The position numbers and the translations under genes are program-made. This document shows positions 1 to 64,000 of a stretch of 64,000 bases of DNA, one piece after another. The DNA is taken from contig NZ_CP079110.1 of the NCBI RefSeq assembly GCF_019357495.1, positions 620,001 through 684,000 on the forward strand, read 5' to 3'. This DNA is from Nosocomiicoccus ampullae. Its GTDB lineage: Bacteria > Bacillota > Bacilli > Staphylococcales > Salinicoccaceae. Below the pieces are notes generated by a model that made no database searches, had not been told where the DNA came from, and saw nothing but the letters and a program-made list of their open reading frames with translations. Position 1 is the stretch's first letter, and each line of letters begins with the position of its first letter.

Positions 1-1
1 A

Positions 2-1699
2 GATGCTCACTCAACATCTATTGAGGTCTTTATCGAAGAAAGTGGTCTTAAAAAAATTAGAGTTGTCGATAATGGTGAAGGTATTGACGATAGAGATAGC
101 CGTTTAATATTCGAGCGTCATGCAACGAGTAAAATCGCTGAAGACTATGATTTATTTGAAATTCGCTCGATGGGATTTCGTGGTGAGGCACTTGCGAGTA
201 TTGGTGCAGTGTCTAAAGCAACGGTTGAAAGTTATCGTAAAGACAGACAGCCATTTAAATTAGAATACAATGGTGGCAGAGAAGTTGGCTACCATGAAGG
301 CAAATCTCGCGTTGGTACAGTAGTGACGATAGAAGACTTATTTTTTAACACACCAGCAAGATATAAATATATTAAAAGTTTAAGAACTGAAGCGGGCCGT
401 ATTATTGATATGATGCAACGCTTTAGTTTTAACCATCCAGATATTCAGTTTAAACTCGTCTTTGATGGGAAAGTTCGATTTCAAACAAAAGGAAATGGTA
501 ACTTAAAAGAAGTCATTGCAGATGTTTACGGGCTAAATGTTGCGAGACATAGCGTAAAAGTTGAAGGTACAACACCAGACTATAAGTTATCAGGATTTGT
601 TGTTCGACCAGAAATTACGAGAAGTAATAAAAATTATATTAATCTTTCAATTAATTCTCGAATTATTAAAGATTTTAGACTCGTCGCGAGTGTCGTTGAA
701 AGTTATCATACGTTACTTCCGAAAGATAAATTTCCAGTCGTCATTTTAAATATCGATATGGATCCAAAACTTGTCGATGTAAACGTACATCCTGCAAAAA
801 CTGAAGTCCGGTTATCTAAACTTAAAGAGTTACAACGCCTAATTGAAACTACAATTAAAGATGCGCTACAGTCAGAACGTTTAATTCCAGAAATGGAGAC
901 ACGTGAGAAAAAAGAAAAGCCAGTCATAACACAAAACGTCTTTGATTTTGCACCTAGACAAGTCAGAGATGATTATGATTACGTATCTAATAATAAAATC
1001 AATACAAGTGACTTTAGTTCAAAAGAGAGTAATGATAACAAAGAGACGTATATCGAACAAACAATTAATGATAACATCAGTCACTCTAATGAAAGTTATG
1101 ACGACTATCAAGATTCTAAATTACCGTATTTAGAAATTGTCGGACAAGTCCACGGAACGTATATATTAATGCAAAATGACTCAGGAATGTATTTAATGGA
1201 TCAACACGCCGCGCAAGAACGCATTAAATATGAATATTTCTATGAGAACATTCAAAATAGTGATGAGCGTGTGCCATTACTATTACCGTATCATTTTGAG
1301 TTTTCATATGATGACGTCATTCGTATCGATGAAAAACTCAATGATTTAAAAGCACTAGGATTTAATATTGAAAAAACAGGTATGAAGCAATATACAGTAA
1401 CGGAGTATCCATCTTGGATATTAAAAGATGATCCAGAAGGAGATATCGAGTCAGTCATTGATTTTATTTCAAACACAGAAAACTTTTCAGTGAATAAGTA
1501 CCGTGAAGATATGTCTATAATGATGAGTTGTAAACAGTCAATAAAAGCGAATCACTACTTAGATGAAAACCAAATGCGTACATTGCTAGATGACTTATCC
1601 AAATGTAAGTCACCATACACGTGTCCACATGGTCGACCAGTCATCATTAAGTGGTCGACATATGAGATTGAAAAGATGTTTAACCGTATTATGAAATAA
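2..1699 (+). CDS. mutL: DNA mismatch repair protein MutL (5' end outside window)
   Basis: MutL links MutS mismatch recognition to strand incision. The reading frame is open from base 2, so the gene starts upstream of the window. By comparison with family length (about 630–670 residues) roughly 40 N-terminal residues are missing, and 565 are visible. The GHKL ATPase motifs are present: the DA of motif I at the very edge, DNGEGI, ATSKI and GFRGEALASI. The C-terminal domain carries the metal-binding endonuclease motif DQHAAQERIKYE and a closing CPHGRP segment, so this is a nicking-type MutL as in other Firmicutes. A downstream hydrolase gene follows after 11 bases, probably co-transcribed. In Staphylococcus glpPFKD lie between mutL and that hydrolase; here they are absent. 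Confidence 0.97.
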   Translation, partial: DAHSTSIEVFIEESGLKKIRVVDNGEGIDDRDSRLIFERHATSKIAEDYDLFEIRSMGFRGEALASIGAVSKATVESYRKDRQPFKLEYNGGREVGYHEGKSRVGTVVTIEDLFFNTPARYKYIKSLRTEAGRIIDMMQRFSFNHPDIQFKLVFDGKVRFQTKGNGNLKEVIADVYGLNVARHSVKVEGTTPDYKLSGFVVRPEITRSNKNYINLSINSRIIKDFRLVASVVESYHTLLPKDKFPVVILNIDMDPKLVDVNVHPAKTEVRLSKLKELQRLIETTIKDALQSERLIPEMETREKKEKPVITQNVFDFAPRQVRDDYDYVSNNKINTSDFSSKESNDNKETYIEQTINDNISHSNESYDDYQDSKLPYLEIVGQVHGTYILMQNDSGMYLMDQHAAQERIKYEYFYENIQNSDERVPLLLPYHFEFSYDDVIRIDEKLNDLKALGFNIEKTGMKQYTVTEYPSWILKDDPEGDIESVIDFISNTENFSVNKYREDMSIMMSCKQSIKANHYLDENQMRTLLDDLSKCKSPYTCPHGRPVIIKWSTYEIEKMFNRIMK

Positions 1700-1710
1700 G
1701 AGGTGTTCTA

Positions 1711-2589
1711 ATGAAACAACAAATTGTATATACGAGAGACGAAGCAATTGATGTGAAAATTTCCGAACCAGAAAACCCGAAAGCAGCTGTATTAGTACTT
1801 CACGGAATTTCTGAACATAGTGGACGTTATGATTATTTACTTAATTTCTTTAAATCGCATGATATTTACGGTGTAATTTATGATCATAACGGTCACGGAA
1901 ATAGAGATAACGGCAATCGTGGTGAAATTGGAAGTTTTGAAAAACTCGTCTTAGATGCTAAAGACGTGTATGATTCACTACCGAATCACTTACCAAAATT
2001 TGTAATTGGTCATTCTATGGGGAGTATCGTTTTAAGATTACTACTTACTTCGATTTGTCCAACAGGTGCAGTGATTGTTGGAACTGGAGACAGAACGACT
2101 CCAGTTGAAAAGATTCAAACAGCTTTTGTGAATGGTGTTTCAAAAATTACACCAAATTTTAAAAGTTTACTTTTAAATCAACTTGCATTCAGAGGATTTG
2201 ACCGTCAAGTCGAAGGTACTGCTAAAAATAGATGGATTAGTAAAAATTACGAAAATGTCGTAAAGTTCAACCAAGACCCACTTTCTGGACACCCGGTGTC
2301 AGTGAATACATTTAAAGCATTAAACAATGCGATTATTGCAGTGAACAGTGAAGAAATAATTAAAAAATATAATAAGGATACAAACTTCTTATTAATTAGC
2401 GGTAAAGATGATCCATTTAGTCACCAAGGAAAAGATATTGAGAAATTAGATGCGACATTAAAAGCTTATGGATATAATACAAAATCAGTATTGTATGAAG
2501 ATTACCGTCATGAAATTTTAAATGAAAATATTAAAAATGATGTCTACCGTACAATTTTAGACTGGATGGATAATAGTATCGATGACTAA
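1711..2589 (+). CDS. alpha/beta hydrolase (monoacylglycerol lipase / serine aminopeptidase S33 type)
   Basis: A 292-residue cytosolic alpha/beta hydrolase. The nucleophile elbow is GHSMGS (Ser102), the probable acid is Asp233 or Asp234 in SGKDDPFS, and the base is His267 in DYRHEIL. The oxyanion region HGISEHSGRY near residue 31 is the pattern seen in lysophospholipase or monoglyceride-lipase-like proteins. A ribosome binding site (AGAGGTG) precedes the ATG. The gene sits between mutL and miaA and overlaps miaA by 8 bases, so it is translated from the same message. The true substrate is not evident. A similar hydrolase precedes miaA in staphylococci. Confidence 0.85.
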   Translation: MKQQIVYTRDEAIDVKISEPENPKAAVLVLHGISEHSGRYDYLLNFFKSHDIYGVIYDHNGHGNRDNGNRGEIGSFEKLVLDAKDVYDSLPNHLPKFVIGHSMGSIVLRLLLTSICPTGAVIVGTGDRTTPVEKIQTAFVNGVSKITPNFKSLLLNQLAFRGFDRQVEGTAKNRWISKNYENVVKFNQDPLSGHPVSVNTFKALNNAIIAVNSEEIIKKYNKDTNFLLISGKDDPFSHQGKDIEKLDATLKAYGYNTKSVLYEDYRHEILNENIKNDVYRTILDWMDNSIDD

Positions 2590-3472
2590 ACCTAAAATTA
2601 TTTGTCTCGTTGGTCCAACTGGTGTTGGTAAAACAGAATTATCGATTAAAATCGCAAAGCATTTTAACTTTAACGTCATTAGCGGTGACTCAATGCAAGT
2701 TTATAAAGGCATGGATATAGGTACTGGTAAAATTACTGAAAGTGAAATGGACGGTGTTCGTCATGAGATGATTGATATTCTATCTCCTGACAAAAACTTT
2801 TCTGTGAAAGAGTTTCAGGAACTTGTGACGAAATTAATCGAAAAAGAATACGACAATAATAATACACCTTTTATCGTCGGTGGAACGGCATTTTACATCC
2901 ATGCACTAATTAACGATTTTCAATTTAATGATGAAGATGAAGATGAAAAACTAGAATTAGTGAATTATTTTGAACAGTTTACAAATGAGGCGCTTCATGA
3001 AAAAGTAAAAGAAATTAATGAAGATATTCATATTAATAATCGTAAGCGTATGATTCGGGTGCTAATTAAAAATAAACTGGGTCAAAAGAAGCAGCATGAT
3101 ACGACGAGTAAATATGACGCTTTAATCATTGGATTATATGACGACAGAGAAAAGCTATATGAGAGAATAAATAACCGCGTATTAAATATGATAGATCACG
3201 GACTTGAAAAAGAAGTAAGATATTTATTTGATCATTATAAGTTATCTAAAACAGCACTTGGTGCGATTGGTTATCATGAATTTATCGATTATTTTAACGG
3301 GGACAAGTCTTTAGAAACAGTGATTAAAGATATTCAAAGAGACTCAAGAAGATATGCAAAAAGGCAACTAACGTATTTAAGAAATAAATTAGACGTTGAA
3401 TGGTTCAAAGTCGGTGTCGATGAGAGTGACATTCTAAATAGAATTGAGTCATTTTTAAAAAAGTCCCATTGA
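2582..3472 (+). CDS. miaA: tRNA dimethylallyltransferase MiaA
   Basis: MiaA transfers a dimethylallyl group to N6 of A37 in tRNAs reading codons that start with U. The 296-residue protein opens with the P-loop GPTGVGKTELS and has the DSMQVYKGMDIGTGK substrate motif and GGTAFYIHALI, followed by the C-terminal helical region ending in a conserved arginine/lysine-rich stretch (QRDSRRYAKRQLTYLRNK). Its ATG overlaps the end of the upstream hydrolase, which implies translational coupling. A strong hairpin terminator follows. In Staphylococcus the next gene is hfq; here none is found, and the next gene is on the opposite strand. Confidence 0.96.
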   Translation: MTKPKIICLVGPTGVGKTELSIKIAKHFNFNVISGDSMQVYKGMDIGTGKITESEMDGVRHEMIDILSPDKNFSVKEFQELVTKLIEKEYDNNNTPFIVGGTAFYIHALINDFQFNDEDEDEKLELVNYFEQFTNEALHEKVKEINEDIHINNRKRMIRVLIKNKLGQKKQHDTTSKYDALIIGLYDDREKLYERINNRVLNMIDHGLEKEVRYLFDHYKLSKTALGAIGYHEFIDYFNGDKSLETVIKDIQRDSRRYAKRQLTYLRNKLDVEWFKVGVDESDILNRIESFLKKSH

Positions 3473-3492
3473 TTTTTCAATGAGACTTTTTT
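3456..3492. terminator. bidirectional rho-independent terminator between miaA and the GPx-like gene
   Basis: Stem AGTCCCATTGA / TCAATGAGACT (one mismatch) with A-rich and T-rich flanks on both sides, so it can stop transcription from either direction. It lies between convergent genes. Confidence 0.85.
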
Positions 3493-3494
3493 AT

Positions 3495-3998
3495 CTATTG
3501 ATGAGTGTCATAGAGATACGGTTCGAGTATTTTGTATAGATTATCATAAGTGATGTGAGTATTATTTATACGTTTAGCAATTTTACCTTCACGGGAGACG
3601 ACAAACATCGTAAAGTTTAATTTCACTTCATTTTTAAATATTTTAAATTTATCTTCAGTAAGATAACTAAAAATAGGGTGTTTTGTGTCACCTTTTACGT
3701 CTACTTTTTCCATTAATGGTAATTGTATAGAAAGAGAATTGTGTAGGGCATGATCTAGATTACTTGATGATAATGCTTCTTTTTCTTTAAATTGATCCGT
3801 TGGAAATAGAAGTATATTTAAACCGTCTTTTTTATAATTCTCGTACAGTTTTTCGAGGATAGTGAGTTGAGGTACGTCGGTAATATCACTTGATATTGTG
3901 ACTATCAAGAGTACCTGTCCTTTAAATTCTGACATTTTAACTAGATTTTTATGAATGTCCCTAGCTTTTAAATTATAAAATTCTTTTCCCATAAACAT
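3495..3998 (-). CDS. glutathione/thiol peroxidase-like protein lacking the catalytic cysteine
   Basis: A 167-residue protein with the overall pattern of the GPx family: KGQVLLIV, then the catalytic loop, LEKLYENYKKDGLNILLFP, KVDVKGDTKHPIF, LNFTMFVV. The residue that should be the peroxidatic Cys (CGFTPQ in normal members) is Ile39 in DITDVPQ, the resolving position (FPCNQF) is Thr67 in FPTDQF, and the Trp of WNFT is Leu127. The protein has no cysteine at all, so it cannot be a thiol peroxidase. Gln69 and Asn128 of the catalytic tetrad remain. It occupies the place of the staphylococcal gpx gene (between miaA and hflX) but is inverted. A fair RBS (AGGTGA) precedes the ATG. It may be a decayed gene or a re-purposed thioredoxin-fold protein. 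Confidence 0.8.
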   Translation of the reverse strand: MFMGKEFYNLKARDIHKNLVKMSEFKGQVLLIVTISSDITDVPQLTILEKLYENYKKDGLNILLFPTDQFKEKEALSSSNLDHALHNSLSIQLPLMEKVDVKGDTKHPIFSYLTEDKFKIFKNEVKLNFTMFVVSREGKIAKRINNTHITYDNLYKILEPYLYDTHQ

Positions 3999-4085
3999 AT
4001 CACCTATCTTCCAATGGTATTCTATTCACTTATTTTGAAATTTATAAACACGAAATGAAAAAGTATATATGTTTGAGGTGAGAAA

Positions 4086-5312
4086 TTGAACACACAATAT
4101 AATGGAGTTATTGTCGCTGTAAATACTAACGACACACATGATATTAAAAGTGAAGTCGCAGAATTAAAAGTACTTGCAGAATCTATAAATATAAAAATAT
4201 TAGGGATTCACATACAAAATCGACACGAGATCGATAAACGCTATTACGTTGGCAGTGGATTTTTAAAAGAAATAAGCGAGATGTATGAGGATCTGGATTA
4301 TGTCATTGTAAATGATGAAATTAAGGCGTCACAAAATAGAAATATAGAGTCAGTTCTTGATACATCTGTTCTCGACCGCACACAAATTATTTTAGATATA
4401 TTTAGTTTAAGAGCAGACACTAAAGCTGGACAACTTCAAGTCGAACTTGCTCAACTTGAGTATTTAGTACCAAGACTTCGTGGACAAGGAATTAACCTTT
4501 CTCGTTTAGGTGGGGGGATTGGTACAAGAGGTCCAGGTGAGACGAAATTAGAAACAGATCGACGTCACATCAATAGGCGCATTAAAGAAATCAAAAATGA
4601 ATTGAAAACAATTGAAAATACGCGTAAAAACTATCGTGAAAATCGTAATAGAAAAAAAGTGACTAAATTTAGTTTAATTGGTTATACGAATGCCGGAAAA
4701 TCTGCGATGTTTAACGCGTTAACTGAAGCAAATACAAAAGAATTAAACCAGTTGTTCGCAACACTAGATCCGAAAACAAGAAAATTAGAATTCCAAAATG
4801 GATTTAATGCAATCATTACAGATACGGTTGGTTTTATTCAAAAATTACCGACGACTTTAGTTGAAAGCTTTAAGTCAACATTAGAAGAAGCTGCGGATAG
4901 TGACTTTTTAATTCATGTGATAGATAATCACTCAGACCACATCGACGAACATTACCGAACTGTACAACAATTATTAAAAGAACTCGATATGTCTCATATT
5001 CCGACAATTGTTTTATTTAATAAAAGTGATTTAAATAATGAGTTAAACTATATTACGAACGACACATACTTTTTAGTCAATAAGTTTATGGAAAAAGAAG
5101 AACTTCTCAACAAATTAAAAAAAGGTATAAAAGACAATTATGAATTTTACACTCGAAATATCACGATGAATGAGATCAACGAATTATATGAGTTAAAACA
5201 AGACACTTATGTGACGAATTTAACTTTTAATGAAGATGATGAAATCTATACTGTTGAAGGGTATACAAAAGACATTTCGATTATTCAGGAGATTTTAAAG
5301 GAGAAACAATGA
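4086..5312 (+). CDS. hflX: ribosome-associated GTPase HflX
   Basis: HflX splits stalled ribosomes, especially under heat or antibiotic stress. The 408-residue protein has the glycine-rich HflX N-terminal domain (GGGIGTRGPGETKLETDRR near residues 143–160), a coiled linker, then the G domain: G1 GYTNAGKS, G3 DTVGFIQKLP, G4 NKSD. The start is TTG, chosen because GAGGTGAG lies just upstream and no better start precedes it. The stop overlaps the start of the next gene by 4 bases. The order gpx–hflX–PLP lyase is as in staphylococci. Confidence 0.96.
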   Translation: MNTQYNGVIVAVNTNDTHDIKSEVAELKVLAESINIKILGIHIQNRHEIDKRYYVGSGFLKEISEMYEDLDYVIVNDEIKASQNRNIESVLDTSVLDRTQIILDIFSLRADTKAGQLQVELAQLEYLVPRLRGQGINLSRLGGGIGTRGPGETKLETDRRHINRRIKEIKNELKTIENTRKNYRENRNRKKVTKFSLIGYTNAGKSAMFNALTEANTKELNQLFATLDPKTRKLEFQNGFNAIITDTVGFIQKLPTTLVESFKSTLEEAADSDFLIHVIDNHSDHIDEHYRTVQQLLKELDMSHIPTIVLFNKSDLNNELNYITNDTYFLVNKFMEKEELLNKLKKGIKDNYEFYTRNITMNEINELYELKQDTYVTNLTFNEDDEIYTVEGYTKDISIIQEILKEKQ

Positions 5313-6550
5313 AACACGCACAATCTATTATTGAACAATCAGAAGCACATATTCAGCCATTAATCGATGAAAATAAAAGAATTGCTTATTATAACTTTAA
5401 AAAAGTCATGCAGGCGTTTAACAGTCATTCTGTTATGGAAAGTGATTTTACAGGAACGACTGGATATGGTTATGACGACACAGGTAGAGATAAGTTAGAA
5501 GATATTTATAGAGATGTATTTGAAGCAGAAGATGCACTCGTACGTGCTCAAATAATTTCAGGTACTCACGCGATTTCACTGAGTCTTTTATCGTTATTAA
5601 ACCGAGGCGATGAATTATTATATATTACCGGTTGGCCATATGACACGTTAGAAAAAGTAATTGGTGAAAGTGAAGAAGATATCGGTAGTATGAAAGAACT
5701 CGGTATCGACTTTAACTATATCAATTTAATTGATGATAAAGAATTTGATGTCGATAAAATTTTAAATAGTATTAACGACAATACTAAAGTGATAGGAATT
5801 CAGCGCTCGCGTGGTTATTCTACACGCAAGTCGATGACAATCCGTCAAATTGAAGCGGTAATAACTGAAATTAAAAAGCATTATCCAAACATTATCATTT
5901 TTGTAGATAACTGTTATGGTGAATTCGTTGAAACGAAAGAACCGGTTGAAGTCGGTGCAGATATCGTTGCAGGAAGTTTAATTAAAAATCCTGGCGGTGG
6001 ACTCGCTAAAATGGGTGGATATGTTGTTGGACGTAAAGATTTAATTGAAAGAGTCAGTTATAGATTGACAGTCCCTGGTATTGGTAAAGAAATGGGAGCA
6101 TCACTCGAAGTTTTATTAGATATGTACCAAGGACTATTTATGGCACCACATGCAGTAATTGAAAGTTTAAATGGTGCATTATTAACAAGTCATGTTCTAA
6201 CGAGTTTAGGTTATAAAACAGATCCACTCTTCGACGAGAAGCGTACGGATTTAATACAAAGTATAGAATTTAACACCGAAGAAGAAATGATCTCGTTTAT
6301 TCAAATGGTACAAAGTGCAAGCCCAGTGAATTCTAAATTTTTACCAATTCCTGATTTAATTCCAGGATATCAGCATCCAGTCATTATGGCAGCTGGGACA
6401 TTCATACAAGGTGCGTCACTCGAGTTATCTGCTGATGGACCAGTAAGAGAACCATATATTGCATTTATGCAAGGTGGATTAGTTTACGAGCACGTCAAAT
6501 ATGCGTTAGAAAAAGTGTTAGATGAATGGATAGAAAAAGGAATTATATAA
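5309..6550 (+). CDS. YnbB-type PLP-dependent lyase (methionine gamma-lyase / aluminium-resistance family)
   Basis: A 413-residue fold-type I PLP enzyme of the family often labelled methionine gamma-lyase family or aluminium resistance protein (Bacillus YnbB). The PLP lysine is in GSLIKNPGGGLAKMGGYVVG; the cofactor-binding VDNCYGEF segment and an N-terminal GYGYDDTGRDKLE motif typical of this subfamily are present. Its ATG overlaps hflX by 4 bases with AAGGAG inside the hflX end, so the pair is translationally coupled. The exact reaction is not established for this subfamily. In Staphylococcus glnR–glnA follow; here they do not. Confidence 0.85.
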   Translation: MKHAQSIIEQSEAHIQPLIDENKRIAYYNFKKVMQAFNSHSVMESDFTGTTGYGYDDTGRDKLEDIYRDVFEAEDALVRAQIISGTHAISLSLLSLLNRGDELLYITGWPYDTLEKVIGESEEDIGSMKELGIDFNYINLIDDKEFDVDKILNSINDNTKVIGIQRSRGYSTRKSMTIRQIEAVITEIKKHYPNIIIFVDNCYGEFVETKEPVEVGADIVAGSLIKNPGGGLAKMGGYVVGRKDLIERVSYRLTVPGIGKEMGASLEVLLDMYQGLFMAPHAVIESLNGALLTSHVLTSLGYKTDPLFDEKRTDLIQSIEFNTEEEMISFIQMVQSASPVNSKFLPIPDLIPGYQHPVIMAAGTFIQGASLELSADGPVREPYIAFMQGGLVYEHVKYALEKVLDEWIEKGII

Positions 6551-6589
6551 GTTCCTAATTTAATAATATTGTTTATAGAGGGAGGTAAC

Positions 6590-6610
6590 ATGGGTACATT
6601 AATAATATAG
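6590..6610 (+). CDS. possible 6-codon leader ORF (MGTLII)
   Basis: ATG plus five codons and TAG, directly preceded by an unusually good Shine-Dalgarno sequence (GGGAGGTAAC, 4–9 bases upstream). It ends about 60 bases before the GTG start of the dehydrogenase gene. It is either a leader peptide or the remnant start of a gene that has since been lost. Only the strong ribosome binding site argues for translation. Confidence 0.3.
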   Translation: MGTLII

Positions 6611-6671
6611 ATAATGAACGATGTTACTCATAACTTATAAAGTAACACACATATTGAAAGGACATGATATT

Positions 6672-7631
6672 GTGTTAGTTAAATTACTAGAACCTCTAAA
6701 CGTACCGGATGAAATGGTAGAAAAACTTGCAGCACCGATTAAAGAAAAAGGGCATGAGTTTGTCTATTACAACACGAAAACAACTGATAAAAATGAATTA
6801 ATCGAGCGTAGTAAAGATGCTGACGTCATTATGATTGCGAATAATCCATATCCTAAAGAAGCGATTGAACAAAATGAAAATTTAAAATATATTAACGTTG
6901 CATTCACTGGTGTTGACCACGTAGAGTTAGAAGAGGATGCGAAGGAAAAAGTGTTACTCAGTAATGCGTCAGGATATGCGAATACAGCAGTTGCTGAGCT
7001 AGCGGTTGGTTTAACTATAGACGTATTTAGAAAAATCACTGAAGGTGACAGTGATACGAGAAAAGCTGAAGATTTTTCAGGCGCTTTTCAAGGTAGACAA
7101 ATTAAAGGGAAAACAGTTGGTTTTATCGGAACAGGTAAAATTGGGGTAGAGACTGCCGAATTATTTAAAGCATTTGGTGCAGACTTAATTGCGTATAACG
7201 GATCAAGTGAAAATGCACATGCATTAGTACTTGGTATGGAATATATGGACTTAGATGACATGCTTGAACAAGCAGACATCGTAACTTTACATGTACCTGC
7301 AACAAAAGATACGCATCATTTACTCGGCGCTGAAGAATTTAAAAAAATGAAAGAAAGTGCAGTACTTATTAACTGTGCACGTGGACCAGTCGTTGATAAC
7401 GATGCGTTAGCAGATGCATTAAACAATGGTGAAATTGCGGGTGCAGGAATCGACGTATACGATATGGAACCACCAATTCCTGGAGATTATAAACTCCTAA
7501 ATGCAAAAAACACAGTACTAACACCACACGTCGGATACTTAACTGATGAAGCGATGAAGTTAAGAGCAGAAATTGCGTTTGATAATACAATTAAATATTT
7601 AGAAGGTAAACCTCAAAATTTAATAGATTAA
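6672..7631 (+). CDS. D-isomer specific 2-hydroxyacid dehydrogenase
   Basis: A 319-residue NAD-dependent D-2-hydroxyacid dehydrogenase. The Rossmann motif is GFIGTGKIGVETAELF, followed by the catalytic Arg in NCARGPVVDNDAL, the Glu region GAGIDVYDMEPP and the catalytic His in TPHVGYLTDEA. A longer frame begins at an ATG at 6621, but that start has no RBS. GTG at 6672 has AAAGGA 9 bases upstream and gives the N-terminus MLVKLLEPLNVPDEM, normal for the family. Substrate cannot be told (lactate, glyoxylate or phosphoglycerate-like acids are all possible). It stands alone before a terminator. Confidence 0.9.
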   Translation: MLVKLLEPLNVPDEMVEKLAAPIKEKGHEFVYYNTKTTDKNELIERSKDADVIMIANNPYPKEAIEQNENLKYINVAFTGVDHVELEEDAKEKVLLSNASGYANTAVAELAVGLTIDVFRKITEGDSDTRKAEDFSGAFQGRQIKGKTVGFIGTGKIGVETAELFKAFGADLIAYNGSSENAHALVLGMEYMDLDDMLEQADIVTLHVPATKDTHHLLGAEEFKKMKESAVLINCARGPVVDNDALADALNNGEIAGAGIDVYDMEPPIPGDYKLLNAKNTVLTPHVGYLTDEAMKLRAEIAFDNTIKYLEGKPQNLID

Positions 7632-7654
7632 ATATTTTGTATGACAGATTAAAA

Positions 7655-7686
7655 AGCTGAGACTTCTAATGTCTCAGTTTTTTTAA
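7655..7686 (+). terminator. rho-independent terminator after the dehydrogenase
   Basis: Stem CTGAGAC / GTCTCAG with a 7-base loop, flanked by AAAAAG and an eight-T run. Confidence 0.9.
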
Positions 7687-7832
7687 TTTCAATATATGTT
7701 AGTAATATAATTGTATGTAAATATTAATTCTTATATTTAGCAAAATTATACATAGAAAAACGACAAATAATTTACTACTAAATATCATGTTTTTTTAAGA
7801 AATATAAATTTATTATTTATTAGAAAAGTCAC

Positions 7833-7888
7833 TTTTGATAAAATAGAAATGCTGTATAAATTAATCTTGTGACAATGTGAGTGACAAT
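7833..7888 (+). promoter_or_regulatory. probable arcC promoter region with a direct repeat
   Basis: The 240-base gap before arcC is AT-rich. A weak promoter can be read as TTTTGA (7833–7838), 16 bases, TATAAA (7855–7860). Just downstream the 8-mer GTGACAAT occurs twice, at 7869 and 7881, 12 bases apart. It could be an operator, but it does not fit the TGTGA-N6-TCACA palindrome of ArcR/Fnr proteins. Nothing else is recognisable in this gap. Confidence 0.3.
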
Positions 7889-7925
7889 ATGGCATCAATT
7901 TAATATTTAATCAGGAGTGGTATGA

Positions 7926-8867
7926 ATGAGTCAAAAAGTAGTTTTAGCATTAGGTGGTAATGCAATTTTACAACCAAAACAAGAGCCAACTTACGAAAAC
8001 CAGTACGAAAACGTGTATAGTGCAGCGACGAGTATGATAGACATCGTTAAAGCAGGACACGAAATCATCGTCACACACGGTAATGGACCTCAAGTTGGTC
8101 TTATTATTGCTCAAAATGAAGCAGCTAAAGATGACATTAAACCGATGCCAGTATTTGTAAGTAGTGCAGAATCACAAGGTATGATTGGGTTTATGTTAGA
8201 ACAGGCACTAAAAAATAAGCTAAAAGAAGCAAATATCGATAAAAATGTCGTATCATTACTCACTATGACTGAAGTCGATAAAGACGATCAAGCTTTTCAA
8301 AATCCGACAAAACCAATTGGTGTGTTCTTCACTGAAGAAGAAGCTAAAAAAATGGAAGAAGAAAATGGATTTGTAATGGCTGAAGATGCTGGACGAGGAT
8401 ATCGACGTGTTGTTCCATCTCCAGAGCCAAAAAAAATTCACGGTGTCGAAGAAATTAAAACACTCTCTGAAGAATCAATCGTTATTTCTTCAGGCGGTGG
8501 TGGTATTCCAATTTGGCGTGACGAAGACGGTGTGATTCATGGTGTTGACGCAGTAATCGATAAAGACCGCTCTGCACTTAAACTTGCACAACAAAGTGAC
8601 GCTGATACGTTAATGGTATTAACAGATGTGCCGAACGTATTTATAAACTATGGTAAAGAAAATGAAATTAAACTAGAGAATGTAACCGTTGAAGAAATGG
8701 AACAATACATTGAAGACGGACATTTCGCAGCAGGTTCAATGCTCCCTAAAGTTGAGTCAGCAATTGGATTTGCAAAATCTGGTGAAAATAAACAAGCGAT
8801 TATTTGTTCATTATCTGATGCAGTTAAAGCATTAGCTGGTGAAGCAGGTACGCATATAAAATTATAA
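7926..8867 (+). CDS. arcC: carbamate kinase
   Basis: Carbamate kinase transfers phosphate from carbamoyl phosphate to ADP, the ATP-yielding last step of the arginine deiminase pathway. The 313 residues match family length and show the ALGGNAI start, THGNGPQVGLI, SSAESQGMIGFM, SSGGGGIPIW and the DVDKDRSAL-like VIDKDRSALKLA segment of the amino-acid-kinase fold. An ATG four bases upstream is in another frame that stops quickly; this start has AGGAGTG seven bases before it. No arcA, arcB or arcD is nearby, so the gene stands alone; it may also consume carbamoyl phosphate from other catabolic routes. Confidence 0.95.
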   Translation: MSQKVVLALGGNAILQPKQEPTYENQYENVYSAATSMIDIVKAGHEIIVTHGNGPQVGLIIAQNEAAKDDIKPMPVFVSSAESQGMIGFMLEQALKNKLKEANIDKNVVSLLTMTEVDKDDQAFQNPTKPIGVFFTEEEAKKMEEENGFVMAEDAGRGYRRVVPSPEPKKIHGVEEIKTLSEESIVISSGGGGIPIWRDEDGVIHGVDAVIDKDRSALKLAQQSDADTLMVLTDVPNVFINYGKENEIKLENVTVEEMEQYIEDGHFAAGSMLPKVESAIGFAKSGENKQAIICSLSDAVKALAGEAGTHIKL

Positions 8868-8872
8868 TATAT

Positions 8873-8900
8873 GACACAGCCCTTTTAGGCTGTGTTTTTG
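8873..8900 (+). terminator. terminator after arcC
   Basis: Stem ACACAGCC / GGCTGTGT with a short TTTTA loop and trailing T run. Confidence 0.85.
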
Positions 8901-8919
8901 TAGTTAAAGGAGTATACAA

Positions 8920-10125
8920 TTGAGTGGTAAATTATATGAGTTAAAAGATCATTGGATGTTAATCATTGCTTTAATGCTTGTTGCTTCCATTTTACGTGCG
9001 CCGATTACGTCTGTCGGACCAGTAGTTGATCAAATTAGAGATGCATTAAATATTTCAAATACAGTCGCGGGATTACTGACAACGATTCCTTTACTAATAT
9101 TTGGTGTTGTGTCTCCATACATACCAAGACTTGTTCGAAAGTTTTCAATCAATCACGTCATATTTTATTCATTAATTATTATATTATGTGGACTCGTCAT
9201 TCGTAATCTATCGAGTGTAGAATGGTTTATATTAGGAACTATTATTATTGGATTAGGTATTGCGGTCGGTAACGTAACAATTCCAAGTTACGTGAAGCTT
9301 CGATTTCCACTTCATATAGGTCTAGTTACTGGATTATACGGTGCAGTTATGAACGCTATGGCGGGTGTTGGTGGTGGTTTATCAGTACCATTATCTGAAA
9401 CAAGTGCGTATGGTTATAAACTATCATTATCTATTTGGATAATCTTAACAGTTATAGCTATTTTATTTTGGATTAAACAATTAAACGCTCAGAAATATGA
9501 AGCACAATATATTGATGAAGGTGCAGTTACACTAACAATTAAAGACTTACTTAAATCGAGAATCGCATGGGGTGTCGCACTTAGTTTTGGATTACAATCT
9601 ATGATTTTTTACAGTGTCGTTGCGTGGATACCGACAATTTTAGTATCCCAAGGATTAACATTTAAAACAGCTGGGTATTACTTTATGTTTGCACAGTTCA
9701 TACAAGTTCCGATTGCGTTTATATACCCTCAATTTGTTGAAAGTGTAAAAAATAAAAGGATTCCTGTAGTTATAATATTTGTTGCTTTTGTTACAGGATT
9801 TAGTTTAATGTTTGTTGAAAATAAAATAGTACTACTATTTGCAATGCTAATCATGGGTGTCGGCGTCGGTGCTGCATTTTTAACATGTATGGTCTTTTTC
9901 TCTTTAAAAGCAAATACATATGACGGTAGTATGATGCTGTCTGGATTCTCACAATCCATTGGATACGTGATTGCGGCAAGTGGACCACTTATTATGGGAG
10001 TTATTCAAGACTACATTCAAAATGAAATCATTAACATTTATATTTTCATCGCGTTAAGTATAATAGTATTTATAACATTAATGATTGCAGCTGAAGATAA
10101 AACTGTCGAAGAAACGATTAAATAA
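8920..10125 (+). CDS. MFS transporter, CynX/NimT type
   Basis: A 401-residue integral membrane protein with about 12 hydrophobic segments in two halves, the layout of the major facilitator superfamily. The start region LRAPITSVGPVVDQI and the loop PYIPRLVRKF are typical of the CynX/NimT (cyanate/nitroimidazole-type) branch. Start is TTG with AAAGGAG eight bases upstream. Substrate unknown. The stop is followed by the SelO gene after 13 bases, so the two are likely one operon. Confidence 0.85.
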   Translation: MSGKLYELKDHWMLIIALMLVASILRAPITSVGPVVDQIRDALNISNTVAGLLTTIPLLIFGVVSPYIPRLVRKFSINHVIFYSLIIILCGLVIRNLSSVEWFILGTIIIGLGIAVGNVTIPSYVKLRFPLHIGLVTGLYGAVMNAMAGVGGGLSVPLSETSAYGYKLSLSIWIILTVIAILFWIKQLNAQKYEAQYIDEGAVTLTIKDLLKSRIAWGVALSFGLQSMIFYSVVAWIPTILVSQGLTFKTAGYYFMFAQFIQVPIAFIYPQFVESVKNKRIPVVIIFVAFVTGFSLMFVENKIVLLFAMLIMGVGVGAAFLTCMVFFSLKANTYDGSMMLSGFSQSIGYVIAASGPLIMGVIQDYIQNEIINIYIFIALSIIVFITLMIAAEDKTVEETIK

Positions 10126-10138
10126 AGAGGTAGATATA

Positions 10139-11473
10139 ATGTATAGCTACACATATTTAAATAATAGTGAAGTGTTTTATGAAGAGCATTCACCAGTGAA
10201 TTATGAATATAAAGAAAGATTATTTAACGTACCTTTAGGTCGTAAATTTAATTTTAATAATGCTTCTGATATTTTTAAAAATCAACGTACTCCATTTTCT
10301 CAAAGTTATTTTGGTCACCAATTTGGGAGTCCAGTTATTTTAGGTGATGGAAGACAAATTATTTTAGGCGAAGCGCTATTGGACAATTCTTACGTTGATA
10401 TTGCAGTGAAAGGAAGCGGACCGACAAAGTATTCACGTGGCGGTGATGGTTTATTACCACTAAACGCAGCAATTAAAGAATATATTTATTCTGAGTTTTT
10501 ATATAACATTAATATTCCAACAACGAGAAGTCTCGCACTATTAGAAACGACAGAAATTGCTGAACGAGAAGCTGATAAAATAGCAGCACTGCTTATCAGA
10601 GTTGCGAATTCCCATCTACGTGTTGGAACAATTCAGTTTGGAAAAATCGCTGGAGAACCGTATTTAAAAGAGATCATTGATTACTCTATAAATAGACATT
10701 ATTCATACCTCAGTGAATTAGAAAATAATGTAAAATACAAAAAGTTTTTTGAAATGGTCGTTAGAAAACAAGCAGAACTCGTGGCAATGTGGCAAAGTGC
10801 TGGATTCGTGCATGGAGTTATGAATACAGATAACGTAACAATTGACGGTTCGACAATTGATTTTGGGCCATGTGCATTTATAGAAACATATGACCAAAAT
10901 GCAGTATTTAGTCAAATCGATCAGCAAGGAAGATATCGCTTTTCAAATCAAGCAAAGATTATGCATTGGAATTTAAGTAAACTTGGTGAGGCTATGATTA
11001 CTTTATTTAGCGATGATGAAAAAGAAGCGGTGGAAATAGCACAATCTGTTCTCGATGAATTTCCATTAATTTATAACCGAAAATGGTTTATGTTAATGGG
11101 AGAAAAAATTGGAGTTGAACAGATTGATTATAATAGTGAGACAGACCAGAAAATGATTATTGAATTTTTAAAGGAAATCGAAACTAGACAATTAGATTAT
11201 ACGAATACGTTTAGACAACTAGCTCTTGGTAGATTAGATTTCACACCAAATTACGGTGATCATTCTGTCAATTTTGATTTAATGAAAAAGAAAAATCCGT
11301 CATTTGTACCAAGACATCATACAGTTTTAAACGCGATAGAAGAAGCATTAAACGGGGACTACAATAAAGTCCATGAAATGCTTAAAGCATGTACTAAACC
11401 ATTTAATGATAATGTACCGGAGTACTTAAAAGAGTCAAAAGGAAATAACTTTTATACGACGTGTGGTACGTAA
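10139..11473 (+). CDS. selO: protein adenylyltransferase SelO (YdiU family)
   Basis: SelO is a pseudokinase-fold enzyme that transfers AMP to Ser/Thr/Tyr of target proteins, linked in other bacteria to redox stress. Seen here: VKGSGPTKYSRGGDG, EYIYSEFLYNINIPTTRSLALLET, SHLRVGTIQFG, HGVMNTDNVTIDGSTIDFGPCAFIE and QGRYRFSNQ. A longer frame from 10085 would overlap the transporter; ATG at 10139 with AAAGAGGTAG upstream is preferred and gives 444 residues. That is shorter than usual (about 480–490), mostly in the middle to C-terminal part. The protein ends TTCGT, keeping the C-terminal cysteine known in this family to form a regulatory disulfide. Confidence 0.92.
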   Translation: MYSYTYLNNSEVFYEEHSPVNYEYKERLFNVPLGRKFNFNNASDIFKNQRTPFSQSYFGHQFGSPVILGDGRQIILGEALLDNSYVDIAVKGSGPTKYSRGGDGLLPLNAAIKEYIYSEFLYNINIPTTRSLALLETTEIAEREADKIAALLIRVANSHLRVGTIQFGKIAGEPYLKEIIDYSINRHYSYLSELENNVKYKKFFEMVVRKQAELVAMWQSAGFVHGVMNTDNVTIDGSTIDFGPCAFIETYDQNAVFSQIDQQGRYRFSNQAKIMHWNLSKLGEAMITLFSDDEKEAVEIAQSVLDEFPLIYNRKWFMLMGEKIGVEQIDYNSETDQKMIIEFLKEIETRQLDYTNTFRQLALGRLDFTPNYGDHSVNFDLMKKKNPSFVPRHHTVLNAIEEALNGDYNKVHEMLKACTKPFNDNVPEYLKESKGNNFYTTCGT

Positions 11474-11489
11474 AACTTAATTAGGTAAT

Positions 11490-11533
11490 AAAAATACTCC
11501 TAAACTAGACTTCTAGTTTAGGAGTATTTTTTA
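11490..11533. terminator. bidirectional terminator between selO and ykvI copy 1
   Basis: A perfect 17-bp stem (AATACTCCTAAACTAGA and its complement) around a 2-base spacer, A-rich on one side and T-rich on the other. It serves both convergent genes. Confidence 0.93.
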
Positions 11534-12619
11534 TTCTTCATCTTCTGTATTGTCATAATAAGGTGAACGCTGTACTTTCTTTCTTATCCATAACACAAAG
11601 TATCCAATTGCAATAATAATTCCTAAATATCCATATAATGGATAGAATATGTTAATTAACGTAACAAATCCAATGCGTGTTAAAAAGAATGCAACGACCA
11701 TTAGAATGATCATCAATGTAACGTATGATTTACTCTTAAAATCAGTAAATCTAACGAGTACAGCATACATTAAAGCGACTACTGTATTGTAAATTAAAAT
11801 AATAATAATGATAGAGTATATCGAACCAAACCACGGGTGTACAGCATCCGCGACGACTAATGCTGGCACATCTTTAGTTACAGCAGCGTCCATGTTTAAT
11901 AATAAACTTCCATTCAAGAGGAGTAGTAAAATAAGTACAAACAAACCACCGAGTAATGATCCATCTTTAACGACATCATATAGTCTCGTATCTGATCCCA
12001 TAATCGTAATAAAACTATATCCGACACCGAACATTAGTCCCGCATAGACTACCGCATCAATCCACCAAATATTCCAAGGAGGGACAGTAGAATCCGCGTA
12101 TGTAGCACCCTCAGAAATTGACATATCTGCAGTCGAAAAGGCATATATAGACATAACAGTTACCATAATTAAAAGAATTGGTGTTGCGATACCGAGTAAG
12201 TTAATAATTTTATCAAAATCTAACATTAACGTAATTGAAACGAGTACAATCAGTACGATTGTACCCATCCAAGTCGGTAGACCAAAACTTTCATTTAAGT
12301 TACTACCACCACCAGCGAGCATTATGAAGCTCGTGACGAACATAAAAAAGACGAGAGAATAGTCGAGAATACGACCGACTACATTACCAAATAACTTATT
12401 TAGAGTTAACTCATGTGACTCAACGTCGTATATGTACCCGACTTTAGCAATTTGTCTAAAAATAAACGTCATAATTAAAACAGATAAAATAATAGATATG
12501 AAGCTCGCCATTCCATTATTCGTAAAAAATTGCATAATTTCTTGGCCAGTTGCAAATCCGGCACCGATAACGATACCACAATATGCAAAGGCAAATTTAA
12601 ATAGTTCCTTAATATTCAA
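11531..12619 (-). CDS. YkvI-type membrane transporter-like protein, copy 1
   Basis: A 362-residue, roughly 10-helix membrane protein of the uncharacterised YkvI family (APC/NSS-like fold). The signature GAGFATGQEIMQFF in the first helix is the broken-helix substrate/ion region expected for that fold. Also visible: GGGSNLNESFG, VPPWNIWWIDA, SFITIMGSDTRLYD. Start is TTG, chosen because AGGAG lies eight to nine bases upstream and because the neighbouring copy has the same start. It is very similar along its length to the gene at 13056–14144 and both are 362 residues, so the pair arose by tandem duplication. It has its own promoter (12649–12676). Substrate unknown. Confidence 0.85.
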   Translation of the reverse strand: MNIKELFKFAFAYCGIVIGAGFATGQEIMQFFTNNGMASFISIILSVLIMTFIFRQIAKVGYIYDVESHELTLNKLFGNVVGRILDYSLVFFMFVTSFIMLAGGGSNLNESFGLPTWMGTIVLIVLVSITLMLDFDKIINLLGIATPILLIMVTVMSIYAFSTADMSISEGATYADSTVPPWNIWWIDAVVYAGLMFGVGYSFITIMGSDTRLYDVVKDGSLLGGLFVLILLLLLNGSLLLNMDAAVTKDVPALVVADAVHPWFGSIYSIIIIILIYNTVVALMYAVLVRFTDFKSKSYVTLMIILMVVAFFLTRIGFVTLINIFYPLYGYLGIIIAIGYFVLWIRKKVQRSPYYDNTEDEE

Positions 12620-12648
12620 AAAAACAACTCCTACCTATATATAAATTT

Positions 12649-12676
12649 ATTATACAATAAGATATAGTTGTGTAAA
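12649..12676 (-). promoter_or_regulatory. promoter of ykvI copy 1
   Basis: On the minus strand: TTTACA, 16 bases, TATAAT, ending about 30 bases before the TTG start. The second copy has the same -35, spacing and -10, with AAACTTTACA shared. Confidence 0.75.
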
Positions 12677-12806
12677 GTTTACAATTACTTTTTATATAAC
12701 TTTTAACCATCTTTGCGTTTAATAAATATAATAAAAAATCTATTTAACCAGATAGATAAGATTAATGTGTAAAAATATATAGTATTTTATCCGCAGTTAA
12801 ATCGTA

Positions 12807-12957
12807 CGTTAACGCAAATTGATTTTACGTTAAAGAGTGTTTACTTTCATTGACAATTATAGCGGATACGTTAACGAATCACATACCATGTTGACACAAA
12901 TCCGATTTGCATTAATAGATGAAAAAAACATTAATGCAAATTGATTTTACGTTAACG
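12807..12957. repeat. array of CRTTAAYG-type palindromes and a 25-bp direct repeat
   Basis: The gap 12620–13055 (436 bases) holds no gene. It contains the palindromic octamer CGTTAACG at 12807, 12869 and 12950, CATTAATG at 12929, and one-mismatch versions at 12828 (CGTTAAAG) and 12910 (CATTAATA). Start-to-start distances are 21, 41, 41, 19 and 21, close to multiples of two helical turns. Around the sites at 12809–12833 and 12931–12955 a 25-base direct repeat is shared with one mismatch (core GCAAATTGATTTTACG). The array lies 130–310 bases upstream of the ykvI copy 1 promoter. Confidence 0.7.
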
Positions 12958-13023
12958 AATGAGTAAATAGTTTAATGAAAAATAAACTCTATGAAATTAA
13001 ACAATAGTTCATTATAAAATAAA

Positions 13024-13050
13024 AAGCCTATCCAATTACTGGATAGGCTA
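13024..13050 (-). terminator. terminator of ykvI copy 2
   Basis: Stem AGCCTATCC / GGATAGGCT around a 7-base loop, with a T run on the minus strand. Confidence 0.85.
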
Positions 13051-13055
13051 AATAC

Positions 13056-14144
13056 TTAATCTTCAATATTTGTACGATCGTAATATTTTGAACGCTGTAC
13101 TTTCTTTCTAATCCATAATACAAAGAATCCTAGACCGACGATAATTCCTAGATATCCATATAATGGATAGAAAATATTAATTAATTCTACGAATCCAATT
13201 CTCGTAAATAGGAATGCAACGACCATTAATATTGCTAATAGTATTGCATAATTTTTACTTCTTGCTTTTGTAAATCTAACAAGTACAGCATACATTAACG
13301 CAACTACAGTGTTGTAAATCAGTACGATTATAACGATAGAGTAGATAGATCCAAACAATGGATGTACCGCATTAGCAACGACTAGTGCAGGGATGTCTTT
13401 AGTGACTGCAATATCCATATTTAACAGTAATCCACCATTTAATAGTAGCATTAAAATAAGTACAAATAATCCACCGAGTAATGATCCTCTTTTAACTACT
13501 TCATAAAGTCTAGTGTCAGAGCCCATAATCGTAATGAAACTAAATCCAACGCCGTACATTAGCCCGGCATATACAGTTGCGTCAATCCACCAGACGTTCC
13601 AAGGTGGAACAGATGAATCTGCATATTTAGCACCTTCAACAACTGAAAGATCTGCATTAATAAATGCAAAAATTGTCATGAAGATTACCATAATTAAAAG
13701 AATAGGTGTAGCGATACCAAGTAAGTTAATAATTCTATCAAACTTTAGCATTAATGTAATTGAGACTAATATAATCATAACGATTGATCCAACCCAAGTA
13801 GGCATACCGAAACTTTCATTTAAGTTACTTCCGCCCCCTGCAATCATTACAAAACACGTCACATACATAAAGAATACTAATGCGTAGTCTAAAAATGTTC
13901 CGAAGTATTTTCCAAATAATTTTATAAGAGGTAACTCATGGGAATCAACATCATATAAATAGCCAACTTTTGCAGATTGTCTAAATACAAAAGTTACCAT
14001 TAAGACAGCAAGAACAATTCCTGCAAAACTCATAATCCCATCATTTGTAAAGAACTGCATAATCTCTTGACCTGTCGCAAAACCAGCACCGATAACGATA
14101 CCGCAGTATGCGAAAGCAAACTTCAAGAGTTCTTTAATATTCAA
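13056..14144 (-). CDS. YkvI-type membrane transporter-like protein, copy 2
   Basis: A tandem paralogue of the gene at 11531, 362 residues when started at the TTG at 14144. An ATG nine codons upstream is possible but the sequence AAAGGGAG sits between the two, ideally placed for the TTG. The same motifs appear: GAGFATGQEIMQFF, GGGSNLNESFG, VPPWNVWWIDA, GFSFITIMGSDTRLYE. Differences are scattered along the protein rather than clustered, so both copies look functional. It is separated from copy 1 by its own terminator and has its own promoter, so the two can be regulated independently. Confidence 0.85.
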   Translation of the reverse strand: MNIKELLKFAFAYCGIVIGAGFATGQEIMQFFTNDGIMSFAGIVLAVLMVTFVFRQSAKVGYLYDVDSHELPLIKLFGKYFGTFLDYALVFFMYVTCFVMIAGGGSNLNESFGMPTWVGSIVMIILVSITLMLKFDRIINLLGIATPILLIMVIFMTIFAFINADLSVVEGAKYADSSVPPWNVWWIDATVYAGLMYGVGFSFITIMGSDTRLYEVVKRGSLLGGLFVLILMLLLNGGLLLNMDIAVTKDIPALVVANAVHPLFGSIYSIVIIVLIYNTVVALMYAVLVRFTKARSKNYAILLAILMVVAFLFTRIGFVELINIFYPLYGYLGIIVGLGFFVLWIRKKVQRSKYYDRTNIED

Positions 14145-14177
14145 TTGATCATCTCCCTTTTGTGAATACATTTGATG

Positions 14178-14205
14178 ATTATACAGTACGTAGGGTAGAT
14201 GTAAA
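14178..14205 (-). promoter_or_regulatory. promoter of ykvI copy 2
   Basis: Minus strand: TTTACA, 16 bases, TATAAT, the same layout as the promoter of copy 1. Confidence 0.75.
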
Positions 14206-14210
14206 GTTTA

Positions 14211-14261
14211 ATATTACACTATATAAGAGATAGGTGTATCATAATTTCTATAGTGTAATAT
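14211..14261. repeat. 13-bp inverted repeat upstream of ykvI copy 2
   Basis: ATATTACACTATA at 14211–14223 and its exact complement TATAGTGTAATAT at 14249–14261, 25 bases apart. The near arm starts 5 bases from the -35 box. There is no T run, so this is not a terminator. It is a likely regulator site, perhaps a pair of sites brought together by looping or dimers. Confidence 0.6.
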
Positions 14262-14306
14262 TTGTCCGAAATTATAAAAATGATAGCGTATTTATGACAA
14301 CAATAA

Positions 14307-14342
14307 AAAATGATAAACATATCAATGAATGTTTATCATTTT
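14307..14342 (-). terminator. terminator of lexA
   Basis: Stem AAAATGATAAACAT / ATGTTTATCATTTT around an 8-base loop. The minus strand has a T-rich tail. It is almost symmetrical and may act in both directions. Confidence 0.85.
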
Positions 14343-14350
14343 AATAAGTA

Positions 14351-14965
14351 TTAAAGTTCACGATAAAGACCAATCACTTTTCCTAAGACAGTCACTGAGT
14401 CTAGAATAATCGGTGCCATTGTACTATTTTCAGGTTGAAGTCTATAATAACCTTTTTCCTTGTAAAAACGTTTCACTGTTGCTTCGTTGTCATCGTTCAT
14501 TGCGACGATGATTTCACCGTTATGCGCGATATTTTGCTTTCTAACGATTACTTTATCTCCGTCGTGAATTCCCGCTTCAATCATACTATCACCAACAACT
14601 GATAATAGGAATACCTCACTATTATGACCAGCAGTTAAATGCTCTGGTAATGGAAAATACTCTTCAACGTTTTCAACGGCTGTGATTGGTAAGCCTGCCG
14701 TTACTTTACCGAGAACTGGTGCGTGAATGACCTCAACTTTTTGTTCAAGTTCTTGACTGACAACTTCAATTGCTCTTGGTTTTGTACGATCTCTTTTAAT
14801 ATAACCTTTTTCTTCTAGTTTACTTAAGTGACCGTGAACTGTTGAACTTGACTGAAGACCAATCGCATTTCCAATTTCACGAACACTTGGCGGATAACCT
14901 TTTTCATTGACACATTCTTTTATATATTTCAGTACTTCTTTTTGACGCGTAGTTAGTTGTTCCAT
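14351..14965 (-). CDS. lexA: SOS repressor LexA
   Basis: LexA represses DNA-damage genes until RecA filaments trigger self-cleavage. The 204-residue protein has an N-terminal winged helix (residues 1–65, with the [21 protein letters not shown] recognition helix region). The scissile Ala90-Gly91 lies in KVTAGLP; the catalytic Ser127 is in VGDSMIEAG and Lys165 in ATVKRFY. It diverges from sosA, and three LexA boxes lie between them, so the gene is autoregulated. A GGAGGA ribosome site precedes the ATG. The arrangement lexA/sosA–DUF896–tkt is that of Staphylococcus. Confidence 0.97.
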
Positions 14966-15021
14966 AATAAATCCTCCGAATTATGAATTAGCTTAATTTT
15001 AACATATTTAATATAATGCTA

Positions 15022-15092
15022 CAAACATTTGTTCGTAAATCATTGACAACGAACACGTGTTCTATTATCATATAAATACAAACAAATGTTCT
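15022..15092. promoter_or_regulatory. three LexA (SOS) boxes in the lexA–sosA intergenic region
   Basis: Gram-positive SOS boxes follow CGAACRNRYGTTYC. Found: CAAACATTTGTTCG at 15022–15035 (lexA side), CGAACACGTGTTCT at 15050–15063 (full match to the GAAC-N4-GTTC core), and CAAACAAATGTTCT at 15079–15092. The middle box fills the spacer of a sosA promoter (TTGACA 15043–15048, 17 bases, TATCAT 15066–15071). The third lies directly before the sosA ribosome binding site. Confidence 0.9.
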
Positions 15093-15108
15093 AGGAGATG
15101 TGTTATAT

Positions 15109-15312
15109 ATGGTCAAACAAGAACAAGTCACTATTACTATTATTACTATAGTCCTTATCGCTCTAAGCTTATATTTCTTAGTCGATTTTTATATAAATGC
15201 ACCACTATACGATATCGATCAGCCAATTGGAATTTCTCAAGCAGCAACTACTTTTCACGAATTTTCACCGAACATAGATACGAACAGTAACGTTGAAATA
15301 GTTTCTAAGTAA
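15109..15312 (+). CDS. sosA: SOS-induced cell division inhibitor SosA
   Basis: SosA is the staphylococcal counterpart of YneA/SulA and blocks division during SOS. This 67-residue protein has a short charged N-terminus, one transmembrane helix (about residues 8–27, rich in Ile, Thr and Leu) and an extracellular tail of about 40 residues; there is no LysM domain, unlike Bacillus YneA. A GTG at 15100 is in frame, but ATG at 15109 with AGGAG 11 bases upstream is preferred. Identification rests on size, topology, position opposite lexA and the SOS boxes rather than on strong sequence identity. Confidence 0.85.
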   Translation: MVKQEQVTITIITIVLIALSLYFLVDFYINAPLYDIDQPIGISQAATTFHEFSPNIDTNSNVEIVSK

Positions 15313-15348
15313 TACTGATATATAGTAAACAGATAATATATGATATTT

Positions 15349-15381
15349 ACGCATCGGCAATATAGCCGAATGCGTTTTTTT
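15349..15381 (+). terminator. terminator after sosA
   Basis: Stem ACGCAT-CGGC / GCCG-A-ATGCGT with one bulge, followed by seven Ts. Confidence 0.8.
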
Positions 15382-15413
15382 ATGGTAAATTTAAAGTGAA
15401 AGGATTGATCATC

Positions 15414-15650
15414 ATGTTAGATGATAAAAAACTAACTAGACTGAATGAATTGGCGAAGTTAAAACGTGAAGAAAAGATTACAAAAGATGAGTTAGATGAG
15501 TTAAACTCACTTCGCGGTGAGTATTTAAAAAACTTTAGAAAAAGTTTTAAATCACAACTCGAAAATTCTAAAGTAATTGACCCTGAAGGTAATGACGTAA
15601 CGCCACAAAAAGTTAAAGATATTCAAAATAGTAAGAAAAACAAGAAATAG
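15414..15650 (+). CDS. DUF896 family protein (YnzC-like)
   Basis: A 78-residue, highly charged helical protein (about 79 residues in S. aureus), starting MLDDKKLTRLNELAKLKRE and containing EYLKNFRKSFKSQL and DPEGNDVTP, the DUF896 hallmarks. ATG at 15414 is preferred over GTG at 15396 because GAAAGGA lies nine bases before it. Bacillus YnzC is known as a two-helix hairpin protein expressed in the SOS yneA operon. Here a terminator separates it from sosA, so read-through or an own promoter is needed. Molecular role unknown. Confidence 0.88.
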   Translation: MLDDKKLTRLNELAKLKREEKITKDELDELNSLRGEYLKNFRKSFKSQLENSKVIDPEGNDVTPQKVKDIQNSKKNKK

Positions 15651-15671
15651 ATTAAGGAGACTTTATTTTTT

Positions 15672-17657
15672 ATGACTTTTGATCAGACTGACCAACTTGT
15701 TGTTAATTCAATTCGTGCTTTATCAATTGATGCGATTGAAAAAGCAAATTCAGGACACCCTGGGCTTCCAATGGGTGCGGCACCAATGGCTTATACACTT
15801 TGGAAAGAACATTTAAACTTTAACCCAAACTCAGTGAAATGGTTCAATAGAGACCGCTTCATTTTAAGTGCGGGACACGGAAGTATGCTGTTATATAGTT
15901 TACTTCACTTTGCAGACGTAATTTCAATGGATGACATTAAAGAGTTCCGCCAATATGAGTCAAGAACACCTGGACACCCAGAATTTAAACATACTGATGG
16001 TGTAGAGATTACAACAGGCCCACTTGGACAAGGGTTTGCAATGAGTGTTGGTATGGCGATGGCAGAAAGACATTTAGCTAGTCTATTTAATACAGACGGG
16101 CATGAACTCGTTGACCACTACACTTATGTTTTAGCAAGTGACGGTGACTTAATGGAAGGAATTTCTCATGAAGCAGCATCACTCGCAGGACACTTAGCGC
16201 TAGATAAGTTAATCGTGTTATATGATTCAAACGATATTTCTCTTGACGGAGATTTAGATATGAGTTTCTCTGAAGATATTGAAGGGCGTTTTAAATCATA
16301 TCACTGGGATTACCACCGTGTTGATGATGGTAACGACGTGGATGCAATTAATGAAGCAATTAAAAAAGCAAAAGAATCAGATCAACCATCATTAATTGAA
16401 ATTAAAACAATCATCGGATATGGTTCACCGAACAAACAAGGTAAAAGTGATTCTCACGGTGCACCAATCGGTGAAGATGAAAGAAAAAGTGCATTTGAAC
16501 ATTATGAATTAGATCATTCAAAACAGTTCCATGTTGATGAGTCAGTATATGAAAGATTTGACGAAACGTTAACAGCGCGTGGAGAAAAGTTAGAGCGTGA
16601 ATGGAACGAATTACTTGAAGACTATAAAGAAAAGTATCCTGAAAAATATGAGAAATTTATAAACGCAGTAGAAGGTAAATTACCAGTCGATTACGACATG
16701 AATTTACCAGAATTTGAAGTTGGATCTAAAAAAGCGACACGTGGCAGTTCGAGTGACGTGATTCAACAGCTATCTGAAAATATACCAACATTATTTGGTG
16801 GAGCAGCAGACTTAGCATCTTCAAACAAAACGATGGTCAATAAAGAAGAGGCGTTCTCAAAAGATAATTATAGTGGTAGAAACATCTGGTTTGGTGTCAG
16901 AGAATTCGCAATGGCAGCTGCAGCAAACGGTATGGCAGCACACGGCGCGATCTTACCATACGTTGGTACTTTCTTTGTGTTTAGTGACTACTTAAAACCA
17001 GCTGTACGCTTAAGTGCATTAATGCAGTTACCAGTAACGTACGTATTTACACACGACTCTATCGCAGTCGGTGAAGACGGTCCAACACACGAACCAATCG
17101 AACAACTCGCTGGACTTCGTGCGATTCCAAACTTAAATGTGATTCGTCCAGCAGATGGCAACGAAACACGTGAAGCTTGGAAGCGTGCAGTAGAGTCTAC
17201 AGACACTCCAACAGCACTTGTTTTAACGCGTCAAGATGTTGAAGCATTAGATATCAAAAAAGAGATGCTTGCTGAAGGTGTTAAGCGTGGTGGATACGTT
17301 GCGTATGATAACGGAGATGACGCGATTGTATTTGCGACAGGTAGTGAAGTTGCACTCGCAATTGAAGCGGCAAAAGTATTAAAAGAAAAAGACGTCAACG
17401 TGAAAGTAGTATCTATACCAGATACTGAAACTTTCTTTAGACAAGATAAAGCATATATCGACAGCGTGTTAAATAAACATATTGAAAATAGAACAGCTGT
17501 TGAAATGGCGGCAAGTATCGGATGGGCAAGATTTGTTGGTTTAGATGGTAAGTACTTAACGATCGACACATTCGGTGCAAGTGCGCCTGGTAACGAAGTT
17601 ATGGAAAGATACGGTTACACAGTCGATAACTTAGTTGATATTATTTTAGAAGATTAA
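15672..17657 (+). CDS. tkt: transketolase
   Basis: Transketolase moves two-carbon units between sugar phosphates in the pentose phosphate pathway, using thiamine diphosphate. The 661 residues are standard length. Seen: the N-terminal [33 protein letters not shown], the ThDP/Mg motif [13 protein letters not shown] (here [13 protein letters not shown]), ESRTPGHPE, the pyrimidine-domain [16 protein letters not shown] and the C-terminal GASAPG. A GGAG ribosome site precedes ATG. It follows DUF896 by 21 bases and ends in a terminator. Confidence 0.97.
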
Positions 17658-17663
17658 TTTAAG

Positions 17664-17694
17664 GCATCCTGCATATTATATGCAGGATGTTTTA
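17664..17694 (+). terminator. terminator after tkt
   Basis: Perfect 11-bp stem CATCCTGCATA / TATGCAGGATG with a 3-base loop and TTTT tail. Confidence 0.88.
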
Positions 17695-17763
17695 AATGCG
17701 TTGAACGATGAAAAAAATTCATGTACAATTAGAATGTTGAAAAAGTGAAAAGAGGTGAGTCAT

Positions 17764-17994
17764 TTGGCAACTTGGATTTGGATTTTAATCGTAATTGTTG
17801 CTTTAGCAGGTGGAACAGCACTTGGTTTCTTCCTTGCAAGAAAGTATATGATGGATTATTTAGAGAAAAACCCACCAATTAACGAAGACGTATTAAGAAT
17901 GATGATGATGCAAATGGGTCAAAAGCCATCACAAAAGAAAATTAATCAAATGATGACGATGATGAACAAAAACATGAAAGACGTTAAAAAATAA
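17764..17994 (+). CDS. YneF / UPF0154 family membrane protein
   Basis: A 76-residue protein with one N-terminal transmembrane helix (residues 3–23), the segment [18 protein letters not shown] and the methionine-rich [21 protein letters not shown] block that defines UPF0154. The start is TTG at 17764 rather than the GTG at 17755: AGAGGTG lies just before it, and the resulting N-terminus MATW is that of the S. aureus homologue. It follows tkt as in Staphylococcus and Bacillus. Function unknown. Confidence 0.9.
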
Positions 17995-17999
17995 ATCGT

Positions 18000-18027
18000 G
18001 ACACTGACACTCGTCAGTGTTTTTTTA
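18000..18027 (+). terminator. terminator after yneF
   Basis: Stem ACACTGAC / GTCAGTGT around ACTC, then seven Ts. Confidence 0.9.
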
Positions 18028-18118
18028 TAGGTTTGAAAATTTGTCATAAATATTATAAATAAAAGAAGAAGTCTTTAATGCTGAGTGGTACACTTAGTAT
18101 GAAGTGGAGGAAAAAGAA

Positions 18119-18823
18119 TTGGGTAGTGAAGTTACATTTTTTCTCGCATTCGGTGCGGGTGTTTTAAGTTTTATTTCCCCGTGTGTGTTACCAGTATTCC
18201 CGGCGTTTGTATCTTACATCACGGGAATGAGTTTTGATGAAGTTCAAAATCGTAACTTTAACTTACGCGCGGTACTACATACACTATTCTTCTTAATTGG
18301 GTTTAGTTTAATATATATTGCAATTGGATTTGGTACAACATTTTTCGGTGGGGTATTAATCGAATACTCTAAGCTGATTCAACAAATTGGTGCGATATTA
18401 ATTATTATATTCGGTTTAATTATTACAGGTATTTTAAACTTTGATTTTCTCAATAAAAATAGAAAGTTTGAATTTAAAAATAGACCGGGTGGATTTATTG
18501 GATCAGTTTTAATTGGTATGGCATTTGCAGCAGGTTGGACACCTTGTAACGGACCAATTATCGGTGCGATTTTTGCAATGAGTGCAACAGAACCAGAAAA
18601 CGCACTTATGTTAATGATTGTTTACTGCTTAGGTTTTTCAGTGCCGTTTTTTGTATTGAGTTTCTTTGTATCACGTACGAGATGGATTGTAAAATACTCA
18701 GGGACACTCATGAAAGTCGGTGGAGTGATTATGATTTTAATGGGTATTTTATTATATTTTGACGGCCTTACAAAAATCATTATTTGGTTATCACCGTACT
18801 TTGGTGACTTTAGAGGGTTTTAA
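18119..18823 (+). CDS. ccdA: cytochrome c biogenesis protein CcdA
   Basis: CcdA carries reducing equivalents across the membrane to extracytoplasmic thioredoxin-like proteins. The 234-residue protein has six hydrophobic helices and the two conserved cysteine motifs, SFISPCVLPVFPAF near residue 20 and AAGWTPCNGP in helix 4. TTG at 18119 is chosen because GGAGG sits 8 bases upstream; the GTG at 18104 lies on that RBS. The gene is followed without a gap by ccdC. The partner could include the copper-site proteins of the oxidase encoded elsewhere in the window. Confidence 0.93.
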   Translation: MGSEVTFFLAFGAGVLSFISPCVLPVFPAFVSYITGMSFDEVQNRNFNLRAVLHTLFFLIGFSLIYIAIGFGTTFFGGVLIEYSKLIQQIGAILIIIFGLIITGILNFDFLNKNRKFEFKNRPGGFIGSVLIGMAFAAGWTPCNGPIIGAIFAMSATEPENALMLMIVYCLGFSVPFFVLSFFVSRTRWIVKYSGTLMKVGGVIMILMGILLYFDGLTKIIIWLSPYFGDFRGF

Positions 18824-19330
18824 ATGAATCAGTTATTAGACTTACTTAAAACATATGAGAATGAAATATTCATTATCGCATCAATCGGTGCGATTATTAT
18901 GGGGATACTCGTTATCTTTTGGCGAAATCAAGAAACGAAGTCGCCACTATATTTAAAAAAGATTATTATCCCGCCAATTATGATGTCCACGGGGGCATTG
19001 ATGTTTGTCTTTCCGTATTTTAGATTAGATGGCCAGTTGATATTAGAAGCAGTTATTGTCGGTGCAATATTTTCTTTAGCACTATTATTTACAACAAAAT
19101 ATGAAGTAAGAGATGACGAGTTATACGTTAAACCATCTAAACTATTTCCAGTTATTTTAGTTGGACTACTTATTATACGTACATTTATGAAGACTATATT
19201 ATCTCAAGATATTTCACCAGGAGAAATCGGGGGAATGTTCTTCTTACTTGCTTTTACGATGATAGTTATATGGAGAACTTCCATGGTCATCCATTATTTA
19301 AAATTTAAAGATAAAGAAAAGGTTGAGTAA
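18824..19330 (+). CDS. ccdC: CcdC-like membrane protein
   Basis: A 168-residue membrane protein with about five hydrophobic segments. It begins immediately after the ccdA stop codon and matches the CcdC (YneJ) type by size, topology and the SPLYLKKIIIPPIMMSTG segment. In Bacillus ccdA–ccdB–ccdC are neighbours; a ccdB (YneI-like response-regulator-type) gene is absent here. The stop codon is inside the left arm of the terminator hairpin. Role in cytochrome c maturation is by family only. Confidence 0.8.
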   Translation: MNQLLDLLKTYENEIFIIASIGAIIMGILVIFWRNQETKSPLYLKKIIIPPIMMSTGALMFVFPYFRLDGQLILEAVIVGAIFSLALLFTTKYEVRDDELYVKPSKLFPVILVGLLIIRTFMKTILSQDISPGEIGGMFFLLAFTMIVIWRTSMVIHYLKFKDKEKVE

Positions 19331-19353
19331 CAGATGTTACTCAACCTTTTTTA
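19320..19353. terminator. bidirectional terminator between ccdC and the DUF2621 gene
   Basis: Perfect 11-bp stem GGTTGAGTAAC / GTTACTCAACC with AGAT loop. T run on the plus strand and A-rich flank on the other side. Both genes end inside it. Confidence 0.92.
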
Positions 19354-19840
19354 ATGCTTCAGTTTGTTCAAATATAGAGAATTTTTGTTTTTCATCGTCT
19401 GCAAGTTCAAATAAATGTTCATATGGTGAATAGTCTATATTTAACTCTTTTAATTTCTTCTTCATAAATCCATGATCTCGCTTTGGTGTCGCGATAATAT
19501 AACCTTTTATAATTTGGTCTAAATGGATTGTACTTACTTTTTCATCGAGTGCAATTTTAGAAATTCTCCCTGCAATCTTTTGTTTCGCAACGCCTCTAAA
19601 TATTTGTGGTACCGGAGAAACTAACTCATCTAATAATTTTCTCGCTTCGGCGTTCCAAAGTGGGAGTGCTTGTTCTATATAATATTCTTGCCAATCAAGT
19701 TCTGACCAACCGTCTTCTCGTGGCAATGCTTTTAAAAATTTTCTAAACATAAAAAATCCACCAATTGCAAGGAGTCCAATCATTATGAAGCCCCAAACCG
19801 CAATTAGCCACATGACAAAGTCATTGTACACGTTATTCAC
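19337..19840 (-). CDS. DUF2621 family membrane-anchored protein (YneK-like)
   Basis: A 167-residue protein with one N-terminal transmembrane helix (about residues 9–31) and a soluble domain holding LPREDGWSELDWQEYYIE, PLWNAEARKLLDELVSPVPQIFRGVAKQKI and LDQIIKGYIIATPKRDHGFMKKKL. These match the DUF2621/YneK family, which in Bacillus lies next to the ccd genes as it does here, on the opposite strand. The position next to thiol/copper-maturation genes is the only clue to function. Confidence 0.85.
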   Translation of the reverse strand: MNNVYNDFVMWLIAVWGFIMIGLLAIGGFFMFRKFLKALPREDGWSELDWQEYYIEQALPLWNAEARKLLDELVSPVPQIFRGVAKQKIAGRISKIALDEKVSTIHLDQIIKGYIIATPKRDHGFMKKKLKELNIDYSPYEHLFELADDEKQKFSIFEQTEALKKVE

Positions 19841-19925
19841 CTCTCAATTAAATTATAGAAAATTAAATTATAGTTGTCCATATTTCTATTCAGTTCGATA
19901 TATAGGGTGTAAGGGAGGTGATTGA

Positions 19926-20126
19926 ATGATTAAATCATTATCAGCAAAGTTTGTGTTTGAAGCACTCGATGAGTCAGGGAAAGAAGTTTTAAAATCACGT
20001 ACTGTGGGTCGTTTATCAGTAAATACTGAAAACAAAAGCTTACTGACTTTTAGTCAAGCGTACGGAAATTTAAAAGGAGAACAATACGTCAACGTCTTAA
20101 AAGTTACAACAGAAGCAGTACGTTAA
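19926..20126 (+). CDS. DUF1659 family protein
   Basis: A 66-residue cytosolic protein with the DUF1659 pattern: LSAKFVFEALDESGKEVLKSRTV followed by the small beta-rich C-terminus with YGNL and VLKVTTEAVR. The ribosome binding site GGGAGGTGATTGA is one of the strongest in the window, suggesting high expression. It is the first gene of a compact three-gene cassette with DUF2922 and YvrJ proteins, found together in many Bacilli. Function unknown. Confidence 0.88.
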   Translation: MIKSLSAKFVFEALDESGKEVLKSRTVGRLSVNTENKSLLTFSQAYGNLKGEQYVNVLKVTTEAVR

Positions 20127-20143
20127 TTAAAGGAGGATATTAA

Positions 20144-20356
20144 ATGTCAAAAAAGCTAGTATTATCATTTGAAACTGAACGTGATGGTATTTTAAATTTC
20201 ACTATCAATAATCCAAAAGAAGGTTTAACTGCAGATGAAGTGAATCAAGAAGCGGACGCGATTATCGAGTCGAAAGCATTAATATCAAAAGACGGTGCAC
20301 CAGTACGTCTAAAGAGTGCAAAAATCATCACTCAAGACGTCGAGCAACTCGTTTAA
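20144..20356 (+). CDS. DUF2922 family protein
   Basis: A 70-residue protein with the DUF2922 pattern LVLSFETERDGILNFTINNPKEGLTADEV and the closing KSAKIITQDVEQLV. A good RBS (AAAGGAGGA) lies in the 17-base gap after the DUF1659 gene. It is followed directly by YvrJ (stop TAA and start ATG adjoin). Function unknown. Confidence 0.88.
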   Translation: MSKKLVLSFETERDGILNFTINNPKEGLTADEVNQEADAIIESKALISKDGAPVRLKSAKIITQDVEQLV

Positions 20357-20479
20357 ATGGATATTGCTCAGCTCGTTAGTGACGTTGGATTTCCTATCGT
20401 CGTGACGTTTTTCCTAATGCACCGTATGGAAAGGAAACTCGATCAAGTTGTGATTGCATTAGAAAATCTATCGCACTAA
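20357..20479 (+). CDS. YvrJ family small membrane protein
   Basis: A 40-residue protein too short for normal ORF calling: starts MDIAQLVSDVGFPIVVTFFL, then HRMERKLDQVVIALENLSH. It has one membrane helix followed by an amphipathic charged tail, the YvrJ pattern. It begins on the base after the DUF2922 stop codon and has no clear RBS of its own, so translation is probably coupled. A terminator follows. Function unknown; the short hydrophobic helix plus charged tail resembles small holin-like or bacteriocin-immunity-like peptides, but this is only analogy. Confidence 0.85.
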   Translation: MDIAQLVSDVGFPIVVTFFLMHRMERKLDQVVIALENLSH

Positions 20480-20484
20480 CATAG

Positions 20485-20521
20485 TGACCGGTAAGCATTT
20501 GCTTATCGGTCATTTTTGTTT
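20485..20521 (+). terminator. terminator after the DUF1659–DUF2922–YvrJ cassette
   Basis: 13-bp stem TGACCGGTAAGCA / TGCTTATCGGTCA (one G-T pair) with a 2-base spacer and T-rich tail. Confidence 0.9.
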
Positions 20522-20571
20522 TTACGATGTTTAATATAAAATAGAGTAGATAATAGATAGGGTGATATTGA

Positions 20572-21684
20572 GTGAAAATTTTACATACAGCCGATTGGCA
20601 TATCGGCAAACGTTTAAATAGAAAAAGTTTAATTGAAGATCAAATATACGTTTTAGATCAAATATTAGAGTATATCGATCAGGAAGATATCGACGTCGTT
20701 GTAATTGCTGGTGATTTATATGATAAAAAACAACCGTCACAAGAAGCAATGAATGTCGTCGATCATTATTTAAAAGAAATTAATTTGGTCCGTAAAAAAC
20801 CATTACTTTTAATTAGTGGTAACCATGATAGTAAACCTTATGTCGATGCGCGCAGTGAATGGTTTAAAGCGAATGACTTTCACGTAAATACGACACTAGA
20901 AGATAGTTTTACACCTATAACGATCCAAGACACGGATTTTTATCTTTTACCGTATTTAGAAATTCCAGAAGTACGTACTTATTTTAATGACGATTCGATT
21001 GATACGTTTGAAAAAGCGTATAAAAAAGTAATCGACGAAATGAGTAGTAAATTTAATAATGAAAATAATATATTAGTGGGTCACTTATTTGTATCAGGGA
21101 GTAAAGAGTCAGATTCTGAAGAGAAAATGACGATTGGATTAACTGAGGAAGTACCACATACTATTTTTAAAGACTTTGATTATACACTTCTTGGTCATTT
21201 ACATCGTCATAACGCATTTAATAGTAATCATATATTTTATAGTGGCGCGATTATGAAGTATAGTTTTGACGAGATGAATCATAAAAAAGGATTTAAAGTC
21301 ATTGACACGGATACGAATACTGTTGATTTTATAGAAGTAAAATTACTCCATGACCTCATACACTTTAAAGGTAGCTTCACTGATATTATTACTCGTAAAA
21401 AAGAAATTGAAGATAAAGATGCTTACATTAAGTTTGAGTTAACTGATATGGAAGGCTATAAAGAACCGATGACTGCTTTAAAACAGTTATATGAAAATAC
21501 TCTCGTATTATCGAGAAAAGTTGAATCATATGTGGATGAGGATATTCAGTACGACGTAAATAATACGAGTGATGATGAGATTTTAACACTATTTTTCGAG
21601 AAGTTTACAGGACGACAACCAACTGATTTCGAGTTAGACACGTTTAATAACCATTTAAGAGGGATTAATAATGAAACCAATTAA
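20572..21684 (+). CDS. sbcD: exonuclease SbcCD subunit D
   Basis: SbcD is the nuclease of the SbcCD (Mre11–Rad50 type) complex that opens hairpins and trims DNA ends. The 370-residue protein shows the metallophosphoesterase motifs in order: DWHIGK, GDLYDKKQPS, SGNHDS, GHLFVSG and GHLHRH. Start is GTG with GGTGATA upstream. Its end overlaps the start of sbcC by 14 bases. Confidence 0.95.
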   Translation: MKILHTADWHIGKRLNRKSLIEDQIYVLDQILEYIDQEDIDVVVIAGDLYDKKQPSQEAMNVVDHYLKEINLVRKKPLLLISGNHDSKPYVDARSEWFKANDFHVNTTLEDSFTPITIQDTDFYLLPYLEIPEVRTYFNDDSIDTFEKAYKKVIDEMSSKFNNENNILVGHLFVSGSKESDSEEKMTIGLTEEVPHTIFKDFDYTLLGHLHRHNAFNSNHIFYSGAIMKYSFDEMNHKKGFKVIDTDTNTVDFIEVKLLHDLIHFKGSFTDIITRKKEIEDKDAYIKFELTDMEGYKEPMTALKQLYENTLVLSRKVESYVDEDIQYDVNNTSDDEILTLFFEKFTGRQPTDFELDTFNNHLRGINNETN

Positions 21685-24661
21685 ATTACATATGGAATTT
21701 ATCGGGCCATATAAAAATGAAACAATCGATTTTAGAGATCTAAACAATTCATTATTTTTAATATCTGGACGTACTGGTTCTGGTAAATCGATGATCTTTG
21801 ATGCAATTACGTACGCGCTATTTGCTACTGCTTCAACTGAAAGTAGAGGCGGAGAGTCACTAAGAAGTCAGTTTGCTAGTGACGATGAGTTATCAAAAGT
21901 CCATTTAGATTTTTCACATCGCGGAAAAGAATATCGAATTGAACGCGTATTAACATATAAAAAACGTAAAAATAAGACCCCAACGACAGGACAAGCGGCA
22001 ATTTATAATGAGTTCGGAGAGTTACTTGCATCTGGTTTAAAAGAAGTATCTGTCTTTGTTGAAGACTTACTACAAATGACCGCACGTCAGTTTAGACAAA
22101 TTGCACTTTTACCACAAGGTGAATTTAAAAAACTCCTTACGGCAAATAGTGGAGAAAAAGAAGAAATTTTAAAAACGTTATTTGGTACTGAGCGATTTAA
22201 CGATGTATATAAAAGTATTTATAAGGAGTTTAAAACTAAAGAAAACAATCTAGACTTACTGAGTAAAGAAATTGAAACAAAATTTTCAGTAGTGACGACT
22301 GAACCGATCTTCGAATTTAATACGTCATTAAAAGAGTTTGAAGCTTCAATTGAAGAAAAAAGAGAAGATTTAAGCAAAAAACGTGATGGACTAAAACCGG
22401 TAGTTTCATCGATAGAAAAATTGTCTGAAGAGATCGATTTAGACCGTAAACATAATGAAAAAGTGACTGAATATAAAAATACAGAAACATCGTTAAAAGA
22501 CTTAGTCACTAAACAATATAAAATAAAAGAAACAGAAAAAACATTACATGTCGTTGAAGAGCTATCTAAAATTAAGGAGATATTTAACTTAGAAAAAAGC
22601 ATTTCAAAAAAACTTTCAGAATCAGTTCAAAAAGAAGATGAATTATCTAAAAGTTTAGAGTATGACGAAAATGAACTAAAAACAGTCACGTATACGATAG
22701 ACAATTTAAAAAACAAAGAAAACTTAATAGAAAGTAAAGAGAAAAAACTATCTACGTTAAATAAACACTCTACCGAGCGCTATAATAACTTAGATTCATC
22801 GATTCAGCATGCTGAAAATGAGATTGCAGAGTTAAAAAGCCATACTGAAAAGTTAACTAACGATATTTCTTTAAAAACTAAAGAATTAGAAGAAACTGAC
22901 GTCAGTTATGACGCACTCAGAGTGTTAAGCGAAAATAGGCACTCACTTCAGTTAAACATCACGGAATTAAAAAGAGATATTGAAGATGCTGAACGTGAAG
23001 AGAAGAAAGTAAAGGAACTTGAACTCCACTTAAAAGAGCATGATAAGTTAATGAATGAGTTAATAATTATGGAGAAAGAAAAGGATAGTATTCTTAAAGC
23101 ATTTACTGAAATGTCTTTAGAAACAAGTGATTCAATTCATCATTTACTTTCTCATTTAGAAGTAGGTAAACCGTGTCCAGTATGCCAAACGATTGTTACA
23201 GAATATCCTGAGCATAAAGAAATGATGGACGAGTCTACAAAAGAAACCTTAACTGATTTAATGAACCGTATAGAATCATTAAAAAAAGAGATAGATACGT
23301 TAGAGATTAGAATAGAAGCGGCAAAAGGTAATATTAGTGATGAAAGAAAAGATATGAATAGTTTAAATGAAGCGTTGTCTAAACTAAATGTAGAATTTAA
23401 AAACATTGAAGAAAAATATACGTATCAAAACGATAATCTAAAGAAAAAAGAAGCATTAGATCGTGAAGTGAATGAATTAAAGCAGTTACTGACACAAAAA
23501 AGAGAGGCACTTACTTATAAAGATAAGTCTTTAAGTGACTTAAAAAATATGAAAGATGAATTTGTAAAAGAGACTGGACTAAATGACTTTAATAGTTTAA
23601 AAAAAGAAATCGATGTGTTGTCACGTTCAATTAATAATCATCACGAGATGTTAAAAGAATCTGAGACAAAACGACAAGATCTATTAGTTAAAATCACGAA
23701 GTTAAATACAGAAGTTTCATCTTTAAAAGAAAATATTGAATCGTTCGAAGCTAACTTAAATGAATATACACCTAAAATCGAATCGTTTTTAGAAAAATAC
23801 GATTCAGTAGATCGATCAAATATAGAAGACTATTTTAAAATCGACTATAATTCTCTTAAAAATGAAGTCGATACATTCTATAGTAATGTGCATGAATTAG
23901 AGTTTACGTTAAATAAACTGAAAGAAACTCTCGATAGTTTTGACGTTATTGACGTCTCTAAAAAAGAAGAACGTCTTGTAGAACTTGAAACAAAGAAGAA
24001 TGAATTAACACAATTGATTACTGAAACGGAGTATCAATTAAATAAGGATTTAGCGCTTAAAGAAGAATTGGTCGATTTAATTAAAAAATACAACGATGCG
24101 CGCGAAATAGTACGTAAACTAAGTATTTTAGAGAAGATTATTAATGGTAACAGTGAAGGTAAACGTTCGACGCATCCGACATTATCTAGATTTGTTTTAA
24201 TTCACTATTTAGAGTTAATTTTAGTATACGCAAATAAGAGACTCACTGAAATGACAAATGGACGTTATGAATTAAGACGTAAAGATACGTATAATGCAAG
24301 TGAAGCGCTGATTATCGACGTTTTCGATCACTTTAACAATGAAACGAGAAATATCGCGACGTTATCTGGTGGAGAAACGTTCCAAGCAAGTTTAGCACTG
24401 AGTTTATCACTCTCTGAAGTCATTCAACATGAAGCGGGTAGTATTAATATGGATATGCTTTTAATTGACGAGGGATTTGGGACGTTAGATGAGGAAACAC
24501 TCAATACAGCCATTAATACGTTAGTTGATATTCAAACGAGAGGTAAAATGGTTGGTATTATTTCTCACGTTGAAGAATTAAAAACGAGACTTCAAAATAT
24601 TATTTATGTTGAAACAGAAAATGAAAGAAGTACGACAAAAATTGTAACGTATTTATCATAA
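21671..24661 (+). CDS. sbcC: exonuclease SbcCD subunit C
   Basis: SbcC is the ABC-type ATPase arm of the SbcCD complex. The 996-residue protein has the Walker A GRTGSGKSMIFDAI near residue 35, long coiled coils on both sides of the zinc hook CPVC near residue 502, the ABC signature LSGGETFQASLALSLSLSE and Walker B LLIDEGFGTLDEETL near the C-terminus. Overlap with sbcD indicates translational coupling, consistent with a fixed subunit ratio. Confidence 0.96.
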   Translation: MKPIKLHMEFIGPYKNETIDFRDLNNSLFLISGRTGSGKSMIFDAITYALFATASTESRGGESLRSQFASDDELSKVHLDFSHRGKEYRIERVLTYKKRKNKTPTTGQAAIYNEFGELLASGLKEVSVFVEDLLQMTARQFRQIALLPQGEFKKLLTANSGEKEEILKTLFGTERFNDVYKSIYKEFKTKENNLDLLSKEIETKFSVVTTEPIFEFNTSLKEFEASIEEKREDLSKKRDGLKPVVSSIEKLSEEIDLDRKHNEKVTEYKNTETSLKDLVTKQYKIKETEKTLHVVEELSKIKEIFNLEKSISKKLSESVQKEDELSKSLEYDENELKTVTYTIDNLKNKENLIESKEKKLSTLNKHSTERYNNLDSSIQHAENEIAELKSHTEKLTNDISLKTKELEETDVSYDALRVLSENRHSLQLNITELKRDIEDAEREEKKVKELELHLKEHDKLMNELIIMEKEKDSILKAFTEMSLETSDSIHHLLSHLEVGKPCPVCQTIVTEYPEHKEMMDESTKETLTDLMNRIESLKKEIDTLEIRIEAAKGNISDERKDMNSLNEALSKLNVEFKNIEEKYTYQNDNLKKKEALDREVNELKQLLTQKREALTYKDKSLSDLKNMKDEFVKETGLNDFNSLKKEIDVLSRSINNHHEMLKESETKRQDLLVKITKLNTEVSSLKENIESFEANLNEYTPKIESFLEKYDSVDRSNIEDYFKIDYNSLKNEVDTFYSNVHELEFTLNKLKETLDSFDVIDVSKKEERLVELETKKNELTQLITETEYQLNKDLALKEELVDLIKKYNDAREIVRKLSILEKIINGNSEGKRSTHPTLSRFVLIHYLELILVYANKRLTEMTNGRYELRRKDTYNASEALIIDVFDHFNNETRNIATLSGGETFQASLALSLSLSEVIQHEAGSINMDMLLIDEGFGTLDEETLNTAINTLVDIQTRGKMVGIISHVEELKTRLQNIIYVETENERSTTKIVTYLS

Positions 24662-24725
24662 ATATAATTTAATACTTCCAATTATTATGAGATAATTTAA
24701 ATAATGAATATATAGGAGGATTATA

Positions 24726-25337
24726 GTGAAGCGACTATTATTACTAGGAATAATGTCAGTCCTTTTTTTAACAGCGTGTTCTAAAAGCGGTGAGGTCGAT
24801 GCGATGAGTCGCTACGGTAATACGATCGACGATTTTGAAGTCATCAACCAAGAGGATGAAACATATATTCAAGACAATATGGAAGGCAAAGTGTGGCTCG
24901 TTGACTTTATCTTCACACACTGTACGACAGTTTGCCCACCGATGACAAATAACATGGTGTCAGTCGTACAAGACTTAGAAGATGACGGTGTTGAAAACTT
25001 TGGTGTACTAAGTTTTTCAGTTGACCCAAAAAGAGACACACCAGAACAACTTCAAGAATATATTAAAGCCTATCACGTCGATGAATTAGACACTGAATGG
25101 CAATTTTTAACAGGATATGATTATGACTTCATCCGTGGATTCTCAGAAAAGAACTTTAAAACAATCGTCGCACCACCACCAGAAGGTAGTGACCAAGTAA
25201 CACACGGTACATCGTTTTATCTAATCGACGAAAACGGTAAAATACTTAAAGACTACTCAGGTGTCGACAGTGGAGACAAACGTTTCCCGAAAGAAGAAAT
25301 TGTAGAAGACGTTAAAAAACTAACTAAAAATCTATAA
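24726..25337 (+). CDS. SCO1/SenC family copper-chaperone lipoprotein
   Basis: Sco proteins deliver or reduce copper for the CuA site of cytochrome oxidases. The 203-residue protein has a lipoprotein signal peptide (lipobox LTAC, Cys18) and a thioredoxin fold with the copper ligands CTTVC in FIFTHCTTVCPPMT and His in VTHGTSFYLID. GTG start with TAGGAGGA upstream. A CuA-containing subunit II is encoded at 54816–55298, so this chaperone probably serves that oxidase. It is a single-gene unit with its own terminator. Confidence 0.93.
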   Translation: MKRLLLLGIMSVLFLTACSKSGEVDAMSRYGNTIDDFEVINQEDETYIQDNMEGKVWLVDFIFTHCTTVCPPMTNNMVSVVQDLEDDGVENFGVLSFSVDPKRDTPEQLQEYIKAYHVDELDTEWQFLTGYDYDFIRGFSEKNFKTIVAPPPEGSDQVTHGTSFYLIDENGKILKDYSGVDSGDKRFPKEEIVEDVKKLTKNL

Positions 25338-25344
25338 CATATTT

Positions 25345-25374
25345 AACCACTAAGAAAATCTTAGTGGTTTTTTA
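25345..25374 (+). terminator. terminator after the Sco gene
   Basis: Stem AACCACTAAGA / TCTTAGTGGTT with a 2–3 base loop and T tail. Confidence 0.88.
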
Positions 25375-25408
25375 TTAAGAAATATTTTAATATATGTTAA
25401 TATATATG

Positions 25409-25425
25409 AATGACAATCAGTCATT
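25409..25425. promoter_or_regulatory. operator 1 in front of the TetR-type gene
   Basis: Palindrome AATGAC-AATCA-GTCATT, 17 bases, ending 16 bases before the regulator start codon. Its reverse complement differs from operator 2 (26024–26040) at one base, which strongly suggests the same protein binds both. Confidence 0.75.
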
Positions 25426-25441
25426 TTTTGGGGGTGGAAAG

Positions 25442-26002
25442 ATGAACAAAGAAGAACGAATTATCGAGTCTGCAATCGATGTATTTTTAGAAAAAGGGAT
25501 TGAAAAATCAACAGTATCTGAAATTGTAAAGAAAGCAGAGATCGCTCAAGGTACGTTTTACTTATATTTTGATTCAAAATTATCAGTCATGCCTAAAATT
25601 GCAGAAGTTATGGTAGTTAAAATGTTAAATGAACTTTCAAAAAATGTGTCTGGAGAAACTATCGAAGAGGAAATTAAGTCAGTCATCGACATTATTTTTA
25701 CTCTTACGAAAGAATATAAATCACTCACAACACTGATATATGCAGGGCTTACTCAAACACAGTACGTCGGAGACTGGGAAAAAATATACGCACCACTCTA
25801 TCACTTTATAGAAAATTTATTAATTGTACGTAAAGAAAATGGTGAAACTAGAGAAACATTAAATACAACATTCACATCGAAAATCTTATTTGGTTCAATT
25901 GAATCTGTTGCTGAACAGATGTACTTGTATGATGACTCGAGTGAAGAGAAAGCAAATGAATATAAAGAAGAATTACTGAAATTTATTTTACACGGTATTT
26001 AG
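25442..26002 (+). CDS. TetR/AcrR family regulator of the SMR exporter pair
   Basis: A 186-residue TetR-type repressor: helix-turn-helix in the first 50 residues (ERIIESAIDVFLEKGIEKSTVSEIVKKAEIAQGTFYLYF) and a variable ligand-binding C-terminal domain. A longer frame starts at 25394, but ATG at 25442 sits right after GGGGGTGGAAAG and the earlier region holds the operator. The matching palindromes before this gene and before the SMR genes predict autoregulation plus control of the exporter. Inducer unknown, probably a cationic compound. Confidence 0.88.
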   Translation: MNKEERIIESAIDVFLEKGIEKSTVSEIVKKAEIAQGTFYLYFDSKLSVMPKIAEVMVVKMLNELSKNVSGETIEEEIKSVIDIIFTLTKEYKSLTTLIYAGLTQTQYVGDWEKIYAPLYHFIENLLIVRKENGETRETLNTTFTSKILFGSIESVAEQMYLYDDSSEEKANEYKEELLKFILHGI

Positions 26003-26023
26003 TATTTTTTAATTTTAGTATTT

Positions 26024-26040
26024 AATGACTGATAGTCATT
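26024..26040. promoter_or_regulatory. operator 2 in front of the SMR gene pair
   Basis: Palindrome AATGAC-TGATA-GTCATT. It lies 24 bases before the first SMR start codon and is the near-identical partner of operator 1. Confidence 0.75.
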
Positions 26041-26064
26041 CATTTTATAGAAAGGGATTTTTTT

Positions 26065-26403
26065 ATGAATAAAGCATGGATATATGTTTTTCTAACGAGC
26101 TTCTTCGAACTCGTTTGGATATACGGATTTAACGTCGCGAGTACGTGGTGGCACTGGCTAATACTTTTACCAATTATCGTCTTAGACTTTTTAATTTTAT
26201 CAAAAGCTTGTGAATCATTACCAACAGGAACAGTATATGCAGTATTCGCTGCAGCAGGAACCGTCGGAACAGCATTAATGGATATATACTTATTTGACGA
26301 AGTCTTTACACTAGAAAAAGGGTTTTTCATCGTATTATTAGTCATTGGAGTTATTGCGTTAAATTTAACAGATGATACAAATAAAAAAGAGGTTGTTAAA
26401 TAA
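26065..26403 (+). CDS. small multidrug resistance (SMR) subunit, YkkC-like
   Basis: A 112-residue four-helix SMR protein. The essential membrane Glu is Glu15 in SFFELVWIYG; LPTGTVYAVFAAAGTVGTALMD in helices 2–3 is the SMR signature. Sequence pattern is closest to the longer partner of paired systems such as YkkC/YkkD, which work as a heterodimer. The stop codon shares one base with the start of the second gene. Likely exports a cation; no guanidine riboswitch is seen upstream, control being by the TetR protein. Confidence 0.88.
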   Translation: MNKAWIYVFLTSFFELVWIYGFNVASTWWHWLILLPIIVLDFLILSKACESLPTGTVYAVFAAAGTVGTALMDIYLFDEVFTLEKGFFIVLLVIGVIALNLTDDTNKKEVVK

Positions 26404-26717
26404 TGGGTTGGATATACGTCTTTTTAGCAGCAATATTAGAACTCGTTGGAGTTATAGGCTTAAACGGATTTAGTCAGAAGAAATCAGTAAAAAACTTCAT
26501 ACTATTCTTTGGAGGATTCGGAGGAGCATTTGTCTCACTATACCAAGCATTTAATTATCTACCAGTCAGTATCGCATATGCGGTATGGATCGGAATTGGT
26601 ACAGCCGCAGCAGTTATAGTAAACATGGTGTTTTACGGAGAATCAAAAAGCATTGGAAGAATCGTGAGTTTAGTGATCATAATAATTGGAGTTGTTGGGT
26701 TAAAAGCGGTGAGTTAA
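26403..26717 (+). CDS. small multidrug resistance (SMR) subunit, YkkD-like
   Basis: A 104-residue four-helix SMR protein, the second half of the pair. Glu13 in AILELVGVIGLNGFSQKKSV is the conserved ion-coupling residue, and IAYAVWIGIGTAAAVI is the helix 2–3 signature. The QKKSVKNF loop matches YkkD-type partners. It overlaps the first SMR gene by one base, so both chains are made in step and presumably assemble with opposite topology. Confidence 0.88.
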   Translation: MGWIYVFLAAILELVGVIGLNGFSQKKSVKNFILFFGGFGGAFVSLYQAFNYLPVSIAYAVWIGIGTAAAVIVNMVFYGESKSIGRIVSLVIIIIGVVGLKAVS

Positions 26718-26763
26718 TATCAAATAAAAATTTTATTGACTTTTGAAATTTAATTTACAAAAA

Positions 26764-26911
26764 ACTATCGATTTTGTTAAACAAATAAATATATTTAACA
26801 AATTTTCGTTTTTATTCCTGATTTTGTTAAATAAATTAATTTAATTAACACTTTTTAGGTTCTCAGGGTTGTTTTTGTTAATTAAACAATTTTATTTAAC
26901 AAAAAGATAGT
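26764..26911. repeat. 148-bp palindromic element with 17-bp terminal inverted repeats (MITE-like)
   Basis: The left end ACTATCGATTTTGTTAAA (26764–26781) and the right end TTTAACAAAAAGATAGT (26895–26911) are inverted copies with one indel and one mismatch. Inside, GATTTTGTTAAA recurs as a direct repeat at 26820, and TTAACA/TGTTAA arms are nested. A weak CAAAAA/CAAATA pair flanks it. There is no ORF inside. The surrounding gap 26718–27132 otherwise holds only the terminator at 26949. Confidence 0.55.
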
Positions 26912-26948
26912 CAAATAATAAGAATATGTAATATAAGTAATTAATAAA

Positions 26949-26979
26949 TGGCACCTTATAACAATAAGTGCCTTTTTTA
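26949..26979 (+). terminator. terminator 230 bases downstream of the SMR genes
   Basis: Stem GGCACCTTAT / ATAAGTGCC (one bulged base) followed by six Ts. The SMR transcript may run through the palindromic element before stopping here. Confidence 0.8.
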
Positions 26980-27132
26980 TCTAAATTTAAAATTACGAAA
27001 TCAGAATTATTTAAAAGTGCTAGTATTTTATATTTAAAAATTAAAAAACTGAAGTAAATGATGAAAATATTTTAAATATCGTAATTTTACATAATTTTCA
27101 CCATCCTCTATAGTTAAGTCAATATTTAGGGG

Positions 27133-27864
27133 GTGGTTTTTATTTTATTATTATTTATAACTGGAGGGATATTTGCTTCATTTATTTATGTTTTGCTTGA
27201 AGAAAAAGAATTTGATTTTAAATTTATGATTAGAAGAAGTAAGTGTAATCAATGCAGTGCATCAATTTGTACAATCGCATTAATTCCAATTCTAGGATTT
27301 TTATTTAGTAGAGGAAAATGCCGTAAGTGTCATGAACCGATTCCTTTCACTTATTTTTATAATGAACTCCTTTTATCGATTATTTTTATATTACCAATCT
27401 TAGTATATATACAGTTTAGAGATTTTAATTTGTACTATTTATTAATGATATTTTTAGTACCACTCGCTATTTATGATGCAATTTACTTTAAAATACCGAA
27501 CTTTCTTTTATCAGTATTACTTATTACAGGATTATACTTGACTAATTTTAATTATATAAATTTGTTTGATGATCTTGTCATCATATTACTCATACATTTT
27601 ATTTATTACTTATTTCAAAATCAAATTGGATATGGAGACATTAAATTGTTATGTGTTTTAACTTTAATTACTCCAACTTTAATGTTTAGTTTCATTGTTT
27701 TGCTTTCATATATAGTGGGTGGCTTCTATGTAATTATTGTCGAATTAATCAAAACGACAAATTATAGAAAGCTGCCATATGTCCCATTTATTGTGACGAG
27801 TACTATTTTAACTTTTATCAGTTACGATGATTTAACGACTATTTACTTTGGAGGATTTCTATGA
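27133..27864 (+). CDS. comC: prepilin peptidase ComC (type IV leader peptidase, A24)
   Basis: ComC cleaves and methylates competence pseudopilins. The 243-residue membrane protein has the two CxxC zinc-type pairs CNQC and CRKC of the cytoplasmic N-terminal domain, the first catalytic Asp in IYDAIYFKIPN and the second in the GYGDIKL motif. The GTG at 27133 lies inside the RBS-like GGGGGTGG, so the real start is probably a few codons on, perhaps the non-standard ATT at 27142. The stop overlaps radC by four bases, as in staphylococci, but folC is absent upstream. Confidence 0.88.
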   Translation: MVFILLLFITGGIFASFIYVLLEEKEFDFKFMIRRSKCNQCSASICTIALIPILGFLFSRGKCRKCHEPIPFTYFYNELLLSIIFILPILVYIQFRDFNLYYLLMIFLVPLAIYDAIYFKIPNFLLSVLLITGLYLTNFNYINLFDDLVIILLIHFIYYLFQNQIGYGDIKLLCVLTLITPTLMFSFIVLLSYIVGGFYVIIVELIKTTNYRKLPYVPFIVTSTILTFISYDDLTTIYFGGFL

Positions 27865-28544
27865 ATGAATTAATGATAAAAGAAATGATGTCTTCAGATA
27901 AACCGCGTGAAAGATTAAAAATATATGGTGCGGATAATTTAACAAATCGTGAACTTTTAGCGATTATAATTAACACTGGTAGTCGTAATGAGAGCAGTTT
28001 ATCTTTAGCAGATAATGTATTAAAAAACCTTAAAAAAATAAATGATTTGAGAGATATTACGTATCAAGAACTTACTAAAATTAAAGGTATTGGCGAAGCT
28101 AAAGCTATAAAAATACTCGCTGTTATAGAACTTGCTGTAAGAATGCATAGCCATAGTCTAGAAGATGATGTCTTCATTCACTCACCGGATGACGTATCTA
28201 ATTTGTTGATGGAAAAGATGAGATATTATCAGCAAGAACATTTTGTTGTACTTTACTTATCTACAAAATATAAAGTTATTCATCAGGAAACTGTATTTAA
28301 AGGTTCTCTAAATACAACGGTCGTACATCCGAGGGAAATTTTTAAAGAAGCAGTGAAACGAAGTGCTGCAGCGTTTATTTGTGTTCATAACCATCCAAGT
28401 GGAGACCCAACACCTTCAAGTGAAGATATCGAAGTAAGTAAACGTCTTAAAATGAGTAGTGAACTCATCGGCATCGATTTCTTAGATCATATTATTATTG
28501 GAAATGGTAAGTACATCAGTCTTAAAGAAATGGATTGTTTTTAA
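27861..28544 (+). CDS. radC: RadC family JAB1/MPN metalloprotein
   Basis: A 227-residue RadC-type protein: N-terminal helix-hairpin-helix region (LTKIKGIGEAKAIKILAVIELA) and the JAMM metal motif HNHPSGDPTPSSED in the C-terminal half. Despite the name, no DNA-repair activity is firmly established for this family. ATG overlaps comC by four bases, with GGAGGA in the comC end as RBS. Confidence 0.94.
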   Translation: MNELMIKEMMSSDKPRERLKIYGADNLTNRELLAIIINTGSRNESSLSLADNVLKNLKKINDLRDITYQELTKIKGIGEAKAIKILAVIELAVRMHSHSLEDDVFIHSPDDVSNLLMEKMRYYQQEHFVVLYLSTKYKVIHQETVFKGSLNTTVVHPREIFKEAVKRSAAAFICVHNHPSGDPTPSSEDIEVSKRLKMSSELIGIDFLDHIIIGNGKYISLKEMDCF

Positions 28545-28550
28545 TTTTTC

Positions 28551-28615
28551 ATTCAAGTGAATACTTGAATAAGTATTTTAAATAAGTTATAATATAATCA
28601 AGTAATCATTTGAAT
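28551..28615 (+). promoter_or_regulatory. cad promoter with two CadC-type operators
   Basis: Promoter TTGAAT (28565–28570), 17 bases, TATAAT (28588–28593). Operator 1 ATTCAAG-tgaata-CTTGAAT (28551–28570) is a perfect palindrome covering the -35 box. Operator 2 TCAAGTAATCATTTGA (28598–28613) lies just after the -10 and resembles the known pI258 cad operator, including the following TTGAATGA. Confidence 0.85.
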
Positions 28616-28627
28616 GAGGTGGAGTGT

Positions 28628-28996
28628 ATGAGTAATAAGGATACGTGTGATGTTTATTCTTATGATGAGGATAAAGTAAATCAAATCCAAAGTGAGTTAG
28701 AAAATGAGGATATTAAAAGTGTCGCGAAGTTATTTAAAGCAATTGCTGAGGAGAATCGAGCGAAGATTACGTTTGCTTTATTGAATGCTGATGAGTTATG
28801 TGTGTGTGATATCGCAAATGTTATCGGTGTTACGGTCGCGAATGCTTCTCACCATTTAAGAACATTACATAATGCCGGTATCGTTAAGTTTAGAAAAGAA
28901 GGTAAATTAGCATTTTACTCTCTTGATGACGATCATGTTAAAACTTTATTTATGAATGCGTTAGAACATGGTAAAGAGGTGAATTGTAATGACTAA
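28628..28996 (+). CDS. cadC: ArsR/SmtB family metal sensor CadC
   Basis: CadC represses cadA until Cd, Pb or Zn binds. The 122-residue length equals plasmid pI258 CadC. The N-terminal metal-site cysteine is in [14 protein letters not shown] and the alpha-3 ligands are in [29 protein letters not shown], which contains the recognition helix. ATG at 28628 is chosen over an upstream TTG because GAGGTGGAG lies before it. It overlaps cadA by eight bases. Confidence 0.94.
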
Positions 28997-31106
28997 TCGA
29001 TCAGAGGAAATGAAAACGTATCGAATTGATGGTTTATCTTGTGCGAACTGTGCAAAGATTTTTGAGGATAACGTTAAAGATCTTGAAGGGGTCGATGATG
29101 CGAAAGTAAACTTCGGGGCTTCTAAGATTTATGTTCAGGGAAGTACGTCGATTGAGGACTTAGAGAAAGCAGGCGCTTTTGAAAACTTAAAAATCCGCGA
29201 TGAAAAGGAACAAACGATAGAACGTGAACCGTTTTGGAAGCAAAAGGAAAATATTAAGTTATATATTTCTGCAATTATAATCGTAATTAGCTGGTTATTA
29301 AGTATGCGATATGGAGAAAATCATATTGTACCAACAATTGGTTATTTATCCGCAATTATTATTGGTGGGTATTCGTTATTCATTACTGGGTTTAAAAATT
29401 TAAGCAAATTTACATTTGATATGAACACGTTAATGACAATTGCTATTATAGGTGCTGCACTTATTGGACAGTGGAGTGAAGCGGCAGTTGTTGTTATCTT
29501 ATTTGCTATAAGTGAGGCGTTAGAACGTTATTCAGTAGACAAAGCGAGAGAGTCTATTGAATCGTTAATGAAAATTGCACCTAAAGAAGCACTCATTCGT
29601 CGTGGTAATGAAGAAATGAGTGTACATGTTGATGATATTGTAGTCGGCGATATTATGATTGTAAAACCAGGTCAAAAGTTAGCGATGGACGGAACTGTTA
29701 TTAAAGGTATATCAACATTAAATCAGGCTGCGATTACAGGTGAAAGTATTCCTGTAACTAAAACAGTAGATGATGAAGTATTTGCTGGAACACTAAATGA
29801 AGAAGGATTTCTTGAAGTCAAAGTTACAAAAAGAGTCGAAGATACAAAACTATCAAAAATCATTCATTTAGTCGAAGAAGCACAAGCAGAGCGTGCACCT
29901 TCTCAAGCATTTGTCGATAGATTTGCGCAGTATTATACCCCAGCAATTGTTGTTCTAGCATTTTTAATTGCGGTTGTTCCGCCGTTATTATTTAATGCTG
30001 ATTGGAATTTATGGGTCTATCAAGGATTAGCTATATTAGTCGTTGGATGTCCGTGTGCCTTAGTTATATCAACACCTGTAGCAGTTGTTACTGCGATTGG
30101 TAATGCTGCTAAAAATGGGGTTTTAATTAAAGGTGGGCTTTACCTAGAAGAAGCGGGAACTTTAAATACAATCGCTTTCGACAAAACTGGCACACTTACA
30201 AAAGGTGTTCCATCAGTTACTGATATTATCGCGTATGATGGTAATGAAAATGATCTATTGAGAATTACTGCGGCTATTGAGAAAAACTCTCAACATCCAC
30301 TTGCTTCAGCAATTATAAGAAAAGCTGAAGAAAGTAATTTAAACTTTAATGAATTACTAGTGGAAGACTTTCAATCGATTACAGGTAAAGGTGTAAAAGC
30401 AACAGTAAACAACACACTATACTATGTAGGAAGTCCGAATCTATTTACTGAACTTCATAGCAGTATTGATATTCAAAAAGAACAAGAAATTGCTCAGTTA
30501 CAAGAACAAGGTAAAACGGTTATGGTGTTAGGTACCGATCAAAAAATACTCTTTCTCATTGCAGTGGCTGATGAAATTAGAGAGTCATCTCCTGAAGTCA
30601 TCAGTAAACTAAATAATATTGGAATTGAAACAGTAATGCTGACGGGGGACAACGAAAAAGCAGCAACGGCAATCGGAAAACAAATCGGTGTCTCAGACAT
30701 TCAAGCAGATCTTTTACCTGAAGATAAATTAAAATTTATTAATGAACTTCGTAAAAACGATAAAAGTGTCGGAATGGTCGGAGACGGTGTAAACGATGCA
30801 CCTGCGCTTGCCGCTTCTACTATCGGGGTCGCAATGGGTGGTGCTGGAACTGACACTGCTCTAGAAACTGCTGATATTGCTTTAATGTCAGACGACTTAA
30901 GACAATTACCATATACGATTAAACTGAGCCGTAAAGCTCTCACAATTATAAAACAAAATATTACTTTTTCATTAGTCGTTAAATTAATTGCACTTCTATT
31001 AATAATTCCAGGATGGTTAACTCTGTGGATCGCAATATTCTCTGATATTGGTGCAACATTACTCGTCACATTAAACAGTTTAAGACTGTTGAAGACTAGG
31101 AACTAA
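28989..31106 (+). CDS. cadA: Cd/Zn/Pb-translocating P-type ATPase CadA
   Basis: A 705-residue P1B-type efflux ATPase. One heavy-metal-associated domain with CANC (Cys18, Cys21), eight predicted membrane helices, the membrane metal motif Cys354-Pro-Cys356 in VVGCPCALV, phosphorylation Asp398 in DKTGTLTKG, the HP nucleotide motif ([11 protein letters not shown]) and [11 protein letters not shown]. Overlap with cadC means one transcript and coupled translation. The cadCA pair sits between radC and the mre genes, which adjoin in Staphylococcus, so it was inserted there. Confidence 0.95.
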
Positions 31107-31119
31107 AATATTAACAATT

Positions 31120-31169
31120 ACCCACTCACTTATGAGATAATCATATAAAAGTGAGTGGGTGATTTTTTG
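31120..31169 (+). terminator. hairpin after cadA that also covers the ribosome site of the next gene
   Basis: Perfect 12-bp stem ACCCACTCACTT (31120–31131) / AAGTGAGTGGGT (31149–31160), extended by ATGA/TCAT in the loop, followed by GATTTTTTG. As a terminator it ends cadA. The GAGTGGGTG of its right arm is also the only Shine-Dalgarno-like sequence for the TTG start at 31167. Confidence 0.65.
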
Positions 31170-31715
31170 TTTACTTATAAAATCGATGATGAGATTTCTT
31201 TAAAATTAGTAGATAGAAATGATGCAGAGGACATATTTCAGTTAACTGTTAAATCACGTGACTATTTAAAAGAATGGTTACCATGGCCAACTTATATTCG
31301 TGAAGTATCTGATACTAAAAAATTCATAGAGAATTCTATGCAGAATTATGTAGATAATAAGAGTTTAGTTACAGCAATTATTTTTAAAGGTAAAGTTGCT
31401 GGTATAGCGAGTTTTAACTCATTTGACTGGTCAAGTCGTATTGGTCAAATCGGTTATTTTCTTGGCGAGGAGTTTCAAGGGCATGGTATTATGACAAAAG
31501 TTGTTCGAGCATTAATGGATATTGGTTTTAAAGAGTTTCGCTTAAATAAAATAGAAATAAGAGCTGCAACTGAAAATGTTAAAAGCCGTAAAATTCCTGA
31601 AAGACTCGGATTTACTGAAGAGGGCACTTTAAGACAAGTTCAATGGTTATATGATCACTTCGTCGACCATGTGGTTTATGGAATGTTAAAAGATGAGTGG
31701 GTGGACTTAAATTAA
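31167..31715 (+). CDS. GNAT family N-acetyltransferase (RimL/YdaF type)
   Basis: A 182-residue GCN5-type acetyltransferase of the ribosomal-protein Ser acetyltransferase type: FTYKIDDEISLKLVDRNDAEDIF, YLKEWLPWPTY near the N-terminus, then the acetyl-CoA loop in GYFLGEEFQGHGIMTKVVRALM and ENVKSRKIPERLGFTEEG. A GTG at 31155 is also in frame, but it lies within the hairpin and RBS; TTG at 31167 gives the N-terminus usual for the family. Substrate unknown. Confidence 0.82.
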   Translation: MFTYKIDDEISLKLVDRNDAEDIFQLTVKSRDYLKEWLPWPTYIREVSDTKKFIENSMQNYVDNKSLVTAIIFKGKVAGIASFNSFDWSSRIGQIGYFLGEEFQGHGIMTKVVRALMDIGFKEFRLNKIEIRAATENVKSRKIPERLGFTEEGTLRQVQWLYDHFVDHVVYGMLKDEWVDLN

Positions 31716-31800
31716 CATTCATCATTAATAAAAAAGCACTTGTTTTTAATTTTTGAATAAGAGGGTATAAGAGTACAAAAACATAGAATGAGGTGACTCT

Positions 31801-32292
31801 ATGCTTGCTTATGTATATGCTGAAGATGAAAATGGCCTAATTGGTAAAGGAGACAGACTACCGTGGAGTCTTCCTGCAGATGTAAAGTTTTTTAAAGAAG
31901 TAACGATGCAAGGAGACGTCGTCATGGGCCGCGCGACTTATGAGTCAATACCGAACCGTCCGTTAAAAGGTCGACGTAATATCGTGTTAACTCATAATCC
32001 AGATTATGAAGCACCTGGTGCGATTGTCGTTAATAGTAAAAAAGAAGTTTTAGAGTTATATGAAAAGTACGCTGAAGATTTTTATATTATCGGCGGTGTA
32101 AGCTTATTTAAAATGTTTGAAGACGATGTTGATTATTTATACCGTACGGTAATTCATGACGAATTCGATGGTAACGTATATTTTCCTGATGACTTTGATT
32201 ACAATGAATTTGAACTTGAAAAGTCTTGGGACGGTAATGTAGATGAAAAGAACAAGCATCCCCATACTTTTGAAATATGGAAAAGAAAATAG
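31801..32292 (+). CDS. folA: dihydrofolate reductase
   Basis: DHFR reduces dihydrofolate with NADPH. The 163-residue protein shows AEDENGLIGKGDRLPWSLPADVKFFK, with the catalytic acid Asp27, then MGRATYESIPNRPLKGRRNIVLT and the NADPH-binding YIIGGVSLFKMF. GAGGTGA precedes the ATG. thyA, usually adjacent in staphylococci, is not here; the gene is a single unit ending in a strong terminator. Confidence 0.95.
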   Translation: MLAYVYAEDENGLIGKGDRLPWSLPADVKFFKEVTMQGDVVMGRATYESIPNRPLKGRRNIVLTHNPDYEAPGAIVVNSKKEVLELYEKYAEDFYIIGGVSLFKMFEDDVDYLYRTVIHDEFDGNVYFPDDFDYNEFELEKSWDGNVDEKNKHPHTFEIWKRK

Positions 32293-32304
32293 AGTGATTG
32301 GAAT

Positions 32305-32350
32305 TAAAAACCCCTAGAGTTTCGATAATCAAACTCTAGGGATTTTTTTA
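32305..32350. terminator. bidirectional terminator between folA and the membrane-protein gene
   Basis: 11-bp stem CCCTAGAGTTT / AAACTCTAGGG with an 8-base loop, AAAAA on the left and seven Ts on the right. Confidence 0.9.
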
Positions 32351-32944
32351 CATTAATAGTAGCACTAGCGTTGACGCAATGAGGTGATTGATCATCGTCC
32401 ATGTAAAGAATGGATACGTGCCACTGTGTAGTTTTATCATCTTGTTAGTGTTATAAACTAAAACAAGTATTAAAAAGAACTCTGTGAATCCGTCCATGTT
32501 CATTGTTAAATTCATTTGGAAATATGCAATGTACATTGCAATTGCGTTAAATAGTGCAGTACCGGCAATCATGTAATCTTTTAACAAGACGTTCATTATT
32601 ATAGTAATGACTGATATTATAAGCCCAAATAATATTAAGTTTGGAATTACAAATGTTAAGTTGCCGCCGTATCTACTGTAACCATCCATATTCGGAGCGA
32701 CAGCAATGGATCCGATGATAAAGAAAAATAATATAAACCATACGTTATTAAAGTGTCTTTTCATTTGTGGACCTAACTTCATGACGTATGAGTAAACTTT
32801 GGCATTTACTTCTTGCCCGTTAATTTCTGTTTTATTATCTTGTACATTTACTTTAGGTTTTTCTTTCTTTTTAAATTGGAAAGCATGATACGCAAAGTAA
32901 ATTTGAATAATTATAAGTACAATGATAAATGTTTTTAGTGTCAT
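32348..32944 (-). CDS. uncharacterised membrane protein
   Basis: A 198-residue protein that I do not recognise. It has an N-terminal helix (residues 3–20), a charged cytosolic stretch (FKKKEKPKVNVQDNKTEINGQEVNAKV), and four further hydrophobic segments with an internal GYSRYGGNLTF loop. ATG at 32944 is chosen over an upstream start because GGGAGGT stands 6 bases before it. It diverges from the small RNA at 33071. No motif gives a function. Confidence 0.75.
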   Translation of the reverse strand: MTLKTFIIVLIIIQIYFAYHAFQFKKKEKPKVNVQDNKTEINGQEVNAKVYSYVMKLGPQMKRHFNNVWFILFFFIIGSIAVAPNMDGYSRYGGNLTFVIPNLILFGLIISVITIIMNVLLKDYMIAGTALFNAIAMYIAYFQMNLTMNMDGFTEFFLILVLVYNTNKMIKLHSGTYPFFTWTMINHLIASTLVLLLM

Positions 32945-33035
32945 GCTTAACCTCCCGTTCACTATTCCATTATACATACTAACATGAAAACTTATATAAA
33001 AGTAATGACTACACTAAGAAAATTCAGAAACGACC

Positions 33036-33218
33036 TTGCATTTTCAAGTAAATTAAAATATAATGAGAATATAGTTAGACATAGAGAACGACAGTGCTAA
33101 GCAAATGTCACTCACCGGTAGCACCGAAGTGCTAGATATCATATTATTATCTGTTAATCGTAGACTAAGAACGTCTACACATCCCTCATTAAGTTGCCAT
33201 CTTAATGAGGGTTTTTTT
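33036..33218 (+). ncRNA. unassigned structured small RNA or leader upstream of mreC
   Basis: An excellent promoter, TTGCAT (33036–33041), 17 bases, TATAAT (33059–33064), predicts a transcript from about 33071 to a strong terminator (stem CCCTCATTAAG / CTTAATGAGGG, then seven Ts, 33183–33218), about 148 nt. Hairpins inside: GACAT/ATGTC, TAGCAC-CGAA-GTGCTA (33119–33134) and GTAGAC/GTCTAC. GTGCTA occurs twice (33094, 33129) and can pair with the single TAGCAC in two exclusive ways, a switch-like layout. No ribosome-bound ORF is evident. It matches no RNA family I recognise (not T-box, SRP, 6S or common riboswitches). Confidence 0.65.
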
Positions 33219-33289
33219 ATGTTTCATAATTTATATAAATGTATTGAAGAGATATGTTAAAATAACTAATGATTACGGAGGTGGAGGCT

Positions 33290-34120
33290 TTGAATTTTTT
33301 TAGTAAAAACAGAATGATTTTGATTATATTTTCAGTAATCCTCCTTATATTAATGATTGGATTTTCTGTTTCAGATCGTACATATACGACGAAGGCTGAA
33401 ATGTTTGTCGGTGATTCTGTTGCGTCTTCTCAAAAAGCGATTGGTGGGCCTTTTAATGTAATTGGTAGTATATTTGGCCCTTCTAAAAAAGAAAAAGAAC
33501 TTGAGGCAAAACTCGATATGCTGCCTCAGCTTGAAGCAGATGTTAAACGTCTTGAAGAAGAGAATAATAAGTTAAAAGAAGCGTTAGATGTTTCTTCTAA
33601 ACTCGACTATGAAACGATTAACGCGAGAGTCATATCTCGTTCACCGGATCAGTGGTTAAATAGTTTTACGATTGATAAGGGAACAAAAGATGGTATTAGT
33701 GAAGGTATGGCTGTGACGACACCAAAAGGTTTAATTGGTGTTGTGAAACGCGCAAATGGTAGTTCGAGTTTTGTAGAGCTTATTACGACAGATTCAGCAA
33801 AGAAAAATATTTCTGTTGAAATTCATAATGGCGATAAAAAGCATTACGGCACGATTGAAAATTACGATGAAGATACGAATACGTTAGTCGTTGGTAACAT
33901 CGTCAATGACGGTAAAATTAAAGAAGGATCTAAAGTATATACGTCAGGGTTAACAAGTATTTTCCCTGAAGGAATTATCGTTGGTGAAGTTGTTGATACT
34001 GAAAATGATAGTTATGGTTTAAGTCAAAACGCAAACGTAAAAATGGAAAGTGATACTAACGATTTAGATATGATTTTTGTTATTAAACAAGATCCAAAAA
34101 CAGCTGAGGATGATAAATAA
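33290..34120 (+). CDS. mreC: rod-shape-determining protein MreC
   Basis: MreC is a bitopic membrane protein that organises peptidoglycan synthesis. The 276-residue protein has one N-terminal membrane helix, a charged coiled coil (KELEAKLDMLPQLEADVKRL and on), and the beta-rich MreC domain with ARVISRSPDQWLNSFTIDKG and GLTSIFPEGIIVGEV. TTG at 33290 is chosen since GGAGGTG lies six bases before it; the ATG at 33269 lies upstream of that RBS. mreD follows with a one-base overlap. mreB is absent, as in staphylococci. Confidence 0.93.
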   Translation: MNFFSKNRMILIIFSVILLILMIGFSVSDRTYTTKAEMFVGDSVASSQKAIGGPFNVIGSIFGPSKKEKELEAKLDMLPQLEADVKRLEEENNKLKEALDVSSKLDYETINARVISRSPDQWLNSFTIDKGTKDGISEGMAVTTPKGLIGVVKRANGSSSFVELITTDSAKKNISVEIHNGDKKHYGTIENYDEDTNTLVVGNIVNDGKIKEGSKVYTSGLTSIFPEGIIVGEVVDTENDSYGLSQNANVKMESDTNDLDMIFVIKQDPKTAEDDK

Positions 34121-34641
34121 TGCGTTCAATATTATTATTTATCACGTTTTTTATTATGATGTTTATTGACTTTAGCTTTGCGAACTTTAGTCCATTTACG
34201 TTATTTGGTATTGAAGTGTACTTTGTACCGAAACTTGTTTTTATGATGTTACTTTTAGTCTCGATATATTTTGGGCTATCGTATGGGATGTTTTTTAGTA
34301 TAGTATTCGGAATATTACTCGACATATATATTGGTACAGTTTACGGTATTCATTTGTTCGGGTTTGTTGCATTTATCATTTTTATGCATACCGCATTTAG
34401 AGTGTTTTACCGAGATCAAGTTGGGCTATTTTTTGTCGTTATTGTAAATACATTTTTATTTGATTTCTTTATATATGGTATTTACAAATTAATTAATTTT
34501 ACAAATTTACCAGTGTTCGACTATATTGCCTTAAGAGGAATACCGAGTCTATTACTTAATGCGCTGCTTTACATTCCATTATTATTTATCGTTTTAGTGC
34601 TTAGAAAGATTCGAAAAAATGTATTTGTAAAACAACTATAA
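34120..34641 (+). CDS. mreD: rod-shape-determining protein MreD
   Basis: A 173-residue polytopic membrane protein with about five helices, starting one base inside mreC. Hydrophobic profile, size and the segment SYGMFFSIVFGILLDIYIG with GIHLFGF are typical of MreD, the partner of MreC. The rplU operon follows after a promoter and leader. Confidence 0.9.
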   Translation: MRSILLFITFFIMMFIDFSFANFSPFTLFGIEVYFVPKLVFMMLLLVSIYFGLSYGMFFSIVFGILLDIYIGTVYGIHLFGFVAFIIFMHTAFRVFYRDQVGLFFVVIVNTFLFDFFIYGIYKLINFTNLPVFDYIALRGIPSLLLNALLYIPLLFIVLVLRKIRKNVFVKQL

Positions 34642-34646
34642 AATGA

Positions 34647-34775
34647 TTGACTCTTAAATGTGCGAAGTGTATACTTTAGAAGTTGATGAATTTGTAAACA
34701 TCAACCGCTCAGAATAGGTTAAAGTGATTTTTATCCACCTACATGGCGTGTCTTATTATTCAGGAGGTGTAAAGT
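34647..34775 (+). ncRNA. promoter and L21-type leader RNA of the rplU operon
   Basis: Promoter TTGACT (34647–34652), 17 bases, TATACT (34670–34675). The roughly 90-nt leader has a hairpin AACC-GCTCAGAATA-GGTT and the stretch TATCCACCTACATGGCGTGTC-like ending before the RBS AGGAGGTG. Position and sequence agree with the Firmicutes L21 leader family, thought to be the autoregulatory binding site of L21. Confidence 0.7.
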
Positions 34776-35084
34776 ATGTTTGCTATCATCGAAACAGGCG
34801 GTAAACAAGTTAAAGTAGAAGAAGGTCAAACAATCTTCATTGAAAAGCTTGATGCTGAAGAAGGTGACACTGTGACTTTTGATCGTGTACTTTTAGTTGG
34901 TGGAGATAACGTTAAAGTTGGTGCTCCAGTAGTTGAAGGTGCAACAGTATCAGCAAAAGTTGAAAAACAAGGTCGCGGTAAGAAAATCGACGTAATCAAG
35001 TTCAAACGTAGAAAGAACTACTTACGTAAACAAGGTCATCGTCAACCATTCACTAAAGTTACAATCGAAAAGATTGATGCGTAA
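34776..35084 (+). CDS. rplU: 50S ribosomal protein L21
   Basis: A 102-residue ribosomal protein with the L21 pattern: [18 protein letters not shown], the basic [22 protein letters not shown] and QGHRQPFT near the C-terminus. It binds 23S rRNA domain structure in the large subunit. Very good RBS AGGAGGTG. Its stop overlaps the start of the Prp gene. Confidence 0.97.
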
Positions 35085-35407
35085 TGGTTCATGTTGAAGT
35101 CAATTTGAAAGGTGACGTAGTAAAAAGTATTGAAATGTCTGGTCATGCTGATTTTGCAGCACACGGCCAAGACATAGTATGTGCAGGTGCGTCTAGTGTT
35201 GTATTTGGTGCAACAAACTCGATATTTCAATTGACAAATAACGAACCGGTATTAGATATCGATAACGACGGTGGGTATTTCTATTTAGAAATACAAGAAT
35301 CCGATGAAAGCGTGAATCTAATACTTAAAACGATGATTATTTCACTAGAAACTATTGAAGAATCGTATAAAGACTATATTAAGGTAACTAAAAGTGAGGT
35401 GGACTGA
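35084..35407 (+). CDS. prp: ribosomal-processing cysteine protease Prp
   Basis: Prp removes the N-terminal extension of ribosomal protein L27 in Firmicutes. The 107-residue protein carries the catalytic pair His21 (SGHADFAAHGQD) and Cys33 (IVCAGASSVVFG). It lies between rplU and rpmA, the fixed order for this processing system, overlaps rplU by one base and adjoins rpmA. Confidence 0.95.
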   Translation: MVHVEVNLKGDVVKSIEMSGHADFAAHGQDIVCAGASSVVFGATNSIFQLTNNEPVLDIDNDGGYFYLEIQESDESVNLILKTMIISLETIEESYKDYIKVTKSEVD

Positions 35408-35692
35408 ATGTTTAAATTAACATTAGACTTACAATTTTTTGCATCTAAAAAAGGTGTAGGTTCTAGTAAGAACGGTCGTGACTCTCACGCTAAACGTCTT
35501 GGTGCTAAACGTCAAGATGGCCAATTTGTTACAGGTGGATCAATCATCTTCCGTCAACGCGGAACAAAAATTCATCCAGGTGTAAACGTTGGTAAAGGTG
35601 GAGACGATACGTTATTTGCTAAAGTAGATGGAGTAGTAAAGTTTGAACGTGTTGGACGTAACAAAAAACGCGTATCTGTTTACGAAGCTTAA
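35408..35692 (+). CDS. rpmA: 50S ribosomal protein L27 with cleavable N-terminal extension
   Basis: A 94-residue L27. The N-terminus [18 protein letters not shown] contains the LQFF-ASKKG site cut by Prp, leaving a mature chain that starts at Ala12 and reaches the peptidyl transferase centre. The rest ([19 protein letters not shown]) is typical. Codon use and RBS (GAGGTGGA) indicate strong expression. Terminator follows. Confidence 0.97.
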
Positions 35693-35696
35693 TAAA

Positions 35697-35727
35697 AAAG
35701 CATCAGCTCTTGCTGATGCTTTTTTTT
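35697..35727 (+). terminator. terminator after rpmA
   Basis: Stem GCATCAGC / GCTGATGC with a TCTT loop and eight Ts. Confidence 0.9.
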
Positions 35728-35771
35728 ATGAATGAATTTTATGTATAATAGATAGAAATGGAGGTGTCGGT

Positions 35772-37052
35772 ATGTTTGCAGATTATGCAAAGATATATTT
35801 AAGAGCAGGCAACGGTGGTAATGGTATAGTTGCGTATAGAAGAGAAAAATACGAGCCGATGGGAGGGCCTGCTGGTGGAGACGGTGGTAACGGTGCAGAC
35901 ATCGTTATGGAAGTCGATGAAGGATTAAATACGTTAATGGACTTCAAATATCAGCGTCATTTTAAAGCTGAACATGGTGAAGCTGGTATGAATTCAAATA
36001 AACATGGTAAAAGCCGTTCGCCGATGATTTTGAAAGTACCTCCAGGCACGGTCGTTAAAAATGAAGAGACTGATGAAGTAATTGCAGATTTAGTTGAACA
36101 CGGCCAACAGGCGGTGATCGCTAAAGGTGGCCAGGGAGGTAGAGGTAACTCTCGTTTTGTTTCTAGTAGAAATACCGCACCTGACTATGCTGAAGGCGGA
36201 GAGCCAGGAGAAGAGTTAAATGTCGTTTTAGAATTAAAATTAATGGCAGACGTCGGATTAATTGGATTTCCGAGTGTCGGGAAATCTACATTATTAAGCC
36301 GAGTGTCTCGAGCGACTCCTAAAATCGCCTCGTATCCGTTTACGACTATTCAGCCAAACTTAGGTGTTGTAATTCAAGGCGATAAGTCATTTGTAATGGC
36401 AGATTTACCTGGTTTAATTGAAGGCGCTGCAGAAGGTACGGGTCTTGGTATACAGTTTTTACGCCACGTGGAGCGTACGAAAGTACTTGTACACGTCATT
36501 GATATTGCAGAAACAGAATATAGAGATGCAGTTGAAGACTACCGAATTATCCGTAAAGAGTTAAAAGAGTATAATGAGAAACTATTAAATCGACCAGAAA
36601 TTATTGCTTTAAATAAAATCGAATTGCTAGAGAATAGAGAAAATATCGAGCGTTTTAAACGTGAAGTTGAGACAGATTCTAAAATTATAGAAATTTCTGC
36701 TGTTACAGGCGACGGAATTAATGAATTAAATTACGCGATTATCGACGCACTTGAAAATTACGTCCCTGAAGAAGAAGAGGTTGAAGTCGATAGAGATGTT
36801 AGAGTTGTTTATCGTCATGAAAAACAAGAACGTCCATTTGAAATTAAGCGTGGTATGGACGGCAAATTTGAAATTCATGGTGACGAAATTGAAACTCTAT
36901 TTATGCGCACAGACTTCTCACGTGACGCAGCAGTCAGAAGATTTGCTCGACAAATGAGATCGATGGGGATTGATGATGCGTTAAGAGAAAAAGGCATACA
37001 GTCTGGTGATATTGTAAGAATTAAAGACTTCGAATTTGAATTTATTGAATAG
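35772..37052 (+). CDS. obg: GTPase ObgE/CgtA
   Basis: An essential GTPase in 50S assembly and stress signalling. The 426-residue protein has the glycine-rich Obg fold (residues 1–157, [23 protein letters not shown]), the G domain ([22 protein letters not shown]) and a C-terminal OCT domain ([16 protein letters not shown] onward). RBS GGAGGTG. It starts the obg–ruvA–ruvB–queA–tgt–yajC run. Confidence 0.97.
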
Positions 37053-37060
37053 GTGAAAAC

Positions 37061-37651
37061 ATGTATCAATATTTAAAAGGGATGTTAACAGAAATCCATC
37101 CGAATCATATCATTGTAGAATCATATGGCATGGGGTATTTAATCATCGTACCGAACCCGTATCGTTTTGAAAAAGATTTAAATAACGAAAAGAAAATCTT
37201 TTTAGAACAAGTCGTACGAGAAGATAGTTTAACACTTTATGGATTTAATGATTTAAAAGAAAAAGAAATGTTTCAATCACTGTTAAAAGTGACTGGAATT
37301 GGTCCAAAAAGTGCGCTAGCAATTCTCGCGACTTCTACGCCAAATGAGGTTGTGAATGCAATCGAAAATGAAGATGAAAAGTATTTACAAAAATTCCCAG
37401 GTATTGGTAAAAAGACGTCTCGACAAATTATTTTAGATTTAAAAGGTAAACTCGATCCGGCATTTGAAGATGTAAAAGTTGAGATGAAGAGTAAGACAAA
37501 CGACGTCATTATTGATGAAGCATTAGAAACACTAAAAGCACTTGGATATAGTAAGCGCGAATTAAAAGCACTTGAGAAGTACTTATCTAATAAAGAATTA
37601 AACAGTGTTGAAGATGCCGTGAAGTTAAGCTTAAGATATATCGTTGAATAG
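37061..37651 (+). CDS. ruvA: Holliday junction DNA helicase subunit RuvA
   Basis: RuvA recognises Holliday junctions and loads RuvB. The 196-residue protein has the OB-fold N-terminus, two helix-hairpin-helix motifs (LLKVTGIGPKSALAIL and KFPGIGKKTSRQIILDLKGKL) and the C-terminal domain that contacts RuvB (EALETLKALGYSKRELKAL). It follows obg by eight bases. Confidence 0.96.
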   Translation: MYQYLKGMLTEIHPNHIIVESYGMGYLIIVPNPYRFEKDLNNEKKIFLEQVVREDSLTLYGFNDLKEKEMFQSLLKVTGIGPKSALAILATSTPNEVVNAIENEDEKYLQKFPGIGKKTSRQIILDLKGKLDPAFEDVKVEMKSKTNDVIIDEALETLKALGYSKRELKALEKYLSNKELNSVEDAVKLSLRYIVE

Positions 37652-37669
37652 AACTGGAGACGATTTATT

Positions 37670-38679
37670 ATGGACGATAGAATTTTAGATGAGAGTTTAA
37701 TTGAAGGAGAAGCACAAGAAGAATTATCGTTACGACCGTTATATTTATCTCAATATATCGGTCAAGACGCGATTAAAAGAAATTTACGTATTTTTATAGA
37801 TGCAGCAAAAATGCGTGAAGAGCCACTTGATCACGTTATTTTACATGGTCCACCAGGCCTTGGTAAAACGACGCTTTCAAATATTATTGCTCATGAAATG
37901 AACGTTAACATTCGTACAACAGCCGGCCCTGCAATTGAAAGAGCTGGAGATTTAGCTGCGATTTTATCGAGTTTAGAGCCTGGAGATGTTTTATTTATTG
38001 ATGAAATTCACCGACTACCACGCATGGTAGAAGAAATTTTATATTCAGCAATGGAAGATTATTTTATTGACGTTGTCATCGGTCAAGGTGAAGAAGCAAG
38101 AAGTATTCGAATCGACTTGCCACCGTTTACATTAGTCGGAGCAACGACTAGATTCGGAAGTTTATCTGCACCGTTACGTGACCGCTTTGGTATTCAGTTA
38201 CGATTAGAATACTATACAAATGAGGCACTCCAGACGATTGTTGAACGTACGGCTGATATTTTTGACGTCGAAATTGATAAAAATTCAGCATTTGAACTTG
38301 CAAGAAGAAGTCGAGGGACACCGCGTATTGCGAACCGTTTATTAAGACGCGTTCGAGACTTTTCTATGGTTAAAAATGAAACTTCTATTTCTTTAGAAAC
38401 GACTAATGACGCGTTAAATGTACTAGAGGTTGACGAAGAAGGACTAGATCCAATTGACCATAAAGTAATGACGACGATTATTGATACGTATGGTGGGGGA
38501 CCAGTTGGACTTGAAACAGTCGCAGTATCAATTGGTGAGGAAGTCGTAACACTTCTTGACGTCTACGAACCGTATTTAATTCAACGTGGATTTTTACAAC
38601 GCACACCAAGAGGTCGTGAAGCAACTGCGAAAAGTTATGATTATTTTAAAAGACATAAAAATATAGAGGATAATGAGTA

Positions 38680-38680
<1 letters not shown>
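37670..38680 (+). CDS. ruvB: Holliday junction branch-migration ATPase RuvB
   Basis: A 336-residue AAA+ motor: Walker [12 protein letters not shown], Walker [10 protein letters not shown], sensor [19 protein letters not shown], and a winged-helix C-terminus ([17 protein letters not shown]). Together with RuvA it drives branch migration. The stop shares one base with queA. Confidence 0.97.
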
Positions 38681-40858
<2,178 letters not shown>

Positions 40859-40870
40859 AGGAGGGGTTAC

Positions 40871-41131
40871 ATGGAAATTTTAAGCGTTTTATTTCCGTTT
40901 TTAGCAATCTTTTTAATCATGTACTTCTTAATGATTCGACCAGCTCAAAAGCGACAAAAACAAATGAATGAAATGCAAGCAGGTTTAGAAAAAGGTGACG
41001 AAGTTGTTACAATCGGCGGACTCACTGGTGAAGTAGAATCATTCGATGCGAACTATATGTACTTAAAGGTCGATGAAAATACTACTTTACGTTTTGAACG
41101 TAGAGCTTTACATCAAGTTGTAAACAAATAA
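40871..41131 (+). CDS. yajC: preprotein translocase subunit YajC
   Basis: An 86-residue protein with one N-terminal helix (about residues 4–23) and the YajC pattern FLMIRPAQKRQKQMNEMQ, then GDEVVTIGGLTGEV. It associates with SecDF. A terminator follows before secDF, which has its own promoter. Confidence 0.94.
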   Translation: MEILSVLFPFLAIFLIMYFLMIRPAQKRQKQMNEMQAGLEKGDEVVTIGGLTGEVESFDANYMYLKVDENTTLRFERRALHQVVNK

Positions 41132-41158
41132 AAGTCGACAGATGTCGACTTTTTTTAT
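41129..41158 (+). terminator. terminator after yajC
   Basis: Stem AAAGTCGACA / TGTCGACTTT with a 2-base loop and T run. Confidence 0.88.
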
Positions 41159-41230
41159 TTTTATTTAGTTTTGGCATAATAATCGTTATAATTAATATAG
41201 TCTTATACATACTATGTAAAGGGTGACATT

Positions 41231-43510
41231 GTGAAAAAGAAACCAAGTAGAATTATAAGTTTAGCACTTATCGTTGTTCTTCTTGGTACAGTGATCGGTC
41301 TGACTTATAAAGACGTCGTTAAAGATGTCAATTTGGGGTTAGATCTTCAAGGTGGATTTGAAGTACTGTATCAAGTGGAACCATTAGAAAAAGACGATAA
41401 AATTGACCAAAAAGATGTTGAAGCAACTGCTTCTACATTAGATTCACGTGTAAACGTACTCGGTGTTTCTGAACCGAATATTCAAATTGAAGAAGGGAAT
41501 AGAATCCGAGTACAACTCGCTGGGGTTGAAGATCAAAAAGAAGCAAGAGAATTACTCTCAACTCAAGCTGAACTGACAATCCGTGACGTAAACGACAATG
41601 TTTTACTATCCGGTAAAGATTTAGTTCAAGGTGGGGCAAGTCAAGGATATGACGATTTAAACCAACCAATTGTGTCGTTAAAACTTAAAGACGCAAATAA
41701 GTTTAATGAAATTACTAAAGAAGTATCAGAGATGCCGCAAGGTACAAACTTGTTAGTTATTTGGATGGATTTTGAAGAAGGCGTTGATTCATTTGAAAAA
41801 GAAATGCAATCAGACGATCCAAAATACATTTCTGCAGCAACTGTAGATCAGCCGATTAACTCTACAGAAGTCATGATTTCTGGTGGATTTAGTGATAAAG
41901 ACGGCTTACAACGTGCTCAGAATATCGCAGCACTTCTTAACTCTGGTGCACTACCAGTGAAGCTTGATGAGATTTTCTCTACGAGTGTTGGTGCACAGTT
42001 TGGTGAAGAAGCACTCGATAAGACAGTTAAAGCAGGTGCGATTGGTGTCATAATCGTACTACTTTACATGTTAGTGTTTTATAGAGTTCCTGGATTAATC
42101 GCGTCTCTAACACTTGTAGTGTACGTTTATTTAACACTAGTTATGTTTAACTTAATTAGTGGGGTACTGACACTCCCAGGTATCGCAGCACTTATTTTAG
42201 GGGTCGGAATGGCAGTAGACGCCAATATTATACTGTACGAAAGAGTTAAAGAAGAAATTAGAATTGGGCGAAGTATTAAAGAAGCGTACAAAAAAGGTGC
42301 AAGTAGTTCGTTATGGACAATTATTGATGCCAACTTAACGACATTAATTGCAGCGATTATTTTATTTATCTTCGGTACTTCTAGTGTTAAAGGATTCGCG
42401 ATGATGCTTCTATTATCTATTTTAATGAGTTTCGTTACAGCTGTATTCTTAACGCGTGTACTAATGAGATTACTCGTTAGTTCCGGACGGTTGGATAATA
42501 AGCCAGGATTATTCGGATTAAATAAAAAACACATTCATAATATTCGTGAAGGCGTAAATGTTCAAGACTTACAAACAGTTTGGGACCGTCTAAACTTTGC
42601 TGAACATGCGAAAAAGTTCTTCTTATTAAGTGGAGTTATAATTTTAGTCGGTGCGATTATTTTATCAATCTTTAAATTAAACTTAGGTATCGACTTTACG
42701 AGTGGTACACGTGCAGATATTGTAGTTGAAAATAGTACAACCGAAGAATCTGTTCGTGAAGACCTTACGACTTTAAAGTTAGAGCCTGAAAGTCTAACAA
42801 AATCTGGTGACAACACGGTTGTTGCGAGATATTCTAAAGATTTAAACAAGGATCAAATTGCAGAACTTCAGCAATTCTTTGAAGAAAAATATGGTGAGAC
42901 ACCAATGACGAGTACAGTAAGTCCAGTCGTTGGACAAGAGCTCGTTAAAAATGCAATTAAAGCGTTACTGATTGCATCTGTTGCGATTATTATTTACGTC
43001 TCAATACGATTTGAATGGCGCATGGGACTACCAGCAGTAATTGCGTTAATCCATGACGTATTTATAATGATTGCGGTATTCTCACTCTTTAGATTAGAAA
43101 TTGATATTACGTTTATCGCGGCAGTTTTAACGATTGTTGGTTACTCAATTAACGATACTATTGTTACGTTTGACCGTATTCGTGAGAACAATAAAAAAAT
43201 GAAAATGTACCGCTCAGAAGCGGATATTAATCGTCTCATTAATACATCATTAAGACAGACAATGACACGTTCATTAAATACGGTACTTACAGTAATTATA
43301 GTTGTAGTCTTCCTCGTACTTATGGGTAGTGAGTCAATATTTACTTTCTCTGTAGCGTTACTTGTCGGTTTAATTAGTGGGGTATATTCTTCACTATTTA
43401 TTGCGATTCAGTTATGGGGAGTACTTAAGAAAAAGCAACTTCGTAAAAATGGTGGTACACTTGTTGTATACGAAGAAAAACGTAATAATAAAGATAAAGT
43501 ATTAGTATAA
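41231..43510 (+). CDS. secDF: fused protein translocase subunit SecDF
   Basis: A 759-residue RND-type membrane protein in which SecD and SecF are one chain, as in staphylococci and Bacillus. Twelve predicted helices: the SecD half has DVNLGLDLQGGFEVLYQV, the large P1 domain and GMAVDANIILYERVKEE; the SecF half starts near residue 460 with NLGIDFTSGTRADIV and has VGYSINDTIVTFDRIREN. Uses proton motive force to pull secreted proteins out of SecYEG. GTG start with GGGTGA upstream. Confidence 0.96.
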   Translation: MKKKPSRIISLALIVVLLGTVIGLTYKDVVKDVNLGLDLQGGFEVLYQVEPLEKDDKIDQKDVEATASTLDSRVNVLGVSEPNIQIEEGNRIRVQLAGVEDQKEARELLSTQAELTIRDVNDNVLLSGKDLVQGGASQGYDDLNQPIVSLKLKDANKFNEITKEVSEMPQGTNLLVIWMDFEEGVDSFEKEMQSDDPKYISAATVDQPINSTEVMISGGFSDKDGLQRAQNIAALLNSGALPVKLDEIFSTSVGAQFGEEALDKTVKAGAIGVIIVLLYMLVFYRVPGLIASLTLVVYVYLTLVMFNLISGVLTLPGIAALILGVGMAVDANIILYERVKEEIRIGRSIKEAYKKGASSSLWTIIDANLTTLIAAIILFIFGTSSVKGFAMMLLLSILMSFVTAVFLTRVLMRLLVSSGRLDNKPGLFGLNKKHIHNIREGVNVQDLQTVWDRLNFAEHAKKFFLLSGVIILVGAIILSIFKLNLGIDFTSGTRADIVVENSTTEESVREDLTTLKLEPESLTKSGDNTVVARYSKDLNKDQIAELQQFFEEKYGETPMTSTVSPVVGQELVKNAIKALLIASVAIIIYVSIRFEWRMGLPAVIALIHDVFIMIAVFSLFRLEIDITFIAAVLTIVGYSINDTIVTFDRIRENNKKMKMYRSEADINRLINTSLRQTMTRSLNTVLTVIIVVVFLVLMGSESIFTFSVALLVGLISGVYSSLFIAIQLWGVLKKKQLRKNGGTLVVYEEKRNNKDKVLV

Positions 43511-43514
43511 AATA

Positions 43515-43545
43515 AACGTCTAGGCTTTTGCCTAGACGTTTTTTA
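43515..43545 (+). terminator. terminator after secDF
   Basis: Perfect 11-bp stem AACGTCTAGGC / GCCTAGACGTT with a TTTT loop and trailing Ts. Confidence 0.9.
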
Positions 43546-43558
43546 AAGGATGATATTT

Positions 43559-45805
43559 ATGTATCAATCAACATATCATTGGATGATGAGAGAATTATCT
43601 GATGAAATTACAGAGGACTTGGTTAAAGAATACAATTTATCGGAATTGAATAAAACATTATTAGAAAATCGTGGGTTTACGACTGAAGATGATTTAGAAA
43701 AGATTTTAAATCCTCACACGCATGATTTTTCTTTAATTTATGATATCGATGTAGCAACAAAATTAATCTTAAAACATCTCGAAAATAATAGTCGTATATT
43801 AATTTACGGAGATTATGACGCAGATGGTATAACAAGTACGACAATTCTTTATAAGGCGCTGAAGAAAAAAAGTGCGTCTATTCATTTCTTTATCCCGAAT
43901 CGTATTGAACAAGGATATGGACTAGATTATAACTTTATTGAAAATGAAGTTGTCGGAAATTTTGACCTCGTAATTACGGTCGATAACGGTGTCTCGGCGA
44001 TTAAAGAAGTTGAGCTTTTAAAAAAGAACGATATTGACGTTATAATTGTCGATCACCACGAATTTACTGAAGAACTACCGGATGCGGTTATTATTCACCC
44101 GAATCATCCAGAAGGGGACTATCCGTGTAAATATTTAGCAGGTGTTGGAATTACGTATAAACTAATTGAAGCACTTGAATTAGATGAAGAGGAATACATG
44201 CAACTTGTGATGATCGGTACTGTTGCAGACATGGTGCCTATGTTTGACGAAAATAAATATTTCACTATAAAAGGTTTAAAATCAATAAATAATAATATGA
44301 ATACCGGTATAAAAGCACTTTTAAAAGAAGCGGGACGACTAGAAGAAGTCGATGAAGAAACCGTCGGCTTTACGATTGCACCGAGATTAAATGCAACTGG
44401 ACGTATTGACGAAGCGAGTGTTGCGGTATATTTATTGTTAAACGAGTTTCCTGAAGAGGCTTCAGAGTTAGCGGCTGATATTGAAATGTTAAATGATGCG
44501 AGAAAAGATATGGTCGATGAAACGTATATTGAAGCTGAACAATTAGTAAATAGTGATGACAAAATTCAAGTACTATATAGTGAAGATTGGCATCCAGGGA
44601 TACTAGGTATTGTCGCGTCTAGAATTGTTGAAAATTACGGAGTCCCAGCCATTCTTTTAACGAAAGATCAAGATGTTTATACAGGTTCTGCGCGCTCGAT
44701 TAATACAATTGAGCTATTAAAAACACTTCGAGAGTTAAATACTGATCATACTGCGAATGGCCATAACCAAGCGTTTGGTATTAAGGTCGATGAATCACTA
44801 ATTGAAGATTTTAAAGTAGAGTTAACGACATTAATGAATCAATCATATTCAAAATTAAAGCCGACAAAAGATATTGATTTTAAAATAACAAATCCGAACA
44901 TAACGATTAAGGATCTTGAGGAATTAAACGAATTACGTCCATTTGGCCATGGATTTTTAGTGCCAACGGTGATGGTAAGTAATTCTACTATCGAAACAAT
45001 TCGTCAAATCGGTGTGGATAGTAAACACCTAAAGATGACATTAAAAGATTATAGTTTCGAAGTCATTGGCTTTAATTTTGGACACTTATTTAACGAAACG
45101 TCAATCGGCGAAAAAATCTATACGATTGGAAGACTCGGTATAAATGAGTTCAATGGAGTTAAAAAAGTTCAACTCGTTTTAGAAGACGCTGAAATTAAAG
45201 ATATGCAGTTATTTGATATGCGTTCTAAAAACAATCAAAATTTTTCTATAATTAATAAAGATACAGATATTTTCTTTATCGCTGAAGACAAGGAAAAACT
45301 AGGGAGTAATTATTTTCACTACGGTGAGACAATTCCTTATAATGTGTCACAAGTTATATTAAGAGATTTACCAATTTCAATGGATCATTTCGAAACGACG
45401 TTAAAACAATTAAAGCCTTCAAAGTTAATTGCGATTTTTGATGACAAAGACAACTTATTTTTTAGTGGAATTCCTAAAGTACAAACGATTGAAGCAGTAT
45501 ATAATACGATTATCCATGCGAATAATGGTGCGATTGATTTAAAAAAGTTCGCGCCACAACTCGCGAAAAAACATAGTATAACTATGCAAATGCTAGTGAA
45601 AGTGACAAATACGTTGGAAGATTTAAATAGAATTTCAGTCCAAAACGGTGTCATATTTTTCGATGAAGAAAATACAAAAGACCTTGTTGTCATAGAGTCG
45701 AATTATTTTAAGCAACTAAAGGAAAAATTAAACTCGGAAACACAATTAAAAATGACGTCACGACCAGAATTAAAAACATACATTGAAAAATTAATTAATG
45801 AATAA
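43559..45805 (+). CDS. recJ: single-stranded-DNA-specific exonuclease RecJ
   Basis: RecJ degrades single-stranded DNA 5' to 3' in recombination and mismatch repair. The 748-residue protein shows the DHH motifs YGDYDADGITSTT, TVDNGVSA, DHHEF and the DHHA1 region TIAPRLNATGRIDEA, GSARSI and LNTDHTANGHNQAFG. The C-terminal 200 residues form the domain typical of Firmicutes RecJ. ATG at 43559 has AAAGGA eight bases upstream; the ATG at 43550 lies on that RBS. Confidence 0.95.
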   Translation: MYQSTYHWMMRELSDEITEDLVKEYNLSELNKTLLENRGFTTEDDLEKILNPHTHDFSLIYDIDVATKLILKHLENNSRILIYGDYDADGITSTTILYKALKKKSASIHFFIPNRIEQGYGLDYNFIENEVVGNFDLVITVDNGVSAIKEVELLKKNDIDVIIVDHHEFTEELPDAVIIHPNHPEGDYPCKYLAGVGITYKLIEALELDEEEYMQLVMIGTVADMVPMFDENKYFTIKGLKSINNNMNTGIKALLKEAGRLEEVDEETVGFTIAPRLNATGRIDEASVAVYLLLNEFPEEASELAADIEMLNDARKDMVDETYIEAEQLVNSDDKIQVLYSEDWHPGILGIVASRIVENYGVPAILLTKDQDVYTGSARSINTIELLKTLRELNTDHTANGHNQAFGIKVDESLIEDFKVELTTLMNQSYSKLKPTKDIDFKITNPNITIKDLEELNELRPFGHGFLVPTVMVSNSTIETIRQIGVDSKHLKMTLKDYSFEVIGFNFGHLFNETSIGEKIYTIGRLGINEFNGVKKVQLVLEDAEIKDMQLFDMRSKNNQNFSIINKDTDIFFIAEDKEKLGSNYFHYGETIPYNVSQVILRDLPISMDHFETTLKQLKPSKLIAIFDDKDNLFFSGIPKVQTIEAVYNTIIHANNGAIDLKKFAPQLAKKHSITMQMLVKVTNTLEDLNRISVQNGVIFFDEENTKDLVVIESNYFKQLKEKLNSETQLKMTSRPELKTYIEKLINE

Positions 45806-45872
45806 AACTATGTAGACATTGCTAAATTATGATAAAATATAAGTATTAAATGAAAAGGTGCGGTAAGATTAA

Positions 45873-46391
45873 ATGAATTTACGAGAATACGTTTCAGAAG
45901 TTGAAAATTGGCCAAAAGAAGGCGTCCAATTTAAAGATATAACTACAATTATGGACAACGGAGAAGCTTTTGGTTACGCAGTCGATCAAATTGCTAAATA
46001 CGCTGAAGATAAAGATGTAGACATTATCGTCGGTCCTGAGGCGAGAGGTTTTATTATCGGATGCCCAGTTGCATATAGACTCGGCATTGGATTTGCACCT
46101 GTTCGTAAACCAAACAAACTACCAAGAGAAACGATTTCTTATGAATACGACTTAGAGTATGGAAAGAATACTTTAGAAATTCATAAAGATGCAATCAAAC
46201 CTGGTCAGCGTGTATTAATTACCGATGATTTACTTGCGACTGGTGGTACAATTGAAGCAGCGATTCATCTTGTAGAAAAACTTGGCGGTGAAGTCGTCGG
46301 ACTAGCGTTCTTAATTGAATTAAATTATTTAAATGGACGCGATAAGATTAAAGATTATGACTTTATTTCACTGTTAGAATACAATGAATAA
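45873..46391 (+). CDS. apt: adenine phosphoribosyltransferase
   Basis: Salvages adenine to AMP using PRPP. The 172-residue protein has [18 protein letters not shown] and the PRPP loop [17 protein letters not shown]. The order recJ–apt–relA is conserved in Firmicutes. RBS AAAAGGTG lies 12 bases from the ATG, a little far. Confidence 0.96.
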
Positions 46392-46394
46392 AAA

Positions 46395-46424
46395 TAAGTG
46401 CCTGAGTAATCAGGCACTTTTGTA
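46395..46424 (+). terminator. terminator after apt
   Basis: 10-bp stem AAGTGCCTGA / TCAGGCACTT with a GTAA loop; short T tail. Confidence 0.82.
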
Positions 46425-46451
46425 TAATATTAAGTTTTAAGGAGTGAGATC

Positions 46452-48614
46452 ATGAGTAATAAAGAATACCCATATGTTGCGGAAGACGTTTTTAACTTAT
46501 GCGGAAAGTATATGAATGATGATGAACTAAATACTGTAAAGCGTGCTTATGATCTTGCAGAAAAAGCGCATGAAGGTCAATTTAGAAAAAATGGCTTACC
46601 TTATATTTTACATCCAGTACAAGTTGCTGGGATTTTAGCAGAGTTAAAGTTAGATACGCCGACGATTGTTGCTGGATTTTTACACGATGTCGTTGAAGAT
46701 ACTGAATATACTCATGAAGATTTAATTGAAATGTTCAATGAAGAAGTCGCAGCCATCGTTGATGGAGTCACTAAGTTAGAAAAAGTTAAATACCGTTCGC
46801 TAAAAGAGCAACAAGCAGAAAACCATAGAAAACTGTTTGTTGCGATCGCAAAAGATATTCGAGTTATTTTAGTGAAACTCGCTGACCGTTTACATAATAT
46901 GCGTACGTTAAAAGCGATGCCTGAAGAAAAACAAGTTCGAATTTCTACAGAAACATTAGAAATTTACGCACCAATCGCAAATCGTCTCGGTATATCTAGT
47001 ATAAAATGGGAACTTGAAGATATTGCGCTTCGTTATATCGACCCGAGCAGTTATTTTAGAATTGTTAGTTATATGAAAAAGAAGCGTAGTGAAAGAGAAG
47101 TTATTATTAATAAGGCGATTGAGGATATTGCAACAAAACTTAATAAATCTCACATTGATCACCAACTTTCAGGTCGCGCTAAACACATTTATAGCATTTA
47201 TAGAAAAATGAACGATCAACATAAAGAGTTCGATCAAATCTTTGACTTACTCGCGGTCCGTGTACTCGTTAACGATATAAGAGATTGTTATGCGGTACTA
47301 GGCATTATCCATACGATTTGGAAGCCGGTCCCAGGCCGATTTAAAGATTATATCGCGATGCCAAAACAAAACATGTATCAATCACTGCATACAACAGTTG
47401 TCGGACCTAACGGGGATCCATTAGAAATTCAAATACGTACATTTGAAATGCATGAAATCGCAGAACACGGGGTTGCTGCACATTGGGCTTATAAAGAAGG
47501 TAAAAACATCAAGGCGCCAACGAATAACTGGGTAAAAGAAATTGTCGATAATGAATCATCGTATACAGATGCTGAGGAATTTATGGAAGCATTAAAAAGT
47601 GATATGCTATCAGACAAAATTTACGTGTTTACTCCTAATGGCGACGTTGTCGAATTACCTCAAGGTGCAGTGCCGATAGATTTTGCGTATTCTGTCCACT
47701 CAGAAGTTGGTAACAAAATGATCGGTGCGAAAGTAAATGGTAAAATTGTACCTATTGATTATAAGTTAAACACTGGTGATATCGTAGAAATTAGAACGAG
47801 TAAACAATCATATGGACCAAGTTTAGACTGGTTAAATTTAGTGAAATCATCAAGTTCTAAAAACAAAATTCGATCATTTTTCAAAAAACAAGACCGAGAA
47901 CAAAACATCGAAAAAGGTCGTTTACAAGTTGAAGAAGAAATTAAGTCAAATGGTTACAAATTAGAAGAAGCCTTTGATGACAAATCAGTAGAAGTCGTTT
48001 TAGAACGTTATAATTTAAGAGAAATTAATGATTTGTTTGCGATGGTTGGATTTGGCGGGGTTACAGCGCAGCAAATTGCTAATCGTTTAACAAATCATTT
48101 AAAAAAGCAACAAGAAAAAGAACCTTTACTTGAAGTTGAACGTACGAAAGATTATAAAAACGTACATTCTGATACTGGAGTTATCGTTGAAGGACTTGGT
48201 GGGATGCTTGTTAGCCTCGCAAAATGTTGTAACCCAGTACCTGGTGATGATATTGTCGGTTATATTACAAAAGGCCACGGAGTCAAAGTACATGTTAAAG
48301 ACTGTTCAAATATTAAAAATGAAACCGACCGATTGATTGATGTATCTTGGTTAAAAGATAAAGAAGAAAAACAAAAATATAAAGTTATATTAGAAATTAA
48401 AGGTTTCGATCGAAGCGGACTAGTCAATGAAATACTTAATTTAGTATCGAGTGAGAAAATTCCGATTACTGAAGTCAGTGGCCAAACAAATGCAGATAGT
48501 CACGCCAAAGTAAATATATCAATTATGGTCGAGTCTAAAGCAAATTTAAATCAAATCGTCCATAAAATTAAAAACTTAAAAGATATTTATAGCGTTGAAA
48601 GAGTCTTTAAGTGA
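46452..48614 (+). CDS. relA: bifunctional (p)ppGpp synthetase/hydrolase Rel
   Basis: The long RSH enzyme of the stringent response, 720 residues. Hydrolase HD domain with His40, His54 and the His78-Asp79 pair (FLHDVVEDT); synthetase domain with [25 protein letters not shown] domain ([19 protein letters not shown]); zinc-finger region with [20 protein letters not shown] domain at the end ([16 protein letters not shown]). Intact HD residues indicate it both makes and destroys (p)ppGpp. GGAGTGA RBS. Confidence 0.97.
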
Positions 48615-48626
48615 GGTGAATGTCAG

Positions 48627-49079
48627 ATGAAAGTAGTGCTTCAAAAAGTAAGTCACGCATCAGTCATGACAAATGAATTATTTAACGAAATAAATAAAGG
48701 CTTTATGCTTTTAGTTGGTGTGAGTGAAACTTCTACAAAAGAAGATGCAAAAAAGCTTGCAGAAAAAATCGTTAAAGCGAGAACATTTGAAGATGATGAT
48801 GGTAAAATTAATTTATCGTTAAAAGATGTCGATGGCGAAATATTAAGTGTATCTCAATTTACACTTTACGCAGACGTTAAAAAAGGAAATCGTCCGTCAT
48901 TTATAAATGCAGCGAGTGGAGATTACGCAAAAGAGCTTTATGAGTACTTTAACGAGGAGTTAAGAAGTCATGGTGTGAACGTAAAGACAGGATTCTTCGG
49001 TGAGCATATGGATGTAAGACTCACAAATTCAGGACCGATTACCCTGATATACGAAGCAAAAGAAGGTAAGATTGTTTAA
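48627..49079 (+). CDS. dtd: D-aminoacyl-tRNA deacylase
   Basis: Dtd removes D-amino acids (and glycine) wrongly attached to tRNA. The 150-residue protein carries LSVSQFTLYADVKKGNRPSF and the cross-subunit NSGPITL Gly-Pro motif. It follows relA by 12 bases and overlaps the amidase gene by one base. Confidence 0.96.
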   Translation: MKVVLQKVSHASVMTNELFNEINKGFMLLVGVSETSTKEDAKKLAEKIVKARTFEDDDGKINLSLKDVDGEILSVSQFTLYADVKKGNRPSFINAASGDYAKELYEYFNEELRSHGVNVKTGFFGEHMDVRLTNSGPITLIYEAKEGKIV

Positions 49080-49822
49080 TGAATGTATTAAAGAAGTTCA
49101 TATCTAAAATTTTGAACTTTGTCATATGGTTTTTAAAGACTCAAAAACATTTATATGTAAAACCTTTATTTATATTTCTAATGTCTTTAATATTTATTTT
49201 TTCTTTTGTATATATTGTAAAATCATATGAACCTCACAATGACTACGAAGATATAACAATCGATTTTAAAGATAAAAAATATGATCTTAAAGGAATTAAA
49301 GTCGTCATAGACCCTGGTCATGGTGGTAGTGATCCCGGGGCGCCGTCTTATTATGGAGAAAATGAATCGGCAATTGTCATGAGTGTTGGTGAAAAGCTTC
49401 AAAAAGTTTTAGAAGAGTCGAATGCTGAAGTTGTTATGACGAGAGCGGGAAATGAAACCGTTGAGCTCGATGACCGCGATGCTAAAGGTGATATTTTTAT
49501 ATCACTTCATAGTGATGCTTTTGAGTCTAACGAACCTACTGGTTTTACAACGTTTTATGCACACGACAGTCAAATTGATTTAGCGACTGCAATAAATGAA
49601 GGACTAAATGAGCAATCATTATTACCGAATAAAGGAGTTCAGACAATGCCTTACCAAGTCATCGATCAAATTAAATATCCAGGAACTCTTGTTGAGCTTG
49701 GATTTTTAAGTAATGATGTAGATGACTACTTACTAAACACTGAAGACTATCAAAACCGACTCGTTTACGGTATTGTTGAAGGTATAGAAATATACGTAAC
49801 CGACTACGATAATAAAGAATAA
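49079..49822 (+). CDS. lytH: N-acetylmuramoyl-L-alanine amidase, LytH-like, without SH3b domain
   Basis: A membrane-anchored cell-wall amidase at the position of staphylococcal lytH (dtd–lytH–hisS). One N-terminal helix (about residues 28–48) is followed after only 25 or so residues by the Amidase_3 domain. Zinc ligands: His in VVIDPGHGGSDPG, Glu in GENESAIVMS, His in ISLHSDAF; catalytic Glu in LVELGFLSN. S. aureus LytH (291 residues) has an SH3b-like domain between helix and catalytic domain; this 247-residue protein lacks it. In S. aureus LytH acts with ActH to free sites for new peptidoglycan. Confidence 0.88.
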   Translation: MNVLKKFISKILNFVIWFLKTQKHLYVKPLFIFLMSLIFIFSFVYIVKSYEPHNDYEDITIDFKDKKYDLKGIKVVIDPGHGGSDPGAPSYYGENESAIVMSVGEKLQKVLEESNAEVVMTRAGNETVELDDRDAKGDIFISLHSDAFESNEPTGFTTFYAHDSQIDLATAINEGLNEQSLLPNKGVQTMPYQVIDQIKYPGTLVELGFLSNDVDDYLLNTEDYQNRLVYGIVEGIEIYVTDYDNKE

Positions 49823-50068
49823 TTGACTATATCGTATTAAGAAATTATAATTTACTAGATACTAATTATAGAAGATAATGTTTTTAAATGAATGACAGAG
49901 ACGTTATGGTTGGTGAAAATAACGCATTTTTAAACATTTGAGACACTTCTATTTATAAAATATAATATTTTAAATGAGAGTAAGTAATTACTAAATTAGG
50001 GTGGCACCACGATATTATCGTCCCTTATACCTTTATGGTATAAGGGATATTTTTATGGAGGGAAATAC
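49823..50068 (+). promoter_or_regulatory. T-box riboswitch of the hisS–aspS operon
   Basis: Promoter TTGACT (49823–49828), 17 bases, TATAAT (49846–49851). Stem I is closed by ATAGAAG (49868–49874) with CTTCTAT (49946–49952). The T-box AGGGTGGCACCACG lies at 49998–50011 and the terminator stem TCCCTTATACC / GGTATAAGGGA at 50021–50047 plus T run. In the specifier loop TTGAGACACTT the best codon is GAC (49942–49944), preceded by GA and followed by A. The variable T-box base is C (TGGC), matching discriminator G of tRNA-Asp. So uncharged tRNA-Asp should turn the operon on. Confidence 0.92.
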
Positions 50069-51325
50069 ATGATTCAAATACCACGCGGTACACAAGATAT
50101 TTTACCGAAAGATTCATATAAGTGGCAGTACATTGAAGATACACTTAAAAATGTATGTGAAAAGTACAATTATCAAGAAATTAGAACACCAATTTTTGAA
50201 AGTACAGATTTATTTGTAAGAGCAGTTGGTGATACGACAGATATCGTCAACAAGGAAATGTATACGTTTAAGGACAAAGGTGACAGAAGCATGACACTTC
50301 GTCCAGAAGGTACAGCACCAGTTGTACGTAGTTACATTGAAAATAAAATGTACGGTGATCCAAATCAGCCGATTAAAGTATTCTACAACCAACCGATGTT
50401 TAGATACGAACGCCAACAAAAAGGACGTTATAGACAATTTGTTCAGTTTGGAGTAGAAGCAATCGGTGTTGAAGATCCATTAATTGACGTAGAAATTTTA
50501 AGTATGCTTATGGCATTTTATGAATCATTTGGGTTAAAAGATTTAGAGCTTCACATTAACTCAATTGGAGATTTTGATAGCCGTAAAGAATATCAAAAAG
50601 CACTCCAAGAACATTTTAGACCGAAAATCGATGAGTTTTGTGACGACTGCCAATCAAGAATAGACACGAATCCGATGAGAATTTTAGATTGTAAAACAGA
50701 TAAAAATCATCCGTTAATGTCAACTGCTCCAAAAATTACAGATTACTTAAACGATGAATCGATCGAATATTATGAGAAAGTAAAATCCCAACTCGATAAA
50801 ATCGGTATTAAGTATGTTGAAGATCCGAGCTTAGTCCGTGGTCTTGACTATTACACACATACAGCGTTTGAGTTAATGAGTACAGCAGACGGCTTTGGTT
50901 CTATTACAACACTCGCGGGTGGTGGACGTTACAATGGATTAGTTGAAATGTTAGATGGCCCAGCTGAAACAGGAATTGGATTTGCGCTATCTATTGAACG
51001 ACTACTATTAGCAATTGAAGCTGAGAGTATTGAAATTGAAAACCCACATACTTTAGATTTATATGTCGTAACGATGGGTGAAGAGTCTCGTGATTATGCG
51101 AGTGTATTATTATCACAGTTAAGACAAAAAGGTATTACAGCAGATATGGACTATAAGGCACGTGGAATGCGTGCTCAAATGAGAGACGCGGACAGAAAAA
51201 ATGCTGCATATACGATTGTAATTGGTGATAATGAATTAGAAGAAGGTAAAGTAAATGTTAAAAACATGTCTACTGGTGAAGAAGTAGCATATTCATTTGA
51301 AAACTTAGAGGAGGCAATTCAATAA
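50069..51325 (+). CDS. hisS: histidyl-tRNA synthetase
   Basis: A 418-residue class II synthetase: motif 1 near [20 protein letters not shown], motif 2 in [20 protein letters not shown], histidine-binding [14 protein letters not shown], motif 3 [11 protein letters not shown], and the C-terminal anticodon-binding domain. RBS GGAGGGA. It shares one base with aspS and is under the T-box leader. Confidence 0.97.
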
Positions 51326-53082
51326 TGAGTAGAACATTAGTATTAGAAACGTTAGAAAAACTTAATGAAACCGTGACGTTAAAAGGATGGGTGCAACGTC
51401 GCCGAGACCTCGGAGGATTAATCTTTATTGACTTAAGAGATGCTTCAGGTGTCGTTCAAGTTGTCTTTAATCAAGATCATAAAGAAGCAACTGAGATCGC
51501 TGATACATTACGTTCAGAGTACGTAATTGAGGTGACAGGTGAAGTCGTTAAACGTGATCCATCAACAGTAAACGAAAACATTCAAACAGGTGAATTAGAA
51601 GTCGTCGCAGATTCATTAAACGTGTTATCTAAAGCAGAAACACCACCATTCCAAATTGAGGATGACGCTGTAAGTGAAGACGTAAGACTTAAATATCGTT
51701 ATGTTGATTTAAAACGTCAAAAATTACAAGACACATTAAGAACACGTCATAAAACAACTGCAGCAATTCGCGAATTCCTAAATAATGAATTCTTCGTTGA
51801 TGTAGAAACACCGTTTTTATCTAAATCAACACCAGAGGGTGCGAGAGATTACCTTGTACCTTCACGTATTCATCACGGTGAATTTTACGCACTACCTCAG
51901 TCACCACAAATTTATAAACAATTATTAATGTTAAGTGGTTTTGAGAGATATTACCAAATCGTTAAATGTTTCCGTGACGAAGACTTACGCCGTGACCGTC
52001 AACCGGAATTCACACAAGTCGATATTGAAAAATCATTTACTGACGTTGAAGATATGATTGATCTGAACGAAAGATTATTACAATATGTATTTAAGGAAGT
52101 AAAAGATATCGATGTAGAAATTCCTTTTGCTCGTATGACTTATGACGATGCAATGCTTAAATACGGTGTAGATAAACCAGACACTCGTTTTGGTATGGAA
52201 CTTGTTGAACTTAGCGACTTTAGTAAAGACGTGGACTTCAAAGTATTTAAGTCAACAGTTGAAAATGGCGGAATCGTTAAAGCAATTGTTGTAAAAGATA
52301 GCGCAGATAAATACTCACGTAAAGACATTGAAGCACTTGAAGAATACGTGAAATTATATGGTGCTAAAGGTCTTGCATGGTTAAAATATAATGACGGTGC
52401 ATTCACTGGCCCAATTGCGAAATTCTTTAGTGAAGACAAACAAAATGAACTGAAAGAGATTCTTGGAGCTGACGAAAATGACCTCGTATTCTTCGGCGCT
52501 GACAAAGCATCTGTTGTAAATGCAAGTTTAGGTAACTTAAGAAATAAACTTGGTAAAGAGTTAGACTTAATCGATGAAGATAAATACAACTTCGTATGGA
52601 TTACAGACTGGCCATTATTTGAATATGATGAAGACGAAGAACGTTTCGTTGCAGCACACCATCCATTCACTTCACCGAAAGAAGAAGATATTGAGTTACT
52701 AGAAACAACACCAGAAAAAGTAAAAGCAAATGCTTATGACATCGTCTTAAATGGATATGAACTTGGTGGGGGATCTATCCGTATTTCTAACCCAGAGTTA
52801 CAAGAGAAAATGTTCAAAGCACTAGGATTCTCAGAAAAACAAATGCATGATCAGTTCGGTTTCTTAATCGAAGCATTTAAATATGGTGCTCCGCCACATG
52901 GTGGCTTAGCTTATGGTCTTGACCGTCTCGTAATGCTACTGACAAAAACAGACAACATTCGTGACGTTATCGCATTCCCTAAAACAAGCAGTGCTCAAGA
53001 CTTAATGATGGATTCACCATCAAATGTTTCAAACAGACAACTAAATGAACTACATCTTCAAATTAAACCAGAAGGTAAGTAA
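51325..53082 (+). CDS. aspS: aspartyl-tRNA synthetase
   Basis: A 585-residue bacterial-type AspRS: N-terminal OB-fold anticodon domain ([21 protein letters not shown]), class II motif 2 ([20 protein letters not shown]), the bacterial GAD insertion domain in the middle, and motif 3 ([13 protein letters not shown]). Whether it also charges tRNA-Asn cannot be read here. Last gene of the operon. Confidence 0.97.
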
Positions 53083-53087
53083 TAAAA

Positions 53088-53121
53088 AATAAGCTTAGCA
53101 ATTTGCTAAGCTTATTTTTGT
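53088..53121. terminator. bidirectional terminator between aspS and the oxidase operon
   Basis: Perfect 13-bp stem AATAAGCTTAGCA / TGCTAAGCTTATT around ATT, with A-rich left and T-rich right flanks. Confidence 0.9.
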
Positions 53122-53127
53122 ATTTGA

Positions 53128-54816
53128 TTACCAAGCTTTAAACCCTGGTGATCCTGGAATATTTTCTGTGAAGATTTGTGAAACTGGAACTGTGTATGCA
53201 ATTACGACTAAGAAAATCGTAATAATAATGAGTAATCTCCAGTTTTCAACCCAAGCAAGTGGCGCATCGCCATCATCCATAAAGCGGGCGATTGGGAATT
53301 CTTCTACAGTATCAGATTTAGGTGTTCTAAGTGATAAGAAGAATGCAAAGAACGCTATAATAATTGCAATTAATAAGAATGATCCACCAATTGCTTGTAG
53401 TAATTGATAGCTGATCCATTCTTGAGCTAACTCGTGTCCACCATATTCAGAGAATGTCGAACGTCGTGGTGCACCTTTAAGACCTGCCATATGCATTGCA
53501 AATGACATGATTCCCATACCAAGTGCCCATGTATATGCTAACCATAATCCTAGAGAGTTAGTAAGTTTTGTCATCTTACCGCCAACTAAGTGAGGAAGTA
53601 AGAACATCATTGCACCAAAGTAAGTTAATACAACCGGCGCACCTACTGTGATATGGAAATGTCCAACGACCCAAATTGTGTTGTGAACGACTTGGTTCAT
53701 TTGACCTGATGCGTTGATGATTCCACCAATACCACCTGGTACGAAGAATAACATACCAACAAATGGTAATACGAATCTTGAATCATTCCATGGTAACTTC
53801 TTAAACCAATCAAATAATCCTGTTGCACCTTTTTTACGTCCATATGTTTCAAATGAAGCAAATAAGCTAAATGCAGTAATTAATGATGGAACAATTACCA
53901 TAAATGTAAGAACTACTTGTAGACCTTTCCAGAATGCGTCAATACCTGGCTCTACTAATTGGTGGTGAATACCAACTGGAATAGAGAAGAATAGGAATAA
54001 GACGAAACTAAGTCTTGCAAGTTTATCTGAAAAACCTTTAACTCCGATAATTTTAGGTAATACTGCATACCAAACCATGTATGCTGGTAATAACCAGAAG
54101 TATACGAGTGCGTGTCCAAAGTACCAGAATAACGTACGTGTAAGTTTAACGTTAACTGTATCGATTAATCCAAATGACCACGGGATAAGTTGAGTTAGCG
54201 CTGATGCTGCGACACCGATGGTACATACATACCACATGACGTTGTTAATAGCAACAAAATATGCAATCGTAGGTGTTTTTTGACCTGGATTTTGTTTTCT
54301 CCATCTAAAGTAACGCTTTGTCTGAGCACCTGTTGCAATCCATGTACCTACGATGACGAGTGTTAACCCAACATAGAAGAGACCGTGTGCTTGTAGTGGT
54401 GCGTAAAATGTGTAAAGTACTGAAGCTTGGTTAGTTAAGATCATTGATGCTGCCATTAACACACCAATTGTCATTAGCCAAAAACCAATCCAACCTGCTT
54501 TTCTTTCACCGTCAGTTAAGCCACCCATTGCTCTTGAAACAGCTGCTGTTTGGAAACCAACAATGAAGAAGAATGTAAGTACTAAAGCTAAAATTACACC
54601 GTGTAGTGTTAAGATTTGGTAATATCCGATACCTAGTGGTAATTCAAAATATCCCGAACGTACGAACGTTTGTAATGCACCTGCAGTACCACCGATTACT
54701 AATGCGAGTATTACCCAAATCATATTTGCTAATACTAATTTAGAATCTTTTTTATTAATTACAGTATCTGCTGAATATATTTCGTTTTGTGTTGTATTTA
54801 GATAAGATTTAGCCAT
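53128..54816 (-). CDS. b(o/a)3-type cytochrome c oxidase subunit I
   Basis: Catalytic haem-copper oxidase subunit, 562 residues and about 13 helices. Haem ligands His72 (LTLHGVILAL) and His388 with the high-spin-haem pair HFH (VGHFHITVG); CuB ligands His235 in WYFGHALVYFWLLPAYM with cross-linked Tyr239, and His284-His285 in GIHHQLVEP. The GHALVYFWLLPAY form and the absence of the usual K/D-channel motifs assign it to the B (ba3) family, which works at low oxygen. It shares a base with subunit II. Confidence 0.94.
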   Translation of the reverse strand: MAKSYLNTTQNEIYSADTVINKKDSKLVLANMIWVILALVIGGTAGALQTFVRSGYFELPLGIGYYQILTLHGVILALVLTFFFIVGFQTAAVSRAMGGLTDGERKAGWIGFWLMTIGVLMAASMILTNQASVLYTFYAPLQAHGLFYVGLTLVIVGTWIATGAQTKRYFRWRKQNPGQKTPTIAYFVAINNVMWYVCTIGVAASALTQLIPWSFGLIDTVNVKLTRTLFWYFGHALVYFWLLPAYMVWYAVLPKIIGVKGFSDKLARLSFVLFLFFSIPVGIHHQLVEPGIDAFWKGLQVVLTFMVIVPSLITAFSLFASFETYGRKKGATGLFDWFKKLPWNDSRFVLPFVGMLFFVPGGIGGIINASGQMNQVVHNTIWVVGHFHITVGAPVVLTYFGAMMFLLPHLVGGKMTKLTNSLGLWLAYTWALGMGIMSFAMHMAGLKGAPRRSTFSEYGGHELAQEWISYQLLQAIGGSFLLIAIIIAFFAFFLSLRTPKSDTVEEFPIARFMDDGDAPLAWVENWRLLIIITIFLVVIAYTVPVSQIFTENIPGSPGFKAW

Positions 54817-55298
54817 TATTCTTCACTCCCGACAACTTTAATTACTGAAGTCATATCAGTGTGACCTGTACCACAGTATTCGTTACATACAACTAAGAAT
54901 TCTCCTTCTTTGTTGAATGTTGTATGATATTTAGAGATTAATCCTGGTTCTGCCATCATATTGATGTTTGTTTTCGCTACTTCAAAACCATGAATTACGT
55001 CAGGAGTTGTAACCATAACGCGTACTCTTGAACCTTTTGGAATTTCTACTTCTGTAGGTTCATATCTAAACATACTTGCTACCATGTATAAATCGTAATC
55101 AAAACCTTCTTCTTTTGATTCATAGAGTCCAGGCTCTTTAAATCTTTCATCATCTCTTACGTGATCAGGGTTAATCGTTTCGATCCCTGATGCAGCAGGT
55201 GAGTGACCTTGGTGAACTGCTGAAATTCCTAAAATAACAAGGAATAAGATTAAAGCTCCAGTTCCAAAGCTTAGCCATATCTTTTCATACTTGTGCAT
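54816..55298 (-). CDS. cytochrome c oxidase subunit II with CuA site
   Basis: A 160-residue subunit II: one N-terminal helix (residues 10–28) and a cupredoxin domain outside the membrane. The CuA ligands are complete: His103 (VIHGFEV), Cys138 and Cys142, His146 and Met149 in VCNEYCGTGHTDM. The short, single-helix form fits ba3-type enzymes. The Sco protein at 24726–25337 is the likely copper chaperone. Confidence 0.94.
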   Translation of the reverse strand: MHKYEKIWLSFGTGALILFLVILGISAVHQGHSPAASGIETINPDHVRDDERFKEPGLYESKEEGFDYDLYMVASMFRYEPTEVEIPKGSRVRVMVTTPDVIHGFEVAKTNINMMAEPGLISKYHTTFNKEGEFLVVCNEYCGTGHTDMTSVIKVVGSEE

Positions 55299-55316
55299 TT
55301 ATTTCACCTTTCCTTT

Positions 55317-55496
55317 TTACATTCTTTCCATAAATAACATAAATACGCCGAGCCAAGAAATTAGCATTAAAGCACCGAGTGTCATTGTCATAAATAAAGT
55401 ACCTCTTAAGTCGAGTTTATGTACATCTTCACTCACACTTTTTTCATGATCGACTGTTTGATCATGCTGAGGTTTAACAATTTTTTTATCAGCCAT
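55317..55496 (-). CDS. cytochrome c oxidase subunit IIa (small single-helix subunit)
   Basis: A 59-residue protein with a charged N-terminus and one C-terminal helix (LRGTLFMTMTLGALMLISWL and on), the pattern of the subunit 2A family that accompanies ba3 oxidases. ATG at 55496 with GGAAGGTGA upstream is chosen; a longer frame to 55583 has no RBS and would run into the Fnr box. First gene of the operon. Confidence 0.85.
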   Translation of the reverse strand: MADKKIVKPQHDQTVDHEKSVSEDVHKLDLRGTLFMTMTLGALMLISWLGVFMLFMERM

Positions 55497-55531
55497 ATAT
55501 TTCACCTTCCAATTATGTTGTTTATAACAAT

Positions 55532-55574
55532 ATTGTATTGTATTTACTTCTATAAAAAAGTGATAAAAGTCACA
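55532..55574 (-). promoter_or_regulatory. oxidase operon promoter with Fnr/Crp box 1
   Basis: Box AGTGA-TAAAAG-TCACA at 55559–55574. A possible minus-strand -10, TACAAT at 55532–55537, would put the box centre at -41.5, the usual class II activator position. A second TACAAT five bases away leaves the start uncertain. Confidence 0.65.
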
Positions 55575-55670
55575 CTTCGACATATATTTGTAACAAATTT
55601 ATAGTTTCTAAAAAAATTTGAATTACAACTAATTCTATTTGAGATTTAAATTGCAATTTTTCAACAATAA

Positions 55671-55703
55671 AGTGATAAAAGTCACTAAATATGTTAATAT
55701 AAA
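55671..55703 (+). promoter_or_regulatory. fnr promoter with Fnr/Crp box 2
   Basis: Perfect palindrome AGTGA-TAAAAG-TCACT at 55671–55686 in front of a TTAATATAAA -10 region. The first 15 bases are identical to box 1. Its position about 30 bases before the likely start suggests autorepression or weak activation. Confidence 0.65.
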
Positions 55704-55724
55704 AGCGATAGGGAAGTGATAGTT

Positions 55725-56420
55725 TTGTCAAATTCTCCAACGTTTAAACCACAATTAATTATTGATTATATAAAGAAAAATGGCATAGAGATGCATGTGA
55801 ATAAAAATGAATTTATATTTCACTCTGGTGATTTAACAGAGTACATTTATGTAATTGAATCTGGTGAAGTACTAGTATTAAGAATACAAGATGATGGATC
55901 AGAAAATGCGATTCACTTTTTAAATAATGATTGCATATTTGGTGCGGTCACTTTGTATTGCGGACCGAAACGCCATACGTCGTTTGCGAAATCTAAAACT
56001 GAAGTTGTATTACATAAAATTGAAAAGAATAAGTTTGAAGAAAAAGTGTTAAATGATAGTCGATTTACTAAAGAATGGATGAGATGGTTAGAAATTGAAA
56101 GGTTAAGACATTCCTCAAAACTAAGAGACATGTTAATGTACGGTAAAATGGGTGCTTTAGCAAGTGTCATTGTCAGACTATCGAATTCATTTGGTGTAAA
56201 TACTAAAAAAGGAATTGTTATCGATACAAAACTAACCAACCAAGAACTTGCTATGCTTGCTGGAACTTCTAGGGAAGTTGTCAACCGTTATTTAAAGGAA
56301 TTATCAAAAGAAGGGATTATAGAAGTAAACAGAAAAATAATTACAGTTAAACATATGAAAAAGTTAAAACATATTATTAATTGTGAAAACTGTGATATCA
56401 ACTTATGCCAGATTTACTAA
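55725..56420 (+). CDS. fnr: Fnr-type oxygen-sensing transcription regulator
   Basis: A Crp/Fnr regulator of about 231 residues: cyclic-nucleotide-binding-like beta barrel, dimer helix, and helix-turn-helix LTNQELAMLAGTSREVVNRYLKEL. The C-terminus has NCENCDINLCQIY, i.e. C-x2-C-x4-C, the Fe-S cluster arrangement of Bacillus subtilis Fnr rather than the N-terminal cysteines of E. coli FNR. TTG at 55725 or GTG at 55716 may be the start; GGGAAGTGA fits the TTG better. Divergent from the ba3 oxidase operon, with Fnr boxes before both, so it probably controls both. Confidence 0.88.
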   Translation: MSNSPTFKPQLIIDYIKKNGIEMHVNKNEFIFHSGDLTEYIYVIESGEVLVLRIQDDGSENAIHFLNNDCIFGAVTLYCGPKRHTSFAKSKTEVVLHKIEKNKFEEKVLNDSRFTKEWMRWLEIERLRHSSKLRDMLMYGKMGALASVIVRLSNSFGVNTKKGIVIDTKLTNQELAMLAGTSREVVNRYLKELSKEGIIEVNRKIITVKHMKKLKHIINCENCDINLCQIY

Positions 56421-56429
56421 TCTATAAAA

Positions 56430-56684
56430 TTGCTTCAAAATAATGGTTGTGCTATTATTAATTTAAAGGAAGCACCTGATTAGTACGTGATGTGTCGGTT
56501 TCATTTTGACCTAACACCTATATAAAAGGGAGCTTGGCGTTCAAATATGATTGACATGCCCTATAAGGGACTTCATGAGTATTTGACAGAGCACCCACCT
56601 GCACAAAGCAGGCCAAATAACCCGACAACTACACACGGCTATATCGGATGCTTCATTAGACAGTCACTTTGTGGCTGTCTTTTT
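56430..56684 (+). ncRNA. ssrS: 6S RNA (with promoter and terminator)
   Basis: Promoter TTGCTT (56430–56435), 17 bases, TATTAT (56453–56458); transcript from about 56465. The ends pair over a long distance as in 6S RNA: GCACCTGAT (56472–56480) with ATCGGATGC (56643–56651) and TGTCGG (56493–56498) with CCGACA (56622–56627), leaving a large internal region that would mimic an open promoter. A terminator hairpin AGACAGTCAC / GTGGCTGTCT plus five Ts ends it. The place just before rarA is where ssrS lies in Bacillus and Staphylococcus. Confidence 0.82.
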
Positions 56685-56774
56685 AAAATTCTATTAATTT
56701 ACTCTTTAAAAATTATAATAGTGTGTTAAGATATTGGAGTAGTAATTTGAAGGTGAAAGGTTGCGTGATCTTTG

Positions 56775-56903
56775 ATGTCAGTTAAAGGGTTACTCTTTAA
56801 GAGAAAACAAAAGTTAAATTCTAAAAATGCATCTAAATCATGTGATTTACTTAAAAAAAGAAAAGAATTAAAAAAACAAATTAACAATAACATGTTAACT
56901 TAA
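56775..56903 (+). CDS. hypothetical 42-residue lysine-rich protein
   Basis: ATG to TAA giving MSVKGLLFKRKQKLNSKNAS, then a helical Lys/Leu-rich tail ending NNNMLT. The stop adjoins a strong terminator, so it lies in a defined 250-base interval between the 6S terminator and that of rarA. The nearest RBS-like sequence (GGTGAAAGG) is 14 or more bases away, which weakens the case; a TTG one codon upstream is an alternative start. It may be a real small basic protein or a non-coding transcript. Confidence 0.35.
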   Translation: MSVKGLLFKRKQKLNSKNASKSCDLLKKRKELKKQINNNMLT

Positions 56904-56936
56904 AACGCGATCACTTTAGTGATCGCGTTTTTTTAA
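56902..56936. terminator. bidirectional terminator before rarA end
   Basis: Perfect 11-bp stem AACGCGATCAC / GTGATCGCGTT with TTTA loop, AAAA on the left and seven Ts on the right. Confidence 0.9.
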
Positions 56937-58201
56937 TATTTATTAAATGGTTTTAAATTTTTATAAGTTTCATTTAAGAAGCTTTCGTATTTTGAAGTAC
57001 CGTCATCTTTAAAATATTGTTTATGTTTTAAAGAGTCTGGTAAATATTGTTGTTTGACGATGTTGTTGTTATAGTCGTGTGGGTTTTTATAACCAATTGA
57101 GTTACCGAGTTCTTTTGCTCCTTTATAGTGTCCGTCTTTTAAATGTTTTGGGACAACACCGATATGACCTTTTCTTATATCACTAAGTGCGTTATCGATA
57201 CTTTTAATTGTCGTATTTGATTTTGGAGATAACGCTAAATCAATAACGGCCATAGATAATGGAATTCTCGCTTCTGGAAATCCGAGGCGTTCAGCTGCAA
57301 TTATCGCATCTAACGTTCTACCTGGAAGCTGAGGATTACTAAGTCCAATATCCTCATAACTGATCACGAGCAAGCGTCTTGCAATTGTGACGAGGTCTCC
57401 AGCTTCAATAAGTCTACCGAGATAATGAAGGGCCGCATCAACGTCACTTCCGCGAATAGACTTTTGAAACGCACTCATCACATCGTAATGCTCATCTCCA
57501 TCTTTGTCGTGTATAAATTGACTCTGTTGCATCGTATCTCTTGCATCTTCTAACGTGACATGAATAGAATCTTTCGTATCACTTAATACTGCAAGTTCTA
57601 AACCGTTTAACGCACTTCTAATATCTCCATTTGAAGCTTTCACAAAATGTTCTAACGCGTCATCATCGAGCGTAATATCTTTACTAACAAGCCCACGGTC
57701 TTTATCTTCTAATGCGCGAGTAATTCCTGTTTTAATATCGTCTTCTTTCAATGGATGTAATTCAAAAATTTGTGTTCTCGAACGAATGGCTGGGTTAATT
57801 GCATGATAAGGGTTTGATGTTGTTGCACCGATTAACACGATTTTTCCACTTTCTAAATGCGGGAGTAGAAAGTCCTGCTTTGCTTTATCGAGACGATGGA
57901 TCTCATCGAGCATTAATATCACACTACCACTCATATCTGCTTCTAATATAATTTTTTCAATATCTTTTTTAGAACTCGATACAGCATTTAACGTTCTAAA
58001 CTTATATTTTGAACTACCAGCTAACGCACTGGCGATACTCGTTTTACCAATACCAGGTGGTCCATAAAGTATCATTGATTGTAATCTTTTCGCTTGGACC
58101 ATACGTCTAATAATTCCTTTTTCCCCAACGAGATGATCTTGTCCGAGTACTTCATCAATATTTTTTGGACGCATGCGAAAACTTAAAGGTTCATTTGACA
58201 T
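56933..58201 (-). CDS. rarA: replication-associated recombination protein RarA (MgsA)
   Basis: An AAA+ ATPase related to RuvB and clamp loaders, acting at stalled forks. The 422-residue protein shows MRPKNIDEVLGQDHLVG, Walker A YGPPGIGKTS, Walker B MLDEIHRLDKAKQD, sensor IGATTSNPYHAINPAIRSR and the C-terminal tetramer domain. ATG at 58201 is preferred over a TTG 17 codons upstream because it gives the family N-terminus and has GGTGAAAAA upstream. It diverges from cymR. Confidence 0.94.
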   Translation of the reverse strand: MSNEPLSFRMRPKNIDEVLGQDHLVGEKGIIRRMVQAKRLQSMILYGPPGIGKTSIASALAGSSKYKFRTLNAVSSSKKDIEKIILEADMSGSVILMLDEIHRLDKAKQDFLLPHLESGKIVLIGATTSNPYHAINPAIRSRTQIFELHPLKEDDIKTGITRALEDKDRGLVSKDITLDDDALEHFVKASNGDIRSALNGLELAVLSDTKDSIHVTLEDARDTMQQSQFIHDKDGDEHYDVMSAFQKSIRGSDVDAALHYLGRLIEAGDLVTIARRLLVISYEDIGLSNPQLPGRTLDAIIAAERLGFPEARIPLSMAVIDLALSPKSNTTIKSIDNALSDIRKGHIGVVPKHLKDGHYKGAKELGNSIGYKNPHDYNNNIVKQQYLPDSLKHKQYFKDDGTSKYESFLNETYKNLKPFNKY

Positions 58202-58273
58202 TAGATTTTTCACCAACTTTTTCGTTATGCTATTATATATACTATATAACAAAAGTGCATCTGAGGTGAAGAA

Positions 58274-58687
58274 GTGAATATATCAACAAAAGGCCGCTAT
58301 GGTTTATATTTTATGAATGTACTCGCTATAGAGTACGGAGTTAGAAAACGCTCTGTAAAATCAATTGCAAACGAACGTGGAGTGAGTGACTTATATTTAG
58401 AGCAAATCGTTGCGTGTTTAAGAAGAGCAAATCTTGTAAAAAGTACACGCGGTGCATATGGAGGGTATGAGTTAAATTATCCACCAGATGAAATTACAGT
58501 ACTCGATGTTTTTAAAGCAGTTGGTGAAAATATCGTAGCAATCGAATTAGATGATAAAGATACAAAAAATGAAAGATTTTTATGGAGAAGAATTAGAGAT
58601 GGAATAAGTGACGTGATTGCTCATACGACACTTTATGATTTAATTAGTCAGCCAGATGAATTTGATGATTATATGTTTTATATTTAA
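58274..58687 (+). CDS. cymR: Rrf2 family regulator, CymR-like
   Basis: A 137-residue Rrf2 regulator. In the rarA–cymR–iscS order this is CymR, the master repressor of cysteine metabolism that works with CysK. It keeps STKGRYGLYFMNVLA, SDLYLEQIVACLRRANLVKSTRGAYGGYEL and the C-terminal LWRRIRDGISDVIAHTTL with YMFYI end. It is diverged: the redox-active Cys25 of S. aureus CymR is not conserved (KRSV here), and only one Cys is present, in the recognition helix region. It lacks the three cysteines of Fe-S IscR. GTG start with GAGGTGA. Confidence 0.82.
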   Translation: MNISTKGRYGLYFMNVLAIEYGVRKRSVKSIANERGVSDLYLEQIVACLRRANLVKSTRGAYGGYELNYPPDEITVLDVFKAVGENIVAIELDDKDTKNERFLWRRIRDGISDVIAHTTLYDLISQPDEFDDYMFYI

Positions 58688-58712
58688 AAAAACCTCCCAA
58701 TAAAGGGAGGTC
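58685..58712 (-). terminator. terminator of the AarF/UbiB-type gene
   Basis: 7-bp stem ACCTCCC / GGGAGGT with a run of seven Ts on the minus strand only; no T run for cymR on the plus strand. Confidence 0.8.
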
Positions 58713-58713
58713 G

Positions 58714-60390
58714 TCACATTCGTCCGCTTTTAAATATCGTAAATATGAGCCAACTAAACATTGCGATGGCGAGTATAGAACCTATCTCTATTACTGGAAG
58801 TTTAAATAATATAGAACCTTGTCCGAGCACAGAAGATCCAATAATAATTCCTGCCATTAAAATTGACAGAGATAATAATACAATTGAGAAAGAAATTCTA
58901 TTTATCGTACGATCTAGATGGCGTGCGATATTTTTTTCTTGTTTTAACCCAAGCATCACTGGAAGATGTTTTTCACCTAGACCTTTAGAGAACTGGTGTA
59001 AATTTTGCAGTGATTCCTCAATTAAGGTCGTGAGTAGTACCCAGTCAGAAAGTTTATTTTCTGCGATGTTTTTCGGGTTTAGTCGTTTAATGAGTAAACT
59101 TTTACCAAACGGTTCAGCAACTGTTAAGATGCTGTAATTTTTGTCTAGCATTTCAATATTTCCTTCTAAAGTAATGAGTGTTTTAGCGAGTAGAGTGAAG
59201 TCTTTTGGTAAGTGAATATGATATTTATTCGTAATTGAAAATAAATCTCTAACTGCGTCGCTAAACTCTAAATCCTTAAGTGGTATATCGTAATACTTAT
59301 CTTGCATAAGTTCAGCTTCTTTATATAACTCATTTACATCGACACCGTCTGGAACAACGCCCATTTGTACAATTGATCGAACGACTTTTTTAGAATTTTT
59401 TTGCATTAATCCAATAAGTAAACTACCAAAGTTTTGTTTGATATCTTCAGTTAGCTTTCCAACCATTCCAAAGTCAATAAAGCCAACTTTACCTTCATTA
59501 GTAACGACAATATTACCTGGATGAATATCTGCGTGGAAAAATCCATGTTCAAAAATTTGAGTAAATAAAGTACGCGCTAACGTATCAGCGATGTGATAAC
59601 GGTCGTATCCTTTTTCATCGAGTAGTTTTGTACTACGTATTGAATATCCATCAAAATATTCCATTGTGAGAATCGTCTTATTTGATAACGTGGCATAAAC
59701 GTGTGGAAATGCAACAGTATCATTTCCTTTAAATTGACGTTTAATACGGTTAATATTTCTTGCTTCTATTGTATAGTCCATCTCTTGAATAATCGCTTGA
59801 GATAATTCTTCAACAATGTCTGTTACTTGATATTGTTTTGCCCAGTTAAAATTATTTTCAGCAACTTGAGCAATAGTTGACAAAATTTCTAAATCTGTAC
59901 GGATATTTCTTTCGATATTTGGTCGCTGAACTTTTATCGCAACGACTTCTCCAGTTTTTAACACCGCACGGTGGACTTGCCCAATTGATGCAGAACCGAG
60001 AGGTTCATCTTCAAATATTAAAAATGTATCTTCAATATTTATATCTAGATTCGTCTCTATTAACTCTTTTGCGATGTCGCTAGAAAAAGGCGGCACTTCA
60101 CTTTGAAGCTTCTCTAATTCTTTAATAAATGATTCAGGTAAAATATCTCCTCGTGTACTCGCAATTTGTCCGAGTTTCACATATGCTGGACCCGCTTCTT
60201 CTAAAAATATTCGAATACGTTCAGCGATTGTTTTATCTTCTTGTTGTGGTGTTTTATTAAATAGTCGTCTTGGCAAGCTAAGTAAATTATCTAATCCACT
60301 TTCTTCGATAATAAAGCCGAGTCCACTTTTAGAAAAGAGGATCGCAATTTCTCTAAAGCGGTTAATATATTTAATTTGATTTCGTATCAT
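58714..60390 (-). CDS. AarF/UbiB (ABC1) family atypical kinase
   Basis: A 558-residue membrane-associated atypical kinase. The family KxGQ motif is in AYVKLGQIASTRGDILP; further LGSASIGQVHRA, VAIKVQRPN, FHADIHPGNIVV and GFIDFGMVG complete the kinase core. Two C-terminal helices (about residues 495–550) anchor it. Homologues support quinone synthesis or lipid handling; the target here is unknown. ATG at 60390 with GGAAGGA upstream is preferred to the ATG 15 bases before. Confidence 0.9.
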   Translation of the reverse strand: MIRNQIKYINRFREIAILFSKSGLGFIIEESGLDNLLSLPRRLFNKTPQQEDKTIAERIRIFLEEAGPAYVKLGQIASTRGDILPESFIKELEKLQSEVPPFSSDIAKELIETNLDINIEDTFLIFEDEPLGSASIGQVHRAVLKTGEVVAIKVQRPNIERNIRTDLEILSTIAQVAENNFNWAKQYQVTDIVEELSQAIIQEMDYTIEARNINRIKRQFKGNDTVAFPHVYATLSNKTILTMEYFDGYSIRSTKLLDEKGYDRYHIADTLARTLFTQIFEHGFFHADIHPGNIVVTNEGKVGFIDFGMVGKLTEDIKQNFGSLLIGLMQKNSKKVVRSIVQMGVVPDGVDVNELYKEAELMQDKYYDIPLKDLEFSDAVRDLFSITNKYHIHLPKDFTLLAKTLITLEGNIEMLDKNYSILTVAEPFGKSLLIKRLNPKNIAENKLSDWVLLTTLIEESLQNLHQFSKGLGEKHLPVMLGLKQEKNIARHLDRTINRISFSIVLLSLSILMAGIIIGSSVLGQGSILFKLPVIEIGSILAIAMFSWLIFTIFKSGRM

Positions 60391-60484
60391 AGAGTATCCT
60401 TCCAATCTTAATCAAGATGATGAAACGATCAAAAAGTGCTAAAATAATATTTAAAGATTTTATAAGTGAAGATAGGTGAAAATA

Positions 60485-60583
60485 TTGCGTGAATTGTTGT
60501 TTGTTATTGCACCCATTTTAATTATTCAAGTCATATTCTTTAGTGGTCTAATTTACTTTATTTTAACAAAAAGAAAGCAATAA
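60485..60583 (+). CDS. hypothetical 32-residue single-helix membrane peptide
   Basis: TTG start with AGGTGA six bases upstream. The product begins MRELLFVIAPILIIQVIFFS and ends with LTKRKQ: one hydrophobic helix of about 22 residues with a positively charged C-terminal tail. The gene ends in the left arm of a terminator now split by the insertion sequence. It may be a small membrane-stress or toxin-like peptide; no homologue recognised. Confidence 0.5.
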   Translation: MRELLFVIAPILIIQVIFFSGLIYFILTKRKQ

Positions 60584-60632
60584 GGGAGACTGTACCGAAC
60601 CCATAAATCCGGACATTCTTGTCCGTGAATTC

Positions 60633-61508
60633 TTATATGGCTTGTTTCCTGTATTGAACAGGAGACAGGCCATTTAATTTCTCTTTTATTCTTTTGTTGT
60701 TGTACCAATCAATATATTCTTCTAATGCCTCGATTAATTCTTGAACATTTTGATATTTAACACCGTAATAGATTTCTTGTTTAAGCAAACTAAAGAAATT
60801 CTCCATAGGTGAATTATCTAAACAATTTCCACGTCTAGACATACTCTGCTTGATATTATTCTGCTCTAGTAATTGTGTCCATTTGACATGCTGATAATGA
60901 AACCCTTGATCTGTATGAATCATGAGATTATGCTCTATAGGCAGCTTCTTAATAGCTTTCTCTAGGGACTCACAAGTAAATTTTACTGTAGGTGATGTAG
61001 AGATACTGAATGACACAATCTCACTATTATATAAGTCCATAATGGGTGAGAGATACACTTTTACATCTGAGTTGTCCACTTTGAACTCAGTTACATCACT
61101 GACATAAACTTCATTCATCTGATCTACGTTAAATGCTCTGTTTAGCTCATTATCTGCAATTTTTCCAACTTCACCTTTATACGAACTATACTTTCTACTT
61201 CTTGTTGTGAATTTCGTACACAATAAATTGTACTTCTTCATAAGTCTGAGCACTCTTTTATGGTTCACAATAATACCTAGATTCTTTAGTGCGAGTACAA
61301 CTCTTCTATAGCCGTAAGTAAATCTAGATTCTTGAATGATGGATTGTATTTGTTGAACTAATCGCTGCTCAGATTCATTTACCTGATTTAATTTTTCTTT
61401 CCATTCATAAAATGAAGATCTTGGTAACTCAGAAATCTCTAACCAAGTACTCAGTTTAACTTCTGTTTTAATTTGCCTTACTTCTAGTACTACTTGCGTC
61501 TTTTCTTT
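60633..61508 (-). CDS. IS150-type transposase OrfB (DDE catalytic domain)
   Basis: The rve-type catalytic part. From the GTG at 61268 it has 211 residues, but the frame is open without a start back to about 61508 and includes the expected upstream part (WLEISELPRSSFYEWKEKL, ESRFTYGYRRVVLALKNLG). Catalytic residues: Asp in YVSDVTEF, Asp in MIHTDQGFH and Glu in NSPMENFFSLLKQE. Expressed most likely as OrfAB by -1 frameshifting over the AAAGAAAAG run near 61500–61507; the canonical A AAA AAG heptamer is not present. Confidence 0.9.
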   Translation of the reverse strand, partial: KEKTQVVLEVRQIKTEVKLSTWLEISELPRSSFYEWKEKLNQVNESEQRLVQQIQSIIQESRFTYGYRRVVLALKNLGIIVNHKRVLRLMKKYNLLCTKFTTRSRKYSSYKGEVGKIADNELNRAFNVDQMNEVYVSDVTEFKVDNSDVKVYLSPIMDLYNSEIVSFSISTSPTVKFTCESLEKAIKKLPIEHNLMIHTDQGFHYQHVKWTQLLEQNNIKQSMSRRGNCLDNSPMENFFSLLKQEIYYGVKYQNVQELIEALEEYIDWYNNKRIKEKLNGLSPVQYRKQAI

Positions 61509-62026
61509 GTTTGAGCACGCTTTTCCCGAAGCAAGGCATCCAACTTTTTTTGGTAAAGCAGTTTTGCTTCGAGGTACTCATTTCTTTCTCTTAGTTCAAT
61601 AAGTTCTTCTCTCTCAGACTTTGATAGTTCTTTTGGTTCATCGTTATTCTTAGGCATAGTCGTTCCCTCACGTTTTCTAGGTCTTCCTAAAGTACCACAC
61701 AAACCACTAAAGCCTTCCAAATCATACTTTCGCTGCCAACCAGCTATTGTAGATGGATTCTTGATTCCAAAGACTTGAGCTGTTTCTGAATAGGAAGTTT
61801 CGTTATTTATCCTATATTTTAATACGGATAACTTAAACTCACCAGAATAACGTGTTTTAGATAAACTTTTCTTTAAACCAACTTCGCCATAGAGATTATA
61901 AGCCATTATCCAATTGTTGATCGTGTCATGGCTTATATTAAACTCTTTTGAAAGAATGATTGCTCCAAAACCTTCTTCATATCTTCTTATAATTTCTAAC
62001 TTCAAATCATAACTATACTTTGACAT
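61490..62026 (-). CDS. IS150-type transposase OrfA (DNA-binding)
   Basis: A 178-residue protein with two helix-turn-helix regions (FGAIILSKEFNISHDTINNW and YSETAQVFGIKNPSTIAGWQ) and a C-terminal leucine-zipper-like coil (LSKSEREELIELRERNEYLE). This is the OrfA of the IS150 group, binding the element ends. Its ribosome site AGGGGG lies inside a hairpin formed by the right end of the element (62035–62064). Confidence 0.92.
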   Translation of the reverse strand: MSKYSYDLKLEIIRRYEEGFGAIILSKEFNISHDTINNWIMAYNLYGEVGLKKSLSKTRYSGEFKLSVLKYRINNETSYSETAQVFGIKNPSTIAGWQRKYDLEGFSGLCGTLGRPRKREGTTMPKNNDEPKELSKSEREELIELRERNEYLEAKLLYQKKLDALLREKRAQTKKRRK

Positions 62027-62034
62027 ACGAATAA

Positions 62035-62064
62035 CCCCCTAAATCCGTGTCCGGATTTAGGGGG
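62035..62064 (-). promoter_or_regulatory. hairpin at the IS right end covering the orfA ribosome site
   Basis: Perfect 12-bp stem CCCCCTAAATCC / GGATTTAGGGGG with a 6-base loop. On transcripts entering from outside, the AGGGGG Shine-Dalgarno of orfA would be paired and hidden, a known way in which insertion sequences limit transposition. Confidence 0.7.
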
Positions 62065-62077
62065 TCAGTGCAGACCC

Positions 62078-63082
62078 TTATTGCTTTTTATTATACTCCT
62101 TAACAACATCTTCAAATAATTTATAGCTTTTTATAAATGCATCTGTGTCGTAAATCGCTGTAGCTGCGATAATTTCGTCTGCATTATACTCTTCTTGGAA
62201 TTTTTCTAAATCTCTAAGTGCTTTTTCTTTATCGCCAAGAATTTGAACTGGGAATCTTGTTTGAATTATTTCTTTATGCTGCATTGACCATATATCATCC
62301 ATATTTGTTACTGGGCGTTTCATCGGTCCACGGTGATTTGTAATCATACCAAAGACATTTTGATAATGACTCGTTACGACGTATTCAGCTTCTTCTTGTG
62401 TATCTTGAACACAGACATTTAAGCATGCCATTTTATAAGGTTCTTTTAATTGTTCGCTCGGTTGGAAGTTTCGTTCGTATATTTCAAATGCCTCTTTCAT
62501 CATCGCTGGTGCGAAGTGAGCTGCAAATGCATATGGTAATCCTAATTTAGCTGCAATGTGTGCAGAATCTGTAGAACTACCGAGTACATATAATGGCACA
62601 TTTGTATTTAAACCAGGGTTTGCAATGACGTGCGCTTCTTTATCTGATAAAAAGAATTGTAACTCACGAATTTCATCTTCAAAGTTAAACATCCCTTGGT
62701 GATTTCCTCTGCGAATTGCGTTTGCTGTTAATTGGTCAGTACCTGGTGCGCGTCCAAGACCAATATCTAAACGGTCACCAAATAATTCATACATCGTTCC
62801 GAATTCTTCAGCAACAATATACGGCGTATGGTTAGGTAACATGACACCACCACTTCCAACGCGGATTCTATCAGTATGTTGTAATGTATATTGAATTAGT
62901 AAACGTGTCGCACTTGAAGCGATTGATTTCATATTGTGGTGTTCACTGATCCAGTAGCGTTCATAAGTTGTGTGGTCGAGTTCTTCAGCTAAAAGACGCA
63001 TACGAGTAAACGCATCTTTAGAATCGTACCCTTCACGCACATAAACTAAGTTTAATACTGAAATTTTTAAATCTTTACTCAC
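62078..63082 (-). CDS. LLM-class flavin-dependent oxidoreductase (luciferase-like)
   Basis: A 334-residue luciferase-like monooxygenase fold protein: SVLNLVYVREG at strand 1, ERYWISEHHNMKSIASSA, RIRVGSGGVMLPNHTPYIVAEEFGTM and DIGLGRAPGTDQ, the usual pattern of the group-2 (YtoJ/YhbW-like) subfamily that uses FMN. GTG start with AAAGGAGAG upstream. Its stop codon lies 6 bases from the insertion sequence, whose arrival split its terminator. Substrate unknown. Confidence 0.9.
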   Translation of the reverse strand: MSKDLKISVLNLVYVREGYDSKDAFTRMRLLAEELDHTTYERYWISEHHNMKSIASSATRLLIQYTLQHTDRIRVGSGGVMLPNHTPYIVAEEFGTMYELFGDRLDIGLGRAPGTDQLTANAIRRGNHQGMFNFEDEIRELQFFLSDKEAHVIANPGLNTNVPLYVLGSSTDSAHIAAKLGLPYAFAAHFAPAMMKEAFEIYERNFQPSEQLKEPYKMACLNVCVQDTQEEAEYVVTSHYQNVFGMITNHRGPMKRPVTNMDDIWSMQHKEIIQTRFPVQILGDKEKALRDLEKFQEEYNADEIIAATAIYDTDAFIKSYKLFEDVVKEYNKKQ

Positions 63083-63226
63083 TTTAATCTCTCCTTTTTT
63101 ATCTTCATCTAACTTACAAGAGATATGATTATTTTTCTAAAGAAACGACTTAGAGCACTCGACTATATTTATCGTTTTAAAAATGGTAAAATCTCTACTG
63201 AATCTAGTTTTTAAAGGAGAAGTGTC

Positions 63227-64000
63227 ATGAGTGTTTATTTAGATTATGCGGCAACAACACCAGTCGATAAAGATACTTTAAATGGAATGGTAAAACACGC
63301 GAATATTTACGGAAATCCTTCAAGTATTCATCGTGTTGGTAAAGAAGCAAAATCATTTTTAGAAAGTAGTCGTAGCAAGGTTGCGAAGATGATTGGTGCA
63401 AAACCCGAAGAAATTATATTTACGAGTGGTGCAACAGAATCTAATAACTTAGCAATTCGTGGAACACTCTCACATTTTAAATCAAATAGTAATATGATTA
63501 CGACAAATATTGAACATATGTCAATCATAGAAACAGCAGAATCATTAGCTAATGATGTAAAGTATCTATCAGTTGATCAGACAGGTCTAATCAGTTTGGT
63601 TGAATTAAATGAGTTGTTAGACGATAATACTTCTCTCGTGTCACTTCATTATGTAAATAACGAAGTTGGTTCAGTACAGCCAATTAAAGAAATAAAAGAT
63701 AAGTTACCAGAAGACGTACTACTTCACATCGACGCTGCACAAGCAGTCGGTCACGTTGACATTAATGTTGACAGATTAGGTGTTGATCTTATGAGTATGA
63801 GTGGCCATAAGTTATATGCACCTAAAGGTATCGGTGTGTTATACGTCAGAAAAGGGACGCATTTACACGCACAACTTGTCGGTGGTAAACAAGAGCGTGA
63901 GCGCCGCGCAGGCACTGAAAACTTACTCTATAGTTATGCAATCAGTGAAGCAATTAAAAATGCGGTAGAGTCGTTAGATGAAAGAAATACGGTTATTTCA
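63227..64000 (+). CDS. iscS: cysteine desulfurase (3' end outside window)
   Basis: PLP enzyme that takes sulfur from cysteine for tRNA thiolation and Fe-S assembly. 258 residues are visible, open to the window edge (family about 380). Seen: VYLDYAATTPVD at the N-terminus, FTSGATESNNLAI, NIEHMSI, HIDAAQAVGHVDI and the PLP lysine in MSGHKLYAPKG. ATG with AAAGGAGAAGTG upstream. The rarA–cymR–desulfurase order suggests the IscS/NifS that usually precedes mnmA, here separated from cymR by the 4.5-kb AarF–IS–LLM block. Confidence 0.94.
   Translation, partial: MSVYLDYAATTPVDKDTLNGMVKHANIYGNPSSIHRVGKEAKSFLESSRSKVAKMIGAKPEEIIFTSGATESNNLAIRGTLSHFKSNSNMITTNIEHMSIIETAESLANDVKYLSVDQTGLISLVELNELLDDNTSLVSLHYVNNEVGSVQPIKEIKDKLPEDVLLHIDAAQAVGHVDINVDRLGVDLMSMSGHKLYAPKGIGVLYVRKGTHLHAQLVGGKQERERRAGTENLLYSYAISEAIKNAVESLDERNTVIS

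Follow-up and report, generated by a model that had tools for sequence, protein, structure and literature searches.

Introduction

A 436-bp gap between two duplicated transporter-like genes of Nosocomiicoccus ampullae carries a set of regularly spaced palindromes, and the question is whether these serve a neighbouring gene, the chromosome or only themselves. The gap lies in the window, a stretch of 64 000 nt (G000:C1:620001-684000) of the N. ampullae chromosome (G000; 1.55 Mb, starting with dnaA). Two genomes of the same genus, Candidatus N. stercorigallinarum (G001) and N. massiliensis NP2 (G002), were compared. We consider the chances about even that a dispersed element, represented here by one of its copies, forms the binding lattice of a putative protein and has a structural or boundary role, as distinct from a switch for one promoter. 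No prior description of the element was found in the open-access literature.

The array in the window

The features of the locus were located as follows (window coordinates).

11531..12619, - strand: transporter-like gene copy 1 ('YkvI'), ORF of 362 aa, 78% identical to copy 2
12649..12676, - strand: likely sigma-A promoter of copy 1, TTTACA-N16-TATAAT, judged from its sequence
12804..12981, + strand: whole element, in the orientation giving 41-41-40 steps; match of the sequence model
12809..12833, + strand: palindrome P1, TTAACGCAAATTGATTTTACGTTAA, half-site matrix scan, 30.0 bits
12834..12849, + strand: linker P1-P2, 16 bp, length fixed across catalogued copies
12850..12874, + strand: palindrome P2, TTGACAATTATAGCGGATACGTTAA, bearing the special half-site TTGACRATTA
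12875..12890, + strand: linker P2-P3, 16 bp
12891..12915, + strand: palindrome P3, TTGACACAAATCCGATTTGCATTAA, half-site matrix scan, 25.9 bits
12916..12930, + strand: linker P3-P4, 15 bp
12931..12955, + strand: palindrome P4, TTAATGCAAATTGATTTTACGTTAA, half-site matrix scan, 27.2 bits
12972..12981, + strand: P5, degenerate terminal (ninth) half-site, about TTTAATGAAA
13019..13049, - strand: intrinsic terminator of copy 2, AGCCTATCCAG(TAA)TTGGATAGGCT followed by a T-run
13056..14171, - strand: transporter-like gene copy 2, ORF of 371 aa

The array is thus placed between the terminator of copy 2 and the candidate promoter of copy 1, about 130 bp from the latter. Pfam and NCBIfam gave zero matches for both transporter-like copies, and the name YkvI used in the original prediction was not confirmed. 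Relatives of the duplicated genes were found in most of the family, with up to five in some genomes. At 10085-11473 the window encodes a YdiU/SelO-like protein, scoring under the family cut-off, which is probably a divergent adenylyltransferase.

The original prediction described six octamers of the type CRTTAAYG. All were present at the reported positions, CGTTAACG at 12807, 12869 and 12950, CATTAATG at 12929, CGTTAAAG at 12828 and CATTAATA at 12910, with steps of 21, 41, 41, 19 and 21. The 436-bp gap contained four exact octamers versus 0.06 expected (maximum of two in 2000 dinucleotide shuffles) and seven with at most one mismatch versus 1.1 expected. The direct repeat reported around the octamers was also recovered, measuring 34 nt at 88% identity (12806-12839 versus 12928-12961). 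The octamers are only fragments of a larger unit, each joining CG or CA to the outer end of one 10-bp half-site. Of eight half-sites, six had been caught and the left arms at 12850 (TTGACAATTA) and 12891 (TTGACACAAA) overlooked.

The larger unit is an element of about 178 bp at 12804-12981, made of four 25-bp palindromes starting at 12809, 12850, 12891 and 12931, in steps of 41, 41 and 40 bp. The palindrome consensus, TTWACGCAAA-N5-TTTGCGTWAA, consists of two inverted 10-bp half-sites across 5 bp. The special half-site of P2 recurs in P2 of nearly all elements, as TTGACRATTA or near it, on either the left or the right side, and the P5 half-site is better kept as TTRACAANWA in other copies than in the window copy. 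A sequence-only model built from 30 elements, the window copy itself among them, matched 12805-12980 (G000:C1:632805-632980) with 100 bits and an E value of 9e-29.

The TTWA cores follow one another at 21, 20, 21, 20, 21, 19, 21 and 20 bp (mean 20.4 bp), corresponding to two turns of 10.2 bp. The phase resultant was 0.96 at 10.2 bp per turn and 0.15 at 10.7, and the claim that the sites share one face of the helix holds for the outer TTWA cores. Nucleosomal DNA has the same period of 10.2, and DNA may be wrapped on the lattice.

Copies in the chromosome and the genus

The G000 chromosome (1299 N included) was scanned with a half-site matrix for palindromes of at least 16 bits. 34 were found in 1.55 Mb, 32 of them within nine loci at about 351, 508, 536, 613, 633, 732, 1030, 1149 and 1482 kb, and their spacing was strongly periodic genome-wide. 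The two isolated strong palindromes are comparable to the 0-4 obtained in Markov controls, and reversed-pattern controls gave zero across 60 genomes; strong palindromes therefore occur only inside arrays.

The catalogue comprises 32 elements from the three Nosocomiicoccus genomes, 30 with four palindromes and two partial. Their near-ungapped alignment has sharp edges: the left edge lies 3-4 bp ahead of P1, and the four palindromes at 41-41-40 are followed by the one half-site TTRACAANWA. The 351-kb copy contains six palindromes in steps of 41-41-40-41-41. Tandem copies of the element lie 243-245 bp apart (about six lattice steps) at two unrelated loci and 287 bp apart (seven lattice steps) at one. 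Tandem copies with a 245-bp period were seen in N. massiliensis at L068:2014-2734 (G002:C130). Several N. massiliensis contigs stop within arrays, which suggests longer unassembled arrays.

G001 has orthologues of eight of the nine G000 loci, and the window array is kept in this relative with the same gene pair; the contig G001:C57 was excluded by alignment as orthologue of the 1030-kb locus. Six N. massiliensis arrays are missing at the matching G000 sites, as in the convergent pair L064, where the gap is about 290 bp in N. massiliensis versus 28 bp in G000. Since array presence differs between the species, copies come and go and individual copies are dispensable. Weak model hits in G000 and G001 (1204k, 1339k, 491k, 1372k and 1078k; C69, C53 and C82 of G001) were without the palindrome lattice and were rejected as AT-rich chance matches.

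At two G002 loci (L064, 2400-2740; L062, 2080-2390) similar terminator sequences flank the array on both sides, for example CTAGATACTCG both before and after the L062 array, and the empty L064 site in G000 has a single terminator sequence. The doubled terminators may have arisen by target duplication or may mark the scar of a deletion.

A near-perfect dif site (one mismatch) was located at G000:C1:872087, near the GC-skew maximum at 863.9 kb, which makes the replichores uneven, at about 872 and 677 kb. The nine loci lie on both replichores with no origin or terminus bias (p 0.2). The suggestion of an origin-like site is accordingly not supported, dnaA being at 0.3 kb and the copies showing no bias towards origin or dif.

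Selection on sequence and spacing

Orthologous elements of G000 and G001 were compared. Changes per site amounted to 0.078 in arms, 0.32 in loops, 0.18 in linkers and 0.16 in flanks (arms versus loops plus linkers, Fisher p 2e-12). Within elements one indel was counted against 283 substitutions, versus 32 against 585 in the flanks (p 7e-5), in a test partly biased by a catalogue selected for fixed spacing. Two extra orthologous pairs, aligned without the spacing condition and among the weakest elements, had three 1-bp indels inside. The less changed arms and the rarity of indels indicate that both sequence and spacing are under selection. The loop cores are 70% GC versus 31% in the flanks, the 5-bp centre being otherwise free in sequence, as for indirect readout. 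The original reading of the gap as a probably cooperative palindrome array and not a random spacer is backed by the recurrence of the unit across the genome, by its conserved spacing and by the selection on its arms. Neither observation named beforehand as refuting that reading was made, the array being conserved in G001 and the palindrome spacing being periodic throughout the genome.

Distribution among relatives

The 30-element model matched one other genus of the family (E 7e-8 and 3e-7), represented by one genome, G004. Here the arrays, at eleven loci, are simple tandem repeats of 41 bp in which 2-11 sites can be recognised. The site has the same 25-bp width and reads TTTAYG-N13-CRTAAA, and the linker is nearly palindromic, CTTGTG-N4-CACAAG. 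At the opposite end of the gap of a TTTAYG array, past a run of N, another 41-bp tandem repeat, unlike the first in sequence (GAATCGACAGAGTCGAGCAAGAGGCTCTACCATCCCAATGA), was observed (L112:3568-3662, G004:C8).

A two-site pattern was found at 28 places per strand in G004 and at 7-10 per Nosocomiicoccus genome. It gave nothing beyond one chance hit in about 150 other Staphylococcales and one isolated match in about 360 other Bacilli. Outside Nosocomiicoccus the strict palindrome gave only array-free matches in unrelated genomes. A phage origin was rejected, since the viral contig collection contained no exact copy of the strict palindrome.

Genomic setting

All nine G000 loci are intergenic. 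The neighbours include thiT/uppP, DUF554/asp23, GNAT/DcuC, ferredoxin oxidoreductase/ABC transporter, NIF3/DcuC, Dus, NERD and an ABC protein with a CBS domain, among which no common function or pathway was found. LplA and NERD genes stand beside arrays in both genera, on different sides, which was taken as coincidence. A predicted intrinsic terminator separates a neighbouring gene from the array at ten of 14 tabulated Nosocomiicoccus loci and precedes the array at ten of the eleven G004 loci. Several arrays lie between convergent gene 3' ends. Two of the nine G000 loci are convergent, which is what long gaps give anyway; nine of eleven are so in G004 (p 5e-5 versus 22% of long gaps in G000, a background taken from another genus). 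Arrays behind terminators, mostly convergent in one relative, make a structural or boundary role most likely and not that of a promoter switch.

Proposed model

A putative sequence-specific dimeric protein would bind each 25-bp palindrome. The 41-bp step would set every TTWA core on one helix face (about 10.2 bp per turn), and contacts between neighbouring dimers would yield a compact, possibly wrapped, nucleoprotein block. Such blocks would act as structural or boundary elements by organising, anchoring or insulating the chromosome; the anchoring site named in the original prediction is one possibility. The rigid 41-41-40 architecture in 32 elements from three species supports a lattice. Against the model, the search found no binding protein, ParB-domain counts are not raised, the ori or dif bias that a classical macrodomain element might show is absent, and copies are dispensable (six N. 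massiliensis arrays not in G000; the ykvI array not in N. massiliensis).

We put forward only tentatively the narrower form of this model, a lineage-specific chromosome organiser. The putative protein would sit on inverted TTWA half-sites phased at 20.5 bp, with a nucleosome-like wrap at about 10.2 bp per turn. The result, in Nosocomiicoccus and one related genus, would be fixed blocks of structural or insulating function that occupy untranscribed gaps, above all those between convergent genes. If a protein is bound, the arrays would be compact, conserved, non-promoter sites in fixed helical phase, at nine loci that can be deleted or mapped. They would allow a direct test of the role of dispersed palindromic repeats in a bacterial chromosome, and of whether phased arrays separate convergent genes as boundaries. 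Without a bound protein, they are a strongly ordered repeat family with an unexplained constraint.

Known systems and alternative explanations

Among known systems, the arrays come closest to sopC-like tandem centromeres (PMC6238139) and REP/BIME repeats (PMC3733652); the defining features of both were tested and are mostly lacking here. The F-plasmid centromere (sopC/parS-F) consists of 12 tandem 43-bp repeats, in which SopB binds 16-bp inverted repeats (PMC6238139). The tandem repeats of about 40 bp with a single palindrome each, as in such parABS systems, were found (41 in G004; 41-41-40 in Nosocomiicoccus). The present arrays resemble sopC in having units of 41 versus 43 bp, up to about 11 sites (G004) and, as proposed here, a protein lattice on phased sites. 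Unlike sopC, they are many per chromosome, with a 25-bp palindrome of different sequence, and the nine loci are dispersed over both replichores and not at one place near the origin or a par operon. No cognate ParB beyond Spo0J and Noc was found, G000, G002 and G004 having two ParB_N proteins, the number seen in relatives; the single weak third hit of G001 is absent from the other three. A centromere protein of non-ParB type is possible. The sites for the chromosome-organising proteins MatP (matS), Spo0J (parS) and Noc are likewise dispersed and palindromic, but the present ones lack an ori or ter bias, occur in clusters of four to eleven instead of singly and have another sequence. A CRISPR-like array was rejected, the repeats being divergent and the 15-16 bp linkers partly conserved.

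The main rival, which we regard as possible though doubtful, is a selfish or domesticated interspersed repeat of the MITE or REP/BIME type. A putative transposase would bind the palindromes, and copies would settle in tolerated gaps behind terminators without gain to the host. Loci that are not orthologous share the same architecture of about 178 bp, which implies that it has been copied to new positions; presence varies by species (the L064 gap, for example), similar terminators lie on both sides of the L062 and L064 arrays as target duplication could give, and the location between unidirectional and convergent genes is REP-like (PMC3733652). Like REP/BIME, the arrays are palindromes scattered between genes and often at the 3' ends of these, but they differ in their fixed 41-bp lattice and in a double-stranded logic in place of a hairpin, the stems showing no covariation. 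Arms and spacing are, moreover, kept in orthologous copies, the element ends are without terminal inverted repeats, and no array-associated gene was found. The four array-bearing genomes (G000, G001, G002 and G004) have zero Y1/RAYT transposases; the IS200/IS605-like Y1 family PF01797 is absent from them and occurs in three other genomes of the family. The GTAG or CGTC tag that RAYT-mobilised REP carry at one end of an imperfect hairpin was not found as a constant feature, the ends reading TTAAT/TTTCG and TTRACAANWA.

A regulatory operator array for one or both neighbours at each locus, in the window for repression or activation upstream of ykvI copy 1, appears unlikely; an operator array was among the readings of the original prediction. 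The window array does lie upstream of a plausible copy 1 promoter, and several arrays lie upstream of genes for transporters, DcuC and ABC transporters among them. However, the window array belongs to a dispersed set of nine, several of which lie between gene 3' ends, and the convergent loci have no promoter to control; together with the unrelated neighbours, which share no pathway, this placement argues against operators. Other promoters are also without isolated palindromes. Between the same two genes of N. massiliensis, the terminator is followed directly by the conserved promoter, in about 150 bp in total and without an array.

It is quite improbable that the arrays are strong sites for DNA gyrase (or topoisomerase IV) which, like BIME-2 of Escherichia coli, would absorb supercoils at gene ends. 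BIME-2 elements are gyrase targets (PMC6379681), and like them the arrays are intergenic, helically phased and at gene ends, convergent in G004; the element length is close to the gyrase wrap and the AT/GC pattern alternates. The GC period of the E. coli gyrase motif is 10.75 bp (PMC6379681) versus 10.2 for the lattice, whose resultant falls to 0.15 at 10.7, so that gyrase is a poor match. The enzyme is also universal, whereas the lattice is limited to two genera among those searched, and a near-fixed 20-base palindrome of specific 10-bp half-sites exceeds the specificity that gyrase needs.

An RNA element, in which transcript hairpins would terminate transcription, stabilise 3' ends or serve as small RNAs, is very improbable: the palindromes could give 10-bp stems and lie at 3' ends, but P2 interrupts its own stem and allows no full one, element orientation relative to the flanking genes is mixed and the arrays mostly lie behind terminators. 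Covariation between arms was absent in both Nosocomiicoccus (734 Watson-Crick pairs versus 729 expected with shuffled partners; p 0.25) and G004 (334 versus 344 expected), and this independent variation speaks for a protein site in double-stranded DNA, recognised by a dimer, and not for a hairpin. Searches of six loci gave no match to the arrays at the Rfam gathering score. They returned one TPP riboswitch outside the arrays, at L051:1683-1768, upstream of the thiamine transporter gene that adjoins the 351-kb array.
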